DNA of 64,000 nt, taken from positions 124,001-188,000 of the forward strand of contig NZ_AULG01000015.1 of NCBI RefSeq assembly GCF_000425165.1. The letters run 5' to 3'. A program made the translations under genes and the position numbers. Under the pieces are notes generated by a model. That model had not been told where the DNA came from and made no database searches. It worked only from the letters and a program-made list of their open reading frames with translations. The first letter of the stretch is position 1. The number at the start of each line of letters is the position of its first letter. This document shows, piece after piece, positions 1-64,000 of this stretch. The stretch is from Photobacterium halotolerans DSM 18316. GTDB taxonomy: Bacteria; Pseudomonadota; Gammaproteobacteria; Enterobacterales; Vibrionaceae.

Positions 1-199
1 AACCGTTTAGCTGAATGTCAATGAAACCTGCGGTGGCCAGCAGTCCTGTACCGTCGAGGCACTCTGGCGGGAGTAAGTGACGGGACTTGGCTTGCGACAT
101 GGGCATGACGGCAGAGATAGTGTCTCTGTCGATAAGAATGGCTTGATCGGCAACAATCGCGCTGCCATCAAACACGCTGATGTGGGTTATGGCGTACAT
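1..199 (-). CDS. nagA: N-acetylglucosamine-6-phosphate deacetylase, N-terminal part (cut by window edge)
   Basis: Only the first 66 codons are in the window; the gene continues past the left edge. The reading frame starts at an ATG (197-199) behind a GGAGT ribosome-binding site (207-211). The visible protein has the N-terminal beta-sandwich of the amidohydrolase fold and ends in GFIDIQLNG (residues 58-66), the hallmark stretch of NagA leading to the metal-binding barrel. NagA removes the acetyl group from GlcNAc-6-P to give glucosamine-6-P in the cytoplasm, the entry step for GlcNAc and chitin sugars. An exported GH20 chitobiase lies about 25 kb away in the same window. The operator-like palindrome upstream suggests repression by a NagC-type regulator. 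The catalytic part cannot be seen; the identity rests on the N-terminal motif. Confidence 0.85.
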   Translation of the reverse strand, partial: MYAITHISVFDGSAIVADQAILIDRDTISAVMPMSQAKSRHLLPPECLDGTGLLATAGFIDIQLNG

Positions 200-239
200 G
201 GGCCGGACTCCGGAAATGCAGAGGAGGAGATTAACCTAT

Positions 240-294
240 GGCTATCTTATTTTTTGTATGAAAATAAGATAGCCTGCATTGCATCCGGGATCAA
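240..294 (-). promoter_or_regulatory. nagA promoter with 14-bp-arm palindrome (NagC-like operator candidate)
   Basis: Perfect inverted repeat GGCTATCTTATTTT (240-253) / AAAATAAGATAGCC (261-274) with a 7-base loop, about 40 bases upstream of nagA. On the minus strand a sigma70-like promoter can be read: TTGATC (289-294), 17-base spacer, TATCTT (266-271), so the -10 box lies in the palindrome. There is no T-run on either side, which argues against a terminator. The TTATTTT-N7-AAAATAA core is the kind of site bound by NagC/Mlc (ROK) repressors; that assignment is inference. Confidence 0.55.
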
Positions 295-330
295 TTTCTC
301 AGTGAAATTAATGTCAACTTTGTGACTTAA

Positions 331-870
331 TTATTTGATGAGGTTTAAGATCTGCCGGAAGCTTTCGCCTTCAGCGACGCCTTGCAACTCAAAAAGAACC
401 ATTTCTGTGCACGAGATTGAGGCGCCCGCTTGTTGCATGCGATTCAGGGCGACTGTTTTGTTCGCCGCATTCCGTGAAGAGACAGCATCGGAAATGACTT
501 CGACATGGTAGCCTTTGCGCAGTAAATCCATGGCGGTTTGATAGACACAGATGTGTGCTTCGATGCCGACCAGCAATACGTTTTTGCAACCAGTGGAAAC
601 CAAAGCATCCATAAAGTCGATCGACTGACAACCGCTGAAACAATTTTTGGCAATCGGAGCCTGATCAGTGAGATGCTCAGCAATCTGAGGGATGGTGGGC
701 CCAAGCTTATCGGGTAACTGTTCTAACCAGATGACAGGTAATTGAAGGGCTTTTGCTCCTTGCGTCATGACTGACAGGTTCTGATAGAGAGTCTCACTGT
801 CTGACATCAGGCTGGCCAGTTTTCCCTGAACATCAACGATCACCAGCGCGGTTTTATTGCGATCCAGCAT
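331..870 (-). CDS. Isochorismatase-like cysteine hydrolase
   Basis: A 179-residue single-domain protein of the isochorismatase/nicotinamidase fold (YcaC-like group). The catalytic triad of the family is visible: Asp13 in VDVQ, Lys75 and the nucleophile Cys108 in GIEAHICVYQTA, preceded by the usual non-prolyl cis-peptide region. Length matches the short stand-alone members. Members of this fold hydrolyse amides or vinyl ethers on small metabolites; the substrate cannot be told from sequence. It is cytoplasmic with no signal peptide. It reads towards nagA but is separated from it by the nagA promoter palindrome, so it is probably its own transcription unit. Confidence 0.85.
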   Translation of the reverse strand: MLDRNKTALVIVDVQGKLASLMSDSETLYQNLSVMTQGAKALQLPVIWLEQLPDKLGPTIPQIAEHLTDQAPIAKNCFSGCQSIDFMDALVSTGCKNVLLVGIEAHICVYQTAMDLLRKGYHVEVISDAVSSRNAANKTVALNRMQQAGASISCTEMVLFELQGVAEGESFRQILNLIK

Positions 871-1142
871 AAGAATATCCTTTATATTAGTTCACCGTTA
901 TGTGCTTTTATATGACATGTGCTTTTATATGAAAAGTTTAGCGGTGATTGCTCCTTGGTTGTAAGGCAGAACATGGTTCTATCTGACCATAAAGTCAAGT
1001 CGGTTTGGTATTTTGTCTGCCCCATAAGCTAAAATAGTTTGGTGAAGTCGACCAAAGTGAAAAGCCTTGTAACTTGTTTCATCTTTACATTATGGGTAAA
1101 TGACGGAACAATGACCCGATATTGAAACGTACCTGAAAAACC

Positions 1143-1829
1143 ATGACTGAAAAAAAATCGAATCCTCTTACTGATCTTATCTTCAATGTCATCGTACCGT
1201 CTGTGGTACTGATGAAGCTGAGTGGCCAGGAACAACTGGGCCCTGTTAATGCATTGATACTGGCACTGGCTTTCCCGATTGTGCTGGGTGGCTATGAACT
1301 GATCAAACACAAGAAGTTTAACTTCATTTCGTTATTGGGCTTTGTCAGTGTATTACTGACCGGTGGAATAGGTTTACTTGAACTTGATAATCAATGGCTT
1401 GCAATTAAAGAAGCCTTGATTCCTGGTTTGATTGGACTTGTGGTGTTTGTCTCAACATTCACTAAGTATCCTGTTGTAACCAAAATGATTTTCAACGATG
1501 CCGTTCTGAATCTCTCGCTGATCAAAGAGAAATTGACACAAAACGGCAAACTAACTGAATTCAACAAGTGTCTGGCACAGTCTAATTATTTGTTTGCCAG
1601 TACCTTCGTGTTTTCCTCGATAATGAATTACGTACTGGCCACCACCATAGTGACCAGCCCGGCAGGGTCAGAAGCTTTTAACGAAGAGCTGGGTGAAATG
1701 ACGCTGCTGAGTTATCCGATGATCGCGATTCCGTCCATGCTGATGATGTTCGGTATCTTTTATTACGTCTGGCGTTCTATACGGCGCATGACCAATCTTG
1801 AAGCTAACCAGATTTTCAAGATGCAGTAA
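1143..1829 (+). CDS. Multi-pass inner-membrane protein, VC0807-like
   Basis: A 228-residue hydrophobic protein. Membrane segments can be placed near residues 12-25, 35-54, 61-80, 90-107, 150-170 and 191-210, with a charged loop at 108-145 and a basic C-terminus. From memory it resembles the unnamed Vibrio VC0807 family, but no functional motif is visible and I cannot assign a role. The start at 1143 fits the length, although no strong Shine-Dalgarno precedes it. The gene stands alone and is closed by a good intrinsic terminator a few bases after the stop. Confidence 0.75.
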   Translation: MTEKKSNPLTDLIFNVIVPSVVLMKLSGQEQLGPVNALILALAFPIVLGGYELIKHKKFNFISLLGFVSVLLTGGIGLLELDNQWLAIKEALIPGLIGLVVFVSTFTKYPVVTKMIFNDAVLNLSLIKEKLTQNGKLTEFNKCLAQSNYLFASTFVFSSIMNYVLATTIVTSPAGSEAFNEELGEMTLLSYPMIAIPSMLMMFGIFYYVWRSIRRMTNLEANQIFKMQ

Positions 1830-1836
1830 TACCGCC

Positions 1837-1865
1837 AAGGGCTTACCACTGAGTAAGCCCTTTTT
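1837..1865 (+). terminator. Intrinsic terminator of the VC0807-like gene
   Basis: GGGCTTAC (1839-1846) pairs with GTAAGCCC (1853-1860) around a 6-base loop and is followed by TTTTT. It begins just after the stop codon at 1829 and lies between two convergent genes. Confidence 0.85.
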
Positions 1866-1876
1866 ACATCTGCGTA

Positions 1877-2743
1877 TCACAGAGTCGATGCCGGTCTTGT
1901 TCGCAAATATCGGGCAAAGCGAGGGATATGGTTATGTGTAAAGCCGTTATATCTGATGGTGACTATACTTCCGATTTCAGGGGGAACGGCACGATCTGCA
2001 TCTGAAAAACCCATACCGATTTTAAAGGGCGGCAGAGCTTCCATCTTTACCCAGAGCGCCCCCATCAATCCCTGATATTTCCCTTTCCCGGGCTCGTAGC
2101 CAACCACGACAGCTTCTGCATCTTCGAAGCGTTTTATTTTTACTAAGCTGTCTGACCGGCCTGCGACATAGGGTTGCGAAGCATGGTGTAACATTATTCC
2201 TTCACCGCCATCGGCTTCTATTTCCGACAGCCAGTTCTTTACCATGGCTATTGAGGTCAGTTTTCGCTGCTCTATGACGTTGATGTATGGATGATTTAAT
2301 GTATCGACCAGTGCGGTGACATGGCGCCGGCGCTCATCAAATGAACCAGGATGTGCGGGGGCATCGAATACCATGAATCGGATCTTTTCCCACTGTTCAG
2401 GGTTGGGTGATGAATCCAGCACTGTTTGTGATACCAGATGAAAAGCGTCTCTTCCGGCCCATAATTCGCCCTCTAACACTTGGTCAGGTAAGCCAGCGGT
2501 GAACCACTGTGGTGCATGAATAACGTGCCCTGTACGGGTTTGCAGCTGCTGGCCATTCCAGTGGGCGCGGATGCCATCTAATTTTTCGCTGACCCAATAA
2601 TCGGTCATTCTTGTACCCATAGGGAGCAGAAATGAGTCATCTTGCCAGGCAGCAGAAGTGGCTCTCATTGTTACCGTTTCTTTGGCATAACTGATTGGGC
2701 TCAGCATTAAGGTGATGATCATCGCCAGCTCAGATTGCTTCAT
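1877..2743 (-). CDS. Exported ATP-dependent DNA ligase (Lig E type)
   Basis: A minimal ATP-dependent DNA ligase of 288 residues. The nucleotidyl-transferase motifs are in order: KLDG at 54-57 with the lysine that carries AMP, the LEGELW motif, GGEGIMLH, and VKIKRF; an OB-fold follows with the usual basic C-terminus. It has no extra DNA-binding domain. The start at 2743 is preferred because GGAGG lies 9 bases upstream and the new N-terminus is a clear signal peptide ending ISYA (residues 17-20); a longer frame exists but lacks these features. This matches the Lig E ligases of Neisseria, Haemophilus and Vibrio, thought to act in the periplasm or on extracellular/incoming DNA. It joins nicks in duplex DNA; export is inferred from the signal peptide. 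Confidence 0.9.
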   Translation of the reverse strand: MKQSELAMIITLMLSPISYAKETVTMRATSAAWQDDSFLLPMGTRMTDYWVSEKLDGIRAHWNGQQLQTRTGHVIHAPQWFTAGLPDQVLEGELWAGRDAFHLVSQTVLDSSPNPEQWEKIRFMVFDAPAHPGSFDERRRHVTALVDTLNHPYINVIEQRKLTSIAMVKNWLSEIEADGGEGIMLHHASQPYVAGRSDSLVKIKRFEDAEAVVVGYEPGKGKYQGLMGALWVKMEALPPFKIGMGFSDADRAVPPEIGSIVTIRYNGFTHNHIPRFARYLRTRPASTL

Positions 2744-3055
2744 GTTAGTTTTCCTCCGGGGGCTACAAGGGCAAAAGTAACCCGACACTGTCATATCCAG
2801 ATTTTATTCCGAGGGAAAAAGCGAAAGAGTGCGGCAGGAATGTGATTCGGAATAGCTAATTTTCTTTCGCTATCATAGACTTTGCGAATGAAGCCTCAAT
2901 GAAGCTTGATATAGCTCTGACATCGGCCCGTAACGGCTGTGGTAGTTTGTGTCATGCCCACTTGGGTACCCGGGGTTTTGAAGCCATTGGGGATAGATTG
3001 GGCTGTTATCGTGCCTAATTACGTATTGAACTGGGTAGTTTGTCAGGAGAAAGGA

Positions 3056-3736
3056 ATGGAGTTGATGTCGAACTGGAAAGTGACTCTGGTTGCCGGTTTA
3101 GTCGCAGGAATGCTACTGGCATCGGCAATAGGGCACATTCAGCATCAGCCAACGGTTGCGGAAATGGACAACCTTCGTGAGATCAACGCTGAACAGGCGG
3201 AGCAAATACAAAGCCTGAGCTCGCGTTTAGAAACGATGGCGTCAATGGAAACTCAAAAAGCGATTGAATTTAAACAGCTGCAGCAACAACTCGACCAGAA
3301 AGCGCTGGAGCTGGCTTCAGTACGCGAAGAGCATGCAAAACAAATGGCAGCTCTCAAACAGCAGAAAAAGCAGCTGGTTGTGACCAAAAAACAATTAGAT
3401 ACCAAAGTCGAGACGCTGACTGAAGCCACCCAAAAGCAGCAGACTGTATTGTCCAACTCTAAAGCGCTGTACCAGCAGCAACTGGAACTGCAAAAACAGC
3501 TCAGTCAGGTAGAGGCCGGTGTGAAGCAAGCGCGACGTGTCGCCGAAGAGTTTAAAAAGCCGTGTGATGAGTTTAAATCCGGCAAGAGTTGGAATTGGGT
3601 TTCTCAGGCTGACTGTGATCGCTATGAAGCAAAATTATCCAAAGTGGCGGAAGCAGAAGTGGAACGAACGGCGCTTCAGAACGAACTTGATGAACTGAAT
3701 GAGAAAATCAATGTTGCATTGCCAAAAGATGAGTGA
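3056..3736 (+). CDS. Membrane-anchored coiled-coil protein of unknown function
   Basis: 226 residues starting at the ATG that follows AGGAG with 6-base spacing (3045-3049); the frame is open further upstream but without a ribosome-binding site. One membrane helix (about residues 8-27) is followed by a long heptad-patterned, Gln/Lys/Glu-rich coiled coil (about 35-165), a short segment with two cysteines, and a second short coil at the C-terminus. The topology is N-in with a periplasmic coil. No catalytic motif is visible. The stop codon overlaps the start of the cupin gene, so the two are probably translationally coupled. Confidence 0.75.
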   Translation: MELMSNWKVTLVAGLVAGMLLASAIGHIQHQPTVAEMDNLREINAEQAEQIQSLSSRLETMASMETQKAIEFKQLQQQLDQKALELASVREEHAKQMAALKQQKKQLVVTKKQLDTKVETLTEATQKQQTVLSNSKALYQQQLELQKQLSQVEAGVKQARRVAEEFKKPCDEFKSGKSWNWVSQADCDRYEAKLSKVAEAEVERTALQNELDELNEKINVALPKDE

Positions 3737-4128
3737 TGTTTATGACGATCAACAAGTGTCAACCTGGCAGCCTGAGCATTCAGGATGTGTTATCAGACAT
3801 ACCTGATAAGCTGCCGGAAGAGCTGTTTCAGACTCTGATTAATACATCTGGTGTCCGTATTGAGCGAATCATCTCGCGGGGTCACCAGACCCCTCCTGAC
3901 GAGTGGTACGATCAGGATGAAGATGAGTGGGTGATGGTTATTCGGGGGGCCGCCGAGCTGGCATTCGACGATGGCCGTTTGTCCGTTCGATTACGTGAAG
4001 GCCAGAGTATCTATCTTCCCGCACGCTGCCGCCACCGAGTCAGTTGGACGGCACCCGGCGCGAATACCATCTGGCTGGCGGTATTTTTTCCGCCAGACCG
4101 CAATGACCTGTCGATTCTGCCTGAATAA
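3736..4128 (+). CDS. Small cupin-fold protein
   Basis: A 130-residue single cupin. The double-stranded beta-helix core runs from about residue 40 to 118: the DEDEWVMVIRG strand pair, the glycine turn EGQSIYLPA and a C-terminal histidine (CRHRVSW). Only part of the usual two-histidine/Glu metal set is evident, so metal binding is uncertain. The ATG overlaps the TGA of the upstream coiled-coil gene (TGATG), and a second ATG lies two codons later. Cupins of this size include sugar isomerases, oxygenases and non-enzymatic sensors; the substrate cannot be inferred. Confidence 0.8.
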   Translation: MFMTINKCQPGSLSIQDVLSDIPDKLPEELFQTLINTSGVRIERIISRGHQTPPDEWYDQDEDEWVMVIRGAAELAFDDGRLSVRLREGQSIYLPARCRHRVSWTAPGANTIWLAVFFPPDRNDLSILPE

Positions 4129-4192
4129 AACCGGCATCCAGAAGATACCGGTGCTGTTGTTGTCAGATCTTCACTGTGCTGCCAGATAAGGT

Positions 4193-5698
4193 TTAGCCAA
4201 CCGGCAGAGCTAACGCGACTGGAAACTGGCGTGCTTTCGCTAATGCCTCGGCTTTTTCGGTGATAGTGGCAGCGCCAATCTGCTGAGTGACTGCAAAGCG
4301 AGCTTCCAGAGGTAATGTCAGGCCACTTTGTTCAGCACTAATCAAGCCGTCTTCTACCAGCTTTTTAATGATGACCTCTGCGGCGGTTAATGCAGAGGAC
4401 GCTTTGACGATCTCGGTGCGGGCATAGTGATGCCCATCGAACGAGACATCGGCAGCGCGAAGGGAGGGATCTTCCCCCGGGATCTGCTGCGCCCCAAACA
4501 GTGGCGGGCCACCGACGCTGGCTGTTTTATACGCTGGCAGATGTTTGGCAACATGTGCGATAGCCCTGCGCGTTCGTTGCTCTATATCACTGGGCTGCCA
4601 GCCGTTTCTCAGCATATTTTTGTATATAGGATTTAATACGGGCTGCGCGCTTTGTTCATTGCTGCTGACCAGGCCGTCTTTAAAGAGTGTGATGTCTTCT
4701 GTCATGCCGTGTAACTGGAAGTGGCCGTCCGGGTAGGGGGTAAGTTGCGCCATGCCCTGCGGGGTGCCACGCTGCCCATGAAAAATAATTTCGGGCCAGT
4801 CTGCTTTGCTGTCTTCCCATCGGGTGACATAGGCTGCTTTAAATTCGACCAGACGTTTACGTTTATAATGCGCCATATCATCTAAGGTGCCGGTGCGGTA
4901 ACCACAGGCATTGATCAGATAATCCACTTCCTCTTTGTGGCTGTTGCAATTGCTACTGCCTTCACCCAGACAACGGTAAGTAATTTGCCATTTATGGGTC
5001 TGATTATCCTGCTCTATATGCGTTACCTTGGTGCGTGTTCTGACCTGGCTGTTGGGAAGTGCATCCAGTCCCAGAGTGACAGTGGCGGCTAAGCGAAAGA
5101 CGCTTACACCGTACTCCTGAACAAGTACGATGGGGAATTTAAAATTATCAAGGTCAAGGTGTTTTGCGACCGGAACCATCCAATCATCAGGTTCTGTTGC
5201 ACGGTTTGGTATAGTGCGTTGAGCCAGTCTTACCATATCTTCGCGATAATAAAGGCGGAAATAATCATCCGGCTCGCCCAATACGGCATTTGCCGGATCA
5301 GCCTGAACCAAGGCTTTATAGTGTTGTTCAAGCAAAGTCAGTCGGGGTAACAATAAGTCGGGATGGCCGGGATCCTGTTTCGGAACAGCGATGACGGTGG
5401 GGCGAATATTAGCACTGTGTTTATAGACTCTTAACGTATCGACAGACTGTGTCAGCAGTTGAATACACTGCTCATCAGAAATGTCACGATACAGATTGCC
5501 GCCTGCGTGTAAGTGGCAGATAGGAGGACCGTTAACCAGGCTGGGTCCTTCTTCGAAAAGGTTGACAGAGAACCCTTGCTCGGCAAGCCGGAGTGCAATG
5601 GTAGAACCTGCCATTCCGCCGCCAATAACCCCAATTTTCAGGTGGCTAAAAGGTCTGTTTGTGCCAGTTTCAGTTGTCATCAGCGGTAAATTCAACAT
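4193..5698 (-). CDS. FAD-dependent oxidoreductase (DAO-like)
   Basis: 501 residues. A dinucleotide-binding Rossmann motif lies near the N-terminus (KIGVIGGGMAGST, residues 21-33) with the ribose-binding acidic residue at the end of the second strand (FEE, 48-50). A second FAD-contact region (DYLINACGYRTG) lies in the middle. It has no signal peptide. The family is the D-amino-acid oxidase/glycerol-3-phosphate dehydrogenase superfamily; the substrate is unknown. Two in-frame ATGs (5698 and 5680) are possible and neither has a convincing ribosome-binding site. It converges on the cupin gene and stands alone. Confidence 0.85.
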   Translation of the reverse strand: MLNLPLMTTETGTNRPFSHLKIGVIGGGMAGSTIALRLAEQGFSVNLFEEGPSLVNGPPICHLHAGGNLYRDISDEQCIQLLTQSVDTLRVYKHSANIRPTVIAVPKQDPGHPDLLLPRLTLLEQHYKALVQADPANAVLGEPDDYFRLYYREDMVRLAQRTIPNRATEPDDWMVPVAKHLDLDNFKFPIVLVQEYGVSVFRLAATVTLGLDALPNSQVRTRTKVTHIEQDNQTHKWQITYRCLGEGSSNCNSHKEEVDYLINACGYRTGTLDDMAHYKRKRLVEFKAAYVTRWEDSKADWPEIIFHGQRGTPQGMAQLTPYPDGHFQLHGMTEDITLFKDGLVSSNEQSAQPVLNPIYKNMLRNGWQPSDIEQRTRRAIAHVAKHLPAYKTASVGGPPLFGAQQIPGEDPSLRAADVSFDGHHYARTEIVKASSALTAAEVIIKKLVEDGLISAEQSGLTLPLEARFAVTQQIGAATITEKAEALAKARQFPVALALPVG

Positions 5699-6103
5699 TT
5701 TTGTAATCAGTTCTCATGCCAGACATTTTACTTGTCTGGCGCGCTGTTTGAAACAGTGAACATAAACAAACTCATTGATTGTACATTTTTCTGTCAGTGT
5801 GAATTTACAATGTAAACATTATGCACCTGAATGTGCATCTTAGGTGGGTTGTTAATCGGTGAGAGTGATAAAAACTGCCCTCAAGCCTTGCCGGTTTGCC
5901 TGCTGTCAGTGGTACTTTTTTGACTTTAATGGTTAAGAAAGCCCTATTTCATGGCTCTGTGAAAGATTGTGCTTAAAAATCGCTTCAGCCGGATGTCTTA
6001 AAAAAGATATCGGTGCGCTATAACCTGCTTATTACCTTGCAAAAATTGGAATCTCTGTCTAAACCCTTAGAGGTAGTGGTGAACTAATAAAAAGGAAAAT
6101 TTT
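5699..6103. other. Intergenic region upstream of the OmpA-type gene, with two short palindromes
   Basis: 405 bases between divergent genes without a credible ORF. It holds TTTACA-A-TGTAAA (5804-5816) and ATGCAC-N6-GTGCAT (5821-5838) side by side, which look like transcription-factor sites, then a long AT-rich leader. The porin gene is preceded by AAAAGGAAAA just before its ATG. No regulator can be named. Confidence 0.4.
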
Positions 6104-7093
6104 ATGATTCGAATAATCAAATTTGTTCCGTTGGCGATTTTTTTGTCTGGTTCAGTTGTCGCCGCGACAGAGAATCCGTGGTATTTCGGCGCCCGGGTAG
6201 GCGGCACACATTTCAACAATTTTGACGGTGCGATTGACGGCCAGAAAAGTGACTACGGGCAAGATGACTGGGGCGGGGGTGTTTTTCTGGGTTACCAGTT
6301 CTCGCCTTTGGTTGGTTTAGAAGGCGGGTACACTTACCTTGGTGAAGCCGATTATGATTTAGGCAGTGGTGGCTTTGAAGCTTACGGTTTGGATTTAGTT
6401 GCCAAGCTGACATGGCCTGTGACGGATACGGTTGATCTGTATGCCAAAGCGGGTGGCTTTTTCTTTAATGTTGATAACACGGTAAATGGTGCAGATGACA
6501 GCGGTACATCGGGCACGGCAGGGGTTGGGGCTGAGTTTTATATGAATCCCAACGTATCAACACGGTTAGAGTATCAATATTACAATCAGGTTGGGCGCAG
6601 TGAGCCTGGTAAGACAGATATTCATTTCTACGGGTTGAGCCTGGTATATCACTGGGGAGCACCGGCCGCCGCCGTTGTTGTTGAAGAGGCAGCTCCGTTG
6701 CCAGAACCTGCGCCATTACCCGCTTCAACTATTCAGCCTATTCGGGTGGCATTACCGTTTAACTTTAACAGTAGTCAGTTAACGCAAGAAGATATTGCGC
6801 GCCTGCAACCCATTGCCGACCGTCTGGTGAATTATCCTGACAGTAAACTTCAGGTGATAGGCCACACAGATGCATCCGGAACACCGGCTTATAATCAGAA
6901 ACTGTCTGAAGAACGTGCTGCAGCCGTCGCGGGTTATCTGGCGGGCTACTTCAGTATTGGTATGGACAGAATCGAGATTAAAGGCTTTGGCGAACGGGAT
7001 CCTATTGCAACGAACAACACCGAAGAAGGACGAGCGCAAAACCGCCGCGTAGAAGCTTATATGCCTGGAATGACGGTTGATAACAGTCAATAG
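6104..7093 (+). CDS. ompA: OmpA-family outer-membrane porin
   Basis: 329 residues: a signal peptide (about 1-20, ending VVAA), an eight-stranded OmpA-like barrel (about 21-190) with alternating aromatic strands such as PWYFGARVGG and a final strand ending FYGLSLVYHW, a Pro/Ala/Glu linker (about 190-212), and a C-terminal OmpA peptidoglycan-binding domain (about 215-322) with the IGHTDASG and NRRVEAY motifs that hold diaminopimelate. It anchors the outer membrane to the cell wall and may form a small pore. It has its own promoter region and a strong terminator. Vibrionaceae carry several OmpA paralogues, so the symbol denotes the family rather than strict orthology. Confidence 0.92.
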   Translation: MIRIIKFVPLAIFLSGSVVAATENPWYFGARVGGTHFNNFDGAIDGQKSDYGQDDWGGGVFLGYQFSPLVGLEGGYTYLGEADYDLGSGGFEAYGLDLVAKLTWPVTDTVDLYAKAGGFFFNVDNTVNGADDSGTSGTAGVGAEFYMNPNVSTRLEYQYYNQVGRSEPGKTDIHFYGLSLVYHWGAPAAAVVVEEAAPLPEPAPLPASTIQPIRVALPFNFNSSQLTQEDIARLQPIADRLVNYPDSKLQVIGHTDASGTPAYNQKLSEERAAAVAGYLAGYFSIGMDRIEIKGFGERDPIATNNTEEGRAQNRRVEAYMPGMTVDNSQ

Positions 7094-7120
7094 TTCAGCA
7101 CTTTTATCCTTTACTCAGCA

Positions 7121-7145
7121 AAGCCTCCTTGATGGGAGGCTTTTT
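7121..7145 (+). terminator. Intrinsic terminator after the OmpA-type gene
   Basis: AAGCCTCC (7121-7128) pairs with GGAGGCTT (7135-7142) and the T-run continues to 7145. It lies 28 bases after the stop codon. Confidence 0.88.
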
Positions 7146-7180
7146 CTGCTCAGAGCAAAAATAATCCAATATTCAGCTTA

Positions 7181-7978
7181 TCAGCCTGGCGCTTTACAGT
7201 TGGGATGTGGTGTCGTTGAAACGGGCAAGCGGCCGATTTCACGCTGTAGATCACCAATGCGCGATGCATGTGAAGGGTGGGTGGACAGTATCTCAGGGGG
7301 TTGCCCACCGCCACTGGCTTTGCTCATGTTTTGCCAAAGTGCCACACTCTGATTCGGATCGAAACCGGCTTGTGACATCATACGCAGCCCGATGATATCA
7401 GACTCTGATTCCTGCGCACGGCCATAAGGCATCAGGATGCCGTACTGCACACCAAGCCCGAGCCCGGCCATGGCCATTTCCTGATACTCAGTGCCACCGA
7501 GGGCAACGCTGGAAATTTGCAAACCAAGGTTGGCTAACTGAGAGCGGGACAAGCGCTCGTTGCTGTGTTTGGCAAGCACATGACCAATTTCATGGCCGAT
7601 AACGGTCGCGAGCTGGTCCTGATTCTTTGCAACTTTCAGAAGACCAGTATATACGCCGATTTTTCCGCCGGGCAGCGCGAAGGCATTCACCTGATCACTG
7701 TCAAATACAACCACTTCCCAGCTTGGGGCTTCTGGTTGGCGGCCAAGCGATGCAGTTAAAGCGCGAGTGACACACTGAACATAGGCGTTAACCTGAGGAT
7801 CAGTATTGATCTTTTCCTTTTTTTTCATCTCCTCAAAGGATTGCGCGCCCAGCTGCGACATGTCCTGTTCAGAGAACAGCAGTACCTGTTGCCGGCCAGT
7901 GGGTGAATTACTGCAAGCAGCCAGCAGTAACGCACTTGCCAGCAAACTGGTTATGGGTAAATGGCGAAATGCTATCAT
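7181..7978 (-). CDS. M48-family metalloprotease lipoprotein
   Basis: 265 residues. The start at 7978 is chosen because GAGGAG lies upstream and it opens a lipoprotein signal peptide with the lipobox LAAC (Cys22). The zinc-protease motif HEIGH is at 129-133, with AKH after it and a third ligand in the downstream ESESD stretch. The family (Oma1/LoiP/BepA type M48) degrades or repairs misassembled envelope proteins from the periplasmic face of the outer membrane. Asp at lipoprotein position +2 is absent (Ser instead), which favours outer-membrane sorting. It lacks the TPR tail of BepA, so it is closer to LoiP/YggG. It converges on the OmpA-type gene, with the terminator between. Confidence 0.92.
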   Translation of the reverse strand: MIAFRHLPITSLLASALLLAACSNSPTGRQQVLLFSEQDMSQLGAQSFEEMKKKEKINTDPQVNAYVQCVTRALTASLGRQPEAPSWEVVVFDSDQVNAFALPGGKIGVYTGLLKVAKNQDQLATVIGHEIGHVLAKHSNERLSRSQLANLGLQISSVALGGTEYQEMAMAGLGLGVQYGILMPYGRAQESESDIIGLRMMSQAGFDPNQSVALWQNMSKASGGGQPPEILSTHPSHASRIGDLQREIGRLPVSTTPHPNCKAPG

Positions 7979-8083
7979 AATTCTCACTCCTCGCTTTTTA
8001 GTATATGCCATGTTGTAGATCGCTTATCAGCCATTTATATAGATGTTATGCTGGCGTAATCTAGCCTGTTATAAGGAATCGCA

Positions 8084-8521
8084 ATGTCGATTTGGCAAAA
8101 GAAATTTGATCTTAACAATTTAAATCAAACCTCAGTAAACACTCTGGTTCAACATCTCGGCATCGAATACAGTGCCTTTGATGACAATAGCTTGACGGCA
8201 ATAATGCCAGTAGATTCAAGAACTCACCAGCCTTTTGGCATGTTGCATGGCGGAGCATCTGTGGTTCTGGCTGAAACGCTGGGTTCGATTGCTGCCAACA
8301 TGTGCGTCAGTGACGATAAGTACTGTGTTGGTCTTGATATCAATGCCAATCATATCCGTGTTGTTCGTACTGGCTTTGTTAAAGGAACAGCCAGCCCTGT
8401 GCACTTAGGGGCCACAACCCAAGTCTGGCAAATAACAATCACTGATGAACGGGACAGTCTCGTGTGTACAAGCCGGTTAACGATGGCGGTGCTGAAACAT
8501 AAAAAGAAGGGTGAAGTATGA
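8084..8521 (+). CDS. menI: 1,4-dihydroxy-2-naphthoyl-CoA thioesterase (hotdog fold)
   Basis: 145 residues. It aligns over its whole length with my recollection of E. coli MenI/YdiI, including MPVDSRTHQPFGMLHGGASV and the catalytic glutamate in VLAETLGS (Glu64), then GLDINANHIR and SRLTMAVL. MenI hydrolyses DHNA-CoA in menaquinone synthesis; YdiI-type enzymes also act on other acyl-CoAs in vitro. Cytoplasmic. AAGGAA lies a few bases before the ATG. The next gene overlaps its stop by 4 bases (ATGA), so the pair is cotranscribed. Confidence 0.9.
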   Translation: MSIWQKKFDLNNLNQTSVNTLVQHLGIEYSAFDDNSLTAIMPVDSRTHQPFGMLHGGASVVLAETLGSIAANMCVSDDKYCVGLDINANHIRVVRTGFVKGTASPVHLGATTQVWQITITDERDSLVCTSRLTMAVLKHKKKGEV

Positions 8522-8760
8522 TTCTGATATTCAGCCAGGGCAGGATTGTTGCTAATCAGCATGAGCTGGTTATTCGTCTTGAAGGAACGGGTAAAGTGAC
8601 TTTGCAGGCCAGGGCCGATGATATCCGGTTGCTGAGACAACCGAATATCATTACAGCAACAGGGAGTGGTGTGCAATGGTCAATACATTTGGATGATGAT
8701 ACACAACTTGAAGCCCTGTCGGACTGTATGGGCATTGCCATTGATTCTCACCATAATTAA
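8518..8760 (+). CDS. DUF3389-like small protein
   Basis: 80 residues, overlapping the menI stop by 4 bases. The sequence (FSQGRIVANQHELVIRL near the N-terminus, then a beta-rich middle) matches my recollection of the Vibrionaceae DUF3389 family found next to YdiI-type thioesterases. It has no signal peptide, membrane helix or catalytic motif. The conserved pairing suggests a role linked to the thioesterase, but no function can be given. Confidence 0.75.
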   Translation: MILIFSQGRIVANQHELVIRLEGTGKVTLQARADDIRLLRQPNIITATGSGVQWSIHLDDDTQLEALSDCMGIAIDSHHN

Positions 8761-8950
8761 AAATGATTTCCTTTTTATAGCTATTAGTCGCACTTTTATC
8801 TTTTTTGAGGGATATATCGCGAAGTTACGCTTAATGGCTTTTATCTCTGAACGTTTTTCTACAGAATCGAATTATTATATTTGATTTTTCGATGTAATTT
8901 AGAGCTTGCAGATTAGCTATTTATTGATGTGGCTATAAGAAAGGATATCT

Positions 8951-9856
8951 ATGCAAGAGCCTCCACTTAACAGAATCGCGGTTAACGCTTTTCGTGCTCT
9001 GTTTAGCAGTTGCCCTGATTTTTGTAATTTACAACCCACTTTTTATGGTTGGGTTGCATTTCTTGCTTCAGAGAAACGACGAGTGGTTATTAAGTTCTGC
9101 CGTCAGCCTGGCCGGCTGAGTCAGGAAATTCATTCTGTTAATCGTTTAAGAGCAATGATTGATTGCAAAGTACCTGAAGTTTTATTTTTTGGTTGTGAGG
9201 AAGGGCATGAATTCATCGTTATGGAATGGATGGATGGTGTTCCGGCACATGAATTACCGAATGATCATCATGCCCTGGAGGTATTTTCGGAACACTTTAC
9301 AGAACTTCTCATTAATATGCACAATCAACCTAATGATGGCGGCTTTGAAATAGCAGAGAATACGTATGATTCTCAAATAACACCTGCATTTGAAATATGG
9401 ATGAGTCCGGTTTTACGTTTTGTACTGGGTAGTGATTCTCCTTTTTCAGCGGAGCTGAAAAATCATTTCGAAAAGCTCTGGGATGAGCGTCAGCGTGTAT
9501 TAGCCCCCATGAATGAGCAGCCATCTTTTGTGCATGATGATTGTCATTTAGCGAATGTTCTTTTTGATGCAAAAACGTTTAAAGTGGCAGCAATTCTCGA
9601 TCCTGCCGATGCGGGTATAAAGCACCGGGAGTTTGATGTGTTCCATTTGAATGATATTCGTCCCGAATTGGATCTCATTGCCCGTTATGTGGCGAAATAC
9701 CCTCTTGCCGAAGGCTATGAAATACGGCGTTGGTATTTAAGTCTCTGGGATGATGCAAAACATGCATCAAACATTGGCTGGTATGATGAGCAAAGCTTCA
9801 TTTACAAACTACAGAAATATCATAGCTTAACAAAAAGGCAGGACTGGATGTTTTGA
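8951..9856 (+). CDS. APH-fold phosphotransferase (aminoglycoside/choline kinase-like)
   Basis: 301 residues with a protein-kinase-like fold of the APH family. The ATP-anchoring lysine is in VVIKF (Lys48), a helix glutamate follows (Glu59), the hinge is FIVMEWMDG, the catalytic loop is HDDCHLANVLF (195-205) and the metal-binding Asp is in DPAD (217-220). All key residues are present, so it should be active. The family phosphorylates small hydroxylated molecules (choline, sugars, antibiotics); nothing shows that this one confers resistance. GAAAGG precedes the ATG. Its base composition looks more AT-rich than its neighbours, a possible sign of transfer. Confidence 0.85.
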   Translation: MQEPPLNRIAVNAFRALFSSCPDFCNLQPTFYGWVAFLASEKRRVVIKFCRQPGRLSQEIHSVNRLRAMIDCKVPEVLFFGCEEGHEFIVMEWMDGVPAHELPNDHHALEVFSEHFTELLINMHNQPNDGGFEIAENTYDSQITPAFEIWMSPVLRFVLGSDSPFSAELKNHFEKLWDERQRVLAPMNEQPSFVHDDCHLANVLFDAKTFKVAAILDPADAGIKHREFDVFHLNDIRPELDLIARYVAKYPLAEGYEIRRWYLSLWDDAKHASNIGWYDEQSFIYKLQKYHSLTKRQDWMF

Positions 9857-9914
9857 GAGGTGCCGTTAAATTGTTTACAATATGCGCGTATTCTTGATGT
9901 TTAGTGGCAACTGT

Positions 9915-10565
9915 ATGAAAAAATTGCTCTTTTTGTTTATGATAATTCTTTTATCGGGTTGTGTGTCTTCGACTCAGCCTTCAAATCAGAATGGCGATGT
10001 CGTTCAGACTGACGAACCTGTAACGTCAGTGCCGCAGGAGCAATCTGAATCAGTCAAGGCAACGCCTTCTGCCCCGGCTGTTGCCACGCCTGCTGAAACC
10101 ACATCCCCTGACATCATACCCCGGACGGTTAAAGCAAAAATCCCCGCTGTTACGCCGCCGCAACCCAAAAAAGTGAAAACCCGTGATGGAAAGTTGATAC
10201 TGGGTCAGCACGAGTGGGTGTGGCTGAGTCCGGCAAAGCAGTTCGTGAAAGTACGGATTAACCAGGAACAAAAAGCATCGACTCTTGGCGTGACATCACT
10301 GGTTCCTTTTGAGCGTGATGGCAATGAATGGGTCAAATTTACAGCTCGCGGTATGGACTTCGAATTCCCCGTGATTCGGTGGTCTGGAAAAGATGACGCC
10401 AAGTCAGCCATTGTCCGGTTAAGAACCATTCTGGGGGATCTCAACGCACTAACCGATTTTGCTTTGGTGGAAGGCAAAGATGTTGTGCTGGGCGAGAATT
10501 TCACAAAAGATGTGGCGATTGTCGATTCGACCCGGGATTTTGTTCAGCCTAAAAAGAAGAAATGA
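9915..10565 (+). CDS. Lipoprotein with degenerate RimB/RloA-type (retropepsin-like) domain
   Basis: 216 residues. The start at 9915 gives a lipoprotein signal peptide with lipobox LLSGC (Cys16). A Pro/Thr/Glu-rich stretch (about 20-90) is followed by a C-terminal domain (about 92-216) that follows the pattern of the PF05618 'ATP-dependent zinc protease/RimB' family, now seen as retropepsin-like: LGQHEW (96-101), the DGNEWVKF strand (135-142), then VRLR and a final strand. In that family the position of RINQEQKAST (114-123) normally reads R-I-D-T-G-A-x-T-S; here the catalytic Asp-Thr-Gly is gone. The protein is therefore predicted to be a non-catalytic envelope protein, perhaps a binding or scaffold form. 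The family assignment is pattern-based. Confidence 0.75.
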   Translation: MKKLLFLFMIILLSGCVSSTQPSNQNGDVVQTDEPVTSVPQEQSESVKATPSAPAVATPAETTSPDIIPRTVKAKIPAVTPPQPKKVKTRDGKLILGQHEWVWLSPAKQFVKVRINQEQKASTLGVTSLVPFERDGNEWVKFTARGMDFEFPVIRWSGKDDAKSAIVRLRTILGDLNALTDFALVEGKDVVLGENFTKDVAIVDSTRDFVQPKKKK

Positions 10566-10594
10566 AGATACGCAGCCAGACGCAATTTTGATGT

Positions 10595-10628
10595 CACTGA
10601 GCCGGACAGTAAACTGCCTGGCTCAGTG
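10595..10628. other. Hairpin between convergent genes, no T-run
   Basis: CACTGAGCC (10595-10603) pairs with GGCTCAGTG (10620-10628), 9 bp, between two convergent genes. No T-run follows on either strand, so it is a weak terminator candidate or a transcript-end stabiliser. Confidence 0.5.
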
Positions 10629-10631
10629 CGA

Positions 10632-11453
10632 TTACGCAGATCTGGTCTGTACTGAGACTTCATAGCTGGTGAATTTGCGCACATTGATCACACCAGTGTC
10701 GAATATCAGGTATTGCCCTTTGATGCCAAGTAATATCCCTTCAACAACAGGTTCTTTATCGAAATTATGCGACTGTATTTTCTTGGGGTACAAGCTTACC
10801 GGGTAAGCAATCTCGACTATGTCCTGATTAAGACGTTCAATGGAATCTGCTCCAAAATGCAGTAACAAGTCCTGAAGCTTTTCTTCAATAGCTGGCAGCA
10901 GTTTGTCTGCTTCCGCGGTTAAATCGATCGACTCTGCATCTCCTTTCAGCATTGCCCGCCAGTTGGTTTTATCAGCGATGAATTCAGCTAATGCAACTTC
11001 AACTAACCCGGAAAGGTGACGGTTTTTCACTTTCAGTATCGGTAAAGCCTGTGTGGCACCCTGATCAATCCAGCGGGTCGGAATTTGGCTATGACGGGTG
11101 ATCCCGACTTTAAGGCCTGAAGTATTAGACAGGTAAACGTAGTGGGGCACCATGCAGTGTGAATCACCCCATTCAGGCTCCCGACATGTACCTTGTGCAT
11201 AATGGCAGGTTTCTGGCTTCATCACACACATGTCACAGCGAGCCAGTTTTTTCATACACGGAAAGCAATGCCCTTGCGAATAGCTTTTTTTCGTCTTTCT
11301 TCCGCAGGCATCACAGAAAATATTGCCGCTGAAAGTGAGTTGCAGGTGATGACCAATCAACGGGTTCAGATCGAGAGTGTGATCTCCAACCAGCAGTTGA
11401 TAACTGACGACATCGCCAAGTGATGAGCGCATTTTACTTAATGTACCTTGCAT
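10632..11453 (-). CDS. DUF2797 cysteine-rich protein
   Basis: 273 residues from the ATG at 11453, which opens the MQGTLSKMRSSL start typical of the Vibrio homologues; the frame is open for 46 more codons upstream but without support. Nine cysteines between residues 47 and 100 occur in pairs (47/50, 63/66, 73/76, then 83, 90, 100), suggesting zinc sites. Just after them, HYVYLSNTSGLKVGITR (104-120) has the spacing of a GIY-YIG/Mug113-like core (YVYL...KVGIT). The function is unknown. Cytoplasmic. The gene converges on the lipoprotein gene. Confidence 0.8.
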   Translation of the reverse strand: MQGTLSKMRSSLGDVVSYQLLVGDHTLDLNPLIGHHLQLTFSGNIFCDACGRKTKKSYSQGHCFPCMKKLARCDMCVMKPETCHYAQGTCREPEWGDSHCMVPHYVYLSNTSGLKVGITRHSQIPTRWIDQGATQALPILKVKNRHLSGLVEVALAEFIADKTNWRAMLKGDAESIDLTAEADKLLPAIEEKLQDLLLHFGADSIERLNQDIVEIAYPVSLYPKKIQSHNFDKEPVVEGILLGIKGQYLIFDTGVINVRKFTSYEVSVQTRSA

Positions 11454-11618
11454 GATAATTCTCTGCTTACATTGCTTAAGATGGGATCTTTGCCCCTGTA
11501 GGGTGAGTGTATCATTTCGGTCTTCAACAAGAAAAACCGGCCCGGGTGAAGTGAGCCGGTTGCCTTGCAGGTCAACGTGAGAGCGCTTCACTTGGGCCGG
11601 TTAAGAAACCGTATTGAT

Positions 11619-14015
11619 TTAACGGTTTTCCAGGCGGTTGTAGTCCAGCAAGCCACTTTCAATTGGCCTGTTCTGGCGATTGATTTGATTTAACTTATCG
11701 CTGAATGCCCAGAAGGCGGGATTGGTACGACGAACGGCAACGTTATCCAACAGTGCCCGGTAATCCTCTTCACTGTAGATTCTCTTTGCCTGTGAAACAA
11801 CATCCGGCAGATCGGCTTCTCTGATATGCCAGAAGGCGCTGGGGTAACTACCCAGCAAGCCGTTGACCAATGTCAGATTATCGTTTGACGGTAATCGGTT
11901 TTTCTCCTCGTCGAACAGGCTGGAAATGTTCTTGTGCGCGCTGTTACGCGCCAGAGTAAGCAACTGAGGCTGTGTATTTGGATCTGTGGGCTCAATCATG
12001 ATAAAGGTCAGTTCCGGGAACAATGTGGCCTGGCGGCCTGGTATCCGCGCTAAAGCACGTAACTGGTTGAGACTGGCTTTACTGAGTTGCACATTGTCCA
12101 GTGAGTAACGGGTATTATTCTGATCGACCTCTTTAAGTTTGGACTGCAGCATTCCCAGCAACTCGGTTTTGGGGTTTGACGTTGTATATTCAATACCCGA
12201 CGGCTGGGAGAAATCGTTGATATCACCTTCAAGGTAGTGCAACAGACTCTGGTTTGAGTCCTGATACCAGTTGGCAAGTTCCGTACGACGAGTCGCAGGA
12301 GGCAGGAGCGAAAGGAAGTTTGACTCACCTTCCATACGCAGGAAATCCATATACATTCTGGTCAGTAACTGGTGGCCAAAGTTGCCATACACATCAAAGC
12401 CGGCAACAAGAAGATAGTGGATACGCTCAATCAATGAATAGTCCAGCACCCAGGCGGTTTTGGGGTGTTCACCCACTAAACCTTTAACTACGGTTGCGCT
12501 GTCAAAATGGCGGAAAATAGTAAGGGCTGCGTTGTCGTTGGTGCCATCTCCATCCCAGATTAAATCGGTCGTCAGATGCTGGCCATTTTTGAAAGCATCA
12601 TTGAGATAGGCATTTTTTGCTCTCAGAAACCGTCCTTGTTGCTTTGCGTATGTCACCCAATTATGCAGCGGCAGGGTGGTGCTGTTTTTCTCTGCCGGCA
12701 AGCGAAGATTATCGGCCTGAGTGGCATAAAAGGCCGCCACTTGCGGTGAGTCAGCGATATCCGGATCGACGAAGACAACCCAGAACCTGTCATTGATGAC
12801 ATTCAATGCCAATTGACCCCGACAGACAGGACCTTTGATAAACCCCATGATAGTGTGCTGAGCATTGTCGATCATATACCGGTAACGGGCACCAACAGGT
12901 AACTGCTCAAAAGCGAGCAGGGGGTTGGCAGCAAGTTCCGGGGTATAGCCTGGCAGGGCGCTCACTGTATAGTTTGGTTCAATGAAGTGTGCTTTCAGGC
13001 GGGCCATGCGTTCGCCGCTAAGGGCAAATGGCATATGGGTCTTGTCTATAATGGTTTCCCGAACCGGCAGGATTCGATAATAAACGCGCTTAACACCCGG
13101 ATCATCAAAGGGACGACGGGTGGCAATAATATCTACCGGTTTTCCTGGTGCTGTACGTGAACGGACAAGCCTGAAAAATGGGGTGTGATCAGATGATTGC
13201 TCTGCATCAGGAAAATAGAGATGCGAAACAAACCAGTGTTCATACAGATAGCGGGCGGTAAGCTGATGTTTGAAATCATCTGTATTGAGAAAAGCTTCCC
13301 ACGCCGCTATTTGAGGTTTTACTTCCAGAGGGATGTCATATTGCAATGCCATCGGCGCACCGGCAGCAACCCAGTCCATCAGAATCTGGTTTTCATTATC
13401 TGCTAGCTTAGGCAGCCCGTACGGCATGCCCCATAGCGGATAACTCTGCTCGTAAGCCGACATTTCCTCAATGGTCGGGCATTGCTCATTTCTGTCCAGA
13501 GAGAAGTCCCAGTCCCCTGACAGTACCTTCTCATCTGGCAGGGGATGGTTTTGTTTCAGCAGTAACATTCTAGAGATAACACTGAGCTGTGTATTGGCCT
13601 CAGCGCTTTGCATTCTTTCGTTGAGTACCGCCGTGAATCCTTTTCTGCGCCATTCTTCAGTGCTGTGGGCATCCACGAACATACGGGTTGTATTAGCGGC
13701 AATCAGACGGGTGCCCTGATAGACTTTTTCTTTGTTTGCACCTCTGTCTATGCCTTCGGCAGAGGACATTTTTAACTGGCAGGGTGCATCGTAACAGGCA
13801 TGGCAAACCACGCAGCGATTTTCAACCAATGGCTTGACTTCATTGAGATACCGTTGAGCCAGGCTTGTTTCAGCGGGCAGAATTCTTTTCTGTGGTGCAG
13901 GCTTGCCGTAGATCTGATCGAGATTAAACCCAGCATAGGTTGCACAACCGGATACTATCAGCACCAGAGAGAGTAACAACGGACGTCGGGTCAGTTTGGA
14001 AAAATGAACAGTCAT
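11619..14015 (-). CDS. cti: Cis/trans fatty-acid isomerase, heme-binding lipoprotein
   Basis: 798 residues, the usual length of Cti. It converts cis-unsaturated membrane fatty acids to trans from the periplasmic side, stiffening the membrane under solvent, heat or osmotic stress. The N-terminus carries a lipobox-like VSGC (Cys24), and the cytochrome-c-type heme motif CVVCH (68-72) follows with further cysteines nearby (74, 79). The rest is the long Cti domain with WGMPYGLP and many aromatic motifs. Pseudomonas Cti is described as periplasmic; lipid anchoring here is predicted from the lipobox. It is monocistronic with no sign of an operon partner. Confidence 0.92.
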   Translation of the reverse strand: MTVHFSKLTRRPLLLSLVLIVSGCATYAGFNLDQIYGKPAPQKRILPAETSLAQRYLNEVKPLVENRCVVCHACYDAPCQLKMSSAEGIDRGANKEKVYQGTRLIAANTTRMFVDAHSTEEWRRKGFTAVLNERMQSAEANTQLSVISRMLLLKQNHPLPDEKVLSGDWDFSLDRNEQCPTIEEMSAYEQSYPLWGMPYGLPKLADNENQILMDWVAAGAPMALQYDIPLEVKPQIAAWEAFLNTDDFKHQLTARYLYEHWFVSHLYFPDAEQSSDHTPFFRLVRSRTAPGKPVDIIATRRPFDDPGVKRVYYRILPVRETIIDKTHMPFALSGERMARLKAHFIEPNYTVSALPGYTPELAANPLLAFEQLPVGARYRYMIDNAQHTIMGFIKGPVCRGQLALNVINDRFWVVFVDPDIADSPQVAAFYATQADNLRLPAEKNSTTLPLHNWVTYAKQQGRFLRAKNAYLNDAFKNGQHLTTDLIWDGDGTNDNAALTIFRHFDSATVVKGLVGEHPKTAWVLDYSLIERIHYLLVAGFDVYGNFGHQLLTRMYMDFLRMEGESNFLSLLPPATRRTELANWYQDSNQSLLHYLEGDINDFSQPSGIEYTTSNPKTELLGMLQSKLKEVDQNNTRYSLDNVQLSKASLNQLRALARIPGRQATLFPELTFIMIEPTDPNTQPQLLTLARNSAHKNISSLFDEEKNRLPSNDNLTLVNGLLGSYPSAFWHIREADLPDVVSQAKRIYSEEDYRALLDNVAVRRTNPAFWAFSDKLNQINRQNRPIESGLLDYNRLENR

Positions 14016-14177
14016 ATGAGATAAATATCTGCCATAAAAGCAATAAGTATAAGCAAAGGGTCAGTTATCTCAAGAACTCATATAAACAATGTTCGATTGA
14101 GGAACCTGCTGAGATGGCGGCCAGGTTTGTACTTTCCGTGAACAGGGAAGGACAGGGAGCATGATGCCCCCTGGCTT

Positions 14178-14630
14178 TTACTGATTAAAGATTGCCTGGA
14201 ACTCTTTCTTCATTGGCGGATGGCGGCGAGCCTGTTTCAGTTGCTTGCACAGGTCTTTAACACAACTGCGCAGCACTTTATCAAGCAGCACGGCTTTGTA
14301 TTCACTTTGCTCTTCTTCGCTCATGTGATCCGGCAACTGTGTTTCTTGCATTTCGGTCAGAAAGTCAACACCGGCATAGCTTTGGCTTAAAGCAACAAGC
14401 GCATGAAATTGTTCAAAGTTGTCTAAAATATTTTGCGCGCTGCCAGGCAGCTCATCCCACGCTTCACGTGATGTCGTCTCTGAGACTTTATACACATTGA
14501 TCAGCATGTTGAGCAGTTCGTCAGGCACTTTCTCGAATTCAACAACCTGACGCAGTTCAGGTGAACAATCGTCCAGCGTGTACTCTGTGTTTTCAACCTG
14601 ATCCAGGTCTTGTTTTTCAATCTCAGACAT
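14178..14630 (-). CDS. DUF3069-like small acidic protein
   Basis: 150 residues, acidic and helical, with no signal peptide or membrane segment. The central stretch (AWDELPGSAQNILDNFEQFH) and the basic C-terminus match my recollection of the Vibrionaceae DUF3069 family, for which I know no function. The start is a clean ATG at 14630 with AGGAAT upstream. It stands alone upstream of cti on the same strand, with about 160 bases between. Confidence 0.7.
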   Translation of the reverse strand: MSEIEKQDLDQVENTEYTLDDCSPELRQVVEFEKVPDELLNMLINVYKVSETTSREAWDELPGSAQNILDNFEQFHALVALSQSYAGVDFLTEMQETQLPDHMSEEEQSEYKAVLLDKVLRSCVKDLCKQLKQARRHPPMKKEFQAIFNQ

Positions 14631-14896
14631 ACAAATTCCTAAGCATGTAAAAAGTAAAGGAAGCGAATCCTAATGACATGGCACCAAAAGTCAATATAGA
14701 TGACTTTTTCCTGTTGGATGCAGAGATACTGACTGAGGTATTTACAATGTGATATTCAGACCAAAACCGTCAAGCAGCGAGGCGGAAATAAAGTGAGAGG
14801 TTGTGACCGGTATTGAGTAATGATAAATCACACATCCAACTCTGTGTGCTATAAATGGATCAAGCCAATGCTAAATAAATTCAATAGGATAACCTG

Positions 14897-15844
14897 ATGG
14901 ATGCAATGCGGATATTGCTGGTGGATGATGTTCAGGTCGAGCGCCTGCAATTGGCAATGCGGTTGCAGCGACTGGGTCATAGCGTCGAAGCCGTTGGGTC
15001 TGGCGTTGAAGCGATTGCGCGCTATCCTGCTTTTGAACCTGATCTGGTACTGATGGATATCAGTATGCCTGATTTGGACGGGGTTGAGGTGGTCAGGCAG
15101 CTTCGTGTTCAGCATGCCGAATGGGTGCCGATTATCTTTTTGAGTGGTCATGAAGAACCTGAAATGATTGCAAAAGCGATTGATATGGGAGGAGATGATT
15201 ACTTGGTCAAGCCAGTCGATAAAATCGTACTGGTCTCTAAACTCAAAGCGATGCAACGTATTGCGAATATGCGCCACCAGCTGAAAACAGCCTCTGAACA
15301 ACTCAGGCTCGCAAACGAGAAATTGTCTGAACAGGTAAATGAAGACGGTCTGACTAAGATCGCAAACCGCCGGTACCTGGATCAGAAACTGGCAGAATTT
15401 ATTGCGCTGCACGGCAGAAATAATCAAGCGCTGACTATGATTATGATCGATGTCGATCACTTCAAATCTTATAACGACCACTATGGGCATTTAGAAGGTG
15501 ATCGCTGTTTGCAGTTAGTTGCGAAAGAACTGAAAGACAACTTTAGCCGGGCAGGTGAGCTGGTTGCCCGTTATGGCGGTGAAGAATTTGTTGTTTTATT
15601 GAGCCATTGTGAGCGACCACGAGCAGTGAAAGAATGCGAACGGTTGAAAAAATGTATAGAAAGCTTGGAAATCCCGCATCAGTACTCCCCAACAGCAAAG
15701 ATAATCACTGTCAGTCAGGGGATGGCTTCCTGGACGCCAACCGGGTTGGAGTCACCTGAATACGTTTATCAAATTGTTGATAAGGTGCTTTATCAGGCAA
15801 AAGAGCAGGGCCGGAATTGCTACATAGCAGCTGAATTTACCTGA
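14897..15844 (+). CDS. Response regulator with GGDEF diguanylate cyclase domain
   Basis: 315 residues: a receiver domain (1-122) with Asp10/Asp11, phospho-acceptor Asp54 in LMDISMPD and Lys105 in VKPVD; a coiled-coil linker (about 123-148); and a GGDEF domain (150-312) with the active-site signature GGEEF at 227-231, a functional variant. It makes cyclic di-GMP when phosphorylated, like PleD/WspR-type proteins. The product-inhibition I-site, normally RxxD five residues before the signature, reads RAGE (218-221), so feedback inhibition may be weakened. No partner histidine kinase is encoded nearby. AGGATA precedes the ATG. Confidence 0.93.
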   Translation: MDAMRILLVDDVQVERLQLAMRLQRLGHSVEAVGSGVEAIARYPAFEPDLVLMDISMPDLDGVEVVRQLRVQHAEWVPIIFLSGHEEPEMIAKAIDMGGDDYLVKPVDKIVLVSKLKAMQRIANMRHQLKTASEQLRLANEKLSEQVNEDGLTKIANRRYLDQKLAEFIALHGRNNQALTMIMIDVDHFKSYNDHYGHLEGDRCLQLVAKELKDNFSRAGELVARYGGEEFVVLLSHCERPRAVKECERLKKCIESLEIPHQYSPTAKIITVSQGMASWTPTGLESPEYVYQIVDKVLYQAKEQGRNCYIAAEFT

Positions 15845-15995
15845 TCACGCAACGGCTAACGCATTGACGCTGCTCAACATCTGGCCTGATGGCGACGTTT
15901 CCGCTTGTCGGATTATCTGACCATGCTAATCTCTCTTCACATCATGCCTGTCGGCATAGTTGCCAGATATTGATAAGAAGAAAGGATAAAAAAGT

Positions 15996-16673
15996 ATGGA
16001 TATGTCCCTTACCCACATTGAAGCCCGAGTGATTGGCTGTCTGCTGGAAAAAGAAGTCACAACACCGGATCAGTATCCATTAACCCTGAATGCGCTGACG
16101 ACTGCCTGTAATCAAAAAAGTAACCGGGACCCTGTTATGTCGCTTGATGAAGCAGCGGTCATGGACACGCTTGAGAGTCTGAAATCGAAGCGATTAATTC
16201 AGGAAATCACCGGGTTTGGCAGCCGTGTGGCTAAGTACCAGCACCGTTTTTGCAACACTGAATTCAGCACACTGCAGTTCTCTGAACAGGAAAAGGGCAT
16301 TATCTGTGTGTTGCTGTTGAGAGGTCCGCAAACGGCAGGAGAAATTCGCACCCGTACTAATCGCTTATGTCATTTTGCTGATGTGAAGGAAGCTGAAAAT
16401 GTGCTCACTGCGCTGGCCGAAGGTGGTAAAGGGCCTTTTGTTCAGCGGCTGCCACGTGAAGCCGGGAAACGCGATAGCCGGTACATGCACCTGTTCAGTG
16501 GTGATGACGTTGCGGGTGTTTCTTCTGATACAACAGACAGTGCTGATCATGTGTCAGACAGTTCATACAGTGATGCCGTGGAAGACAGGCTGGCGTTGCT
16601 GGAGAGCGAAGTTGTCGCACTGAGAGAAGAAGTCTCAGCACTGCAAGATAAAATCAGAGAGTTATGTGAATAA
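15996..16673 (+). CDS. yceH: YceH family (UPF0502) winged-helix protein
   Basis: 225 residues. The N-terminal [20 protein letters not shown] stretch and the [20 protein letters not shown] motif are diagnostic of YceH, a tandem winged-helix protein. The C-terminus (about 195-225) is a short coiled coil, probably for oligomerisation. Its function is not established; the fold suggests nucleic-acid binding. AAAGGA lies 9 bases before the ATG. The following GIY-YIG gene starts inside its last codons, an 8-base overlap that implies cotranscription. Confidence 0.92.
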
Positions 16674-16980
16674 GCGTGATCCTGCACCAATCTGGTCTGT
16701 CTATTTAATACGTACACGCTGTAATCGCCTATATTGTGGGGTAACGACGGATGTTTTCCGTCGTTTATCCGAACACCAATCCGGCAAGAAAGGGGCGCGT
16801 TTCCTTAAAGGAAAAGGCCCCTTGACACTTGCCTGGTGCTCACGGGTTGGGGATAAACGCAATGCGATGCAGCTTGAATATAAAATAAAGCAACTGCCTA
16901 AATCGACGAAAGAGGCGCTGGCTGCTGAACAAATCGCCATTGCTGAGTTATTCCCCGACTACTTTGTTGGCTCGCTCTGA
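16666..16980 (+). CDS. GIY-YIG nuclease-fold protein (YhbQ-like)
   Basis: 104 residues, starting at a GTG that overlaps the end of yceH by 8 bases. The fold's residues are in place: VYLIRT (Tyr13), LYCGVT (Tyr23, Gly25), the [10 protein letters not shown] helix with arginines and His37, then [10 protein letters not shown] and the metal-binding Glu71 in QLEYKIK. This is the small stand-alone YhbQ/UPF0213 type, an uncharacterised group proposed to act on DNA. It is intact and probably active as judged from the conserved residues. Confidence 0.92.
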
Positions 16981-17029
16981 TTAAGAGCCTGCCGAGATTA
17001 TTGTCATTGTGTAGAAGTAGGGGATTCTC

Positions 17030-17494
17030 GTGAAATCATCATGGATCTATCATCGATTGCTGGCCGTCAGCCTGCTGACGGCAACCATTACTGTTCCTGC
17101 CCAGGCGGCCGGTATCACATCACATCCGGTACCCGGCCAGCCACTGAGTGAAAATGCACAGCGTTTAATCAATTTGTACACGACTTTTATGTTAAAAGAC
17201 GCAGTGTTGCAGGCATGCACCCGCAGCATGGAGCAAACGCGAATGCAGGTTAATCATCAATACATTGAATATTCTCGCCTTGCCTTAGAATATATTCAGG
17301 CCGGGCGATTAGTGGTAAAAAAGCAACTGCCTAAAGTCGATTTGATTGCCTGGCAATCGAAACTGGCCAATTCGCAAGAATATTATGTAAATGGGTTTAG
17401 TGAATTCTCTGATGAACGTGTAACATTGGAATGTCAACAGGTTGCCAATGCTCTGGAAGCGATGAATCAACGCTTTGCAGCATTGCGATACTGA
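17030..17494 (+). CDS. Secreted periplasmic protein of unknown function
   Basis: 154 residues from a GTG preceded by GGGGA. A classical signal peptide (positive start, hydrophobic core about 9-20, cleavage near PAQA-A) indicates export to the periplasm. The mature part is helical with two cysteines (in LQACTRSM and LECQQVA) that could form a disulphide. No known domain is recognised. It sits between the yceH pair and yaeQ, 35 bases before the latter, and could share a transcript with it. Confidence 0.7.
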   Translation: MKSSWIYHRLLAVSLLTATITVPAQAAGITSHPVPGQPLSENAQRLINLYTTFMLKDAVLQACTRSMEQTRMQVNHQYIEYSRLALEYIQAGRLVVKKQLPKVDLIAWQSKLANSQEYYVNGFSEFSDERVTLECQQVANALEAMNQRFAALRY

Positions 17495-17529
17495 ATATTC
17501 CATTTTGATTTTTACTGAGAAGCCCAAAT

Positions 17530-18075
17530 ATGGCTCTGAAAGCCACCATTTACAAAGCACAAATCAATGTCGCCGATCTCGACCGGGGTCGATATCTGGA
17601 CGGTTCACATACGCTGGCCTGCCATCCTTCAGAAACCTTGCAACGTTTAATGCTGCGCTTAGTGGCGTGGGGGCTACATGCCGACGAGGCGTTGGTTTTT
17701 ACCAAAGGCTTATGTGACACCGATGAACCCGATTTATGGCTAAAAAACTTGCATGACGGCATTGAGCTTTGGCTGGAGCTCGGGCTGCCTGATGAAAAAA
17801 GGCTTCGCCGTGCCTCGCAAAAAGCAGGTCATGTCGTCATTTATGCTTATGGCGATAATGCTGCTCCTGTCTGGTGGCAGTCGATGAGATCCAAGGCGGC
17901 GCAATTAAAAAATGTGTCAGTGGTTTTCATTGAAGACGCTGTACTCGAATGCCTGGAGGGCATGGTAGAGAGAAGCATGCAGCTCCAGCTGACCATCGAA
18001 GGTGAGCACTGCTGGCTGTCGAGCGAAACAGCCAACTGTACAATAGTGCCGCAATGGTGGCAGCGCGGGGAATAA
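17530..18075 (+). CDS. yaeQ: YaeQ family protein
   Basis: 181 residues, the standard YaeQ length. The family's fixed stretches are present: ATIYKAQINVADLDRG near the start, ACHPSET, DEPDLW, the LGLPDEKRLRRAS segment and VVIYAYG. YaeQ has a PD-(D/E)XK nuclease-like fold; E. coli YaeQ was once proposed to suppress RfaH loss, and its true role is unclear. Cytoplasmic. A perfect 12-bp hairpin follows the stop. Confidence 0.92.
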   Translation: MALKATIYKAQINVADLDRGRYLDGSHTLACHPSETLQRLMLRLVAWGLHADEALVFTKGLCDTDEPDLWLKNLHDGIELWLELGLPDEKRLRRASQKAGHVVIYAYGDNAAPVWWQSMRSKAAQLKNVSVVFIEDAVLECLEGMVERSMQLQLTIEGEHCWLSSETANCTIVPQWWQRGE

Positions 18076-18087
18076 ACCTGCTGACGA

Positions 18088-18116
18088 GCAATGAGTAGCA
18101 CTCAGCTACTCATTGC
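18088..18116 (+). other. Perfect 12-bp hairpin after yaeQ, no T-run
   Basis: GCAATGAGTAGC (18088-18099), loop ACTCA, GCTACTCATTGC (18105-18116). It starts 12 bases after the yaeQ stop. The lack of a T-run makes it an atypical terminator or a 3' stabilising element. Confidence 0.6.
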
Positions 18117-18230
18117 CTGGCATACGATCGGGTACGATTTCACACGTCGATTTCAACTTTTTCCGAGCGATATTGAACATGTGACAGTCAGGTATGCAGG
18201 TGTAGCAGAAAGCCCAGCGATAACGGTTTC

Positions 18231-18845
18231 TTATTGCTGACTCACAGAAGGTCGCTGGCTCACTGTTTGGCACCAAGCCTGTATGTGAGGTAAGGAGTCA
18301 TCCAGGTTTATATTTAAATTTTTCATGAAGTTACACATAACGTATGCGGTAATGTCAGCAACGGTAAATGTGTCTCCGGCGACAAACGCCGACTCGGATA
18401 ATCGTTTATCCAGTATAGGCAGAAATGCGATTAACCGCTGACGTGATACCTCTCCCCATGATTCCACACAGGTTTCTCTGTCTTTGTAGACACCGGTAAT
18501 ATTTCTGAAAGCTTGCATGGCAACGAATAAACCTTTCAATTCTACAATTCTTTGCCACATCTCTACCTGTGCTTTTTCCAGCGGGGTATGCCCGAATAAG
18601 GAGTGTTCGTTTGGATAAGCTTCATCGAAGTACCGGCAAATGGCGACAGACTCGCTGATCGTGGTACCGTCATCAAGCTCAAGAACAGGTATCAGTCCAT
18701 TCTGGCTCTTAGCCTGAAAAGCGTCCGATAAGTTTTCTCCGCCACGAATATCAATTGAAACCCGTTCAACGTCAATGCCCATTTCCGCAAGAAAAATACT
18801 GACACGGCGAGCACTTGGAGATGGGGCTAGTTCATAGATTTTCAT
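18231..18845 (-). CDS. Glutathione S-transferase family protein
   Basis: 204 residues: an N-terminal thioredoxin-fold domain (1-80) with the substrate motif SPSARRVSIFLAEMG and the glutathione-binding NGLIPVLELDDG...ISESVAI (cis-Pro and Glu/Ser pair), then the all-helical C-terminal domain (about 87-200) with the conserved FTVADITAY N-capping box. The enzyme conjugates or reduces electrophiles with glutathione in the cytosol. It is divergent from a TetR-type gene 104 bases away with a palindrome between, so it is probably the regulated target. Confidence 0.92.
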   Translation of the reverse strand: MKIYELAPSPSARRVSIFLAEMGIDVERVSIDIRGGENLSDAFQAKSQNGLIPVLELDDGTTISESVAICRYFDEAYPNEHSLFGHTPLEKAQVEMWQRIVELKGLFVAMQAFRNITGVYKDRETCVESWGEVSRQRLIAFLPILDKRLSESAFVAGDTFTVADITAYVMCNFMKNLNINLDDSLPHIQAWCQTVSQRPSVSQQ

Positions 18846-18871
18846 GGTTTTCTCTTTAACGGAATGATTGG

Positions 18872-18887
18872 TTAGAATAGAATCTAA
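18872..18887. promoter_or_regulatory. Candidate operator between the GST and TetR genes
   Basis: TTAGAATAGAATCTAA is a near-palindrome (arms TTAGAAT/AATCTAA) 27 bases upstream of the GST start, in the region shared with the divergent TetR gene. TetR regulators usually bind such sites in the promoter they share with their target; the specific match is inference. Confidence 0.5.
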
Positions 18888-18949
18888 GTTATTGCAGTGC
18901 TTTAGGTCAAGTGTGACAGTACAAAAATAGCACCCTGAGAGATAAGAAT

Positions 18950-19551
18950 ATGGCTAGGACAAAAAATTTTGACAGAGAAGAAAAGCTTATTCAGGCAATG
19001 GAGCTTTTTTGGCTGAAAGGATATGCAGATACATCGGTATCGGATCTGGTTGAATGTCTGGGCATTAACCGGTTCAGTCTCTATAACACTTATACAGATA
19101 AAGCGAGCTTATTCAGCGAAGCCTTAGACTACTACCTGAAGAAAGTGTCATTTCCACCCTTGCATAACCTGCTGCATGAACATGCAGGGTATGAGGACAT
19201 TGTGGCTTACCTGAAGCGGTTTGCGTCATTACAGCGCGAACAGCCTTGCGGCTGCTTTATACAAAATGCCTTACTGGAACGTGCACATTGTGATGAGAGG
19301 GTACTGGTATCGGGCGGAGTCTTATTTAATACGCTTGCCGGTCGGTTTCAGACTGCCATTCAAAACGCACAGAAACAGGGCGAATGGAGCATGAGCACAG
19401 ATGCGAAGCAATTCAGCCATTTTTGGTGATGCAAATGCAGGGTATCCGGGTACTGGGAAAAGCCCGACAGTATGAACTGGTTGATAATGGCGTCAGCGTG
19501 CTGCTCGGTCTCTTGGCATTGCAGAATCAGGCGGGTCACAAATACCATTAA
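18950..19551 (+). pseudogene. TetR-family regulator, frameshifted near the C-terminus
   Basis: The first frame encodes 159 residues ending in SHFW at 19429. It starts with a TetR helix-turn-helix (about 8-54, LGINRFSLYNTYTDKASLF). Reading on from the next frame at 19423 gives 42 more codons (starting LVMQMQGIRVLGKARQ, the usual last helices of this regulator type) to a stop at 19549-19551. The join falls in a run of five Ts (19420-19424); one extra T would restore a protein of about 200 residues, the normal length. Either a single-base deletion has removed the end of the dimerisation domain or this is a homopolymer sequencing error. It is divergent from the GST gene and probably regulates it. 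Confidence 0.8.
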
Positions 19552-19661
19552 CCCGCATAGGCGTTATCTTCCGGGTGTGTCGGTTGTGCTGTCACCGTTT
19601 TGCAATCTGAATATCAAAGAGCGCTTATCGCGAAACCGACTTATCCATCACATGAATCATG

Positions 19662-19687
19662 AAAAGGGGCCGATCCCGGCCCCTTTT
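19662..19687. terminator. Bidirectional terminator between the TetR gene and tenA
   Basis: AAAAGGGGCCG (19662-19672) pairs with CGGCCCCTTTT (19677-19687) around a 4-base loop. It has four terminal Ts on each strand and lies between convergent genes. Confidence 0.8.
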
Positions 19688-19698
19688 CTCATCTCAGA

Positions 19699-20361
19699 CT
19701 AAGCTGCGTTCAGCCCCTGTTGCCAGAAAGCAATTTCCATCCGGGTAGCCGTTCGGAAAATGTTGATGAGCTGTAGGCCCCGTGGACTTGACAGTGATAC
19801 TGGCTCAAGCAGATCGTTCAGGTGCCGGATACTGGTTTGCACATCGTGCTGGAAGCTGTCGCCGCCATATAACTGAATCCAGCTGGCGTAAGGGTTGTCC
19901 TGAAGACGGGTGTCTGGTGCTTGTATCAGTCTTTCGCCAATCATGGCATAGCCGATCGCACACGGGGCCAGCGCAGTAAATAAATCAGTGAGATCACCGG
20001 CCATACCTGTGTCTAACACATACCGTGTATAGGCCACTGTCCCTACATCTTCAGCCTCGGCTTCCATGTCCGATTCAGTTAACCCCCACTGCTGGCAATA
20101 GGTCACATGGTGATGCATTTCACTGCCGATAAGCGCCTGTAAACTGGGCAGCGGACGGCGCATTTCTTCCAGTGTGGTTGCTTTATAAATGGCAAGGGCA
20201 TAAGCGCGGGCATAATGTTTCAGGAACAGGAAGTCCTGTTTCAAATAATGTAAATAGGCCGCCGAATCTAATGACCCTTGTGCTAGTTGTGTCACGAAGT
20301 GGTGGTGAGTGTATGCTTGCCAGTCATCCTGGCAGGCATGAATTAAATCTTGATGTGTCAT
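19699..20361 (-). CDS. tenA: Aminopyrimidine aminohydrolase / thiaminase II
   Basis: 220 residues of the TenA heme-oxygenase-like fold. Conserved active-site residues are visible: Asp43 in KQDFLFL, the nucleophile Cys134 in APCAIGY and Glu209 in TRMEIAFW. TenA hydrolyses aminopyrimidines from degraded thiamine to hydroxymethylpyrimidine (HMP), which ThiD then phosphorylates. It is the last gene of thiD-thiZ-thiX-thiY-tenA, 39 bases after thiY, so the riboswitch at the head of the operon controls it. It ends before a shared terminator. Confidence 0.95.
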   Translation of the reverse strand: MTHQDLIHACQDDWQAYTHHHFVTQLAQGSLDSAAYLHYLKQDFLFLKHYARAYALAIYKATTLEEMRRPLPSLQALIGSEMHHHVTYCQQWGLTESDMEAEAEDVGTVAYTRYVLDTGMAGDLTDLFTALAPCAIGYAMIGERLIQAPDTRLQDNPYASWIQLYGGDSFQHDVQTSIRHLNDLLEPVSLSSPRGLQLINIFRTATRMEIAFWQQGLNAA

Positions 20362-20400
20362 CTGTTATTCCATCCCTGTCAACGTCGGGTAAAGGCTGAA

Positions 20401-21342
20401 TCAAAAGCTGGGCACGAAGTCTTTTGCTGCCGGTGCATTGTCGATAATCTTGTGTTGATACATAAACGCGGAGAACTGGTTGTAGCGTTCCTGATCCACG
20501 GCAGCAGGGCGGAGGGCAAAACGAGGTAACGTATCGCGCCAGGCCAGCTTGTTTAACTCGTTATTCAGGGTGTCGGGAGAATAGGAAATGAAAGTTTGCC
20601 AGGCTTGATCAGGGTGGTTGATAAGATATTGTGTGGCTTTTTCTATGGCGAGATTAAACTTTTTCAGATCGTCTGCGCTGTACTGGTTTTTATTGGCAAC
20701 CACCACCAGCTCATCGTAGGGAGGCACACCATGCTCTTCCGGGAAGAAAGATTTGGCTTTATATCCTTCCAGCGCCAGTTGGTTAGATTCAAAATTGCGT
20801 AATCCGCCCCAGATGGCGTCAACTTTACCGGAGGCGAGTGATGAGGAAAGCGCCCATCCGACGTTAACGATCTTAACATCAGTGAAATTGACGCCTGCTG
20901 TTTTCAGCATAGTACCGACGGTTGCCTCTTCATTACCGGCAATGGCGATACCAATCGTCTTGCCCTTCAAATCAGCCATGGTATTGATCTTGTTATTATC
21001 AAGCACCATCAGGGTGTTCAGCGGCGTTGCGATTAAGGTTGACGCCCTGATCAGCGGCAGTCCTGCTGCTACATCAATCGTCAGGCTGGTTTGGTAAGAT
21101 ATCGCCAAATCCACTTTTCCTGCCGCCACCAGTTTGGCTGGCATGGAAGGGTCTGCGGGCTCCTGAATCTTAATGTTTAAACCTTGCTCTTCAAACAAGC
21201 CGTTTTTTTGCGCAATAATGATAGGGCCGTGATTCGGGTTGACAAACCAGTCCAGCATTAAGGTCATGTCTTTTGCCTGAGCCTGACTGGCAAAACTGGC
21301 AATGGCAAGCGCAATTGCACTTCGGGCAGGTAAGTTGGTCAT
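20401..21342 (-). CDS. thiY: Thiamine-precursor (HMP-type) ABC transporter, substrate-binding protein
   Basis: 313 residues with a signal peptide (to about residue 23, SQAQA) and the NMT1/THI5-like fold. The start of the mature protein, MLDWFVNPNHGPIIIAQKNG, is typical of ThiY, and the ligand-site stretches PADPSMPAKLVAAGKVDLAI and GVPPYDELVVVANK follow. It captures N-formyl-aminomethylpyrimidine or HMP in the periplasm and hands it to ThiX/ThiZ. Directly downstream of thiX in the riboswitch-controlled operon. Confidence 0.93.
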   Translation of the reverse strand: MTNLPARSAIALAIASFASQAQAKDMTLMLDWFVNPNHGPIIIAQKNGLFEEQGLNIKIQEPADPSMPAKLVAAGKVDLAISYQTSLTIDVAAGLPLIRASTLIATPLNTLMVLDNNKINTMADLKGKTIGIAIAGNEEATVGTMLKTAGVNFTDVKIVNVGWALSSSLASGKVDAIWGGLRNFESNQLALEGYKAKSFFPEEHGVPPYDELVVVANKNQYSADDLKKFNLAIEKATQYLINHPDQAWQTFISYSPDTLNNELNKLAWRDTLPRFALRPAAVDQERYNQFSAFMYQHKIIDNAPAAKDFVPSF

Positions 21343-21369
21343 TAATTATTTCCTTATCTAATACGACAT

Positions 21370-22194
21370 TTATTGTGACTGACCATTCACTGGCAGCCAG
21401 GGAATAGCACGTTTAAGCAGGTAATCTGTCGCAAAATACAGCGACACAGAGAGCCCGGCTAAAATCAGCAAGGCGGCAAACATTTCATCGATCATCATGC
21501 GGGCGTTGGCTTGCAGCATCAGGTAGCCGAGTCCTTCGCTGGCGCCAACCCATTCACCGACAACAGCGCCAATGGGAGCGACAACCACAGCAACCCGTAT
21601 ACCAGATGCCAGGGCAGGCAGAGCGGCCGGCAATCTGATACGCCATAGCATTTGCCACTTTGTGGCATTCATAGTCTTTGCGAGATCTAAATAGCCCTGG
21701 GGCGTGTGCCGCAAGCCGTCATAACAACAAGTGGTGACCGGAAAGAAAATAATAATGGCCGCCATTACCACTTTGGATGCAATGCCATAGCCCAGCCAGA
21801 GCATAAGAATAGGGGCGATAGCAAAAACGGGAATAGCCTGACTGGCGATCAGCAAGGGGAGCAGCCAGCGTTTAACCGGATTAAAAAGCAGCATCAATAA
21901 CGCGCAGGTGAGACCAATGCCCAGCCCGAAGGCTAACCCCAGAACAATTTCGCTGATAGTGACACTGGCATGGCTGAGTAAGACGTCATGGCGCTGAATT
22001 AATTTGCGAAATACGGCGAGCGGCTCTGGCAGAATAAAACCGGGAAGCTGAAACAGGCTGACAATACCCTGCCAGAAGCAGATCAGAAACACCGAGCTGA
22101 TCGCCAGACGGCTGAGGGAATGATGAAAAACCGGGCGGAAATTCATCGTAGTCACAGCAGGTTTTTCTGCGAGTTCTTTAGACATTGTGCTCAC
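21370..22194 (-). CDS. thiX: Thiamine-precursor ABC transporter, permease
   Basis: 274 residues with about six membrane helices and the binding-protein-dependent permease (BPD_transp_1) region; the EAA-type loop is seen in ALPALASGIRVAVVVAPIGAV. It overlaps thiZ by 17 bases and lies 27 bases before thiY, which fixes its partners. It forms the membrane channel for pyrimidine-precursor import. Confidence 0.93.
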   Translation of the reverse strand: MSTMSKELAEKPAVTTMNFRPVFHHSLSRLAISSVFLICFWQGIVSLFQLPGFILPEPLAVFRKLIQRHDVLLSHASVTISEIVLGLAFGLGIGLTCALLMLLFNPVKRWLLPLLIASQAIPVFAIAPILMLWLGYGIASKVVMAAIIIFFPVTTCCYDGLRHTPQGYLDLAKTMNATKWQMLWRIRLPAALPALASGIRVAVVVAPIGAVVGEWVGASEGLGYLMLQANARMMIDEMFAALLILAGLSVSLYFATDYLLKRAIPWLPVNGQSQ

Positions 22195-22969
22195 CCAAAC
22201 CGGATAATTGCTCGATAATGGCGTGTTGTTTTACAGCCAGCTCTGCATTGATGCTTCTGGGCGGTGTGCCTTCGGGAACGGACAAGCGCGCTAGCTGGCC
22301 CGGTTTGCCTTGCATTAAAAAGAGATGATGGCCTAGTCTTAGCGCTTCCTGAGGGTCATGAGTAATAAGCAGTACAGTGCGCTGAACCAGTAACTCAGCA
22401 GCGAGATCCTGGAGTTTATACCTTGTCACGGCGTCCAGGGCGGAAAACGGCTCATCCATCAAAACCAGCGGCTTGTCCTGAATTAAGGTCCGCACAAGTG
22501 CGACGCGCTGCCGCATTCCCCCTGACAGTTGCGATGGACGGGCGTGCAATTTTTCACCTAACCCAACTCGCTGGAGAAGCTTGATTGCACGTTCCTGTAC
22601 GGCTTCACTGGCTTTACCTCGCTTAAGCCTGAAACTGAAACAGACATTGTCCAGTACATTTAGCCAGGGCAGCAGCAGATCCTGTTGCGCCATATAGGCG
22701 ACGCGATCATTTATACTTCGGGCATCCGAGGTCGACAGTTCGCCCTGCCATGCCACATCTTCAGGTAACAGATCGGCGAGAAGCCGCAACAGGGTGGTTT
22801 TACCGCAGCCACTCTGACCAAGAATACAATGCCATTCACCGGCCTTGATTGTTAAATCCAACTGGCTGAACAAAGGTGCTGTCTGACCAGGAAAGGACAA
22901 TGTCAGTTGCTTTATGCTGACACCTAAACGGTGAAATTGAGTGTCGGGTGAGGGCTTCACTGTGTTCAT
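22178..22969 (-). CDS. thiZ: Thiamine-precursor ABC transporter, ATP-binding protein
   Basis: 263 residues. Walker A GQSGCGKTT (51-59), signature LSGGM (148-152), Walker B VLMDE (169-173) and the switch histidine in LLITHDPQEA are all present, so it is an active importer ATPase of the SsuB/TauB-like group. It overlaps thiX at its 3' end and thiD by 4 bases at its start, so translation of the operon is coupled. Confidence 0.94.
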   Translation of the reverse strand: MNTVKPSPDTQFHRLGVSIKQLTLSFPGQTAPLFSQLDLTIKAGEWHCILGQSGCGKTTLLRLLADLLPEDVAWQGELSTSDARSINDRVAYMAQQDLLLPWLNVLDNVCFSFRLKRGKASEAVQERAIKLLQRVGLGEKLHARPSQLSGGMRQRVALVRTLIQDKPLVLMDEPFSALDAVTRYKLQDLAAELLVQRTVLLITHDPQEALRLGHHLFLMQGKPGQLARLSVPEGTPPRSINAELAVKQHAIIEQLSGLGEHNV

Positions 22970-23850
22970 CGTTTATTCCTTGACGGATGAAGTGCGTAGA
23001 AGTGATGGACTGGCCCGTGTCCCTGACCAATGCGGAGCTGGTCGGCATGACACAGTGCTTGGGTTAGGTACTCTTTGCCTTTATGGACAGCCTCAGAGAG
23101 GGGGTTGCCTTGTGCGAGGTAGGAGGCGATAGCGGCGGATAAAGTGCACCCTGTTCCATGGGTATTTCGGGTTGCGATACGCTTGGCTGAAATAGTGACG
23201 GTGTCACTGCTTGTGATCAAATAATCGGTACTGAATGTGTCCTGTTCCCAATGTCCGCCTTTCAGCAATACAGCATTGCTGCTGAGGGTTTTGAGTTGCT
23301 CGATAAGCCTTTCTTTATCGGTATGCTGCAGGGCTGATGGATCTATATGCCGGCCCGTTGAGCGGGTGAGCGTGACAGCTTCGGGCAGGTTGGGGGTTAT
23401 CAGAGTGGCTAAAGGGATCAGTTCTTTTTTCAGGATGCTGATCGCGTCTTCTTCCAGTAAAAGATCCCCGCTGGTGGCCACCATAACAGGGTCCAGAACG
23501 ATAAATTCAGGCTGGTACTGGCGAAGTTTCTTTGCGACGGCCTGGATGATGCCAGCATCGCTCAGCATACCTATTTTGACGGCCCGGATGTCGAGATCAC
23601 TGAAAACGGCATCCAATTGCTGCTCAACGAATGCCGGGCTGACAGGAAAGATGCCGGATACACCCAGTGTATTTTGCGCCGTCAGTGCAGTAATAACGGA
23701 ACAGGCATAGCCACCTGTTGCGGAAATCGCTTTAATGTCTGCCTGAATGCCTGCGCCGCCACCGCTGTCTGAACCGGCAATGGTCAGTGTAATCGGGGTA
23801 CGTGCAGGATTATCTGACTGATAAGATGTGGTTATTGTGGACGTGTTCAT
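22966..23850 (-). CDS. thiD: Hydroxymethylpyrimidine/phosphomethylpyrimidine kinase
   Basis: About 294 residues of the ribokinase fold. The N-terminal substrate loop AGSDSGGGAGIQADIK and the C-terminal anion-hole motif THGTGCTLSAAIA are diagnostic of ThiD. It phosphorylates HMP twice to HMP-PP for thiamine synthesis. The ATG at 23850 is preferred over the one at 23856 because AAGGG then lies 6 bases upstream. It is the first gene of the operon behind the TPP riboswitch, followed with 4-base overlap by thiZ; import, hydrolysis (TenA) and phosphorylation of the pyrimidine are thus one unit. Confidence 0.95.
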   Translation of the reverse strand: MNTSTITTSYQSDNPARTPITLTIAGSDSGGGAGIQADIKAISATGGYACSVITALTAQNTLGVSGIFPVSPAFVEQQLDAVFSDLDIRAVKIGMLSDAGIIQAVAKKLRQYQPEFIVLDPVMVATSGDLLLEEDAISILKKELIPLATLITPNLPEAVTLTRSTGRHIDPSALQHTDKERLIEQLKTLSSNAVLLKGGHWEQDTFSTDYLITSSDTVTISAKRIATRNTHGTGCTLSAAIASYLAQGNPLSEAVHKGKEYLTQALCHADQLRIGQGHGPVHHFYALHPSRNKR

Positions 23851-23962
23851 CGGCATCCCTTGCTATCAAAATCATCGCTTGATTACGCAGGGGTGACGAA
23901 CAGTCGCCGGATTACACTTCGTGAGCATCCTGGTCAGGATGAGAAGGTGACAGGCAATTCTG

Positions 23963-24042
23963 CTAGTTCCCTACGCCAGTATTAACTGGATCAGGTTCAA
24001 CGGGTCCCACAATGTGGTCTCAGCCTTACGGCTCCCCGACTA
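23963..24042 (-). promoter_or_regulatory. TPP riboswitch (THI element)
   Basis: On the minus strand the leader carries the conserved THI parts in order: GTCGGGGAGC, GGCTGAGA, GGACCCGTTGAACCTGATC, the P4 stem and GCGTAGGGAACTAG. It lies about 110 bases upstream of thiD. A small stem-loop, CATCCTG/CAGGATG (23926-23941), sits between it and the gene and may belong to the expression platform. Known TPP riboswitches shut off expression when thiamine pyrophosphate is plentiful. The rest of the 390-base gap is promoter-type sequence with no ORF. Confidence 0.96.
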
Positions 24043-24241
24043 ACGTATCTCTAAATCTGATGCGATGCGCTGAAGCTATACACTTAAGCACTTTTTCGCG
24101 CTGGCCATTCTAACCTTGTTGTTTCTCAGAAAGCAAAAGAATTACACCAATTTGATGACAGGCGAGTTGACAGGTGCAAACTCAGCTAAGATTTCGTTGT
24201 AGATTATGTATGTTGAAATCGGCCATTAAGGAGCAGAGCCA

Positions 24242-24592
24242 GTGAAAAAGCACCATCAAATCAACTATGTTGAATTTCCTGCCAGTCATATACCCAAGAC
24301 CAAGGCATTTTTTGAGCGCGTTTTTGGCTGGTCATTCATGGATTATGGTGACGAATACGCCGCATTTTCACAACAGGGGCTGGATGGGGGATTTTATGCC
24401 GCGCCGTTGTCTTCTCAGGTTGAGAAAGGCGCCGCGCTGATTGTTATTTACAGCGATAATTTAGAAGCTACCGAACAGGCTGTGATCGCCGCGGGCGGGG
24501 TGATTGTGAAGCCGATTTTTTCATTTCCGGGCGGCAGACGTTTTCACTTCACTGAACCAAGCGGTAATGAACTGGCGGTATGGTCGGAATAA
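24242..24592 (+). CDS. VOC-family (glyoxalase-like) protein
   Basis: 116 residues from a GTG preceded by AAGGAG at 8-base spacing. One vicinal-oxygen-chelate module: the beta-alpha-beta start INYVEFPASHIPKTKAFFERVFGWSF... (split by a flexible loop) and a second half ending FTEPSGNELAVWSE, with a metal-ligand-type glutamate. These small VOC proteins include dioxygenases, lyases and antibiotic-binding proteins; the substrate is unknown. Cytoplasmic. Confidence 0.88.
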   Translation: MKKHHQINYVEFPASHIPKTKAFFERVFGWSFMDYGDEYAAFSQQGLDGGFYAAPLSSQVEKGAALIVIYSDNLEATEQAVIAAGGVIVKPIFSFPGGRRFHFTEPSGNELAVWSE

Positions 24593-24624
24593 GATTAGGG
24601 GCAGAGCGTCAGCATTGAAATGAA

Positions 24625-24648
24625 ACAGAGCTCCCGCAGGAGCTCTGT
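24625..24648. other. 10-bp hairpin between convergent VOC and chitobiase genes
   Basis: ACAGAGCTCC (24625-24634), loop CGCA, GGAGCTCTGT (24639-24648). It lies between two convergent stops without a T-run on either side; possibly a bidirectional transcript end. Confidence 0.55.
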
Positions 24649-24665
24649 AAGTCGGTTGTCTGGTC

Positions 24666-27254
24666 TTAGTTAACCGTTGTTACCCGGCTGGTCCGCTGAC
24701 CTGAAACGGTTCTCAGCTGAACACCTGCCGCAACAGCGGGTGGGTTGAGATAGTCGTACGACTGCCAGCTCGTGCCTTGATCTGTTGAGTACTCAATAGT
24801 CAGACCCGGGAAAGTCGAATTGGCTTGCAGTACACCATTCTCAATAACACCGCCTGGAACCGGCAGGTTAAACGCAATACCCGCCTGCTCCAGTTTAGGC
24901 AGCACTTTCTGGCCCAGCAGGTTGGCGAACTGGTTGTAACCGGCGTTACGTCCGGCTTCGTCCAGCGCAATGCCTGCGTTGTCATTGGCTTCCCATGCTG
25001 CAGTGTGCCAGGCGCGTTCAGCCAGACCCAGTACGCGAGGGAAGATCATCCCTTCAAACTGGTCTTCGGTACGGACTGTTTCGGCCCAGAGTGATCCTTG
25101 AAGGCCCAGAACATTCTCGGGTTTGAGCAGTTTTTTCACACCCGCTGAAGCCACCACTTCTGCTTTGGTGATCGGTGCACCGGCACGAGTGAAGTCAGCA
25201 TTGGCGAAGACGTCGTCTGGCATGAAACCAAAGGTTTTACGGGTGTCGGTAAAACGTGGCGCCCAGTAGTAGCCACGCTCGTTTGGATCGGGTTCATACG
25301 GGTGGTCAAAGTACAGGTGGCTCGCATGGTTATAGACGACTTTATAGTCGTTATTGGCCAGGTTGTATGCGCGATCCGCGACACCCCATTCCCAGATATT
25401 CTGCCATGCGTTGCCCCAAAGCTGGCTGTTTGCCATTTGTGAGCGTGGATAAACCTGACCATCGTGCATCAGTCCGTCTTCCCAGCCTGCCATATCCAGA
25501 CCATAATTGGCAGTTATTACAGAAATACGTTCGACAAAGTAACGGCTCAGATCCGATACGCTGTTTACACCATCAGTATTGTTGGCAATGAAGTCCTGAC
25601 AGGCCGGGGAGTTAATCCATGCACCTGCAATTTCGTCACCGCCGAAGTGGAACGTTTTGAGCGGCTGAACGCCCTGATGCAGGCTGACAAGACCGTTAAC
25701 CACTGCATCAACAAAGTTATAAGACGATTCCATACACACATTGATGGCGTTGTCTGTGAACATCTGAACCGACAGATACTGAGTGGTATCGTTAAAGTCG
25801 GTCAGGAGGTATTTGTTCGCTTCAGCCATGTTCCCCTGAGCCGCGTAGTGATCATAGCGGGCTTCCATCGCCTTGATTGCGGCGTGTGCATGGCCGGGAA
25901 TGTCGATCTCAGGCACGACTTCAATATTCAGGGCTGCGGCATGGCTAAGAATGTCCTGATAGTCCGCTGCTGTGTAATAGCCGTTGGATTCAGGTGAACC
26001 ATCCGGGCCTGCACCCAGGAAAGGTAAAATACAGGCTTTCTCTTCCGGATCATGGCAGCGTGTTGCGCCAACCTCTGTCAGTTCAGGCAGACCTGGAATT
26101 TCTATGCGCCAGCCTTCGTCGTCAGCCAGGCGCAGATGGAGTTTGTTCAGCTTAAATGCGGCCATTTGATCCAGCAGCTGGATAATCGCCTCTTTAGTAC
26201 GGAAGTTACGCACTGCATCGACGGAAAAACCGCGGTAAGCAAACCGAGGCGCATCAGTAATCTGCACCTCAGGGACTTTATTACCGTCGACTAATTGCAA
26301 TAACGACTGAGAGGCATAAAGTGCGCCTGCAGCATCCGCGGCACCTATGGTGATGATCTCGTTAGCGGCGTCGACGTTAAGATTATACGCCTCTTCCCAC
26401 TTTTGTTCGCCATTGATGTTGACCTGACTCCAGCCCATATTGATACGTTTTTGGGTCGTGGGCGACCAGGGTACTGCAGTTACACCCAGTTGTTCGGCCA
26501 GGAACATGGCTTGATCTTCGTAACCATTGCCGTAGACGATGACCCAGGTTGAATCCAGTGTGACATCACCAGTGCCAAGCGTCAGTTCAGCAGGAGTAGG
26601 AATAACACCGCTGGCATTGTTGATGACATTGAGATCAGCATTGCGCTGGTATCTGTCTTGTGCGGTAAAAGGATCGTAAAAGTCGGTTATGGCTGCACTT
26701 CCATAACGTTTCCATTGCTGTGGCGTTGAAAAATCAGCCACGAATGGGAGCTCTTCTGATGGCTTGGTGGGGACCTGACCATTCACACGGTTACTGGTAC
26801 TGGTGATCAGCGACGTAATGGTCTGGCCTTGATCTTCAGACACGAAATACCAGTTCGGCATTACGTCAGTTTTTGCTACCTGCCAGTTTGCAGCATCAAA
26901 CTCAATGGCAAGCGATTGTCCCGGAGCCAGAGGGACAAAGTTTGCGGTTGGCTCGATCTTAAACATATCACCGTTGACATGACTGATTGTCACCTGGTCG
27001 CTTAAGACATTTTCAACCATACGGATATGGCTGAAGTAAATTGACCAACCCGTCGCGGGCAATGTTTTACCGCTTTGGTTGGTGAAATCGATTTTGGCGC
27101 GGAAAGTGACCCAGTCATTCTGAGTGTTATCCAGAACGGTGTAAGTCACATTCAACCCCTGGCCTAGCTGGTCGAGGTCTGCAGCAGGAATAGCCATCGC
27201 AGGTGCAGTTAATACAGCTGACAATGCAAGTGCCAAGACTGACGTTTTTATCAT
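24666..27254 (-). CDS. Beta-N-acetylhexosaminidase (chitobiase, GH20)
   Basis: 862 residues. The start at 27254 is chosen because AGGA lies 8 bases upstream and it opens a signal peptide (MIKTSVLALALSA..., cleavage after PAMA). Domain order: N-terminal chitobiase carbohydrate-binding domain (about 25-180), GH20b domain (about 215-335), the GH20 catalytic barrel (about 340-770) with the catalytic pair Asp540-Glu541 in FHFGGDEIAG, and a C-terminal chitobiase domain (about 790-860). It splits chitobiose and N-acetyl-oligosaccharides to GlcNAc outside the cytoplasm, feeding the NagA route. It is monocistronic with a long upstream region. Confidence 0.95.
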   Translation of the reverse strand: MIKTSVLALALSAVLTAPAMAIPAADLDQLGQGLNVTYTVLDNTQNDWVTFRAKIDFTNQSGKTLPATGWSIYFSHIRMVENVLSDQVTISHVNGDMFKIEPTANFVPLAPGQSLAIEFDAANWQVAKTDVMPNWYFVSEDQGQTITSLITSTSNRVNGQVPTKPSEELPFVADFSTPQQWKRYGSAAITDFYDPFTAQDRYQRNADLNVINNASGVIPTPAELTLGTGDVTLDSTWVIVYGNGYEDQAMFLAEQLGVTAVPWSPTTQKRINMGWSQVNINGEQKWEEAYNLNVDAANEIITIGAADAAGALYASQSLLQLVDGNKVPEVQITDAPRFAYRGFSVDAVRNFRTKEAIIQLLDQMAAFKLNKLHLRLADDEGWRIEIPGLPELTEVGATRCHDPEEKACILPFLGAGPDGSPESNGYYTAADYQDILSHAAALNIEVVPEIDIPGHAHAAIKAMEARYDHYAAQGNMAEANKYLLTDFNDTTQYLSVQMFTDNAINVCMESSYNFVDAVVNGLVSLHQGVQPLKTFHFGGDEIAGAWINSPACQDFIANNTDGVNSVSDLSRYFVERISVITANYGLDMAGWEDGLMHDGQVYPRSQMANSQLWGNAWQNIWEWGVADRAYNLANNDYKVVYNHASHLYFDHPYEPDPNERGYYWAPRFTDTRKTFGFMPDDVFANADFTRAGAPITKAEVVASAGVKKLLKPENVLGLQGSLWAETVRTEDQFEGMIFPRVLGLAERAWHTAAWEANDNAGIALDEAGRNAGYNQFANLLGQKVLPKLEQAGIAFNLPVPGGVIENGVLQANSTFPGLTIEYSTDQGTSWQSYDYLNPPAVAAGVQLRTVSGQRTSRVTTVN

Positions 27255-27866
27255 CTTAGGTTCCTTTTTTTGATGAGCGAAATAATCAATTTCCAGCCTA
27301 ACCATAAGATTTGAATGATAAAAATATCAATAGATGTAAATGCAATAAAAGATAGTAAAACTGGTAGGAATGCCTGATAAAGCATACTTTATGTGCATAA
27401 AACCAACAGATGTTCGTGATGAAGATTGTAATTTAAGCGAAGCGGGAGACACTGACTGCTTCGGCAGGGCACTTCTGGCCGTTGAAATGTCAGCGTGATG
27501 TAGGGTTATTGCGCGTTATAAAATATTGTTCACTTTTATCCGGAGGATGATGGACTCATTCAGCAGAATAATCATTCTGGTATATAAAGTGAGTCAAATT
27601 ATGATGGTAAACATCATGATTTCCAGTCACAGGTGACGATTCTAACGTTTAATAAAATTTGTTGCATATTCATTTTAGCAGGGGAGCAGCACATACGGTT
27701 TATAATAGCGGCAACTTACAGGTAACATTTAAATCCATTCAGGCAACAAATCAGTTGCCTTACAAAAATGGCATCCAGCTATCAGTTTCGCGATTAGAAG
27801 TGGATTTCCGCTCATCTCTAGAAGATACTCACCCGGCAACAACCTGATACGACAAAGGATAAAAAA
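27255..27866. other. Long AT-rich intergenic region upstream of the chitobiase and a lipoprotein gene
   Basis: About 610 bases between divergent genes. ATAAAG-CATA-CTTTAT (27377-27392) is a short palindrome about 125 bases before the chitobiase start. A TTG-started frame at 27659-27847 has no family resemblance or ribosome-binding site and is not called. Nothing else with a clear signal is seen. Confidence 0.4.
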
Positions 27867-28355
27867 ATGACAAGAGCAGCAGTAATTTTATGTTCATTAC
27901 TGGCCCTGGCTGGCTGTGATGAAGAAACAATTGAAAATTTGGTAGAGGGCAAGGTCGAAGTTTTTACGATTCATAGTGCCAGTACGACAAACCTGACAGG
28001 TGTACCTGATGGTTACCATACATGGGCAGAGTTGCAAAACTTCAATGTAGATTTACCGGAGAATGCCCCTTTTGGTACTCGTAATGATTTGGTCAATGCA
28101 GTCGGGGATGTTACTGACTCAGGTTGCGCAAAAATTCCGGAAACATCGGGAGTCTGTTTTAAAGAAGGCGATACATCAAGCTGCCTTCCTACAGAGCTTA
28201 CAGAGGTTGGTCTGAAGACGTATAAAATTGATTTAAGCAGTATTGAAGATGCAATCAATGCCGGTTTCTACCCAACAGCAGTGCAGTATCTTGATCAATT
28301 TGGTCTCAACTCGAATTTGAGCATTGAAGATGCAGAATGTTCAGCAATTGAGTAA
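27867..28355 (+). CDS. Small lipoprotein of unknown function
   Basis: 162 residues. A lipoprotein signal peptide with lipobox LAGC (Cys17) is followed directly by DEE; Asp at +2 would keep an enterobacterial lipoprotein in the inner membrane. The mature part is acidic with five further cysteines in the C-terminal two-thirds, suggesting disulphides. AAGGAT lies 6 bases before the ATG and a terminator follows. I recognise no family. Confidence 0.75.
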   Translation: MTRAAVILCSLLALAGCDEETIENLVEGKVEVFTIHSASTTNLTGVPDGYHTWAELQNFNVDLPENAPFGTRNDLVNAVGDVTDSGCAKIPETSGVCFKEGDTSSCLPTELTEVGLKTYKIDLSSIEDAINAGFYPTAVQYLDQFGLNSNLSIEDAECSAIE

Positions 28356-28381
28356 ACCTAATTGCGGATAATGTAAAGAAT

Positions 28382-28407
28382 GGCCAGGCATGACGTCTGG
28401 CCTTTTT
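28382..28407 (+). terminator. Intrinsic terminator after the small lipoprotein gene
   Basis: GGCCAG (28382-28387) pairs with CTGGCC (28397-28402) and TTTTT follows (28403-28407), 27 bases after the stop. Confidence 0.8.
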
Positions 28408-28465
28408 GTGCCTGTCTGGTTTGAAAACATGCATTGTAAGCACTTGAAGTTTAAACCTCTAACCG

Positions 28466-28500
28466 TTATCCACAAAAGCTGTGCATAACTCTGTGGGAAA
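28466..28500. other. Cluster of three DnaA-box-like sites
   Basis: TTATCCACA (28466-28474, plus strand) is a perfect consensus DnaA box. TGTGCATAA (28480-28488) is a one-mismatch box on the minus strand, and TGTGGGAAA (28492-28500) a two-mismatch box, also on the minus strand. The spacers are 5 and 3 bases. The cluster lies in a 306-base intergenic stretch downstream of a terminator and between the 3' ends of two convergent genes, so it is not an ordinary promoter. The rest of the stretch holds AT-rich sequence with two TGTGGTA words near 28551 and 28560. Confidence 0.55.
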
Positions 28501-28661
28501 TGGCCGGACCCCAGAAGCTGTATCGCCTTGGCCAATGTCAAGCATTCAATGTGGTATTTTTGTGGTAAATTTTTGTCCTGAATATGAGTAAACTTTGTTT
28601 GTTAGTTGCTTGTATTTAAAGGGAAAAATTTATTGAGAAGGTAAAAGGTCGCAAGCAAGTG

Positions 28662-29303
28662 TCAGCTTTGAGGCCCGGACAGCGGCTGCAATTTTAACAG
28701 CGGAGAATGGCTTACCTTTAAGGTTACAGTGTTGAAATGCTTTCCGGTGAGTTCAGGATGACGCTCATAGAAAAAGTTGCGGTCTCTTTCTATCGCATAG
28801 CTATGCGTCAGATACCCTCTTCCGTTGGGATAATCAGTGTTCCAGAGTGAACTTCTGGACACTTTACTGCTGGCAATAAACTCGCCCAGGTAAGTAACTT
28901 CATCAGGCTGGATAGAAAATGTTAAGTCCAGTTGTTTATCGGTTTGTGTATGGACAGTTTTCCGGCCGTCAGTGCCGATAAAGGTGATCGTATGGAGCAG
29001 GTAGTTTCCTGACGGCAGCGGCACAGTAAACAAAGAGCTTGTCGCAGTGGTGCTGTGAAAATCACTGGAATCATTGCTGTTAGAAACAGTGATATCCTGC
29101 TCTGAATCGGTTCGACTAAAATACAGTGTAGTTTTTAAGTTTTCACCCGTCGACGGCCAGATAGTCGATGCACCAATGCTACCCACTAAAAAACCTTTAT
29201 CCGGTAATTCGGTAGATTGTAAGTTTTCAGGAATAGATACCAGCACGCCCTTGCTACATCCAGCCAGAGACAAACCGATCAGACTGTAAACCAAAGGCTT
29301 CAT
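28662..29303 (-). CDS. Lipoprotein of unknown function
   Basis: 213 residues with a lipoprotein signal peptide and lipobox SLAGC (Cys16). The mature part is beta-rich, Ser/Thr-rich and without further cysteines; a stretch such as LPSGNYLLHTITFIGTDGRK looks like an immunoglobulin/PEGA-type beta domain, as in surface-exposed lipoproteins. No family is recognised. It sits alone, convergent with the other unknown lipoprotein across the DnaA-box region. Confidence 0.75.
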   Translation of the reverse strand: MKPLVYSLIGLSLAGCSKGVLVSIPENLQSTELPDKGFLVGSIGASTIWPSTGENLKTTLYFSRTDSEQDITVSNSNDSSDFHSTTATSSLFTVPLPSGNYLLHTITFIGTDGRKTVHTQTDKQLDLTFSIQPDEVTYLGEFIASSKVSRSSLWNTDYPNGRGYLTHSYAIERDRNFFYERHPELTGKHFNTVTLKVSHSPLLKLQPLSGPQS

Positions 29304-29450
29304 GTCTTTTCCTTCCTATTAATCGTTAGCAGTTGATAAATATCTAAAAACCAGTCTATAGCGTAGATACAGACACGCTGAGCCACAAAGCACATTTATG
29401 CCACATAACGCACAAAATCTCATGGCTTAACGTTAAAAAGTCAGGTGAAT

Positions 29451-29484
29451 AATAAAACTTTGAGCATTAGCTCAAAGTTTTATT
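29451..29484. terminator. Strong 15-bp hairpin, bidirectional terminator
   Basis: AATAAAACTTTGAGC (29451-29465), loop ATTA, GCTCAAAGTTTTATT (29470-29484). T-rich arms give a terminator on either strand. It lies about 60 bases after the stop of the minus-strand gene at 29542-30003. Confidence 0.75.
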
Positions 29485-29541
29485 GAATATTCTCAGAAGA
29501 GCGCAAGGTGAGGTCAGGCCCAGAACAGGTCAAACCCTTTG

Positions 29542-30003
29542 CTATTTGGCGGTGATAACGTTTTTGAACTTGTTTGCCTTACTGAAGAGGTAGTCAACAT
29601 CGGGCGGAAAGTCTTTGTTAGACTTTGCATGGTTCATCATGTCGAAGACAGTAAACTCAGTGAGTATCGCAAACTGATAGGAAGCGAAGTCGCTATTTGC
29701 CTGTAACGTCGGGTCGAAATACAAGTCTCCTGAGCGAATGATCGCATGATCGACGATGGGATCTTCGCAGCGATAGCCAAGCACGTATCGCTCTCCCTTG
29801 CCATAAATGACATTCATGTAAGAGTTATAGAAGCATTCGTTTTCTTGGCTTGTGCAAGTTTCTAATAACTCTGGGGCCATCGCTGAAACCGTCACAATTC
29901 TGATCCCTTCCGGGCGGAAGCCTAAATCAGACAGCTGTTGTTGAATTGATTCAATGGAGAGATTGGACACTTTACTTTCCGGATAACTGATAATCCGACA
30001 CAT
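29542..30003 (-). CDS. Hypothetical protein
   Basis: 153 residues, no signal peptide, mixed alpha/beta. GGGAAGA precedes the ATG at 30003. Four cysteines (2, 50, 57, 79) are scattered through the N-terminal half. A segment GYRCEDPIVDHAIIRSGDLYFDPTLQ has the feel of a small transglutaminase- or papain-like core (Cys...His...Asp spacing), but this is only an impression. A terminator follows it. No neighbour suggests a role. Confidence 0.6.
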   Translation of the reverse strand: MCRIISYPESKVSNLSIESIQQQLSDLGFRPEGIRIVTVSAMAPELLETCTSQENECFYNSYMNVIYGKGERYVLGYRCEDPIVDHAIIRSGDLYFDPTLQANSDFASYQFAILTEFTVFDMMNHAKSNKDFPPDVDYLFSKANKFKNVITAK

Positions 30004-30253
30004 TATATCTTCCCTGTTTCTTCAGGTCACTGTCTTCCATCTGGATTGATTTTACATCGTGATTCAGCCTGATCAGAGTCAGGTTAGTATGGAAATGGCG
30101 GAAGCAAAATTTCCGGATTTTGTAGTTTAAATGAGATTTGTTTTCAACTAAGATGTGTGACCAGTAACTCAGCTTAATGAGTAATTGACTAGTTATGGGA
30201 AGTTAGCTCAATGGCTTGCTTTTTGAACAGGATCTTAAGGTAACTGCTCCAAG

Positions 30254-31018
30254 ATGAACATGATGAAATCCAGTCTGACCGTGATTGCACTCGGTCTGAG
30301 CATAAATGCGGGGGCCAATACGCTTGATACTGCCCGCAATATTGAGAGCAAAATCAATCAGTCTGCCGAACAAAGCCAGAATAAGATTGATAAAAGTGCA
30401 GATGCGACGCTTTCGATGAAGGCTGAAATTGAAGCCCTTCAGGAAGAAGTGAAAAACCTTATTGTCTATCGGGATCATCTGGCTCGTCTGGTTGACAGCC
30501 AGGAATCAGAGAAAAGCAGCTTAAGTGAGCAGATTTCAGGTATCAAAGAAACGCGGCAGGGTGTTGTGCCATTGATGTATAAGATGATCGATGGTCTGAA
30601 ATCCGTGGTAGAAGATGACAAACCAATCAAACGTGATCAGCGACTGGCCCGGATTGCCAAGCTGGAGTTCATGATGGCTCAGGCCGATATCAGTGACGCC
30701 GAAAAATATCGCCGTATTCTGGAGGCTTACCAGATTGAAATGGACTACGGCACTAAGCTGGGTGTTTATCAGGGCAAAATGACCCTGAGTGCCACGGAAA
30801 ACATAGAAGCCGATATGCTGTATCTCGGACGTGTGGCTTTTGTGGCGCGAAGCCTTGACGGCCAGCGTTACTGGGCATGGAATGACGGTACTCATCAGTG
30901 GCAGTCATTAGAGCCTCAGGCTGGCACTGAGCTGGATAAAGCCTTTGCTATGGCGTCGAAACAAATCGCTCCCGGTCTGATTTCTCTTCCTGTATCCGTG
31001 AATGTGGAGGCTAACTGA
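30254..31018 (+). CDS. DUF3450 periplasmic protein of the TonB2 system
   Basis: 254 residues: a signal peptide (about 1-21, cleavage near NAGA-N), a coiled coil (about 30-100) and a compact C-terminal half with LYLGRVAFVARSLDGQRYWAW, typical of DUF3450. In Vibrio the family member heads the TonB2 operon (the VC1548 position in V. cholerae). It probably works in the periplasm with TtpC to couple proton-driven motion to outer-membrane receptors. Its stop is 1 base before the ttpC start; the six genes 30254-35083 form one operon. Confidence 0.9.
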   Translation: MNMMKSSLTVIALGLSINAGANTLDTARNIESKINQSAEQSQNKIDKSADATLSMKAEIEALQEEVKNLIVYRDHLARLVDSQESEKSSLSEQISGIKETRQGVVPLMYKMIDGLKSVVEDDKPIKRDQRLARIAKLEFMMAQADISDAEKYRRILEAYQIEMDYGTKLGVYQGKMTLSATENIEADMLYLGRVAFVARSLDGQRYWAWNDGTHQWQSLEPQAGTELDKAFAMASKQIAPGLISLPVSVNVEAN

Positions 31019-31019
31019 T

Positions 31020-32354
31020 ATGAAGTTTAAAACGTTAGCACTCGCACTTACCCTGGCCTCAGTGCAGACTTCCGTACTGGCTGTGGATGGCCTGGTGGAA
31101 AAGACCCGGCAGCAACAAAAAACCGAGCAAGTCCACAACCAGGCCCGCGAAGCCGGGTTTAAGCAGACTGAAGCAGAAATACGTGCTCAGAGAGATGCAC
31201 TGTTGGCCAAGCGTGAATCGCTGAATTCAGAAATTGACAACCTGAGCAACACCTTCAGCGGAAATGAAAAATCGCTGGCTCAACTGGAAGAAGAGTTAAG
31301 ACTTGAGTCTGGCAGCTTGGGTGAATTGTTCGGCGTGGTGCGCCAGACTGCAAAAGACTTGCAGGCGGAGCTGGAAACGTCAGTCACAGGTGCCGACCGT
31401 CATCAGTACAGCGCTGTTGTAAACGATATTGTTGATGCTAAGGCATTACCTTCGCTTAAGCAGTTAAACGGGCTGTGGCAGGGGATGAACGAGCAAATCA
31501 CAGCCAGCTCGGAAATGCGCAAAGTGTCTGTCTCTTATATTAACGGAGAAGGGTATCAATCCACTGTGGATGCATACCGTCTTGGCAGCATTGGCCTGAT
31601 TGGCGAGCAGGGTTATCTGGCCTGGAATGGTCTTCGCCAAGTGGCAACACCGTATTTAAAACAGCCAGAAAATGGTCCGGTAGCCAGTCAGATAGCATCG
31701 CTGCAGCAAGCGGGTTTGCAAATGGCGGTTGTTGACCCGTCTCGCGGCAAAATGCTGGAGCAGTTGGCGCATGCCCCCTCCCTTGCAGAACGTCTGTCCC
31801 AAGGCGGAGTGGTAGGTAAAATTATTCTTGGGCTGCTGGCGATCGGCGGCATCATTGCCTTGTACCGTGGCTGCAAATTGATCTGGATTCGCCAACAAAT
31901 CAATGCCCAGTTGAAGAAACCAGAAAAGCCAGGCAACAATCCACTTGGCCGTGTTCTGAGTGTTTACGACACCGATCAAAAGCGCTCTGTTGAAGCGTTG
32001 GAATTACGACTGCTGGAAACCATTGTCGATGAACAGCAGGGGCTGGAACGTGGTTTATCCATGCTGAAACTTCTTGCAGCGCTGGCACCTATGCTGGGCC
32101 TGCTGGGAACAGTAACCGGTATGATTGAAACCTTCCAGGTGATTACTCAGTTTGGCAATGGTGACCCTAAAGTGATGGCTGGAGGGATATCTATGGCACT
32201 GGTGACAACCGTACTGGGTCTGATATCAGCGATGCCTCTGCTGCTTGCACATAATCTGCTGAGCGCACAGGCAGATGCGATCCGCAGTATTCTTGAGAAG
32301 CAGGGCATCAGTCTTGTCGCGGCAGAAGCAGAAAAAACAGGAAGCACTGCGTAA
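31020..32354 (+). CDS. ttpC: TtpC, extended ExbB/TolQ-like proton-channel protein of TonB2
   Basis: 444 residues from the ATG at 31020, which opens a signal peptide (cleavage after SVLA). A periplasmic coiled coil (about 25-100) and a folded domain come before the first stable membrane helix (about 262-282, IILGLLAIGGIIALYRG); the MotA/TolQ/ExbB domain follows with LLAALAPMLGLLGTVTGM and the last helix. Vibrio TonB2 systems need this third component in addition to ExbB2 and ExbD2. It is one base downstream of the DUF3450 gene and overlaps exbB2 by one base. Confidence 0.93.
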   Translation: MKFKTLALALTLASVQTSVLAVDGLVEKTRQQQKTEQVHNQAREAGFKQTEAEIRAQRDALLAKRESLNSEIDNLSNTFSGNEKSLAQLEEELRLESGSLGELFGVVRQTAKDLQAELETSVTGADRHQYSAVVNDIVDAKALPSLKQLNGLWQGMNEQITASSEMRKVSVSYINGEGYQSTVDAYRLGSIGLIGEQGYLAWNGLRQVATPYLKQPENGPVASQIASLQQAGLQMAVVDPSRGKMLEQLAHAPSLAERLSQGGVVGKIILGLLAIGGIIALYRGCKLIWIRQQINAQLKKPEKPGNNPLGRVLSVYDTDQKRSVEALELRLLETIVDEQQGLERGLSMLKLLAALAPMLGLLGTVTGMIETFQVITQFGNGDPKVMAGGISMALVTTVLGLISAMPLLLAHNLLSAQADAIRSILEKQGISLVAAEAEKTGSTA

Positions 32355-32902
32355 TGGATGTGCCACTGTTCAGTAGCGAATTTGCCGAAACCTGGTGGAT
32401 CTCCCTGCAGCAGTTCATGCAACAGGGAGGACAAGTACTGTGGTGGCTGGCCGCTGTGGTGCTGTTCTGCTGGTTGCTGGTCGCTGAACGCCTGCTGTAT
32501 CTGGCGTTCACCTATCCCAAGCAAAAGCAGCAGTGGCTGGCAATGTGGTACGCCAGAGAAGATCAAACCTCCTGGTATGCCCATGCCATACGAGCCGGCT
32601 GGCTCAGTGAAGCACATCTTGCCTTATCTCAGAATCTGAATGTGATTAAAGTCCTGGTGGCGATTTGTCCGATGCTGGGACTGCTGGGAACAGTGACCGG
32701 CATGATTTCAGTCTTTGATGTCATGGCGAACCAAGGCAGCAGTCAGCCCAAACTGATGGCTTCGGGTATCTCGCTTGCTACTTTGCCAACAATGGCGGGT
32801 ATGGTTGCCGCACTGGCAGGCATGTTTATTCATGCTCGTCTTGCAAAAGCGTGCAAGATGCGTGAGCAAAAACTAGAAAAATTGATGAGGAGTCAACGAT
32901 GA
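32354..32902 (+). CDS. exbB2: TonB2-system ExbB
   Basis: 182 residues. Three membrane helices (about 24-48, 98-122, 136-160) with the conserved CPMLGLLGTVTGMI and MAGMVAALAGMF segments of MotA/TolQ/ExbB proteins. With ExbD2 it forms the proton channel that energises TonB2. The start ATG overlaps the ttpC stop (TAATG), and the stop overlaps exbD2 by 4 bases. Confidence 0.93.
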   Translation: MDVPLFSSEFAETWWISLQQFMQQGGQVLWWLAAVVLFCWLLVAERLLYLAFTYPKQKQQWLAMWYAREDQTSWYAHAIRAGWLSEAHLALSQNLNVIKVLVAICPMLGLLGTVTGMISVFDVMANQGSSQPKLMASGISLATLPTMAGMVAALAGMFIHARLAKACKMREQKLEKLMRSQR

Positions 32903-33303
32903 GGTTAAGTCGCCCATCTGTCGCTCGGGAAGAAGCCCAGATTGATCTGACTTCTATGCTGGATATCGTGTTTATCATGTTGATTTTTTTCATCGTGACC
33001 AGCTCTTTTGTTCGTGAGTCCGGCGTTGAAGTGAATCGTCCCCAAGCCAGTAATGTAGTCAGTCAGAAAGATGCCGGCATCTTTGTGGCGATCACTTCGG
33101 CAAATGATGTGTATATCGATAAGCGTGTTGTCGATGTTGAACGCGTACAGGCAACACTGGAAACCTTGCTGCTAGACCAGCCAGATGCGTCTTTGGTGAT
33201 TCAGGCTGACGAGCACGCCTACAGTGGTACTGTGGTAAAAGTCATGGATGCAGCCAAAGGTGCCGGAGTCAAAAATATCGCCCTGGCGGCGGAGAAACGC
33301 TGA
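32899..33303 (+). CDS. exbD2: TonB2-system ExbD
   Basis: 134 residues: one N-terminal membrane helix with the essential proton-carrying aspartate in SMLDIVFIMLIFF (Asp22) and a periplasmic domain (about 45-134). It works with ExbB2/TtpC to drive TonB2. Overlaps exbB2 by 4 bases and tonB2 by 1 base. Confidence 0.94.
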   Translation: MRLSRPSVAREEAQIDLTSMLDIVFIMLIFFIVTSSFVRESGVEVNRPQASNVVSQKDAGIFVAITSANDVYIDKRVVDVERVQATLETLLLDQPDASLVIQADEHAYSGTVVKVMDAAKGAGVKNIALAAEKR

Positions 33304-33923
33304 TGTTCAGGCTCATAGTAGCTGCTCCGTTAGCACTGCTGATTACCGGTGGCTTGTTTACTTTTATGGCCTGGATGGTTGATGACGGAAACCGTCAGTT
33401 ACCGGAAGCAAAAGAATCGCTGGCGTTTAATATGGTGATGGTTGAGCAGGAACGTGAAGCGCAGCGTCGGCAACGTACAGTCCCTGAGAAACCGGAAACA
33501 CCTGAGCCGCCACCGCAGGCCATGCCGAAAAGCGCCCAGGCCAGTGCTGTGACGCCTTTGGTTTCACCCACCATGCCGTCAATTGCTATGGATGCTTCCG
33601 TGAAAGGCCTGGCAATCAGCTTACCGGCCGTTTCAGATGTGGGAAGGGATCAGCAGGCCATGCCACTCTATCGCGTTGAGCCCAAATATCCTGCACGGGC
33701 CTTGAAAAGAAACATTGAAGGATATGTGGTGTTGTCGTTTACGATTGACCCGCAAGGCAGACCAACGGATATCAAGATTGTTGATGCGCAGCCAAATCGC
33801 GTTTTTGACCGTGAAGCGATACGTGCTTTAAAGAATTGGAAATACCAGCCAAAGATTGAAGGTGGTAAAGCGCTGTCTCAGCACGGACAACAAGTAAAAG
33901 TGGAATTTAATCTGAGTAAATGA
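33303..33923 (+). CDS. tonB2: TonB2 energy-transducing protein
   Basis: 206 residues: an N-terminal membrane helix (about 7-25), a short Pro/Glu linker (about 60-76, PEKPETPEPPPQ) and the TonB C-terminal domain (about 118-206) with YPARALKRNIEGYVVLSFTI and the final beta strand. It is shorter than TonB1, with a brief proline spacer, as is usual for TonB2. It contacts TonB boxes of outer-membrane siderophore and heme receptors. No receptor gene lies in the window. Confidence 0.95.
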   Translation: MFRLIVAAPLALLITGGLFTFMAWMVDDGNRQLPEAKESLAFNMVMVEQEREAQRRQRTVPEKPETPEPPPQAMPKSAQASAVTPLVSPTMPSIAMDASVKGLAISLPAVSDVGRDQQAMPLYRVEPKYPARALKRNIEGYVVLSFTIDPQGRPTDIKIVDAQPNRVFDREAIRALKNWKYQPKIEGGKALSQHGQQVKVEFNLSK

Positions 33924-35083
33924 TGAAAAAATTAGCTTTTATAATGGCGATGCTGTTTGCGCCTGTCGCGCTGTCGGCACAACTGTCCCAGTACACCGCC
34001 GGTAAAGTGCAGCAGGCACAGAAACTTCAATTGGAAGACAAAGTCAGTACAGCCATTACCCTGCTCAGGGAGATGGATATTTCCCGTGCGTATGATAAAG
34101 CGTTTGTTAACCGTATGCTGGGTGTGTATTACTGGCAAGACGGCAAGCCAGCTTTATCTATTCAGCGGTTGACTCAGGCCATTGAAAGTGGGCAGCTTGA
34201 TGACGAGTATCTGAGATCCACACAACGTATGCTGGCCGATATATTGTTATCCCAGGCGCAATATCAAAAAGCACTGAGCTATTACTATCAACTCAGTAAA
34301 TCGATTCCCGCAACGGAAAAAGCCGATGAGCTCTGGCTGAGAATCGCCCAGGCCAATTATCAGCTTGAAGAATGGCGTTCGGTGCTGTCAGCTATTCAGC
34401 AGTATGAGCGTGCACATAAACAAAAAGAAGTGCAGCCTTTATCACTAAAGCTGGGTGCTCAGTTACAGCTGCAGCAGTATAAATCAGCGCTTCCGACCTT
34501 AAGCAGTCTTATTACGCTGGAGCCGCAAAAAGTCGTATGGTGGCGGCAACTGGCGGGCATTGAAATGCGGTTGGAGAGAAGAAAACAGGCAATTGAAACG
34601 CTAGCGCTGGCAAGGCGTCAGGGCGTTGCTTTATCTCAGCAGGATCTGAAAACCCTGGGTCAGCTTTACGCTCAGGAGGGAATTCCTGAGAAAGCCGCTC
34701 GCGTTTTTGCATCACTGGATAACAGTGACAGTAATCTTGATTTATTGATCTCTCAGGCAACCTACTGGCAAATGGCGAAAGAGTGGGATCAGGCGATAGA
34801 AACATGGCGAAAAGCCGTTGAGCTAGATACTCAGTATCGCTGGCAGCTTTCTACGCTTTTATTACAGGAAGGTCATTATCAACTTGCGCTCAATGAACTG
34901 GATAAATTACAGATCAAAGGTAAGCAAGCGGATATTGAGCTGGCTAAAGTGCGTGCCTATTACAAATTACAAAATCTTGAGCAGGCCATTGTGCATGCCA
35001 AGAAAGCGGATAATTTACAATCGACAAAAGCGTCAAAAAGTTGGATTAAGTATCTGAATCAATTACGTGATATGGAAAGTTAA
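33920..35083 (+). CDS. Periplasmic TPR protein of the TonB2 operon
   Basis: 387 residues: a signal peptide (about 1-19, cleavage after LSA) and a solenoid of tetratricopeptide-like repeats over the rest (for example AKEWDQAIETWRKAVELD and EGHYQLALNELDKL). It is the last gene of the operon, overlaps tonB2 by 4 bases and is closed by a terminator. It corresponds to the VC1543 position in V. cholerae; a role as a periplasmic adaptor of the TonB2 machine is inferred from context. Confidence 0.88.
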   Translation: MMKKLAFIMAMLFAPVALSAQLSQYTAGKVQQAQKLQLEDKVSTAITLLREMDISRAYDKAFVNRMLGVYYWQDGKPALSIQRLTQAIESGQLDDEYLRSTQRMLADILLSQAQYQKALSYYYQLSKSIPATEKADELWLRIAQANYQLEEWRSVLSAIQQYERAHKQKEVQPLSLKLGAQLQLQQYKSALPTLSSLITLEPQKVVWWRQLAGIEMRLERRKQAIETLALARRQGVALSQQDLKTLGQLYAQEGIPEKAARVFASLDNSDSNLDLLISQATYWQMAKEWDQAIETWRKAVELDTQYRWQLSTLLLQEGHYQLALNELDKLQIKGKQADIELAKVRAYYKLQNLEQAIVHAKKADNLQSTKASKSWIKYLNQLRDMES

Positions 35084-35106
35084 GTTCAAGAAATGACCGC
35101 AGAGAT

Positions 35107-35133
35107 AAAAACGGCGCATGGCGTCGTTTTTTT
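35107..35133 (+). terminator. Intrinsic terminator of the TonB2 operon
   Basis: AAAACGGCGC (35108-35117) pairs with GCGTCGTTTT (35121-35130), one G-U pair, loop ATG, followed by TTT. It is about 24 bases after the TPR gene stop. A second hairpin without a T-run, ACCACCG/CGGTGGT (35148-35168), follows. Confidence 0.88.
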
Positions 35134-35299
35134 GTTGTCACCCCTAAACCACCGTCTATGGCGGTGGTGATTGTTTATTGTGCATCTGGTATTCATTCCA
35201 ATCCAAATAAATGACTGCACTTGCATATTAATACAAAGGCTTTAAAGTGAGTCCGCAACGAAATAAACCTTTTTTGATGTCGTATAACTTAACAAGAAG

Positions 35300-35647
35300 A
35301 TGCTGAATTTTCTGAAATACGTATTGCTGAGTAATTTGTTGGCAGCTGGCGCAGTATGGGTTGGCCATAAATTTTTCGGGCAGCCATTCAGTGTTAGTGG
35401 TGATGTTCTGTTTTATATGTTTGCACTTCAATGGGCGCTGGCTGGCATGGTCTGGAATGGTGGCAAAGAGAGTCAATCATTTGATGATGATCGAGCTGCC
35501 ATTAAAGCCGTAGCCATGCTGTCGGAGCATGAGATAGAGGCAGATAGGCAAAGAGAAATAAAAGCGAACTACCATTTTGGTTTTATCTTCTTTTTATCGG
35601 GGCTATTTCCTTTACTCGCCTGCATTTTATTATCGGTATTTAACTGA
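35300..35647 (+). CDS. Small inner-membrane protein of unknown function
   Basis: 115 residues with three hydrophobic stretches (about 4-24, 36-53 and 93-113) and a charged loop (55-90) containing [21 protein letters not shown] lies before the ATG. No known family is recognised. It stands between the TonB2 terminator and a convergent NTF2-like gene. Confidence 0.65.
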
Positions 35648-35693
35648 GAAGCTGCCCGCTTCACGGCGGGCAGCGATAGCACTGACGGAGAAT

Positions 35694-36164
35694 TTATGCG
35701 GAATACGGCAGGTAACCGGTAAAGCCACAGATTTTCCAGCCTGCATCTGTGTGTTTCAGGTAGTAGAGTGACTGCCATAACAGTTCATCAGTACCGCCGT
35801 CAGCACGTTGGATGCTGCCGCAAAATTGTTTACGGGCAATCGCACGTCCATTTTCTATGGTAATTTCATTCAAGCTGGTAGCAGCATGAACCGCCAGTTC
35901 TAACGGTTCGCTGTACACTGTTTCTTGCGCGATTTTTGCCTGACGCAGCCACTCTTCCTGGTAGTCCGCCAGAGAGGAAAATGCGAAAGTCCACGCTGCC
36001 GGGTTATCTGACTTGTTGGCATTGATGGCATAAAATTCATCTTTAACGAAGTCTTCTGCCACTTGCGACCAGTCTGCCTCGCAGTAAGCTTTGATATCAC
36101 GCGTTACAAGCATATCCCAGATAGCAGCGCGATCCTTGTCAGGAAATGGGTTGGTTTTAATCAT
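35694..36164 (-). CDS. NTF2-like / SnoaL-type protein
   Basis: 156 residues from the ATG at 36164, behind GGGAG. The cone-shaped NTF2 fold is suggested by the N-terminal helix pair (DRAAIWDMLVTRDIKAYCEADW) and the C-terminal beta strands ending WQSLYYLKHTDAGWKICGFTGYL. Such proteins are small-molecule enzymes (isomerases, dehydratases) or binding proteins; no catalytic set can be assigned. It has no signal peptide. Confidence 0.75.
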   Translation of the reverse strand: MIKTNPFPDKDRAAIWDMLVTRDIKAYCEADWSQVAEDFVKDEFYAINANKSDNPAAWTFAFSSLADYQEEWLRQAKIAQETVYSEPLELAVHAATSLNEITIENGRAIARKQFCGSIQRADGGTDELLWQSLYYLKHTDAGWKICGFTGYLPYSA

Positions 36165-36483
36165 AGTACTCTCCCTAAAAATCAGTCCCAATGTGGGATG
36201 CTATTCATACGTGAATAGCCAGATAAACTGACGAACATCAAACTGGAAATGGCGCTCAAATTAAACTGATAGAGTTTAAGGTTGGGATCTTGAACAACAA
36301 AAAGCCCCTGATATTAAGGGAATATACGAAATAGACATGTGTCAATGAAAGCAGAGGAATTTTGCCTGCATTGTGGTTTGACCTTGTCACAGTCTGGTAT
36401 TGGCTACCGAAAGGAAAAATGGCGGTGTTGGGCTATGCCGCTCAAACTGAGTGAAAGTTTGAGCGGTAGGCATGAGATAGCGA
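36165..36483. other. Intergenic region with an 11-bp hairpin
   Basis: 319 bases. CCGCTCAAACT (36438-36448) pairs with AGTTTGAGCGG (36456-36466) around a 7-base loop, 18 bases downstream of the MaoC gene stop on the minus strand. There is no T-run, so it is an atypical 3' end. The remainder is promoter sequence for the NTF2-like gene; no ORF is supported. Confidence 0.5.
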
Positions 36484-37152
36484 TCAGAAATACAGTCGAA
36501 CGACTGATTCAGCTACACAGCCAGGGCGGCGGCAGCCTTCGATTTCAACGGAAATTTCCTGCACAATTTCCAGGCCACGTTTTACAGGCGTGACAGACTG
36601 GATTTTTGTACGGGCTCGCACCCGGCTACCTTCTTTAACCGGGTAGGGGAAACGTACCTGGTTTAAACCGTAATTAACCGTCATTTTTGCGGTAGGGAAT
36701 TTCTGGTTGTCTGGATCGACACTATCTGTCAGCACAGAGAGCAGCGACAGCGTAAGAAATCCGTGCGCTATTGTTGTTTTAAACGGTGACTCAAGCTCAG
36801 CGCGTTCCGGATCCGTGTGGATCCACTGATGATCATCCGTGACATCGGCAAATCGATTAATGCGATCCTGATCGACAGTCAGCCAGTTACCGACGTGAAT
36901 CTCTTCACCCAGCGATGCGAGCAGTTCTTCCATGAGTTTGGCGGCTTCAGGATGGATCTCGATAGCTGCTGTTTTCTGTACAGATTCGCCATTCGAGGCA
37001 ATATTCTCAGCTTTAGCCCAACCTGTGACATGAGCCTTGTTAAGGAATTCAATCCAATAGTCACGAATTGACGGCGACAGCCAGTCTTTCAGCTCAAATG
37101 GGTGCTTGGCCAAAATTTCACTTTTCTGTTTGAGAAAGTCGACCACTTTCAT
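36484..37152 (-). CDS. MaoC-family (R)-specific enoyl-CoA hydratase-like protein
   Basis: 222 residues from the ATG at 37152, behind AAGG. The hotdog hydratase domain occupies about 82-220 with the active-site loop DDHQWIHTD (Asp107, His112) and the following SPFKTTIAHGFLTLSL helix; the first 80 residues are an extra helical region. The family adds water to trans-2-enoyl-CoA, linking beta-oxidation to PHA or lipid synthesis. No PHA synthase is nearby. A palindrome of FadR-like form lies about 100 bases upstream. Confidence 0.88.
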   Translation of the reverse strand: MKVVDFLKQKSEILAKHPFELKDWLSPSIRDYWIEFLNKAHVTGWAKAENIASNGESVQKTAAIEIHPEAAKLMEELLASLGEEIHVGNWLTVDQDRINRFADVTDDHQWIHTDPERAELESPFKTTIAHGFLTLSLLSVLTDSVDPDNQKFPTAKMTVNYGLNQVRFPYPVKEGSRVRARTKIQSVTPVKRGLEIVQEISVEIEGCRRPGCVAESVVRLYF

Positions 37153-37578
37153 GCTTACCAACCTTTATCGTTTTTTCTTAGTATGATTGAGGCGGCATAT
37201 TGAATCCTGGCTTAGCAGCAGCAGGATTAAAATGTGCCCTTGATCTCAAATAACTCATCGGATGAGTTCTCATTATTATAAATCAAATTGATGTCGTCAC
37301 TGTAAAGTGTGCGTCAAATCATACTTTAGCCTAAATGTGTGATCTGGGTCACCTTTGTGTAATGTGAAGATTCGTCTTCAATTGCGCTAGCTTCACGGCC
37401 GCGGGTTTTGGTTTAGATTGCTCCGTGACAGTCAATCTGACTGCTGGCAAGCATTCGTTTTGTCGTCCCTGTGATTATAGATTGTCGCAGGAAAAAGAAG
37501 TGAATAGTGTGCGATTGATACCTGTTTTTAACTTCTTAGATTATACCTACCCTATTACCTGCTGGTGCAGGGGACAGG
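37153..37578. promoter_or_regulatory. Divergent promoter region with FadR-like 17-bp palindrome
   Basis: AACTCATC-G-GATGAGTT (37252-37268) is a perfect palindrome about 100 bases before the MaoC gene. Its AACT-NN-TC-N-GA-NN-AGTT frame is the same as the FadR consensus, with CA/TG in place of GG/CC. The rest of the 426 bases is AT-rich promoter sequence leading to the serine hydrolase gene; an 80-codon frame at 37425-37667 has no support. Confidence 0.45.
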
Positions 37579-38748
37579 GTGTCAGGTGGGGTTGTGTGCT
37601 GTCGAACCTGGTTGTGGTGCTGTATTTTCATCTTAGGCATTCGGGGGGCATGTGCCGCTCCTGGTGATGAAATTGTTTTTGCGCTGGATAAATTTGTGAA
37701 TCAAGCCGTGACAAGTTCAATCCCTGGTGCGTCATTGGCTGTACTCGTAAACGGCGAGATCCGCTTATTACGTGGTTACGGTGTCACGAAAGTGGGGGGC
37801 GATAAAAAGATTGACTCTGCAACCGTTTTTCCGCTGGCATCGATTTCTAAAACGTTTGCTTCAGCGGCAACGGCGCTGCTGGTTGACCGTGGCCTGATTG
37901 AATGGGATACACACGTTGTCCCGTATCTTGAAGATGTCAAATTCAGCGATCCGGATTTAGGTAAAGTCGTGACATTGCGAAATGTCTTGTCCCATACCAC
38001 AGGTCTGGTGCCTCAGGCGTATTCTGATCTGCTTGAAAATGATGTGAGTTATCAGCGGATTCTATCAATATTAAACCGGGTCAAGTTTGTGTGTGAGCCC
38101 GGTGAATGCTACGGATACCAGAATATCGTCTATAACCTGAGTGCCGACATGATTTCACTGGCATCTGGTATGGAATACAGCCAGTTTGTGACAGAGCATA
38201 TTTTTATTCCGCTTCATATGCACAGTGCCACCTTTGGCCTGGAGAGTTTTCTGAATGCCGATGACAGAGTTGTCCCGCATGTCAGAACCAAGTCCGGCTA
38301 TGCGGCAGTTAAGCCTGCTCCTTACTATTACGGTGTACCTGCGGCGGCTGGTGTCAATGCCAGCGCGCAGGATCTTGCGCAGTGGATGCTGGCTCAGTTT
38401 GGCCAGTATCCAGAGGTACTCAGCGATGACAATCTCACTCTGCTACATAAGCCGTTGATCCGGGCTCATCAGTACCGATACCGGGCGAAGCTGAGTAATG
38501 TGTATTACGGGCTAGGATGGCGAACATTTGATTATCAGGGGATCACCGGGTTTGTCCATCATGGTGGCTGGGTTAAGGGCATAAGAACAGAAATGGTTTT
38601 TAACCCGGTCACACAGACAGGTATGGTTTTTCTGACCAATTGTGAAACAGATGTGGCAAGAGAAGTTGTATTAGAATTCCTGGATTTGTATAAACGCTAT
38701 ATTGACCCTGGGGTTTCCGAAGCCGAAGTAGCAACGTCAGGAAATTAA
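37579..38748 (+). CDS. Secreted serine hydrolase, class C beta-lactamase/penicillin-binding-protein fold
   Basis: 389 residues from a GTG with AGGGG upstream. A signal peptide (hydrophobic core 11-21, cleavage near ACAA) sends it to the periplasm. All three motifs of the class C fold are present: S-x-x-K at 88-91 (ASISKTF), Y-x-N at 181-183 (GYQNIVYN) and the HGG box in VHHGGWVKG, in place of KTG. This pattern is seen in EstB/AmpH-like esterases and peptidases more than in true AmpC, so resistance should not be assumed. No ampR-type regulator is adjacent. Confidence 0.9.
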   Translation: MSGGVVCCRTWLWCCIFILGIRGACAAPGDEIVFALDKFVNQAVTSSIPGASLAVLVNGEIRLLRGYGVTKVGGDKKIDSATVFPLASISKTFASAATALLVDRGLIEWDTHVVPYLEDVKFSDPDLGKVVTLRNVLSHTTGLVPQAYSDLLENDVSYQRILSILNRVKFVCEPGECYGYQNIVYNLSADMISLASGMEYSQFVTEHIFIPLHMHSATFGLESFLNADDRVVPHVRTKSGYAAVKPAPYYYGVPAAAGVNASAQDLAQWMLAQFGQYPEVLSDDNLTLLHKPLIRAHQYRYRAKLSNVYYGLGWRTFDYQGITGFVHHGGWVKGIRTEMVFNPVTQTGMVFLTNCETDVAREVVLEFLDLYKRYIDPGVSEAEVATSGN

Positions 38749-38868
38749 AGCGCTTTTTTGAAATCTGATCACTAAAATTTATCTTGGCAATCTCTTGTAT
38801 TTTTAAGTGTCAGGCGTACACTTCGCTTGAAATTTGCCGATAATAACTGATTAACCAAGGAGCATATC

Positions 38869-39084
38869 ATGGCAAAGAAAAAGTGCTGTCAGCACACAGA
38901 GCAGGTCACACAGACTGGTTTTGAAACCGATCATGGTCGCGGAACAATCATGGACAATGCCCTTAAAGCGGTTGTCACCAGTAAAGTCTTCCGCAGCCGG
39001 GTTGAAAAAGCCCGAAAAGGCAAAGGCAGTTTTCAGCGCAAGGCAAAGCACGGAGGACGAGAGTCCTGGCCAATCGCTGCTTAA
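38869..39084 (+). CDS. arfA: Alternative ribosome-rescue factor ArfA
   Basis: 71 residues. The core IMDNALKAVVTSKVFRSRVE, then KARKGKGSFQRKAKHGG, matches ArfA of E. coli (DNA.., [22 protein letters not shown]). The basic tail enters the empty mRNA channel of stalled ribosomes and recruits RF2. It has about 27 extra N-terminal residues with a CC pair, as I recall in Vibrio forms. A terminator hairpin starts inside the last eight codons, so much of the mRNA should lack the stop codon: tmRNA would destroy the product when trans-translation works, and ArfA would accumulate only when it fails. Confidence 0.92.
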   Translation: MAKKKCCQHTEQVTQTGFETDHGRGTIMDNALKAVVTSKVFRSRVEKARKGKGSFQRKAKHGGRESWPIAA

Positions 39085-39114
39085 TGTAAGCATGATTGCC
39101 CAGGACTCTTTTTT
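39060..39114 (+). terminator. Intra-ORF terminator hairpin of arfA
   Basis: AGAGTCCTGG-C-CAATC (39060-39075) pairs with GATTG-C-CCAGGACTCT (39094-39109), 15 bp with one mismatch, enclosing the TAA stop (39082-39084) and a small inner stem. A run of Ts ends at 39114. The 5' arm encodes the last codons of ArfA. A second hairpin, AAGTCAGA/TCTGACTT, follows at 39115-39136. Confidence 0.9.
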
Positions 39115-39213
39115 AAGTCAGATGTTTTTCTGACTTAGTGGTCAGGAATTGATTGTCAGGTATAGTCCACTGATTTACTATCTCTGACTCACTGATTGGA
39201 ATGGAGTCTGGTA

Positions 39214-39975
39214 ATGAAGAAGCTTTGGATCCTGTTATTTTCTCTGTGCGTGTTGAATATGCCACAGGCCACTGCACAGGAAAAAGTATTGGTTTTTGCT
39301 GCGTCTTCACTTACCAATGCACTGAATGAGTTGGCGGAAAGTTATGAGCATGCCAGTGGCAATCAGGTGGTATTTTCGTTTGCGTCGTCGTCAACGCTTG
39401 CCCGCCAGTTAGCGCAAGGGGCACCTGCAGATTTGTATTTATCAGCAAATACAAAATGGATGGATTATGCAGCAGAGCAGAACGTCATCAATACTGAATC
39501 ACGCAAAGATTTACTGCACAATCGGTTAGTCTTGGTTACCCATCAATCTGAATCGGTGGATTCCGTACCGCTAAATGGCTCGTGGGACATCACTAAGGCA
39601 TTAAATGGCAGCCGATTGGTCGTTGGTGATCCTAATCATGTACCGGCAGGCATTTATGCCAAAGAAGCCCTGGAATCTCTGGGACTGTGGCAACAGGCAG
39701 AGCCCTTACTGGCGAGGGCAAACAATGTTCGTGCTGCGCTTTTGCTGGTGGAAAGGCAGGAAGCAAAGTTTGGTATTGTTTACCAGACAGATGCGCAGAT
39801 AGCACAAGATGTAAAAATAGTTGCCCAGTTCCCTGAGCAAAGCCATCAGCCCATTACCTATCCGGTTGCACTAACCCGGCAGGCCCCATCGAAAGCGGCA
39901 CAGGGATTTTATGACTATCTCCAGTCTTCTGATGCGGCTGAGGTGTTCGAGCGCTACGGCTTTTCAGTCAATTAA
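39214..39975 (+). CDS. modA: Molybdate ABC transporter, substrate-binding protein
   Basis: 253 residues from the ATG at 39214, behind GGAG. A signal peptide (cleavage after ATA) is followed by the ModA start VLVFAASSLTNALNELAE and the ligand-site stretches FASSSTLARQLAQGAPADLYLSA (serines) and GIVYQTDA. It binds molybdate or tungstate in the periplasm. First gene of modABC; no clear ModE operator is seen upstream. Confidence 0.95.
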   Translation: MKKLWILLFSLCVLNMPQATAQEKVLVFAASSLTNALNELAESYEHASGNQVVFSFASSSTLARQLAQGAPADLYLSANTKWMDYAAEQNVINTESRKDLLHNRLVLVTHQSESVDSVPLNGSWDITKALNGSRLVVGDPNHVPAGIYAKEALESLGLWQQAEPLLARANNVRAALLLVERQEAKFGIVYQTDAQIAQDVKIVAQFPEQSHQPITYPVALTRQAPSKAAQGFYDYLQSSDAAEVFERYGFSVN

Positions 39976-40007
39976 CCAACGGGAAGTGTGTCATTCTGAG
40001 TATTCCC

Positions 40008-40706
40008 ATGGATACCTTTACCTTAACCGACTATGAAGTCACCGCGCTGCAGCTGAGTTTGAAAGTTGCACTCACCGCTGTGATTGTCAGTCTGCCGGCA
40101 GGCATTGGCTGTGCCTGGTTGCTGGCTCGCAGGCAATTTTGGGGCAAATCCCTGTTGGATAGCCTGGTACATCTGCCGCTGGTTCTGCCTCCTGTTGTGG
40201 TTGGCTACCTGCTGTTAGTTATGATGGGGCGCCAGGGAATGATTGGTGCTTATCTGTACGATTGGTTTGGCATCACGTTTGGCTTTAGCTGGCGTGGTGC
40301 TGTTCTGGCTGTCGCTGTGGTGGCTTTTCCGTTAATGGTAAGAGCCATACGGCTTGCACTGGAAAATGTCGATCCTAAGCTCGAGCAGGCGGCCCGCACG
40401 CTCGGAGCCAGCCCGGTTAAAGTCTTTTTTACCATCACATTACCGCTTATGTTACCCGGCATACTCACCGGCACCGTGCTGGCCTTCGCCCGGGCGCTGG
40501 GCGAATTCGGTGCCACCATTACGTTTGTCTCGAATATACCGGGCGAAACGCAAACTATTCCTTTGGCGATGTTTTCATTCATAGAAACACCGGGAGCCGA
40601 AGTGGAAGCTGCCCGCCTGTGCGTGATAGCCATTATTATTGCTTTGCTGTCTCTGGTGATCGCTGAATGGCTGGCTCGCATTGCACGAAACAGGCTGGGT
40701 AACTGA
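40008..40706 (+). CDS. modB: Molybdate ABC transporter, permease
   Basis: 232 residues with five to six membrane helices and the permease EAA loop (EQAARTLGASPVKVFFTITL), then ALGEFGATITFVSNIPGETQT, which is characteristic of ModB. It lies 32 bases after modA and overlaps modC by one base. Confidence 0.95.
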   Translation: MDTFTLTDYEVTALQLSLKVALTAVIVSLPAGIGCAWLLARRQFWGKSLLDSLVHLPLVLPPVVVGYLLLVMMGRQGMIGAYLYDWFGITFGFSWRGAVLAVAVVAFPLMVRAIRLALENVDPKLEQAARTLGASPVKVFFTITLPLMLPGILTGTVLAFARALGEFGATITFVSNIPGETQTIPLAMFSFIETPGAEVEAARLCVIAIIIALLSLVIAEWLARIARNRLGN

Positions 40707-41791
40707 TGTTAGAGCTGAATTTTGTCAAGCAACTTGGACAAATGCGACTGAATGTCGACGTGCGCTTACCTGCGTCGGGTATCACTGCCATTTTTGGCCG
40801 ATCAGGTGCAGGGAAAACCTCTTTTATTAATATCGTCAGCGGGTTAAGTAAGCCGGATGAAGGCCACATCGCTTTTGGCGAGAATGTGCTTTGTGATACT
40901 TGGCAGGGCATTAATTTACCACCGGAAAAGCGCCGTATCGGATATGTTTTTCAGGATGCCAGATTGTTTCCGCATTATAAGGTGAAAGGTAATCTGCTGT
41001 ACGGAAACCACAGCAAGCCTGACCCGGAATTGTTCAGTGAAGTTGTTCAGCTTCTGGATATATCGCATTTACTAGGTCGTTATCCTGCCAGCTTATCTGG
41101 CGGTGAGAAACAGCGTGTTGCCATTGGCCGCGCGTTACTGAGTCAACCCGATATATTGTTGATGGATGAGCCATTAGCCTCACTGGATTTACCGCGAAAG
41201 CAAGAGCTGATGCCTTATCTGGAATCGTTAGCGAAAAGTGTCAGTATTCCTGTGCTTTATGTCAGTCACAGTCTGGATGAAATACTTCGCCTGGCGGATC
41301 ACATGGTGGTGCTGGATCAGGGGAAGGTGATTGGAAATGGCGCGCTGACCGATGTTTGGGCTTCCTCTGTAATGCGTCCCTGGCTCAGCGCCAGAGAACA
41401 AAGCTCAGTGTTGCAGCTGAAAGTTACTGAACATCATCCGTCCTATCCGTTGACTCAGCTTTGTATCGGGCCAGATCTGCCGTTGTGGGTCAGCAGAGTG
41501 CGCCGGCCAGTCGGGGAAATGGTCAGGGTGAGAATTCACGCAAATGACATTTCCGTCACCCGAATCAAACCCGCGCAGACCAGTATACGGAATGTGTTGC
41601 CTGCGACCGTCGAAGGCATAGAGCAGCATAAATATCACTCTGATATCGTGGTGCTCCGTTTAGCTGTTGGCACGTCAATCCTGACGGCCAATATCACGCC
41701 CTGGGCAGCAGATGAACTGAACCTCAATGTCGGCGATAACCTGTATGCGCAAATCAAAGGCGTAAGCCTGAGCCAGCAGGATTTGGCCTGA
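40706..41791 (+). CDS. modC: Molybdate ABC transporter, ATP-binding protein
   Basis: 361 residues: an ABC domain (1-230) with Walker A GRSGAGKT (31-38), the LSGGEKQRVAIGRAL signature, LLMDEPLASLD and the switch histidine in YVSHSLDE; then a C-terminal Mop/TOBE domain (about 293-358, RNVLPATVEGIEQ...) that senses molybdate. Standard ModC architecture. The last gene of the operon. Confidence 0.96.
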   Translation: MLELNFVKQLGQMRLNVDVRLPASGITAIFGRSGAGKTSFINIVSGLSKPDEGHIAFGENVLCDTWQGINLPPEKRRIGYVFQDARLFPHYKVKGNLLYGNHSKPDPELFSEVVQLLDISHLLGRYPASLSGGEKQRVAIGRALLSQPDILLMDEPLASLDLPRKQELMPYLESLAKSVSIPVLYVSHSLDEILRLADHMVVLDQGKVIGNGALTDVWASSVMRPWLSAREQSSVLQLKVTEHHPSYPLTQLCIGPDLPLWVSRVRRPVGEMVRVRIHANDISVTRIKPAQTSIRNVLPATVEGIEQHKYHSDIVVLRLAVGTSILTANITPWAADELNLNVGDNLYAQIKGVSLSQQDLA

Positions 41792-42207
41792 GTGGCCAAC
41801 TCCTTGGTGTCCTAACCTTCTTCTCATTTCCCTTGTTGATATATTGCTAGCACCCATTTTACCGTGTGCGACTTTTGTCAGAATCGAACAAAAAATAACC
41901 TGATTGAGCTGTGCATATTTTGAACAATGTGCGGGTGGTTTATCTGCTTGTTTCATTGAGATTAAGTTCCGCTGTGTGCTCAAAAACTGGCATATTTTTG
42001 TGTCAAATGATTGTCAGGATGTGCATTTTTTAAACGTCAGCTATTGCTAGCAGATGTTCGCAGTCAGTATATTCCTCTCCCGTTGTTGGCTGATTTTATC
42101 TTTGCAGCTGTAAAGGTTGCACATTGCAGAGACTTATCCCTGGCTACTGATTGTTCTGGCCTCTGCGTTATAAATCAGGATCTTATTATTATTAAGTGGA
42201 TGTACCC
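41792..42207. other. AT-rich intergenic region with two spaced direct repeats
   Basis: 416 bases without an ORF. TGTGCATATTTTGAAC (41910-41925) and TGTGCATTTTTTAAAC (42020-42035) are 14/16 identical direct repeats 110 bases apart. ATTGCTAGCA occurs at 41843-41852 and again 200 bases later (42043-42052). These may be regulator sites for the downstream lipoprotein gene. No terminator with a T-run is seen after modC. Confidence 0.4.
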
Positions 42208-42903
42208 ATGCGAATTCTTACAGTATTGATTCTATCTATGTTTGCCCTTGTCGGGTGTGGCGGTTCGGACGGCGGTTCAGGTAACAGCTCTACTTCTCAT
42301 AACGGCACTTCAGTATCGAATGGCGGTGCTTCAGAGCGCCCAACGACTGAAGATAGCGGCCAGACCACAGGCGGTTCTTCGGGCTCAGGTTCTACCGGAA
42401 CGGGCACTGGCTCAAATACAGGCGGTTCAGATACAGGTGACTCGGATCAAACCGGCACTGGCTCAGATACAGGCAGCTCAGATCAATCTATGGCTGATGA
42501 AATGCTGGCAGCGGTGAATGCTGCTCGGGCACAGGGTCAGGACTGTGGCGGCACCTGGATGCCAGCCGTTGCTCCTCTGACATGGGATGCCACTTTAGAA
42601 CAAACGGCATTTCTGCACTCCAGCGATATGGCCAATTATGACTATTTCAGCCATACAGGTTTGAATGGTTCATCACCGAGTCAGCGTGTGACTGAACAGG
42701 GTTACAGCTGGAGAACCGTAGGTGAGAATATTGCGGCAGGCCAGAAGACGGTATCTGCTGTGATGCAGGGCTGGCTGGAAAGTCCGGGGCATTGTAAAAA
42801 TATCATGAACGGCAGCTTCACCCAGATGGGCGCTGCGTCTGACACTAACTCAGGCAGTACCTACGGCATATACTGGACCCAAGTGTTTGCCTCGCCGAAG
42901 TAA
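42208..42903 (+). CDS. CAP/SCP-domain lipoprotein
   Basis: 231 residues. The start at 42208 opens a lipoprotein signal peptide with lipobox LVGC (about Cys17). A Gly/Ser/Thr/Asp-rich linker (about 20-95) leads to a CAP domain (about 100-230): LTWDATLEQTAFLHSSDMA with the first His, HTGLNGSSPSQRV, the GENIAAG motif and W-L-x-S-x-G-H-CKNIM. This is the bacterial SCP/PR-1-like (YkwD) type, with the cavity residues present. The role of bacterial CAP proteins is poorly known. The tether would place the domain away from the membrane. Confidence 0.9.
   Translation: MRILTVLILSMFALVGCGGSDGGSGNSSTSHNGTSVSNGGASERPTTEDSGQTTGGSSGSGSTGTGTGSNTGGSDTGDSDQTGTGSDTGSSDQSMADEMLAAVNAARAQGQDCGGTWMPAVAPLTWDATLEQTAFLHSSDMANYDYFSHTGLNGSSPSQRVTEQGYSWRTVGENIAAGQKTVSAVMQGWLESPGHCKNIMNGSFTQMGAASDTNSGSTYGIYWTQVFASPK
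42403..42488 (+). repeat. Imperfect tandem repeat in the linker of the CAP lipoprotein gene
   Basis: Two partial copies starting GGCACTGGCTCA at 42403 and 42454 (51-base period) encode the Gly/Ser/Thr/Asp linker, with smaller repeats of GGTTCAGATACAGG type inside. Such tracts change length by slippage. Confidence 0.7.
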
Positions 42904-42928
42904 GTATCACAGATTACAGTCCAAAGAC

Positions 42929-42960
42929 AAACTTTGCCTGGTGGTTGCCGGGCAAAGTTT
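42929..42960. terminator. 10-bp hairpin between convergent genes
   Basis: AAACTTTGCC (42929-42938) pairs with GGCAAAGTTT (42951-42960). On either strand the arm ends in TTT, giving a modest bidirectional terminator between the CAP gene and the next minus-strand gene. Confidence 0.6.
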
Positions 42961-42977
42961 AGTGCTATCTGAGGATG

Positions 42978-43532
42978 CTATTGATGCCATTGCTGGTAAG
43001 CATCAATGCAGCGAATCTGAGGAAGCTTTTCTTTTAGCACACTATCGAAGCCGCTTTGCTTATAATTTCTCAGTTCAACATTGTATTTGGCTGTGGCTAA
43101 ATCATAGTTGTTGGCATGGAGTATAGAGCCGGCACAGATTTTTTTATACTGATCCCAGTCACTGTAATACTTCACATAAAACGTCTGGGTCCATGCGCCG
43201 CCGGAATTGTCCTCACCACCTGTCACTTTGTTGTTAATGATACGCTCGGCATAAAACTCCCAAGTGCCGTCATCAAAAATCGTAAACTGAGCCGGGTTGT
43301 CATACTCTAAATTTTCACGGAAATAGGCCACATTGGTGAACTGGAAGACCGGATTTTTAGTGTTGGGTTTTTTATCTGTTCTTGCCGGTAAATAGATGTT
43401 CATCGTCTTATCGATGGGCGAGGCCGTGGGGGCTTGTGTACTGGTTTCGTCGTCACCGGAACTGCAGCCCTGCAGTAATATCAGGCCCAGAACGGTAAAC
43501 GGTGTGATGAAAATACTGCGATGGTAAGACAT
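42978..43532 (-). CDS. Lipoprotein of unknown function
   Basis: 184 residues from the ATG at 43532, behind TAGGAG. The lipoprotein signal peptide has lipobox LLQGC (about Cys23). The mature part is rich in aromatic residues (FTIFDDGTWEFYAERI, WTQTFYVKYYSDWDQYKK), suggesting a beta-sandwich or ligand-binding domain, with two cysteines near the C-terminus. No family is recognised. Confidence 0.7.
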   Translation of the reverse strand: MSYHRSIFITPFTVLGLILLQGCSSGDDETSTQAPTASPIDKTMNIYLPARTDKKPNTKNPVFQFTNVAYFRENLEYDNPAQFTIFDDGTWEFYAERIINNKVTGGEDNSGGAWTQTFYVKYYSDWDQYKKICAGSILHANNYDLATAKYNVELRNYKQSGFDSVLKEKLPQIRCIDAYQQWHQ

Positions 43533-43640
43533 GAAAATTCTCCTACGATGATGATGCCCCTGCATAAATCTCAACGTATGCAATGTCATCTTTGAGAATA
43601 TCGGCAACGCTTCTTTTGTGACGTATCAACACTGAGACGT

Positions 43641-43676
43641 CACAGACTTCTTCTTACCTCAACGAAGAAGTCTGTG
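43641..43676. other. Perfect 13-bp hairpin in the intergenic region
   Basis: CACAGACTTCTTC (43641-43653) pairs with GAAGAAGTCTGTG (43664-43676) around a 10-base loop. It overlaps a smaller stem, GTGACGT/ACGTCAC (43618-43643), so two alternative folds are possible. GTTTTA follows on the plus strand. It is 89 bases past the hydrolase stop (minus strand) and about 110 bases upstream of the lipoprotein start. Confidence 0.6.
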
Positions 43677-43764
43677 GTTTTACAATAAGCTGAATAGCCT
43701 GGCTGCTGAATCGATTGACGGCTGAGTAAATTTCGCTGTCAAGCTGACTTCATTCAACCTGGCT

Positions 43765-44553
43765 TCATTTCACATCCTGCCAGAATGACAGCGAGTAACG
43801 GCAAACCCAGTCGGGATCATCAAGTGGCAGGTCATGGCCGGCACTGGGGTGAATGTGTATGGGGCATTGCCAGTAGTGGGCAAGCGTACGGCTGCAAGAA
43901 ACATCGACCAGCTCATCGTATTGTGAAGCAAGCAGCAGTACGGGTTTATCCGGAACATCTTTATATCTGAAGCTCAAGGCGGCGTTCAGTTGCCTGAACA
44001 GATTACTCCTTTGGATAGGACACTCTTTGCGCCATCGAATCCATGTTTTCAGTATGTCAGGATCTTCGGGGTACATGTTGGAGGTCATACGAAGAATGTA
44101 TTTTTCCTGCTCTTCTGGTTTGCTCAGCAGCAATCTGATGATATTGGGGTACTGCCGCCAGCGTAATCGCTTATAAAAGGGGGATTGTTTGCCATCACTG
44201 GTATTGAGCAACACCAGTGACTTCACTTCCTCCGGGTATAATCTTGCCCACTCAAGCGCAATCATTCCTCCCATAGAAATCGCCAGCAGATCATAGGTTC
44301 CTGCTTCTATTTTATTTTCTGTCTCAAGTTCGCGGGCGTGTAAAAAATGTAACTGCTGATGAAGGTCATCCACCATGGCGCTGACGGTGGAGGGGGATGT
44401 CTCAAGAAACCGCTGGCCATTACCGGCCAGATCCAAAGCGATCACCTTACGGAAAGGAAAGTGCGATCTTAACTGTTGGGTGAAATTGCCCCAGTGTCTT
44501 TGCTCGCGAAGTAATCCCCGCAAAAGGATAATAGGTCGTTGGCAGTGAGTCAT
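43765..44553 (-). CDS. Alpha/beta-hydrolase
   Basis: 262 residues of the alpha/beta-hydrolase fold. An oxyanion region follows the first strand (LLRGLLREQRHWGNF), the nucleophile elbow is AISMGGM (Ser93), the acid is in SQYDELVD and the histidine in SAGHDLPLDDP. It has no signal peptide. It overlaps the upstream M14 peptidase gene by 4 bases, so the two form an operon. Esterase or amidase activity is likely; the substrate is unknown. Confidence 0.88.
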   Translation of the reverse strand: MTHCQRPIILLRGLLREQRHWGNFTQQLRSHFPFRKVIALDLAGNGQRFLETSPSTVSAMVDDLHQQLHFLHARELETENKIEAGTYDLLAISMGGMIALEWARLYPEEVKSLVLLNTSDGKQSPFYKRLRWRQYPNIIRLLLSKPEEQEKYILRMTSNMYPEDPDILKTWIRWRKECPIQRSNLFRQLNAALSFRYKDVPDKPVLLLASQYDELVDVSCSRTLAHYWQCPIHIHPSAGHDLPLDDPDWVCRYSLSFWQDVK

Positions 44554-45602
44554 GAGCAGTTATCCTGATGGTTTGATGAATACCAGAGCAACATCGCCTG
44601 ATGCCAGTCGGCCGTATCTTCGCTGTGACTGAACCAGTTGGTATAAGCTTCGGTTGCATTTATCAGAAAGTCTAACAGAACGAGATGTTTGCGGAGTGTC
44701 CGTTGCACTCTGTGCTTTTTAATGGGATGAAATAATCCGAGCGGATGCCAGAGTTGTAACGGGTTTTTTCTCACCCACAGCCAGGAGCCCATTTCCAGCG
44801 TGAGCGGTAGCAGGGTATTTCCCTGGGCTTCTGCTTCATCATACAAAAAGTCCCACAAGTCGCCGTGGCAGGTGTAGTGCTTTGTCTGCGGTTCGAAAAC
44901 ATAGTTTTGATGAGGGTAGGCCTGAAAAAACATTTCCCGCACCCGAAACAGGCTGCCTAGCCGTGACACCGGCTGCCGGGTACTTTTGGCGTAAGGGAAC
45001 CAGATCCTGTCTCTTAGCCCGAAGCCAGAATGGCAATCCAGCGCCATGGTAAACGGGCTTTGCCGGGTCTGCTTTAGCACCTGATCAACCAGCAGCTGTG
45101 CTTCAGCTTCCATCGGATGCCCTGCCGGACCGCGATACCAGGGCAAACGGGGACTGATTCTGTGGCCACCAACCAGCCAGGCTGTACGTTCCTGGCTTTC
45201 GACAGGGGCATTGCGCATCAAATCAACATGCCTGGCGTTCGAGCGGCGTTGCATGGCCATACCCACCGGATTGAGCAGCGGAATCGCCACTATCTGCATG
45301 CTCTCAAGCGTGCGTTGCAGGTTATTATCCCAGGCCAGACGCTGACACAGGCTGGTCAGCAGTGAGAGTAAAACCTGAGTTCCAATGCGCTCAAGGCCAT
45401 GCACTCCGCCAACCAGAAACAGGCAGGGCAGGCCGGGAGCGGGGTTGCCTAAACGGCACTCATAAATGGGGAGATGCTGATCATGAAAAGGTAACCGGAT
45501 TAACTCACTGGCCTGCAGGCTAATGCGGTTCTTAATTTTCGCTTCGCTTTCAATCAGTGCTTCAAGTTGTATCAGTTCAGGCAAACGCTCGGTAATAGTC
45601 AC
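44550..45602 (-). CDS. M14-family metallocarboxypeptidase-like protein
   Basis: 350 residues. Zinc ligands of the M14 fold are present: H-x-x-E in GGVHGLER (His68, Glu71) and the later histidine in ALDCHSGFG (His191), with the general-base glutamate in LTLEMGSW (Glu270). The family (succinylglutamate desuccinylase/carboxypeptidase type) cuts amide or peptide bonds. It has no signal peptide. It is cotranscribed with the alpha/beta-hydrolase (4-base overlap). An ERIC element lies directly upstream of its start. Confidence 0.85.
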   Translation of the reverse strand: MTITERLPELIQLEALIESEAKIKNRISLQASELIRLPFHDQHLPIYECRLGNPAPGLPCLFLVGGVHGLERIGTQVLLSLLTSLCQRLAWDNNLQRTLESMQIVAIPLLNPVGMAMQRRSNARHVDLMRNAPVESQERTAWLVGGHRISPRLPWYRGPAGHPMEAEAQLLVDQVLKQTRQSPFTMALDCHSGFGLRDRIWFPYAKSTRQPVSRLGSLFRVREMFFQAYPHQNYVFEPQTKHYTCHGDLWDFLYDEAEAQGNTLLPLTLEMGSWLWVRKNPLQLWHPLGLFHPIKKHRVQRTLRKHLVLLDFLINATEAYTNWFSHSEDTADWHQAMLLWYSSNHQDNCS

Positions 45603-45627
45603 ATTGAATCCCTGTTTTCATCATCAC

Positions 45628-45755
45628 TATACCTGTCCTACTGGAAGCTGCAGCGGTGTTGGCTACATTCATTCACCCCAATCACATAGTTCAGCTATGT
45701 TCATGGGGATTCATTCACTTGCCGCCTACCTGCATCATCAAGTAGTTTAGGTATA
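45628..45755. repeat. ERIC (enterobacterial repetitive intergenic consensus) element
   Basis: A 128-base imperfect palindrome bounded by TATACC (45628-45633) and GGTATA (45750-45755). It holds the recognisable ERIC core: GTTGGCTACATTCATTCACC, then the central stem ACATAG/CTATGT, then ATGGGGATTCATTCACTTGC and CGCCTACCTGCA. The length matches the full-length element (about 127 bases). It lies in the gap between the M14 peptidase gene start and the DUF4336 gene end and could be transcribed as part of either. Confidence 0.88.
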
Positions 45756-45821
45756 CACTTATCATGGTTCATAGTGGAGTGAAAAGCTGACAGCTTTATT
45801 GCAACTGAACGCGTTATTGTT

Positions 45822-46502
45822 CTAGGCCAGTGCCCAGCGAAAAGCCTGAGAAAAGATATGTTTGCCGTTCTCGGGTATCACTTGTCCGTGGGCAAACAGG
45901 ATTTTGTCAAATGGCCAGGTCAGAATTTCCTGCAAGGACTGGCGTAACCGGGTTTTGTTGTGGAAGCTATGACGCCAGTAGAGTGGCATCGCCGGATGAA
46001 AATAGCAGCCATTGGCTAAGGCTAAGGCCACGGTGGCCGGGTTGTGACTGTTTCGCAGCCAGGCCATGGCATCGCCAAGGATCAGGGTTTGTGATTCGGG
46101 ATCGCAGAACACCACTTCTTCAACACGATCGCTGCCTCTTAATAGCGTCTGCAATAATTGTCCTCGCCACAGCGCAGGCGTTTCGGCACCCAGCGCATCA
46201 TCAAAGACCAGATCGGTGCGCTTGAGCTGAAGTCCCGGAGGGGCAAAAAAGGTCGCCTGGGAGTAGGCGAGCCACCACTCGGACAAAAAGAGATGATGAT
46301 TGAGGTTAGGGGTCACTATGGCTGTGACACGGCCGAGTTTAGCTAACTGCAGCTGAATGCCAGTAGTGAGCTGAACCGGGGAATGAATAAGGAGATTATC
46401 GTTTTTGAGCCGTATCACTGTCATGCGGCAGCCAACAGGCACGCCATAACGTTTCCACGGCATGTCCTGATACCAGATCCGATCTTTACTCCATTCGATC
46501 AT
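45822..46502 (-). CDS. DUF4336 protein (metallo-beta-lactamase-like fold)
   Basis: 226 residues. The pattern of DUF4336 is followed: GCRMTVIRL...NLLIHSPVQLT, VTAIVTPNLNHHLFLSEW, RVEEVVFCDPESQTLILGDAM and a final FDKILFAHGQVI. This resembles the metallo-beta-lactamase hydrolase fold with a reduced HxxxH set (NHHLF and AHG). The function is unknown. It has no signal peptide. It is separated from the M14 gene by the ERIC element. Confidence 0.82.
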   Translation of the reverse strand: MIEWSKDRIWYQDMPWKRYGVPVGCRMTVIRLKNDNLLIHSPVQLTTGIQLQLAKLGRVTAIVTPNLNHHLFLSEWWLAYSQATFFAPPGLQLKRTDLVFDDALGAETPALWRGQLLQTLLRGSDRVEEVVFCDPESQTLILGDAMAWLRNSHNPATVALALANGCYFHPAMPLYWRHSFHNKTRLRQSLQEILTWPFDKILFAHGQVIPENGKHIFSQAFRWALA

Positions 46503-47048
46503 CGCTTTATTCCTTAAAGCACCACCTGTATTTTCGGCGGAGTGTACCAGAGAAAAGTCTGCTTATATATAGAGTTAACAGCAGATAAATGAAACCCCAG
46601 CCGATGTAGCGAATTGCATAACCGCGTGAATAAAAAAGTAAACAATTCGCCAGATATTGGTTGTTTTCGCCATGCTCTGAGTTTGGGTTTTCTGTAGATG
46701 ATTGAATTATAGCGTAAATATTTTTTGGTATGTGATTTGCTATATGCGTGTACCGACTATGAATAAGGTATATTGCAAATAGGTGAATTCATTAAATGCA
46801 GACAGGTTAATAATCCCGTTTTTCATCAGAGTTAACATATTCAGAACAATACAGTTGAAACAAGTAAGCTCTGCTTTTTATCTCACACACACATAAGTAG
46901 AATTCAGCGTGAATTATTCGTTACTTTTAAATGTGAAAGCTCACAGTTGCAGTTTCATTTTATGGGCCAATAACAAAATGAATCCAGAAAAATTGCATTA
47001 GACTTGAGTGGTAGCGTTTGGTGACGTTTCGTCATAAAAAAGGAGAAT
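46503..47048. other. AT-rich divergent promoter region upstream of the RND efflux genes
   Basis: 546 bases with no supported ORF. TGACG-TTT-CGTCA (47022-47034) is a short palindrome directly before the adaptor ribosome-binding site, a possible local repressor site. No regulator gene is adjacent. The remainder is AT-rich with no hairpin of note. Confidence 0.4.
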
Positions 47049-47051
47049 ATG

Positions 47052-48170
47052 ATGAGAGGACTACACACCGTGTTACGGTGGTTGGCGGCCAGGCCTTATA
47101 TCTATGCCATTGGTATTACCGTTCTGATTCTTGGCTGGATGCTGTCTGGTGGTCAGTCTCAGGAAGACAACACCGCAATGCAGTTGTCGGATAATGAAAA
47201 CAGTGTGTCAGTTCAGACTCAGGATAAGGCGCCGGTACCTAAAGTCAGAATCACCACCTTCGCAGCCGAGCCTGTATTTCGTAGTTTGACCTTATACGGT
47301 AAGACAGAGCCCAGCCGCCAGGCGACAGTCAAAGCCGAAGTGGCTGGGCGAGTAGTTGAGGTGATTGCGCAGCGTGGCTCGTTAGTGAAAGAAGGACAAA
47401 TCATTGCCCGTCTGGCTCAGGATGACTGGCCGGAGCAGTTAAAGCGGGCAAAAGCCGTGCTCAAACAGCGGCAGATTGAATACGACGGTGCGAAGCGACT
47501 GAATGAAAAAGGCTTTCAGGGGCGTGTTCTGTTAGCTCAAACCGAAGCCGATCTTGTTGATGCGCAGACGACCATAGCGACCCTGACGCTGAAGCTGGAG
47601 AAAACCACCATCCGGGCACCACTGAGCGGTATCCTGAATGAGCGGATGGTAGAAGTGGGCGATTATGTTCAGGTGGGCGATCCGGTTGGCAATATTGCAG
47701 ATATCGATCCGCTGATTGTCCGGGCTGATGTTACCGAAACGGATATTCAGCACATTCGTTTGGGTCAGGAAGCGGAGGCAAGACTGGTAGGAAATCATGC
47801 TGTCACAGGTAAGGTTCGCTATCTTTCGAAAGTGGCCAATGAAACCACGAATACGTTCCGTATTGAGGTCGCTTTCGACAATGATCAACTGAATTTGCTG
47901 GCAGGGACCAGCGCTGAGCTGGTGGTACCGATTGAAGAAACGGAAGCCATTAAAGTCACCCCTGCCGTACTGGCTCTGGATGAGGTCGGGAATCTCGGCG
48001 TTAAAACCGTAGAGAAAGATCACGTGGTCTTTACGCCGGTGCGCGTCGTGAAAAGTGATGGTGACGGTACCTGGCTGGGTGGATTTTCAGGCATGGTGGA
48101 TGTGATCACCGTTGGTCAGGGTTTCGTCCGGCCGGGTGATCGTGTTGAAGCTATCAGGATGGAGAACTGA
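47052..48170 (+). CDS. RND efflux periplasmic adaptor (membrane-fusion protein)
   Basis: 372 residues. An N-terminal membrane anchor (about 14-32) precedes a barrel-sandwich/lipoyl half-motif (ATVKAEVAGRVVEVIAQRGS), a helical hairpin (about 125-165, LKQRQIEYDGAKRLNEKG), the second lipoyl half (KTTIRAPLSGILNERMVEVG) and a beta-barrel domain. The ATG at 47052 has AGGAG six bases upstream; the one at 47049 is closer. It bridges the RND pump to an outer-membrane channel, which is not encoded here. It lies 2 bases before the pump gene. Confidence 0.92.
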   Translation: MRGLHTVLRWLAARPYIYAIGITVLILGWMLSGGQSQEDNTAMQLSDNENSVSVQTQDKAPVPKVRITTFAAEPVFRSLTLYGKTEPSRQATVKAEVAGRVVEVIAQRGSLVKEGQIIARLAQDDWPEQLKRAKAVLKQRQIEYDGAKRLNEKGFQGRVLLAQTEADLVDAQTTIATLTLKLEKTTIRAPLSGILNERMVEVGDYVQVGDPVGNIADIDPLIVRADVTETDIQHIRLGQEAEARLVGNHAVTGKVRYLSKVANETTNTFRIEVAFDNDQLNLLAGTSAELVVPIEETEAIKVTPAVLALDEVGNLGVKTVEKDHVVFTPVRVVKSDGDGTWLGGFSGMVDVITVGQGFVRPGDRVEAIRMEN

Positions 48171-48172
48171 GA

Positions 48173-51100
48173 ATGCTTGGGATGATAGATGCCGCATTGC
48201 ATCGTACCCGTACCGTTGTCCTTATTCTGCTGCTTCTTTTGGTTGCCGGGTACATGAGTTACCAGAGCATTCCTAAAGAAGCGGAACCGGATATTACCAT
48301 TCCCTTTATTTATGTCTCGATTACCCATAGCGGTATTTCACCGGAAGATGCTGAACGCTTGTTGCTGCGGCCCATGGAGAAGGAATTACGTGGCATAGAT
48401 GGCGTGAAAGAAATGACCTCAACTGCCAGTGAAGGTCATGGTTCGGTGTTACTGGAATTTGTTGCCGGGGCCGATACCAACAGTGCCTTAGCGGATGTGC
48501 GCGAGAAAGTGAGTCTGGCTAAGGCGAAATTGCCGGACGGCACAGACGAGCCGACGGTGAATGAAGTCACCATGGCTTCTGAAAACCCGGCTATCACAGT
48601 TATGTTGTCGGGCACTGCGCCAGAGAGGGCACTGATTACCATCGCGCGTGATCTTAAAGATAAGCTGGAAAGCATGCGCGAAGTGCTGGAAGTCGATATC
48701 GGTGGTGATCGGGAAGACATGATTGAGATTCTGGTTGACCCGCTGCTGATGGAAAGCTACGACCTTGATCAGCAAGATATTTATAACCTGATATCCCGTA
48801 ATAACCGGCTGGTGGCGGCAGGGACACTCGACAGCGGGCAGGGGCGTTTCCCGATCAAGCTGCCTTCTGTCTTCGACAATATTAAAGACGTCATGGAAAT
48901 GCCGGTTAAGGTCTCTGGCGATAAAGTGATTACCTTTGGTGATGTCGCTACCGTTCGCCGGACGTTTCAGGATGCCGAGTCTTATGCCCGGGTGAACGGT
49001 AAACCTGCGGTATCGCTGGAAGTCAAAAAGCGGCCTGGTGAAAATATCATCCAGACGGTCGAAGGCGTGAAAGCACTGATTGAAAAAGAGCGCGAATTCT
49101 GGCCGCCAACCATAGCGGTGGATTACACGGGCGATCAGTCAAAACATGTCAAAACTATGTTGAACGACCTGCAAAATAACGTGCTGTCTGCCATTTTGCT
49201 GGTGGTCATTGTGATTATCGCTATTCTTGGTGCGCGTACGGCCTTGCTGGTGGGGATTGCCATTCCCGGCTCGTTTCTCACCGGGATACTGGCATTGGCG
49301 GTGCTGGGCTATACGGTCAACATGGTGGTGTTATTTGCCCTGATCATGGCTGTTGGCATGCTGGTTGACGGCGCCATAGTGGTTACTGAATACGCTGACC
49401 GTGAAATGAGTGAAGGTACGCCACGCTATGAAGCTTATAAAAAAGCCTCGAAGCGTATGGCCTGGCCGATCATTGCTTCCACGGCTACAACACTGGCCGC
49501 TTTTGGCCCGTTACTCTTCTGGCCGGGTATCATGGGCGAGTTCATGAAATTCCTGCCATTGACGCTGATCATGACCTTAGTCGCCTCTTTGGCGATGGCA
49601 TTGATATTTGTGCCGACATTAGGTGGCTTGTTTGGTAAGCCGCGCCCCATCTCTGCTGAAAAGCGTCAGCAACTGATTGAAGCCGAAGAGGGCGATATTG
49701 AGCACCTGCCAGGTTTCACCGGTAATTATGTCCGGGTACTGAAAGCGGCGGTCAAGCGGCCATGGAAGGTGTTATTCGGCGCGCTGGCGTTCTCACTGGC
49801 GGTTATCCTGTTGTACGGCAAAGCCGGTAACGGGACGGAATTTTTCCCTGAGGTGGAGCCGGAAGGGTTTAATATCGTGATTCGGTCTCAGGGCGATTTA
49901 TCCATTGAAGAGAAAGATCATCTGATTCAGGAGGTGGAACGCCAGCTATTGAATTTACCTGAGGTAGAAACCCTGTATGCGCGCTCGGGAGGCGATGACC
50001 GGATTGGTATGCTCAGGGTTAACCTGATCGACTGGCAAGACAGGCGTCCGGCGGCGGAAACGATTGAAGAGATTAAGCAGCGCACCGCCGGGCTTGCCGG
50101 GCTGGAAATTGAAGTGCGGCAGGATCAGGCTGGCCCACCAACCGGTGATAAAGATGTCAACCTGCAAATCAGCTCACGCTTTCCTGCCCTGCTGAAAGAC
50201 TCAGTCGCGAAAGTCCGTAAGGAACTGGAATCCAACCCTGCCTTTACCAACATTGATGATACCGGCCCTAAACCGGGTATCGAATGGCAGATAAACGTTG
50301 ATAGGGCTGATGCCGCGCGGTTTGGCGCAGATGCCACCCTGGTCGGCAATAATGTCCAGTTTGTCACCACAGGGTTAACGCTCGGCGAATACCGGGCTGA
50401 TGACGTTGATGATGAAATGGATATCCGTGTGCGGTTTCCGGAACAGTACCGACATATTACCCGCCTTGAAGAGCTGCGTCTGAAAACAGCGCAGGGGCAG
50501 ATTCCGCTCAGTAACTTCAGTACCTTAGAGGCCGCCAATAAGCTGGATACCATCAAGAAAGTGGATGGCCGTCAGGCGCTGTCGGTAACGGCTGACATGG
50601 CTCCCGGTTACAATCTGAGTAAAGTCATTCCTGAAGTCATGGCGCGTTTGCCTGAGCTGGGGCTGGATCCCAGGGTTCAGATTACCCTCCGGGGGGAAAA
50701 CGAAGAGCAGGAGAAAGCGTCGGCTTTCCTGAGTAAAGCCTTCCTGATTGCAATGGCAGTGATGGCGATTATTCTGGTCACTCAGTTTAACTCTTTCTAT
50801 CAGGCTTTTCTGATCCTGACTGCCGTCTTGTTCTCAACGGTCGGTGTCCTGCTTGGGATGCTGGTATTCAATCAGCCGTTCGGCATAGTGATGTCCGGGA
50901 TTGGGATCATCTCGCTGGCCGGGATAGTCGTGAATAACAATATCGTCCTGATTGATACCTATAACGTCCTCAGAAACCAGGGCATGGAGCCGATTGAGGC
51001 GATTCTTCGCACCGGTGCCCAGCGCTTGCGCCCTGTCATGATGACCACAGTCACTACCATTTTAGGCTTGATGCCAATGGTACTGATGGTGAATGTGGAT

Positions 51101-51352
51101 CTGATACAGCGCAAAGTGGAATTTGGCGCTCCGTCCACGCAAATGTGGGCACAACTTGCCACAGCGGTGGCGGGAGGGCTGGCCTTCGCAACGGTGCTGA
51201 CGCTGGTGATAACCCCTTGTATGCTGGCGCTCGGTGCTCATCGTCAGCAGCGTAAGGAACAGAAAGCACGCAGCAAAAGCTCCCCGCATCTGATTGATGA
51301 AGCATTAATGGATGACGATGAAGAAGTGAAATCGCTGGAAAAAGTCAGTTAA
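48173..51352 (+). CDS. RND-family efflux transporter, inner-membrane pump
   Basis: 1059 residues, the usual length for AcrB/VexH-type pumps. It has the N-terminal helix, two large periplasmic loops and two groups of membrane helices; the proton-relay aspartate region GMLVDGAIVVTEYADR in TM4 has a single Asp where AcrB has two. This subgroup (RND pumps with an anchored adaptor and no dedicated channel gene, some annotated as VexH-like) exports lipophilic compounds, bile salts or dyes. The substrate cannot be told here. Terminator follows. Confidence 0.93.
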   Translation: MLGMIDAALHRTRTVVLILLLLLVAGYMSYQSIPKEAEPDITIPFIYVSITHSGISPEDAERLLLRPMEKELRGIDGVKEMTSTASEGHGSVLLEFVAGADTNSALADVREKVSLAKAKLPDGTDEPTVNEVTMASENPAITVMLSGTAPERALITIARDLKDKLESMREVLEVDIGGDREDMIEILVDPLLMESYDLDQQDIYNLISRNNRLVAAGTLDSGQGRFPIKLPSVFDNIKDVMEMPVKVSGDKVITFGDVATVRRTFQDAESYARVNGKPAVSLEVKKRPGENIIQTVEGVKALIEKEREFWPPTIAVDYTGDQSKHVKTMLNDLQNNVLSAILLVVIVIIAILGARTALLVGIAIPGSFLTGILALAVLGYTVNMVVLFALIMAVGMLVDGAIVVTEYADREMSEGTPRYEAYKKASKRMAWPIIASTATTLAAFGPLLFWPGIMGEFMKFLPLTLIMTLVASLAMALIFVPTLGGLFGKPRPISAEKRQQLIEAEEGDIEHLPGFTGNYVRVLKAAVKRPWKVLFGALAFSLAVILLYGKAGNGTEFFPEVEPEGFNIVIRSQGDLSIEEKDHLIQEVERQLLNLPEVETLYARSGGDDRIGMLRVNLIDWQDRRPAAETIEEIKQRTAGLAGLEIEVRQDQAGPPTGDKDVNLQISSRFPALLKDSVAKVRKELESNPAFTNIDDTGPKPGIEWQINVDRADAARFGADATLVGNNVQFVTTGLTLGEYRADDVDDEMDIRVRFPEQYRHITRLEELRLKTAQGQIPLSNFSTLEAANKLDTIKKVDGRQALSVTADMAPGYNLSKVIPEVMARLPELGLDPRVQITLRGENEEQEKASAFLSKAFLIAMAVMAIILVTQFNSFYQAFLILTAVLFSTVGVLLGMLVFNQPFGIVMSGIGIISLAGIVVNNNIVLIDTYNVLRNQGMEPIEAILRTGAQRLRPVMMTTVTTILGLMPMVLMVNVDLIQRKVEFGAPSTQMWAQLATAVAGGLAFATVLTLVITPCMLALGAHRQQRKEQKARSKSSPHLIDEALMDDDEEVKSLEKVS

Positions 51353-51400
51353 AGATCCGGCCTGTTCTGTATTGGTCTGATTCACACCGACCACAACCAT

Positions 51401-51440
51401 AAAAAAGAACCGCCACCTTTTTCAGGGTGGCGGTTTTTCT
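51401..51440. terminator. Bidirectional terminator between the RND pump and the NhaC-type gene
   Basis: AACCGCCACC (51408-51417) pairs with GGTGGCGGTT (51426-51435). AAAAAA precedes and TTTTTCTT follows, so it works on both strands between convergent genes. Confidence 0.9.
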
Positions 51441-51480
51441 TGGGCTAGGGTGTTGCATGGTTTTCAGGCGTGCATAGTTA

Positions 51481-52956
51481 TCAGGCGATAACCAGAAAGA
51501 ACACTGCGGTTGCAACAATACCAATCAGTGCATAAGGGATTTGGGTCAGGGCGTGCTGCATAGCGGTACAGCCACTGCCTTGTGCAGACAGTACCGTGGA
51601 GTCACTGAAGAAGCATGAGTGACTGCCGGCCGCCGATGCTGACAACAGGGCGCCGATAGTGATAGAGACCGGCACACCCAGGTGCGCACCCAGCGGGAAT
51701 ACAATCGGCATGGCGACCGCAAACAATCCCCAGGATGAGGCGGTCGCAAAGACCAGCGCGGCCATCACAAGGAAGATGATTGCAGGGAACATCTGTGCCG
51801 ACAGGTAAGGCGAAACAGTTTCGATTACGTACTGTGTCAGGCCCAGCTGGTCATTGACGTTTTTCAGCATGAAACCGGCGATGACGGTTGCCAGAGGCAG
51901 CATCATGATTTTGATACCGTCATAGACAGCCTCAAACATGGTGTTCACCGGCATCAGACGTTGTACGCCGTACAGGAACATGGTGAAAATCATGGCAACG
52001 AAGACGCCGGCCAGCAAATCAATATCGAAATACCAGCTTGCGGCAACCAGCACTATCATTGGCAGGGCAAAGTTCAGCACACCAATGGTTGAGTTTGGAT
52101 GTGCTTTCACATCTTCACCCAGTGCAACGTCAACGCCACCGTCAGGCTGCACCTGGCCATTCTGGGCTCGTTTCTCTGCCGCTTTCATCGCACCCAGATC
52201 AGGGATTTTTCCAGTGGCTACCAGGAACACAACCAGCAGTGTTACCCAGCCGTAGGCCATATAAGGAATCGCATCAATATAGGCACTGATCCCTTTGCCG
52301 GATGCGGCAATGTCGTTATCTTCCAGCAGCGAGCTGAAGAAAATGGCCCAGGTGGAAATAGGCAGCAGGATACACACCGGTGCGGCGGTGGAGTCGACCA
52401 GATAAGCCAGTTTCTCACGAGAGATTTTGTAGCTGTCTGTAATGCGCTTCATCGATGATGAAATCGCAATCGCATTCAGGTAGTCATCAATGAAGACCAG
52501 AATACCCAGCACGAAGGTCAGCACCATTGACTGGCGTTTGCTTTTGACTTTAGTGACCAGAGCTTCACTGAAACTCAGGATACTGCCGCCTTTTTCCAGT
52601 ATGGTGATCAATCCGCCCATTAAGCCGCAGACCAGAATCAGCCAGGCTATGGTTTCATCCATCATCACTGTCATCGACACATCGACGACATTTCCGACGA
52701 TCTGCTGAGGATCTATCATGATCAGGCCGACGATAGCGCCACTGAACAGGGCCTCGACGGTTCGGTGAGTTAACAACGCCACGGCCAGAACGAAAATGGT
52801 CGGTAACAAACTGTACCAGCCATAGGGCGTCCCTGTTTCATGGGTGTTACCAATAATGGCAAAAGTCCCGATGATCCCGGCAATTGCCAGAATAACCGAC
52901 ATGCTCTTCGCATTTGGCTTCTGCGGCGCATCTAATGCAGGTGTTTTCACTGTCAT
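51481..52956 (-). CDS. NhaC-family transporter in the putrescine operon
   Basis: 491 residues with about eleven to twelve membrane helices and the NhaC-type signatures: LILVCGLMGGLITILEKGG, VFIDDYLNAIAI, STAAPVCILLPISTW and a Ser/Gly-rich late helix (SASAAGSHSCFFSDSTVLSA). By family it is called a Na+/H+ antiporter, but NhaC-family members also move organic ions. It follows puuA with a 26-base gap and no terminator, in the place of the E. coli putrescine importer gene puuP (an APC-family carrier). I infer that it may import putrescine or agmatine, or exchange them for GABA or protons. This is not shown by sequence. Confidence 0.88.
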   Translation of the reverse strand: MTVKTPALDAPQKPNAKSMSVILAIAGIIGTFAIIGNTHETGTPYGWYSLLPTIFVLAVALLTHRTVEALFSGAIVGLIMIDPQQIVGNVVDVSMTVMMDETIAWLILVCGLMGGLITILEKGGSILSFSEALVTKVKSKRQSMVLTFVLGILVFIDDYLNAIAISSSMKRITDSYKISREKLAYLVDSTAAPVCILLPISTWAIFFSSLLEDNDIAASGKGISAYIDAIPYMAYGWVTLLVVFLVATGKIPDLGAMKAAEKRAQNGQVQPDGGVDVALGEDVKAHPNSTIGVLNFALPMIVLVAASWYFDIDLLAGVFVAMIFTMFLYGVQRLMPVNTMFEAVYDGIKIMMLPLATVIAGFMLKNVNDQLGLTQYVIETVSPYLSAQMFPAIIFLVMAALVFATASSWGLFAVAMPIVFPLGAHLGVPVSITIGALLSASAAGSHSCFFSDSTVLSAQGSGCTAMQHALTQIPYALIGIVATAVFFLVIA

Positions 52957-52982
52957 ACAAGAATTCCTTTCCTATCTTTCAG

Positions 52983-54329
52983 TTACGCTGAATGAAGCAT
53001 CCACTCAATTTCCAGTGGCGTGACGGCTTTTTCAAAATCCGCCAGTTCACGTTGCTTGCATGCTAGATAAAGCGAGATAAATGATTGCGGTAGGTACATC
53101 GACATTAGCTCGCTTGATGCAAGCTTTATTAGTGCGTCCGGCATGCGAAGAGGTAACTCTACCGCATTGTCGGCCAGTTGTGGCGGGCATTGCTCAAAAG
53201 TAAAACGTTCGCTGGCAAGCAAGCCAGCCAAGAGTACTGAAGCAAGCACATACGGGTTGACATCTGCTCCAGCGATACGATGTTCAATACGGCGGTTGTG
53301 GCTGTCACTCATTGGGATTCTGAGTGCAACCCCGCGGTGGTTTTCTCCCCAGTTGGCATGGGTGGGTGTGTACATAGAAGCCGAGAAGCGGCGGTATGAA
53401 TTCACGTTCGGGCAAAGCAGTGCCATGGAATCCGGCATCATGGCCAGCATGGCGGCCAGCGTTTGGTAATAGAAGGGGCTGGCTTCGCCTTCCTGATCGG
53501 AAAACAGGTTTCTGCCGTCTTTATCTACCACGCTCAGATGCATGTGTTTGCCGTTACCGGCTTCGTCAGCATAAGGTTTGGCCATGAAAGTGACATCGAA
53601 ATCATGGGCCTGAGCAACCTGGCGAATCAACCGCTTCGCCAGAATGACCTGATCGCAGGCATTAACAACATCTTGCTGGTGGTTAAAATTGATCTCGAAC
53701 TGGCCTGGTGCCGATTCCGACAGTGCGCCAGAGGTATTGAGTCCCTGTGCAACCGCAGCGTCATTGAGATCACGTAAAAACGCGGAATAATCATCAAGAT
53801 TCTCTACGTTGTACACGTCTGAACGGTACTCTCTGTCATGGTGGATGGGGTTGAGAGGCGGCTGGATAGCGCCCTTAACCCCGCGGTTTTTATCCAGCAG
53901 ATAAAACTCAAGCTCAATGGCGACAACCGGGAACTGTTCGCGCCGGTGAAGCTGCTCAAGCAGGTTCACCAGAACAGAGCGTATGCAAAGGTCTGTCGGC
54001 TGGCTGCCCGACTCATCCATCATGGTCAGCATGACCTGGCCGACTTCAGGATTAAAGGTGGTGGTCAGTGTGCCCGGTACCGGGTAACAGATATGGTCTG
54101 GTTCACCCAGTGCCTCGCCGAGTCCCGCTTCTTCAACCACATTCCCTTCAATGCTCAGCGAGATAGTAGAGAGAGGTAAGTAAACGCCTTTCTCAATTTT
54201 TTCAACCGCTTCGACTGGAATACGTTTGCCTCTCGGGGTGGCGTTGATGTCGGTAAAGAGCAAATCAACGAACCTGATCTCGGGCCACTTTTGTTTAAAA
54301 TTTTTAACTTCTTCTTTAAATCCGTTCAT
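52983..54329 (-). CDS. puuA: Gamma-glutamylputrescine synthetase
   Basis: 448 residues of the glutamine-synthetase fold. The beta-grasp domain (about 1-115) and catalytic domain show VVAIELEFYLLDK (metal Glu), GALSESAPGQFEINF, AGNGKHMHLSV and the NRRIEHRIAGADVNPY stretch. It joins glutamate to putrescine with ATP, the first step of the Puu route. It is divergent from puuD across about 200 bases that hold two PuuR-type operators, and cotranscribed with the NhaC-type transporter. Confidence 0.94.
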   Translation of the reverse strand: MNGFKEEVKNFKQKWPEIRFVDLLFTDINATPRGKRIPVEAVEKIEKGVYLPLSTISLSIEGNVVEEAGLGEALGEPDHICYPVPGTLTTTFNPEVGQVMLTMMDESGSQPTDLCIRSVLVNLLEQLHRREQFPVVAIELEFYLLDKNRGVKGAIQPPLNPIHHDREYRSDVYNVENLDDYSAFLRDLNDAAVAQGLNTSGALSESAPGQFEINFNHQQDVVNACDQVILAKRLIRQVAQAHDFDVTFMAKPYADEAGNGKHMHLSVVDKDGRNLFSDQEGEASPFYYQTLAAMLAMMPDSMALLCPNVNSYRRFSASMYTPTHANWGENHRGVALRIPMSDSHNRRIEHRIAGADVNPYVLASVLLAGLLASERFTFEQCPPQLADNAVELPLRMPDALIKLASSELMSMYLPQSFISLYLACKQRELADFEKAVTPLEIEWMLHSA

Positions 54330-54410
54330 TCACGAAACACCTCGTGTGGATACATCCTGTAACTTATATTTAACAGATGAACGCCAAATGGCAATAATTG
54401 TGTTCAGAAT

Positions 54411-54426
54411 GTTCGAAATATCGAAC
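54411..54426. promoter_or_regulatory. PuuR operator candidate 1 (puuA side)
   Basis: GTTCGA-AATA-TCGAAC, a perfect 16-bp inverted repeat 82 bases upstream of the puuA start. The same pattern recurs 85 bases away next to puuD. The puuR gene in the adjacent operon is the probable regulator. Confidence 0.8.
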
Positions 54427-54495
54427 GTTGATCAAATTTTAGTAACATTTTTGTAAATTGCAGGTTGATTTCCCTTAGTGCTCTAAGCTAGGTTT

Positions 54496-54511
54496 GTTCA
54501 ATAAATCGAAC
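54496..54511. promoter_or_regulatory. PuuR operator candidate 2 (puuD side)
   Basis: GTTCAA-TAAA-TCGAAC, matching operator 1 at all but one arm position, 19 bases before the puuD start codon and thus over the promoter/leader. The two sites are 85 bases centre to centre, about eight helical turns, so a looped repressor complex is possible. Confidence 0.8.
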
Positions 54512-54530
54512 ACTGATGGCAGGAGAGACC

Positions 54531-55295
54531 ATGATGAACTCAACAAAAGCTGGACCGGTAATTGGCGTTGTATGCTGCAAAAAATCACTGGAAGGCTATG
54601 GCATTCAAAGTGTTAATGAGTTCTATCTCCATGCGATCAAGCAGTTTGGTGCCAACCCGGTTCTGTTTCCGTCGGGCTCTACGGCTGAGGAAATTAAGCA
54701 ACTGATTGGATTGGTCGACGGTGTGCTGCTGACCGGCAGTCATTCAAACGTTGCGCCGGCCCGTTACGGTGCAGAACATGATGAACCGAAAAAAGATGAA
54801 GGCCGTGATGCCTTGTCATTTGCACTGATAGACACCTGTATCAAAGAGAACGTGCCGATTCTCGGTATCTGCCGCGGATTTCAGGAGATGAATGTTGCGC
54901 TTGGCGGATCATTGCACCCGAAAGTGCATGAAGTGGAAGGCTTTAACGACCACAGGGAAAGCCCGCTCAATGACATGATCATCAAGTATTCACCGGCTCA
55001 TCCGGTAAATATTTCTGACAACGGCACCTTTGCCGACTGGCTGGCGCCACTGGACAACATTGAAGTGAACTCTCTGCACGGCCAGGGTGTGAATCAATTG
55101 GCGCCGGGTCTTACTGTGGAAGCGGTTGCACCGGATGGTTTGATTGAAGCCTTTAGTTTACAGGCGCATCCATTCTTTATTGGTGTGCAGTGGCACCCAG
55201 AATGGCAAGCGACTGAAAACCATTTTTCACGAATTTTGTTTGATCAGTTTATGATATCGGCTTCAAAACGAAGGAGCCTCCATGATGGAAACTGA
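54531..55295 (+). CDS. puuD: Gamma-glutamyl-GABA hydrolase
   Basis: 254 residues of the class I glutamine-amidotransferase-like fold. The nucleophile is Cys114 in ILGICRGFQEM, as in E. coli PuuD, and the His/Glu pair is in GVQWHPEW; WVNSLHGQG-type sequence (VNSLHGQGVNQLAPG) is also conserved. The start at 54531 is preferred, with AGGAG five bases upstream, over an ATG at 54516. It releases GABA and glutamate from gamma-glutamyl-GABA. First gene of the rightward catabolic operon; overlaps puuR by 14 bases. Confidence 0.94.
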   Translation: MMNSTKAGPVIGVVCCKKSLEGYGIQSVNEFYLHAIKQFGANPVLFPSGSTAEEIKQLIGLVDGVLLTGSHSNVAPARYGAEHDEPKKDEGRDALSFALIDTCIKENVPILGICRGFQEMNVALGGSLHPKVHEVEGFNDHRESPLNDMIIKYSPAHPVNISDNGTFADWLAPLDNIEVNSLHGQGVNQLAPGLTVEAVAPDGLIEAFSLQAHPFFIGVQWHPEWQATENHFSRILFDQFMISASKRRSLHDGN

Positions 55296-55839
55296 CTCAA
55301 TTGGTAAAAAAATCGCACAGCTAAGAAAAGAATACAAATTGTCTCAGCGTGAACTGGCAGAAAAAGCTGACATTACCCACAGCGCTATCTCATCAATCGA
55401 GAACAGCAAGGTGAGTCCGTCGGTCAGTTCATTACACAAGATAGTGAAAGTGTTCGATATGTCCTTGTCTGAGTTTTTTACACAAGATCAGGCATTTGAT
55501 GAGCGTCCGGTGGTGATTAAACCTGATCAGCTGATTGAAATGGGCAACGAACAGGTCTCAATGAAACTGGTCTGCGACGGTCGCAAAGACAGGCAAATGG
55601 GCTTTCTGATTGAGGTATATCAGCCTCATTCGAGCACAGGACTGATTAGCATTAAACACGAAGGTGAGGAAAGCGGAACGGTACTGGAAGGTGAAATAGA
55701 ACTGGCGCTGGGTGACAAAACCTATGTCATCGGCGAAGGCGAAAGTTACCTGTTTGATACCAGTATTCCTCACAAGTTTACCAACAGAACGGACAAACTT
55801 TGCCGGATTGTCAGCGCACATACCCCGGCAAGTTTCTGA
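55282..55839 (+). CDS. puuR: PuuR transcriptional repressor
   Basis: 185 residues: an HTH_XRE domain (about 8-66, LRKEYKLSQRELAEKADITH...SSIENSKVSPSV) and a C-terminal cupin domain (about 108-180, HEGEESGTVLEGEIELALGD) that binds the inducer. In E. coli PuuR represses the puu genes and is released by putrescine. It starts inside the end of puuD behind AAGGAG. The two GTTCRA-N4-TCGAAC sites upstream are its likely operators. Confidence 0.93.
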   Translation: MMETDSIGKKIAQLRKEYKLSQRELAEKADITHSAISSIENSKVSPSVSSLHKIVKVFDMSLSEFFTQDQAFDERPVVIKPDQLIEMGNEQVSMKLVCDGRKDRQMGFLIEVYQPHSSTGLISIKHEGEESGTVLEGEIELALGDKTYVIGEGESYLFDTSIPHKFTNRTDKLCRIVSAHTPASF

Positions 55840-55863
55840 CGTCCACACCCAAAAGGAAGGCGT

Positions 55864-57351
55864 ATGAACACTCAACAGCAATGGACAGCACTAAAACAGC
55901 AGATAGACATTGAAGCCAGGGCATTCATTCACGGTGAGTACCAGCATGCCCAGAGTGGTAACACCTTTGCGGTGATCAACCCGGCGACAGACGAGCATCT
56001 TGCTGATGTTGCCCGCTGTGACGCAAAGGATGCAGCAATTGCTGTTGAGATGGCCAGAAGTGCCTTTAACCGCGGAGACTGGCAGGATCAGAGTCCGGCA
56101 CAGAGAAAAGCGGTGTTACTGGCGTTCGCCGACCTGATCGATCAGGATCGGGAAACCCTGGCCCTGCTGGAAACCCTGGATACCGGTAAACCTATCAGTC
56201 ACAGTTTCAGTACTGATATTCCCGGCGCTGCCGCGGCTATTCGCTGGTACGCCGAAGCAATTGATAAAACCTATGGCGAAGTGGCGCCCACTGAAGTCAA
56301 TGTGCATGCCTATATCACGCATCAGCCCATTGGCGTCGTTGCTGCCATAGTGCCCTGGAACTTTCCGCTCTGGCTCGCGTGCTGGAAATTAGGGCCAGCA
56401 CTGGCGGCCGGAAACAGCGTGATTCTCAAGCCCTCTGAAAAATCACCGTTAACCGCCATTCATCTTGGCAAACTGGCCAAACAAGCCGGTATTCCTGATG
56501 GCGTGTTCCAGGTATTGCCGGGATTCGGCCATGAAGTAGGCGATGCCCTAGCGCGCCATGAAGATGTGGATTGTATAACCTTCACCGGTTCAACCCGGGT
56601 AGCCCGCCAACTGATGGTGTGTTCGGGTGAATCCAATATGAAGCGTGTCTGGGCCGAAGCGGGCGGTAAAAATGCCAATATCGTGTTCGCCGATTACAAG
56701 AATCTGGATAAAGCAGCGGCGGAAACCGCAGCGGGCTGTTTCTATAACCAGGGCGAAGTATGCGTGGCGGCAACCCGGTTGCTGGTACATGAAAGCATCA
56801 AAGATGCGTTTGTCGCCAAAGTCATTGCGGCATCAAACGCCTTTACCCCGAAAGATCCGCTCGATCCTGCTTCGTCGATGGGCGCACTGATCGATCAGGA
56901 GCACAAAGCCAAAGTGCTGGACTATGTCGCCAAAGGACAAGCGGCCGGTGCCAAAGTGCTGTGCGGCGGTGATGTTGCAGGGCAAGGCGCCTTTGTTGCC
57001 CCCGTGGTGTTAGGTGATGTCAGCAATGACATGGCTGTTGCCCGTGAAGAAATTTTTGGTCCTGTGTTGTGCGTGATCCCGTTCAGCACAGAAGAAGAAG
57101 CGATTGCGATCGCCAACGATTCCCCCTACGGGCTGGGTGCCGCGCTATGGACGTCCGATCTGGACCGTGCGCACCGGGTCGCCCGTCAGCTTCAGGCAGG
57201 CTCGGTCTGGATTAATAACTACAACGAAGGTGACATGACAGTTCCGTTTGGCGGCTTTAAACAAAGCGGCAATGGTCGGGATAAATCACTGCATGCCCTG
57301 GAGAAGTTCACAGAGGTGAAAACCACTTGGCTTCGTCTTGAGTCGTACTAA
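55864..57351 (+). CDS. puuC: Gamma-glutamyl-gamma-aminobutyraldehyde dehydrogenase
   Basis: 495 residues of the aldehyde dehydrogenase family, with VPWNFPLWLACWKLGPALAA, the catalytic Glu265 in WAEAGGKNAN, the FTGSTRVA nucleotide loop and the nucleophile Cys300 in GEVCVAATR. It oxidises the aldehyde made by PuuB with NAD(P)+. AAGGAAGG lies before the ATG, 24 bases after puuR; puuB follows after 12 bases. Confidence 0.94.
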   Translation: MNTQQQWTALKQQIDIEARAFIHGEYQHAQSGNTFAVINPATDEHLADVARCDAKDAAIAVEMARSAFNRGDWQDQSPAQRKAVLLAFADLIDQDRETLALLETLDTGKPISHSFSTDIPGAAAAIRWYAEAIDKTYGEVAPTEVNVHAYITHQPIGVVAAIVPWNFPLWLACWKLGPALAAGNSVILKPSEKSPLTAIHLGKLAKQAGIPDGVFQVLPGFGHEVGDALARHEDVDCITFTGSTRVARQLMVCSGESNMKRVWAEAGGKNANIVFADYKNLDKAAAETAAGCFYNQGEVCVAATRLLVHESIKDAFVAKVIAASNAFTPKDPLDPASSMGALIDQEHKAKVLDYVAKGQAAGAKVLCGGDVAGQGAFVAPVVLGDVSNDMAVAREEIFGPVLCVIPFSTEEEAIAIANDSPYGLGAALWTSDLDRAHRVARQLQAGSVWINNYNEGDMTVPFGGFKQSGNGRDKSLHALEKFTEVKTTWLRLESY

Positions 57352-57363
57352 AAGGAGTTTACT

Positions 57364-58641
57364 GTGATTAATCATACCGGTTCTTTCTACGCCGCTACGG
57401 CGAACTATACGCGAGAGTTTCCAACCCTGACCGATAACATCGAGTGCGATGTGTGTATCGTGGGGGCGGGTTTCAGCGGTCTGTCATCGGCGCTGCACCT
57501 GGCGAAAAAAGGCTTTAAAGTGGTGGTCCTCGAAAGTGCCAAAGTGGGCTTTGGCGCGACGGGCCGTAACGGCGGCCAAATCGTTAACAGCTACAGCCGC
57601 GATGTTGATGTCATCGAGAAGCGTTATGACAAAAAGACCTCAGACGCACTGTGCAGCATGATTTTTGAAGGTGGCGACATTATTCGCGGCCTGATTGAAG
57701 AGTTTAACATTGACTGTGATCACCGCCAGGGTGGCCTGTTTACTGCGGTGAACAACAAACAGTTTGAAGGGCTGAAACACCATAAAGCCAACTGGGAGCG
57801 CTACGGCAATAAAGAGCTGACACTGCTCGATAAAGCTGAGCTGCAAACTATGGTGGGCACTGACGTTTACGAAGGCGGTTTGCTGGACATGCGTGGCGGC
57901 CATATTCATTCACTGAACCTGGCGCTGGGCGAAGCCGAAGCCATTATTCAGATGGGCGGACAGATTTTTGAACAGTCAGCCGTTACCCGGATTGAAAAAG
58001 GCACCAAACCTGTTGCTCACACCAGCCAGGGCTCGGTCAAAGCGCAATATATGGTACTGGCCGGCAATGCTTATCTGGGTGGCCTGGCGCCAAACATCAG
58101 CAATAAAGCCATTCCATGCGGCACACAGGTGGTGACGACAGAACCACTGTCAGATGCACTGTGCGATGAGCTGCTGCCGCAACGTTACTGCGTAGAAGAC
58201 TGCAACTACCTGCTGGATTACTTCCGCATTACCGGTGACAACCGGATGCTGTTTGGCGGCGGTGTGGTGTACGGCGCACGTGATCCGGCCAACGTAGAGA
58301 AACTGATCCGTCCGAAGATGGAGAAAGTCTTCCCTCAGCTAAAAGGCGTGAAACTGGATTTTGCCTGGACCGGTAACTTCCTGCTGACCTATTCACGTAT
58401 GCCGCAATTTGGCAGTTTTGCTGACAACATTTACTACCTGCAAGGATACAGCGGCCATGGCATTACCTGTACGCATCTTGCCGGCAAACTGCTGGCTGAA
58501 GCGCTGACCGGACATGCTGAGCGTTTTGATGCATTTGCGTCTCTGCGTCATTACGCCTTCCCGGGCGGACGCCATTTCCAGGTGCCGTTTACGGCGCTTG
58601 GGGCCGCTTACTACAACTTACGCGACAAGCTCGCTATCTAA
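57364..58641 (+). CDS. puuB: Gamma-glutamylputrescine oxidase
   Basis: 425 residues of the DAO-type flavoprotein family. The FAD motif IVGAGFSGLSSAL lies at 32-44, then ATGRNGGQIVNSYSRD and the C-terminal YLQGYSGHGI box, all typical of PuuB/OrdL. It begins at a GTG or the adjacent position with AAGGAG upstream. It oxidises gamma-glutamylputrescine with O2 to the aldehyde, H2O2 and ammonia. Its place in the operon between puuC and aguB fits this. Confidence 0.93.
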   Translation: MINHTGSFYAATANYTREFPTLTDNIECDVCIVGAGFSGLSSALHLAKKGFKVVVLESAKVGFGATGRNGGQIVNSYSRDVDVIEKRYDKKTSDALCSMIFEGGDIIRGLIEEFNIDCDHRQGGLFTAVNNKQFEGLKHHKANWERYGNKELTLLDKAELQTMVGTDVYEGGLLDMRGGHIHSLNLALGEAEAIIQMGGQIFEQSAVTRIEKGTKPVAHTSQGSVKAQYMVLAGNAYLGGLAPNISNKAIPCGTQVVTTEPLSDALCDELLPQRYCVEDCNYLLDYFRITGDNRMLFGGGVVYGARDPANVEKLIRPKMEKVFPQLKGVKLDFAWTGNFLLTYSRMPQFGSFADNIYYLQGYSGHGITCTHLAGKLLAEALTGHAERFDAFASLRHYAFPGGRHFQVPFTALGAAYYNLRDKLAI

Positions 58642-58663
58642 GGATCGGAAAAGGAAGAGAACA

Positions 58664-59533
58664 ATGTCAAAGACAGTGACTTTTGCTTCAGTGCAGCTTT
58701 CGATGTCGTGGGATATCGATAATAACCTGAAAAAGATCAGCCAGGCGGTGAAAGAAGCTGCCGACAATGGCGCGAACGTTGTGGTGCTGCAGGAACTCTT
58801 TGCCGCTCCTTACTTCTGTAAAGAACAGGTTGCCAGGTATTTCGATCTGGCAGAAGAAACCGATAACAGCCCGTTAATTGATCACATGAGCCAGCTGGCG
58901 CGTGAATTCAATGTCGTGATTCCGGTGAGTTACTTCGAGCGATCAGGCAACAGCTTTTTTAACTCTCTGGTGATGATCGATGCTGACGGCACTGTGATGG
59001 ACAACTACCGTAAGTCACACATTCCAGATGGTCCGGGTTACAGCGAGAAATACTACTTCAGCCCTGGTGATACCGGCTTCAAAGTCTGGCAAACCCAGTT
59101 CGGCAAGTTTGGGGTAGGGATCTGCTGGGATCAGTGGTTCCCGGAGCTGGCACGTTGTCTGGCGCTGGCGGGTGCAGAAGCGATTTTCTATCCGACTGCC
59201 ATTGGCTCTGAGCCTCAGGATCCGACGCTGGACTCACGCGATCACTGGCAGCGCACCATGCAGGGCCACTCTGCTGCCAACCTGATCCCTGTGATTGCCG
59301 CCAACCGCACCGGCGTGGAAACCGACGATGGCATTGAAACCACCTTCTATGGCTCATCATTTATTACCGATCATACCGGCAAGAAACTGGCCGAAGCGGG
59401 CCGTGATGAAGAAACCATCATTTATGCCAGCATTGATCTGGAAGCGACAGCCAAAGCCCGCTACAGCTGGGGCCTGTTCCGTGACCGTCGCCCGGATCTG
59501 TACGGCCGCATTCATTCACTGACCGGCAAGTAA
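58664..59533 (+). CDS. aguB: N-carbamoylputrescine amidase
   Basis: 289 residues from the ATG at 58664, behind AGGAAGAG; the frame is open for 50 more codons upstream, but those overlap puuB and are not used. Nitrilase-fold triad: Glu44 in VLQELFAAPYFC, Lys117 in YRKSHIPDG and Cys154 in GICWDQWFPE. The EKYYFSPGD and GSEPQDPTLDSRDHW stretches are characteristic of AguB. It turns N-carbamoylputrescine into putrescine, CO2 and ammonia, feeding PuuA. Confidence 0.95.
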   Translation: MSKTVTFASVQLSMSWDIDNNLKKISQAVKEAADNGANVVVLQELFAAPYFCKEQVARYFDLAEETDNSPLIDHMSQLAREFNVVIPVSYFERSGNSFFNSLVMIDADGTVMDNYRKSHIPDGPGYSEKYYFSPGDTGFKVWQTQFGKFGVGICWDQWFPELARCLALAGAEAIFYPTAIGSEPQDPTLDSRDHWQRTMQGHSAANLIPVIAANRTGVETDDGIETTFYGSSFITDHTGKKLAEAGRDEETIIYASIDLEATAKARYSWGLFRDRRPDLYGRIHSLTGK

Positions 59534-59563
59534 TACACACCGATTAAGGAAAGGAAGTCTGCC

Positions 59564-60667
59564 ATGGAACGACAGGGCACCCCTTCAGAGCACGGCTATT
59601 ATTTCCCTGCGGAGTTTGCGCCGCAGGAACAGGTTTGGCTGGCATGGCCGGAGCGGCCTGATAACTGGCGTGATAATGCGAAGCCAGCGCAGCACGCTTT
59701 TACTCAGGTTGCAACGGCCATCAGCCAACATACCAGGGTCTGTGTGGCTGTCAGCCCCAGTCAGTACCTGACGGCAACGCTTATGTTGCCTGAAACGATT
59801 GACGTCGTTGAAATGCCGCTCAATGACGCCTGGATGAGAGACATCGGCCCGACAGTCGTGGTGAACGACAAGGGTGAGCGCCGTGGCATCAGCTGGCAGT
59901 TCAATGCATGGGGCGGAGAGGTGGATGGCCTGTATGCCCCCTGGAATGACGACGATAAGGTGGCGGCGACAATTTGCGAGCACCTCGGGCTGGATTACTA
60001 TCGCGCACCTTTTGTACTGGAAGGGGGAGCGATTCACACTGACGGCGAAGGCACCCTGTACACCACGGAAGAATGTCTGTTGTCTGCCGGACGGAATCCG
60101 CATCTCAGCAAAACAGAGATCGAAGCGTATCTGGCCGATTACCTGTCAGTCAGCAAGGTGATCTGGCTGCCGGATGGCTTGTTTAACGACGAGACCAATG
60201 GCCATGTCGATAATCTGCTGCACGTGATTGCGCCGGGTGAAGTGGTATTAAGCTGGTGTGATGATCCTGAGGATCCGCAGTATGCGATTTCCCGCCGGGC
60301 ACTGGATGTGCTGGAGAACAGCACGGATGCCAAAGACCGGCGCATCAGAGTGCACAAGCTGCCGATCCCGGGTCCGCTATATTTAACACAAGAGGAAGCG
60401 GCCGGTATTGAGCCATCGGGCGGCATGAAACGTGAAGCTGGCGAACGTTTGGGTGGCTCTTATGCCAACTTCCTGATGTGCAATAAAAACGTATTTTTGC
60501 CCTTGCTGGACTCAGCCAGTGATCAGCAAGCCATGTATATACTGCAAGCGGCACTGCCGGATTACCAGATTATTGGTATACCGACCCGGGAAGTGCTGCT
60601 GGGTGGCGGCAATATCCATTGTATTACTCAGCAGATCCCTGACGCACTTGCCTGCAAACAGGGCTGA
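59564..60667 (+). CDS. aguA: Agmatine deiminase
   Basis: 367 residues of the guanidino-group-modifying fold. The family motifs are WMRDIGPTVVVND, FNAWGG, VLEGGAIHTDGEGT, NGHVDN and the C-terminal nucleophile Cys353 in GGGNIHCITQQIP. It converts agmatine to N-carbamoylputrescine and ammonia; AguB acts next. AAGGAAG lies before the ATG; 30 bases after aguB. Confidence 0.96.
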   Translation: MERQGTPSEHGYYFPAEFAPQEQVWLAWPERPDNWRDNAKPAQHAFTQVATAISQHTRVCVAVSPSQYLTATLMLPETIDVVEMPLNDAWMRDIGPTVVVNDKGERRGISWQFNAWGGEVDGLYAPWNDDDKVAATICEHLGLDYYRAPFVLEGGAIHTDGEGTLYTTEECLLSAGRNPHLSKTEIEAYLADYLSVSKVIWLPDGLFNDETNGHVDNLLHVIAPGEVVLSWCDDPEDPQYAISRRALDVLENSTDAKDRRIRVHKLPIPGPLYLTQEEAAGIEPSGGMKREAGERLGGSYANFLMCNKNVFLPLLDSASDQQAMYILQAALPDYQIIGIPTREVLLGGGNIHCITQQIPDALACKQG

Positions 60668-60696
60668 CAGGTCTGGTCAAATGAAAAGGTTTTATT

Positions 60697-62130
60697 ATGC
60701 AGCAAATTAAGAACCGCACTTTGCTCGCTTTTGTGTGCGAGCCATCCGACACCTCACTGGCTGTGACCAATCCGGCTGACGGTGAAGTGTTGTGTCATAT
60801 TCCGACTCAGAATGAAGCGGAAATTGTTTCTGCCATTGAACGCGCCAATACCGCGCAAAAGGCCTGGGCGAAAACCAGCGCTAAAGAGCGTGCGGTGATC
60901 CTGCGTCGCTGGTTTGATCTGATTATGCAGAACCAGGACGATCTCGGCCGTCTGATGACCTTAGAGCAAGGCAAACCGCTGGCTGAAGCCAAAGGCGAAG
61001 TGGCCTACGGTGCCAGCTTTATTGAGTGGTTCTCGGAAGAAGCGAAACGTACCTATGGCGATTCCATTCCGGGTCCGACCACAGATAAACGCATCGTGAC
61101 GATCAAGCAGCCCATTGGTGTGGCCTGTGCCATCACTCCCTGGAACTTCCCGATTGCGATGATCACCCGTAAAGCCGCGCCTGCACTGGCGGCGGGCTGT
61201 ACCTTTATCTGCAAACCTGCCAATCAGACGCCTTTGTCAGCCTATGCAGTGGCGGAATTAGGCTATCAGGCCGGTATCCCGCGCGATGCGCTTCAATTGG
61301 TGGTGAATGCCTCGTCCAGCATGGTGGGCAAGGTGTTCACCGGCAATCCGCTGATCCGTAAGTTGTCCTTTACCGGCTCCACCGGTGTCGGTCGCCTGCT
61401 GATGGCACAATGTGCCGACAGCATCAAGCGCACGTCGATGGAGCTGGGCGGCAACGCGCCCTTCATCGTGTTTGACGATGCCGATATCGATCTGGCTGTG
61501 AAAGGCGCGGTGGCCTCCAAGTTCCGCAATGCCGGTCAAACCTGCGTGTGTGCCAACCGTTTCTACGTGCAGGACGGTATTTACGATGCCTTCGTTGCCA
61601 AATTCAAAGCTGAAGTTGAAAAGCTGAAAGTGGGCAACGGGCTGGATGACGGCGTGACTATTGGCCCTGTGATTGATACGTCGGCCAAAGAGAAGATCAT
61701 GCACTTAACCGATCACACCGTTGCTCAGGGGGCAACACTGGTGACGGGCGGACAGCAGCTTGACGGCCTGTTTGTCCAGCCGACGATTCTGGCGGATGTC
61801 ACGCACGACATGGATATCGTGCAGGAAGAAATTTTTGGTCCGATTGCACCTGTGATTCGTTTCAGCACGGATGATGAGCTGATTGACATGGCCAACGACA
61901 CCATTTATGGCCTCGCTTCTTACTTCTACAGCCAGAACATCAACCGGATCTGGAAAGTGGCAGAAGCACTGGAATACGGCATGGTGGGGATCAACGAAGG
62001 CATGATTTCAACCGAAGTGGCCCCGTTTGGCGGGGTGAAACAATCCGGTATCGGACGTGAGGGTGCCAAGCAAGGCATCGACGAATACATGGACATTAAA
62101 TACCTCTGTTTTGGCGGCATTCAAGCATAA
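60697..62130 (+). CDS. gabD: Succinate-semialdehyde dehydrogenase
   Basis: 477 residues of the aldehyde dehydrogenase family with the GabD signatures: TPWNFPIAMITRKAAPALAA, catalytic Glu249 in SMELGGNAPFIVF and Cys283 in GQTCVCANRF. The adjacent second cysteine (CVC) is also seen in E. coli GabD and can form a redox-switch disulphide. It oxidises succinate semialdehyde to succinate. It lies 29 bases after aguA and 12 bases before gabT. Confidence 0.93.
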   Translation: MQQIKNRTLLAFVCEPSDTSLAVTNPADGEVLCHIPTQNEAEIVSAIERANTAQKAWAKTSAKERAVILRRWFDLIMQNQDDLGRLMTLEQGKPLAEAKGEVAYGASFIEWFSEEAKRTYGDSIPGPTTDKRIVTIKQPIGVACAITPWNFPIAMITRKAAPALAAGCTFICKPANQTPLSAYAVAELGYQAGIPRDALQLVVNASSSMVGKVFTGNPLIRKLSFTGSTGVGRLLMAQCADSIKRTSMELGGNAPFIVFDDADIDLAVKGAVASKFRNAGQTCVCANRFYVQDGIYDAFVAKFKAEVEKLKVGNGLDDGVTIGPVIDTSAKEKIMHLTDHTVAQGATLVTGGQQLDGLFVQPTILADVTHDMDIVQEEIFGPIAPVIRFSTDDELIDMANDTIYGLASYFYSQNINRIWKVAEALEYGMVGINEGMISTEVAPFGGVKQSGIGREGAKQGIDEYMDIKYLCFGGIQA

Positions 62131-62142
62131 GGAAGGCAAGTG

Positions 62143-63414
62143 ATGAGCAATCAAGCATGGCAAGCACGTAAGCAACAAGTGATCGCACAGGGAATGGGCA
62201 ACCTGAATCCTCTGTATGTAGAAACTGCAAAGAATGCCGAAATCTGGGATATCGAAGGTAATCGCTATATTGATTTTGGTTCGGGTATCGCGGTGAACAA
62301 CACAGGCCATTCTCACCCCCGTATTGTCGAAGCGGTCAAAGCGCAGCTGGATAATTTTTCCCATACCTGTGCCATGGTGACCCCGTATACGTCCTTTGTG
62401 GAACTGGCGGAGCAACTGACAGCACGCGCTCCTGGCAACACGGCGAAGAAAGCCGTCTTTCTGACCACAGGTGCGGAAGCGGTCGAAAACGCCATCAAAG
62501 TTGCCCGAGCGCACACCAAACGCAGCGGCGTGATTGCGTTTAAAGGCGGATTCCACGGCCGGACCAATATGACCATGGGGCTGACCGGTAAAGTGGCACC
62601 TTATAAAGCGGGTTTCGGTCCCTTCCCGGGCGAAATCTATCATGCCCCTTATCCGAATGCGTTCCACGGCATCAGCATTGAAGACAGTCTGCAGGCGATT
62701 GAGGATCTGTTCGCCTGTGATATTGAACCGTCACGTGTTGCCGCCATTATCTTCGAGCCGGTTCAGGGCGAAGGGGGCTTTTACCAGGCGCCGCCTGCGT
62801 TTGCCCAGGCGCTGCGTGAACTGTGTGATAAACACGGTATCCTGCTGATTGCCGATGAAATTCAAACCGGTTTTGCCCGTACCGGCAAAATGTTCGCTAC
62901 TGAGTACTTAGGTATTGAGCCGGATATGATGACCATGGCAAAAGGGATTGCAGGTGGTTTCCCAATCTCAGCCCTGGTGGGTAAAGCCGATATCATGGAT
63001 GCTGCCGGCCCCGGCGGTCTGGGTGGCACTTATGCCGGTTCACCTCTGGGTTGTGCCGCAGGTCTGGAAGTGCTGAAGATCATTGATGAAGAGCAGCTGT
63101 GCGAGAAAGCCCTGAAAATTGGCGAAGTGATGACCAGCCATTTCCGCTCGCTGCAGTCTGATTTCCCTGTCATTGGCGAGGTACGTAATCTGGGCGCGAT
63201 GATTGCCGTCGAGTTTGTCGATCCTCAGTCCGGTGCCCCCATGGCTGATCTGACCAAATCGCTGGTGGCTCAGGCGCGGGAAGAAGGTGTCATTCTGCTG
63301 TCTTGTGGTGTGAAAGGAAACGTGATCCGCTTTCTGCCTGCCCTGACGATTGAAGATGAGATCCTTGCAGAAGGCATCGAGAAAGTGAAAAAAGCACTGG
63401 CAGCCTTGGTTTAA
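62143..63414 (+). CDS. gabT: 4-aminobutyrate aminotransferase
   Basis: 423 residues of the class III PLP aminotransferase family, with FLTTGAEAVENAIKVAR, FKGGFHGRTNMTMGLTGK, LIADEIQTGFARTG and the PLP lysine Lys267 in MAKGIAGGFP. AAGGAAGG is before the ATG at 62143; a GTG directly precedes it. It transfers the GABA amino group to 2-oxoglutarate, giving succinate semialdehyde for GabD. In E. coli the puu cluster uses the paralogue PuuE here, so the symbol could equally be puuE. Last gene of the operon. Confidence 0.93.
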   Translation: MSNQAWQARKQQVIAQGMGNLNPLYVETAKNAEIWDIEGNRYIDFGSGIAVNNTGHSHPRIVEAVKAQLDNFSHTCAMVTPYTSFVELAEQLTARAPGNTAKKAVFLTTGAEAVENAIKVARAHTKRSGVIAFKGGFHGRTNMTMGLTGKVAPYKAGFGPFPGEIYHAPYPNAFHGISIEDSLQAIEDLFACDIEPSRVAAIIFEPVQGEGGFYQAPPAFAQALRELCDKHGILLIADEIQTGFARTGKMFATEYLGIEPDMMTMAKGIAGGFPISALVGKADIMDAAGPGGLGGTYAGSPLGCAAGLEVLKIIDEEQLCEKALKIGEVMTSHFRSLQSDFPVIGEVRNLGAMIAVEFVDPQSGAPMADLTKSLVAQAREEGVILLSCGVKGNVIRFLPALTIEDEILAEGIEKVKKALAALV

Positions 63415-63441
63415 GCATTGGTTTAAGCACTGGTTTAATTA
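63406..63441 (+). repeat. 12-bp tandem repeat across the gabT stop codon
   Basis: TTGGTTTAAGCA at 63406-63417 is repeated exactly at 63418-63429, and a third diverged copy (CTGGTTTAATTA) follows at 63430-63441. The first unit carries the last two codons and the TAA of gabT; each unit places another in-frame TAA, so there are three in-frame stops in tandem. Confidence 0.85.
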
Positions 63442-63464
63442 CCTGCTGGCTGCATGGAAAAATA

Positions 63465-63499
63465 AAAGGGCATACAAAGTAGTATGCCCTTTATTTTTT
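63465..63499 (+). terminator. Terminator of the puu-agu-gab operon
   Basis: AAAGGGCATAC (63465-63475) pairs with GTATGCCCTTT (63482-63492) around a 6-base loop, followed by ATTTTTT. It closes the rightward operon. Confidence 0.92.
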
Positions 63500-63560
63500 C
63501 AAATTGACGATGACTTGTTCCATTGTTTATTTTTGATTATTCCTTAAATGATATAACGCA

Positions 63561-63992
63561 TCAAACTGTGGTCACCAATACACCAATCGAGTTTTGTTCG
63601 TGATAAATCGAATGGTTATTTGGGTCATTGGCATAGCCTTGAAGGGCATGTCTTGCATTCGCGCTATATCCGATTGCGACTACCCATCTTGAACCGGGAT
63701 TGGGTGCCGGATAATGTACGATTTTATTCATGTCCTGCTGAGCCGAGGCGAGAACCGCGGCACCAGCGTTATTGGCACTTTCAACTTTGAGTTCAATCGC
63801 ATACCTCCCATCATTATCCTGAGCCAGTGCATCTAAACGCCAGTTGACATTGGGCGGCGGATAAGGCACTTCACGAGCGGCTTGTATCCCTGCCTGGCGA
63901 AAAAGAAGAATCAGTTCGACTTGCATCCATATTTCCCAGGCAGCACCGGTTGTAATGGCTTGAGTAATTCGCGCTGAGTCATTGAGAATCAT
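63561..63992 (-). CDS. Putative PD-(D/E)XK nuclease-fold protein (start may lie beyond the window)
   Basis: 143 residues from an ATG at 63992; the frame stays open to the window edge, so the N-terminus could be longer. The core WRLDALAQDNDGRYAIELKV (51-70) has the PD-(D/E)XK pattern: Asp54, then Glu67-x-Lys69 on the next strand, with an upstream helix glutamate (Glu20) and a Gln-rich helix after (SAQQDMNKI). This suggests an orphan restriction-endonuclease-like protein. No methyltransferase is seen in the window, although the sequence to the right is unknown. The exact family is not recognised. Confidence 0.6.
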   Translation of the reverse strand: MILNDSARITQAITTGAAWEIWMQVELILLFRQAGIQAAREVPYPPPNVNWRLDALAQDNDGRYAIELKVESANNAGAAVLASAQQDMNKIVHYPAPNPGSRWVVAIGYSANARHALQGYANDPNNHSIYHEQNSIGVLVTTV

Positions 63993-64000
63993 ATAAGCTA

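Follow-up and report, generated by a model that had tools for sequence, protein, structure and literature searches.

An NhaC-type transporter gene of Photobacterium halotolerans DSM 18316, which lies beside the genes of the gamma-glutamyl (Puu) route of putrescine breakdown, probably encodes a putrescine importer; we put the probability of this reading at roughly 0.7. The gene is located in the window, by which we mean the whole stretch of 64,000 nucleotides that was analysed. In the mechanism that we propose, its product would be an elevator-type secondary transporter of the IT superfamily that brings putrescine into the cell, driven by H+, by Na+ or by the membrane potential acting on the dication, and the imported putrescine would pass through the Puu route to GABA and succinate. 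We consider putrescine import the best reading because the transporter has been swapped repeatedly around one and the same pathway.

The NhaC-type gene (51481–52956, minus strand, an open reading frame of 491 aa) lies 26 bases behind a puuA-like gene for a gamma-glutamylamine synthetase (52983–54329, minus strand, 448 aa), with which it would be co-transcribed. At its 3' side is an intrinsic-terminator-like stem-loop that runs from 51435 to 51408 on the minus strand, with 10 pairs, 7 of them G-C, and a T-rich tail; it is the longest among seven terminator-like sites there, and shuffled sequences average 3.7 sites. The opposite, divergent unit on the plus strand comprises puuD, puuR, puuC, puuB, aguB, aguA, an aldehyde dehydrogenase gene and gabT. 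Both the open reading frames and the stem-loop agree with a preliminary description of the locus, which had listed puuA, a 26-base gap, an NhaC-type gene and a terminator, divergent from puuDRCB.

Four products of the divergent unit exceeded the curated NCBIfam cut-offs: the regulator PuuR (55282–55839; NF007408, 240.7 bits against 211), the N-carbamoylputrescine amidase AguB (58664–59533, its start picked within a reading frame open from 58514; TIGR03381, 469 bits), the agmatine deiminase AguA (59564–60667; TIGR03380, 555 bits) and the 4-aminobutyrate transaminase GabT (62140–63414; TIGR00700, 594 bits against 506.65). The PuuA-like protein (PF00120, 276 bits), the PuuC-like aldehyde dehydrogenase (55864–57351), for which PuuC was the best family, and the PuuD-like gamma-glutamyl-GABA hydrolase (54516–55295, perhaps starting at the ATG at 54531) remained below theirs, with 166 of 650, 757 of 850 and 235 of 266 bits (the last for NF008471), respectively. 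When compared with the E. coli proteins, PuuA scored 459 bits, PuuD 223 and the PuuB-like FAD oxidoreductase (57364–58641; PF01266) 629. The remaining aldehyde dehydrogenase (60697–62130), labelled from its sequence and position rather than by a library search, probably acts on succinate semialdehyde. The puuA, puuD, puuR, puuC and puuB homologues stand in the same order as in E. coli. Thus, the locus shares with E. coli puuAP/puuDRCBE the divergent layout, PuuR, the PuuA–D set and a transporter gene 3' of puuA; it differs in that the transporter is of the NhaC/IT superfamily rather than the APC type (PuuP), and in that aguBA and an aldehyde dehydrogenase gene have been added downstream.

Because PuuA, PuuC and PuuD fall short of their equivalog cut-offs, the substrate may be a compound close to putrescine (a short polyamine, cadaverine, 1,3-diaminopropane or N-acetylputrescine), which the NhaC-type protein would import and on which the Puu enzymes would act. 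The HDAC-like amidohydrolases that adjoin some NhaC paralogues speak for the same possibility. We nevertheless regard it as unlikely, given that PuuR scores above its cut-off, that the gene order is that of E. coli, and that aguA and aguB, whose products lead to putrescine, join the operon in 33 Vibrionaceae and Ferrimonas loci.

By its profile scores the transporter is a member of the NhaC family in Pfam (PF03553, 99.9 bits against a gathering cut-off of 23) but not an orthologue of the NhaC antiporter, as it reached only 18 of the 370 bits required by the NCBIfam equivalog TIGR00931. Its score with the NCBIfam ArcD model NF052307 was only 25.5 bits (cut-off 650). Pfam assigned it to PF03553 and DcuC alone, revealing no homology to PuuP (APC). 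Its sequence is 100% identical to a Photobacterium arenosum protein over the full 491 aa. The predicted fold was of the IT-superfamily type, with MleN (PDB 9a59, an integrative model) as the closest predicted match; in the fold comparison MleN and the DASS transporters NaS1, NaDC3 and INDY shared 9–13% identity with the NhaC-type protein. DASS proteins are anion carriers, and MleN is an antiporter. A sequence search of the PDB with the NhaC-type protein gave no match up to E 10, and a profile comparison of its N-terminal with its C-terminal half gave no sign of an inverted repeat.

We next consider the company that this transporter keeps. Loci were fetched by similarity of the NhaC protein alone, and the choice of the 80 best among 127 was therefore uninfluenced by their neighbours. 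These 80 came from Vibrionaceae (31), Halomonadaceae (20), Oceanospirillaceae (14), Aeromonadaceae (7), Marinobacteraceae (5), Ferrimonadaceae (2) and one unplaced bin. In 79 of the 80 best of 127, puuA or puuB was found on the same strand no more than 600 bases upstream of the NhaC gene, a linkage that exceeds chance; puuA occupied this position in 62 of these best 80, puuB in 19 and both in 2. The single exception, L069, does contain puuA, with a PuuC-like reading frame sitting between puuA and NhaC.

These loci also bear on the alternative that the protein imports agmatine, which AguA and AguB would convert to putrescine. Genes aguB and aguA are part of the divergent unit in the window and, without exception, in the 33 loci from Vibrionaceae and Ferrimonas, and a sister branch of NhaC proteins directly adjoins aguA. 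In contrast, 45 of the 80 loci (best 80 of 127) had neither aguA nor aguB on the stretches compared, some of which were short, and all 45 kept puuA or puuB beside NhaC. Agmatine was thus lowered as a common substrate, and we consider its import by the window protein improbable. The preliminary description had proposed a carrier for putrescine or agmatine; the presence of puuA or puuB upstream in all but one of the 80 loci argues for the first, predicted, substrate and leaves the second the less likely of the two.

The NhaC tree, built from 89 of 125 distinct rows after thinning and including the window protein three times as near-copies, contained a clade in which all 48 rows had PuuA or PuuB within 5 kb (SH-aLRT 99). 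A wider group of 58 (support 94 in a short search) joins to this clade five proteins linked to aguA and five linked mostly to HDAC genes. As an in-family control, no query gene lay within 5 kb of any member of a sister group of 12 NhaC-type proteins, with 47–52% identity over the matched parts; judged from plasmid matches, Shewanella and Pseudoalteromonas are probably among these 12. Residue 68 is Glu in every one of the 89 rows that make up the puu-, agu- and HDAC-linked groups, and all 12 unlinked relatives have Leu there; for this comparison the puu group (79 rows) was defined by a score above 500 bits, independently of neighbours. Glu68 might belong to a site for the dication; other residues of interest are E212, N368 and H446, and the protein has two DST motifs, at 188–190 and 452–454. 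A distinct clade tied to polyamine genes, for which the preliminary description had suggested a search across Vibrionaceae, thus exists and extends well beyond that family.

More distant relatives show similar surroundings. On a plasmid of Thioclava (Alphaproteobacteria), a glutamine synthetase family gene, an FAD oxidoreductase gene, an NhaC gene and a glutamine amidotransferase gene follow one another; against the window proteins the first three scored 225 (PuuA), 477 (PuuB) and 524 bits (NhaC), and the amidotransferase gave no match to the window PuuD. A further NhaC paralogue in Halomonas, distantly related at about 200 bits, likewise lies among puuD, gabT and puuA. A plasmid-borne NhaC-type protein of Shewanella baltica, similar in score to the unlinked group of 12 but outside it, adjoins a distant gene of the glutamine synthetase family (176 bits against the window PuuA). 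For an HDAC-like neighbour of an NhaC paralogue, the role of an acetylpolyamine amidohydrolase was considered and gained no particular support. Of 137 PDB sequences listed, the 60 best were headed by 'Deacetylase', by propanil or dimethoate hydrolase and by HDAH, with scores of up to 375 bits; the polyamine deacetylase HDAC10 (154 bits) and an acetylpolyamine aminohydrolase (125 bits) scored lower, and the substrate may be a different one. Passages of PMC4784309 held nothing on the neighbours of the deacetylase gene.

Does the transporter stand in for PuuP? Among 121 Vibrionaceae genomes, the 14 with a PuuA match of at least 62% identity were the same 14 that had an NhaC match of at least 66%, the two matches lying 20–30 bases apart, and the other 19 Vibrionaceae PuuA places compared, all at no more than 47% identity, had no such NhaC within 6 kb. 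PuuP at E <= 1e-20 was found in none of 61 Vibrionaceae genomes (that of P. halotolerans and 60 others). The query was valid, since it did match elsewhere in the order, in 33 genomes out of 197 and in one case at 93% identity. The 15 top-scoring PuuA places in this sample of 197, each in a different genome, had NhaC within 6 kb in 10 cases, PuuP in 5 and both in none; the line after the fifteenth place was drawn post hoc, the sixteenth, with neither NhaC nor PuuP nearby, scoring 369.1 versus 369.6 bits. The exclusion held genome-wide, as the 10 NhaC-linked genomes had no PuuP match anywhere at 1e-20 and the 5 PuuP-linked genomes no NhaC match at 1e-60. The remaining 27 PuuA places compared in the order sample (36–44% identity) had neither gene within 6 kb. 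These proximity counts used 33 of 44 Vibrionaceae PuuA places, 42 of 84 PuuA places in the order and 42 of 55 PuuP places; the PuuA places omitted were second PuuA-like copies of about 31–35% identity, none of which, by eye, lay within 6 kb of a listed NhaC or PuuP place. Nor did any of the 80 NhaC loci (best 80 of 127) hold PuuP above 150 bits. The earlier observation that the window has no PuuP-like gene can therefore be extended to the whole genome at 1e-20, and the view that NhaC occupies the place of PuuP is borne out by the mutual exclusion of the two beside the best-matching PuuA.

This exclusion also weighs on the reading that the protein is simply a Na+/H+ antiporter whose gene travels with the operon. 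In its favour is only the family name, taken from PF03553 and public annotation. Set against it are the TIGR00931 score, the 79 of 80 loci (best 80 of 127) with puuA or puuB directly upstream, and the exclusion of PuuP. We find it hardly credible, and the tight puu linkage together with the failed NhaC equivalog score rule it out as the main reading.

In five distant-PuuA loci chosen for examination (L167–L171), PotF, PotG and PotH were present in all. With PuuP, PotFGHI and NhaC beside the same catabolic genes, one pathway is apparently served by three unrelated transporters. The separation of NhaC from Pot is not strict, because 7 of the 80 NhaC loci (best 80 of 127) hold a PotF- or PotH-like gene above 150 bits somewhere on the stretch. 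Moreover, the P. halotolerans genome contains a tandem pair of PotD-like proteins, so that another polyamine importer is likely and the NhaC-type protein is unlikely to be the sole one; the case named in the preliminary description as a refutation, in which a separate Pot system accounts for all uptake, is conceivable.

The same positions speak on the direction of transport. The NhaC-type protein might be an exchanger or exporter that relieves a polyamine or GABA load, for instance by exchanging putrescine for GABA, and its closest predicted fold, that of the antiporter MleN, would suit such a role. So would the NhaC-family transporter of Halobacterium salinarum, which was shown to be an arginine/ornithine exchanger (Wimmer et al. 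2008, as cited in passages of PMC5300872). Against an exchanger, NhaC stands where other loci have the importer PuuP, or PotFGH, next to these catabolic genes, and we hold this alternative to be very improbable.

Putrescine import remains our preferred reading, and the history of PuuA bears on how its transporter was exchanged. Two PuuA trees were computed: a first, quick one with 61 of 88 rows (thinned; the 88 themselves already excluded duplicate loci and rows shorter than 400 aa), and a second with 34 chosen rows and its root at the midpoint. The tree of 34 proteins requires a minimum of four changes of transporter partner. In it, E. coli PuuA and that of four kin are sister to NhaC-linked PuuA from Oceanimonas and Zobellella (99/95), and NhaC-linked PuuA from Vibrionaceae and Ferrimonas lies outside this grouping. 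AU tests, whose groups were named after the first tree had been inspected, rejected the six PuuP-linked PuuA as one clade (p-AU 0.020) and were marginal for the 18 NhaC-linked PuuA as one clade (p-AU 0.046).

The preliminary description had envisaged a non-orthologous replacement of the importer. The repeated partner swaps support replacement as such; a simple course in which NhaC replaced PuuP receives no support from the PuuA trees, where PuuP-linked PuuA is nested inside NhaC-linked PuuA. None of these sequence comparisons points to PuuP as the earlier partner of PuuA. Owing to the nesting, as read from a tree rooted at its midpoint, PuuP of E. coli may itself be the newcomer and the replacement possibly reversed.

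The puuA–puuD gap contains two palindromic operator-like sites, at 54410–54427 and, directly 5' of puuD, at 54495–54512, each recognized by a pattern match and by conservation in other loci; both are putative PuuR sites. In 41 such regions (40 loci and E. coli), the best match to the 18-base palindrome had a mean of 3.2 mismatches versus 6.9 in shuffled sequences. Since the palindrome was picked from two of the regions tested, its conservation is support for, rather than proof of, a shared PuuR site. The strict form TGTTC...GAACA was present in only 2 of the 41 regions and was dropped; the looser palindrome holds. A scan of the window with a pattern written from the two sites gave six matches, four of which are the two sites themselves counted on both strands, versus 1.26 expected, and one of 100 shuffles reached six. 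The conserved palindromes fit a joint control of the puuA–NhaC and puuDRCB units by PuuR, as had been surmised in the preliminary description; PuuR would bind there and repress both units until putrescine appears.

By even sampling the NhaC branch is not broad. Six of 299 genomes of a phylum sample had an NhaC match at E <= 1e-60, all inside this order, and 12 of 229 genomes of a class sample had one at 1e-10, the best outside the P. halotolerans genome showing 32% identity. Named records nonetheless place the branch in Halomonas, Marinobacter and Thioclava.

Organic substrates are familiar within the NhaC family. The H. salinarum exchanger resembles the window protein in its family, in carrying cationic amino acids and in its tie to a catabolic cluster, and differs in substrate and pathway (passages of PMC5300872). 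According to excerpts of the respective papers, the methionine transporter MetT is a family member (PMC3228920), tyrosine transport has been predicted for T-box-linked NhaC genes (PMC2494555), and nhaC has been placed in an ornithine operon of Clostridiales (PMC6615313); here, too, organic substrates were assigned from regulons and neighbours, and the excerpts mention no puu genes. The claim of a new function for an NhaC subfamily was therefore too broad: with carriers of arginine/ornithine and predicted carriers of other amino acids already in print, the proposed importer would be a new branch, not a new kind of transporter. The polyamine carriers named in passages of PMC9397018 include PuuP, PotFGHI, PlaP and PotE and others, with NhaC not among them. 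Excerpts of PMC9800807 and PMC10308900 contained nothing on NhaC-type putrescine transport, and in the open-access PMC literature, as far as its excerpts go, we found no paper that assigns a putrescine role to an NhaC-family protein.

One published data set may already contain such genes. According to passages of PMC11380683, a 'sodium:proton antiporter' is among the accessory genes of Latin American Vibrio parahaemolyticus ST3, with a frequency of 100% there and 41% in others, and was read as a sign that these strains are adapted to salt and pH. Table 2 of that paper also contains a glutamine synthetase family protein, an FAD-binding oxidoreductase, a gamma-glutamyl-GABA hydrolase and puuR (44–45% in others) as well as aguB and aguA (67–68% in others). 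This gene list matches the puu–NhaC operon, and from the excerpted table we infer that it represents one locus whose antiporter is the NhaC-type gene.

In a wider and tentative proposal, which we think rather doubtful as a whole, the NhaC family would contain a polyamine branch marked by Glu68, in which proteins linked to puuA or puuB would carry putrescine, those linked to aguA agmatine, and those linked to HDAC-like genes perhaps N-acylated amines, each as a sub-branch. This branch would be the older partner of PuuA, replaced by PuuP in E. coli, and 'salt-tolerance antiporters' such as that of V. parahaemolyticus ST3 (excerpts of PMC11380683) would be putrescine importers.

In conclusion, our analysis indicates that a third way of taking up putrescine, in addition to PuuP and PotFGHI, probably operates in Vibrionaceae, Halomonadaceae, Oceanospirillaceae, Marinobacteraceae, Aeromonadaceae and Ferrimonadaceae. 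To judge from the passages of PMC11380683, in which the V. parahaemolyticus ST3 gene was taken as a sign of salt adaptation, the antiporter label may already mislead.

The nhaC-type gene that follows puuA is faced, tail to tail, by genes that we label a putative membrane fusion protein and a putative RND-type pump of 1059 aa (window positions 47049-51352), and the terminator region is common to both sides. The same genome carries a further NhaC-type gene, 43% identical, on contig C10 (locus L088, 8865-12222), where the next genes encode an amidohydrolase of histone-deacetylase-like type and a regulator of LuxR type. This trio was also found in two further genomes of the genus (loci L151 and L152).

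At two loci, L137 (6305-12574) and L141 (7320-15070), NhaC adjoins aguA, a class-III aminotransferase gene and a histone-deacetylase-like gene, with a LuxR-type regulator gene divergent from them. This set is possibly an agmatine operon with an NhaC branch of its own. A sister NhaC group comprises 12 proteins (L135, L136, L139, L140, L142, L144-L148, L150 and L153), and none of the 12 had a polyamine query gene within 5 kb.

In Halomonas, an additional and only distantly related paralogue of NhaC, scoring about 200 bits, lies in puu loci close to puuD and gabT (L041, 3789-5777; L043, 3854-5854; L048, 1784-3727; L068, 3739-5706). Finally, loci L167, L168, L169, L170 and L171 combine one or two PuuA-like genes with an aminotransferase gene and PotF-PotG-PotH, which would give a related pathway a third kind of transporter.
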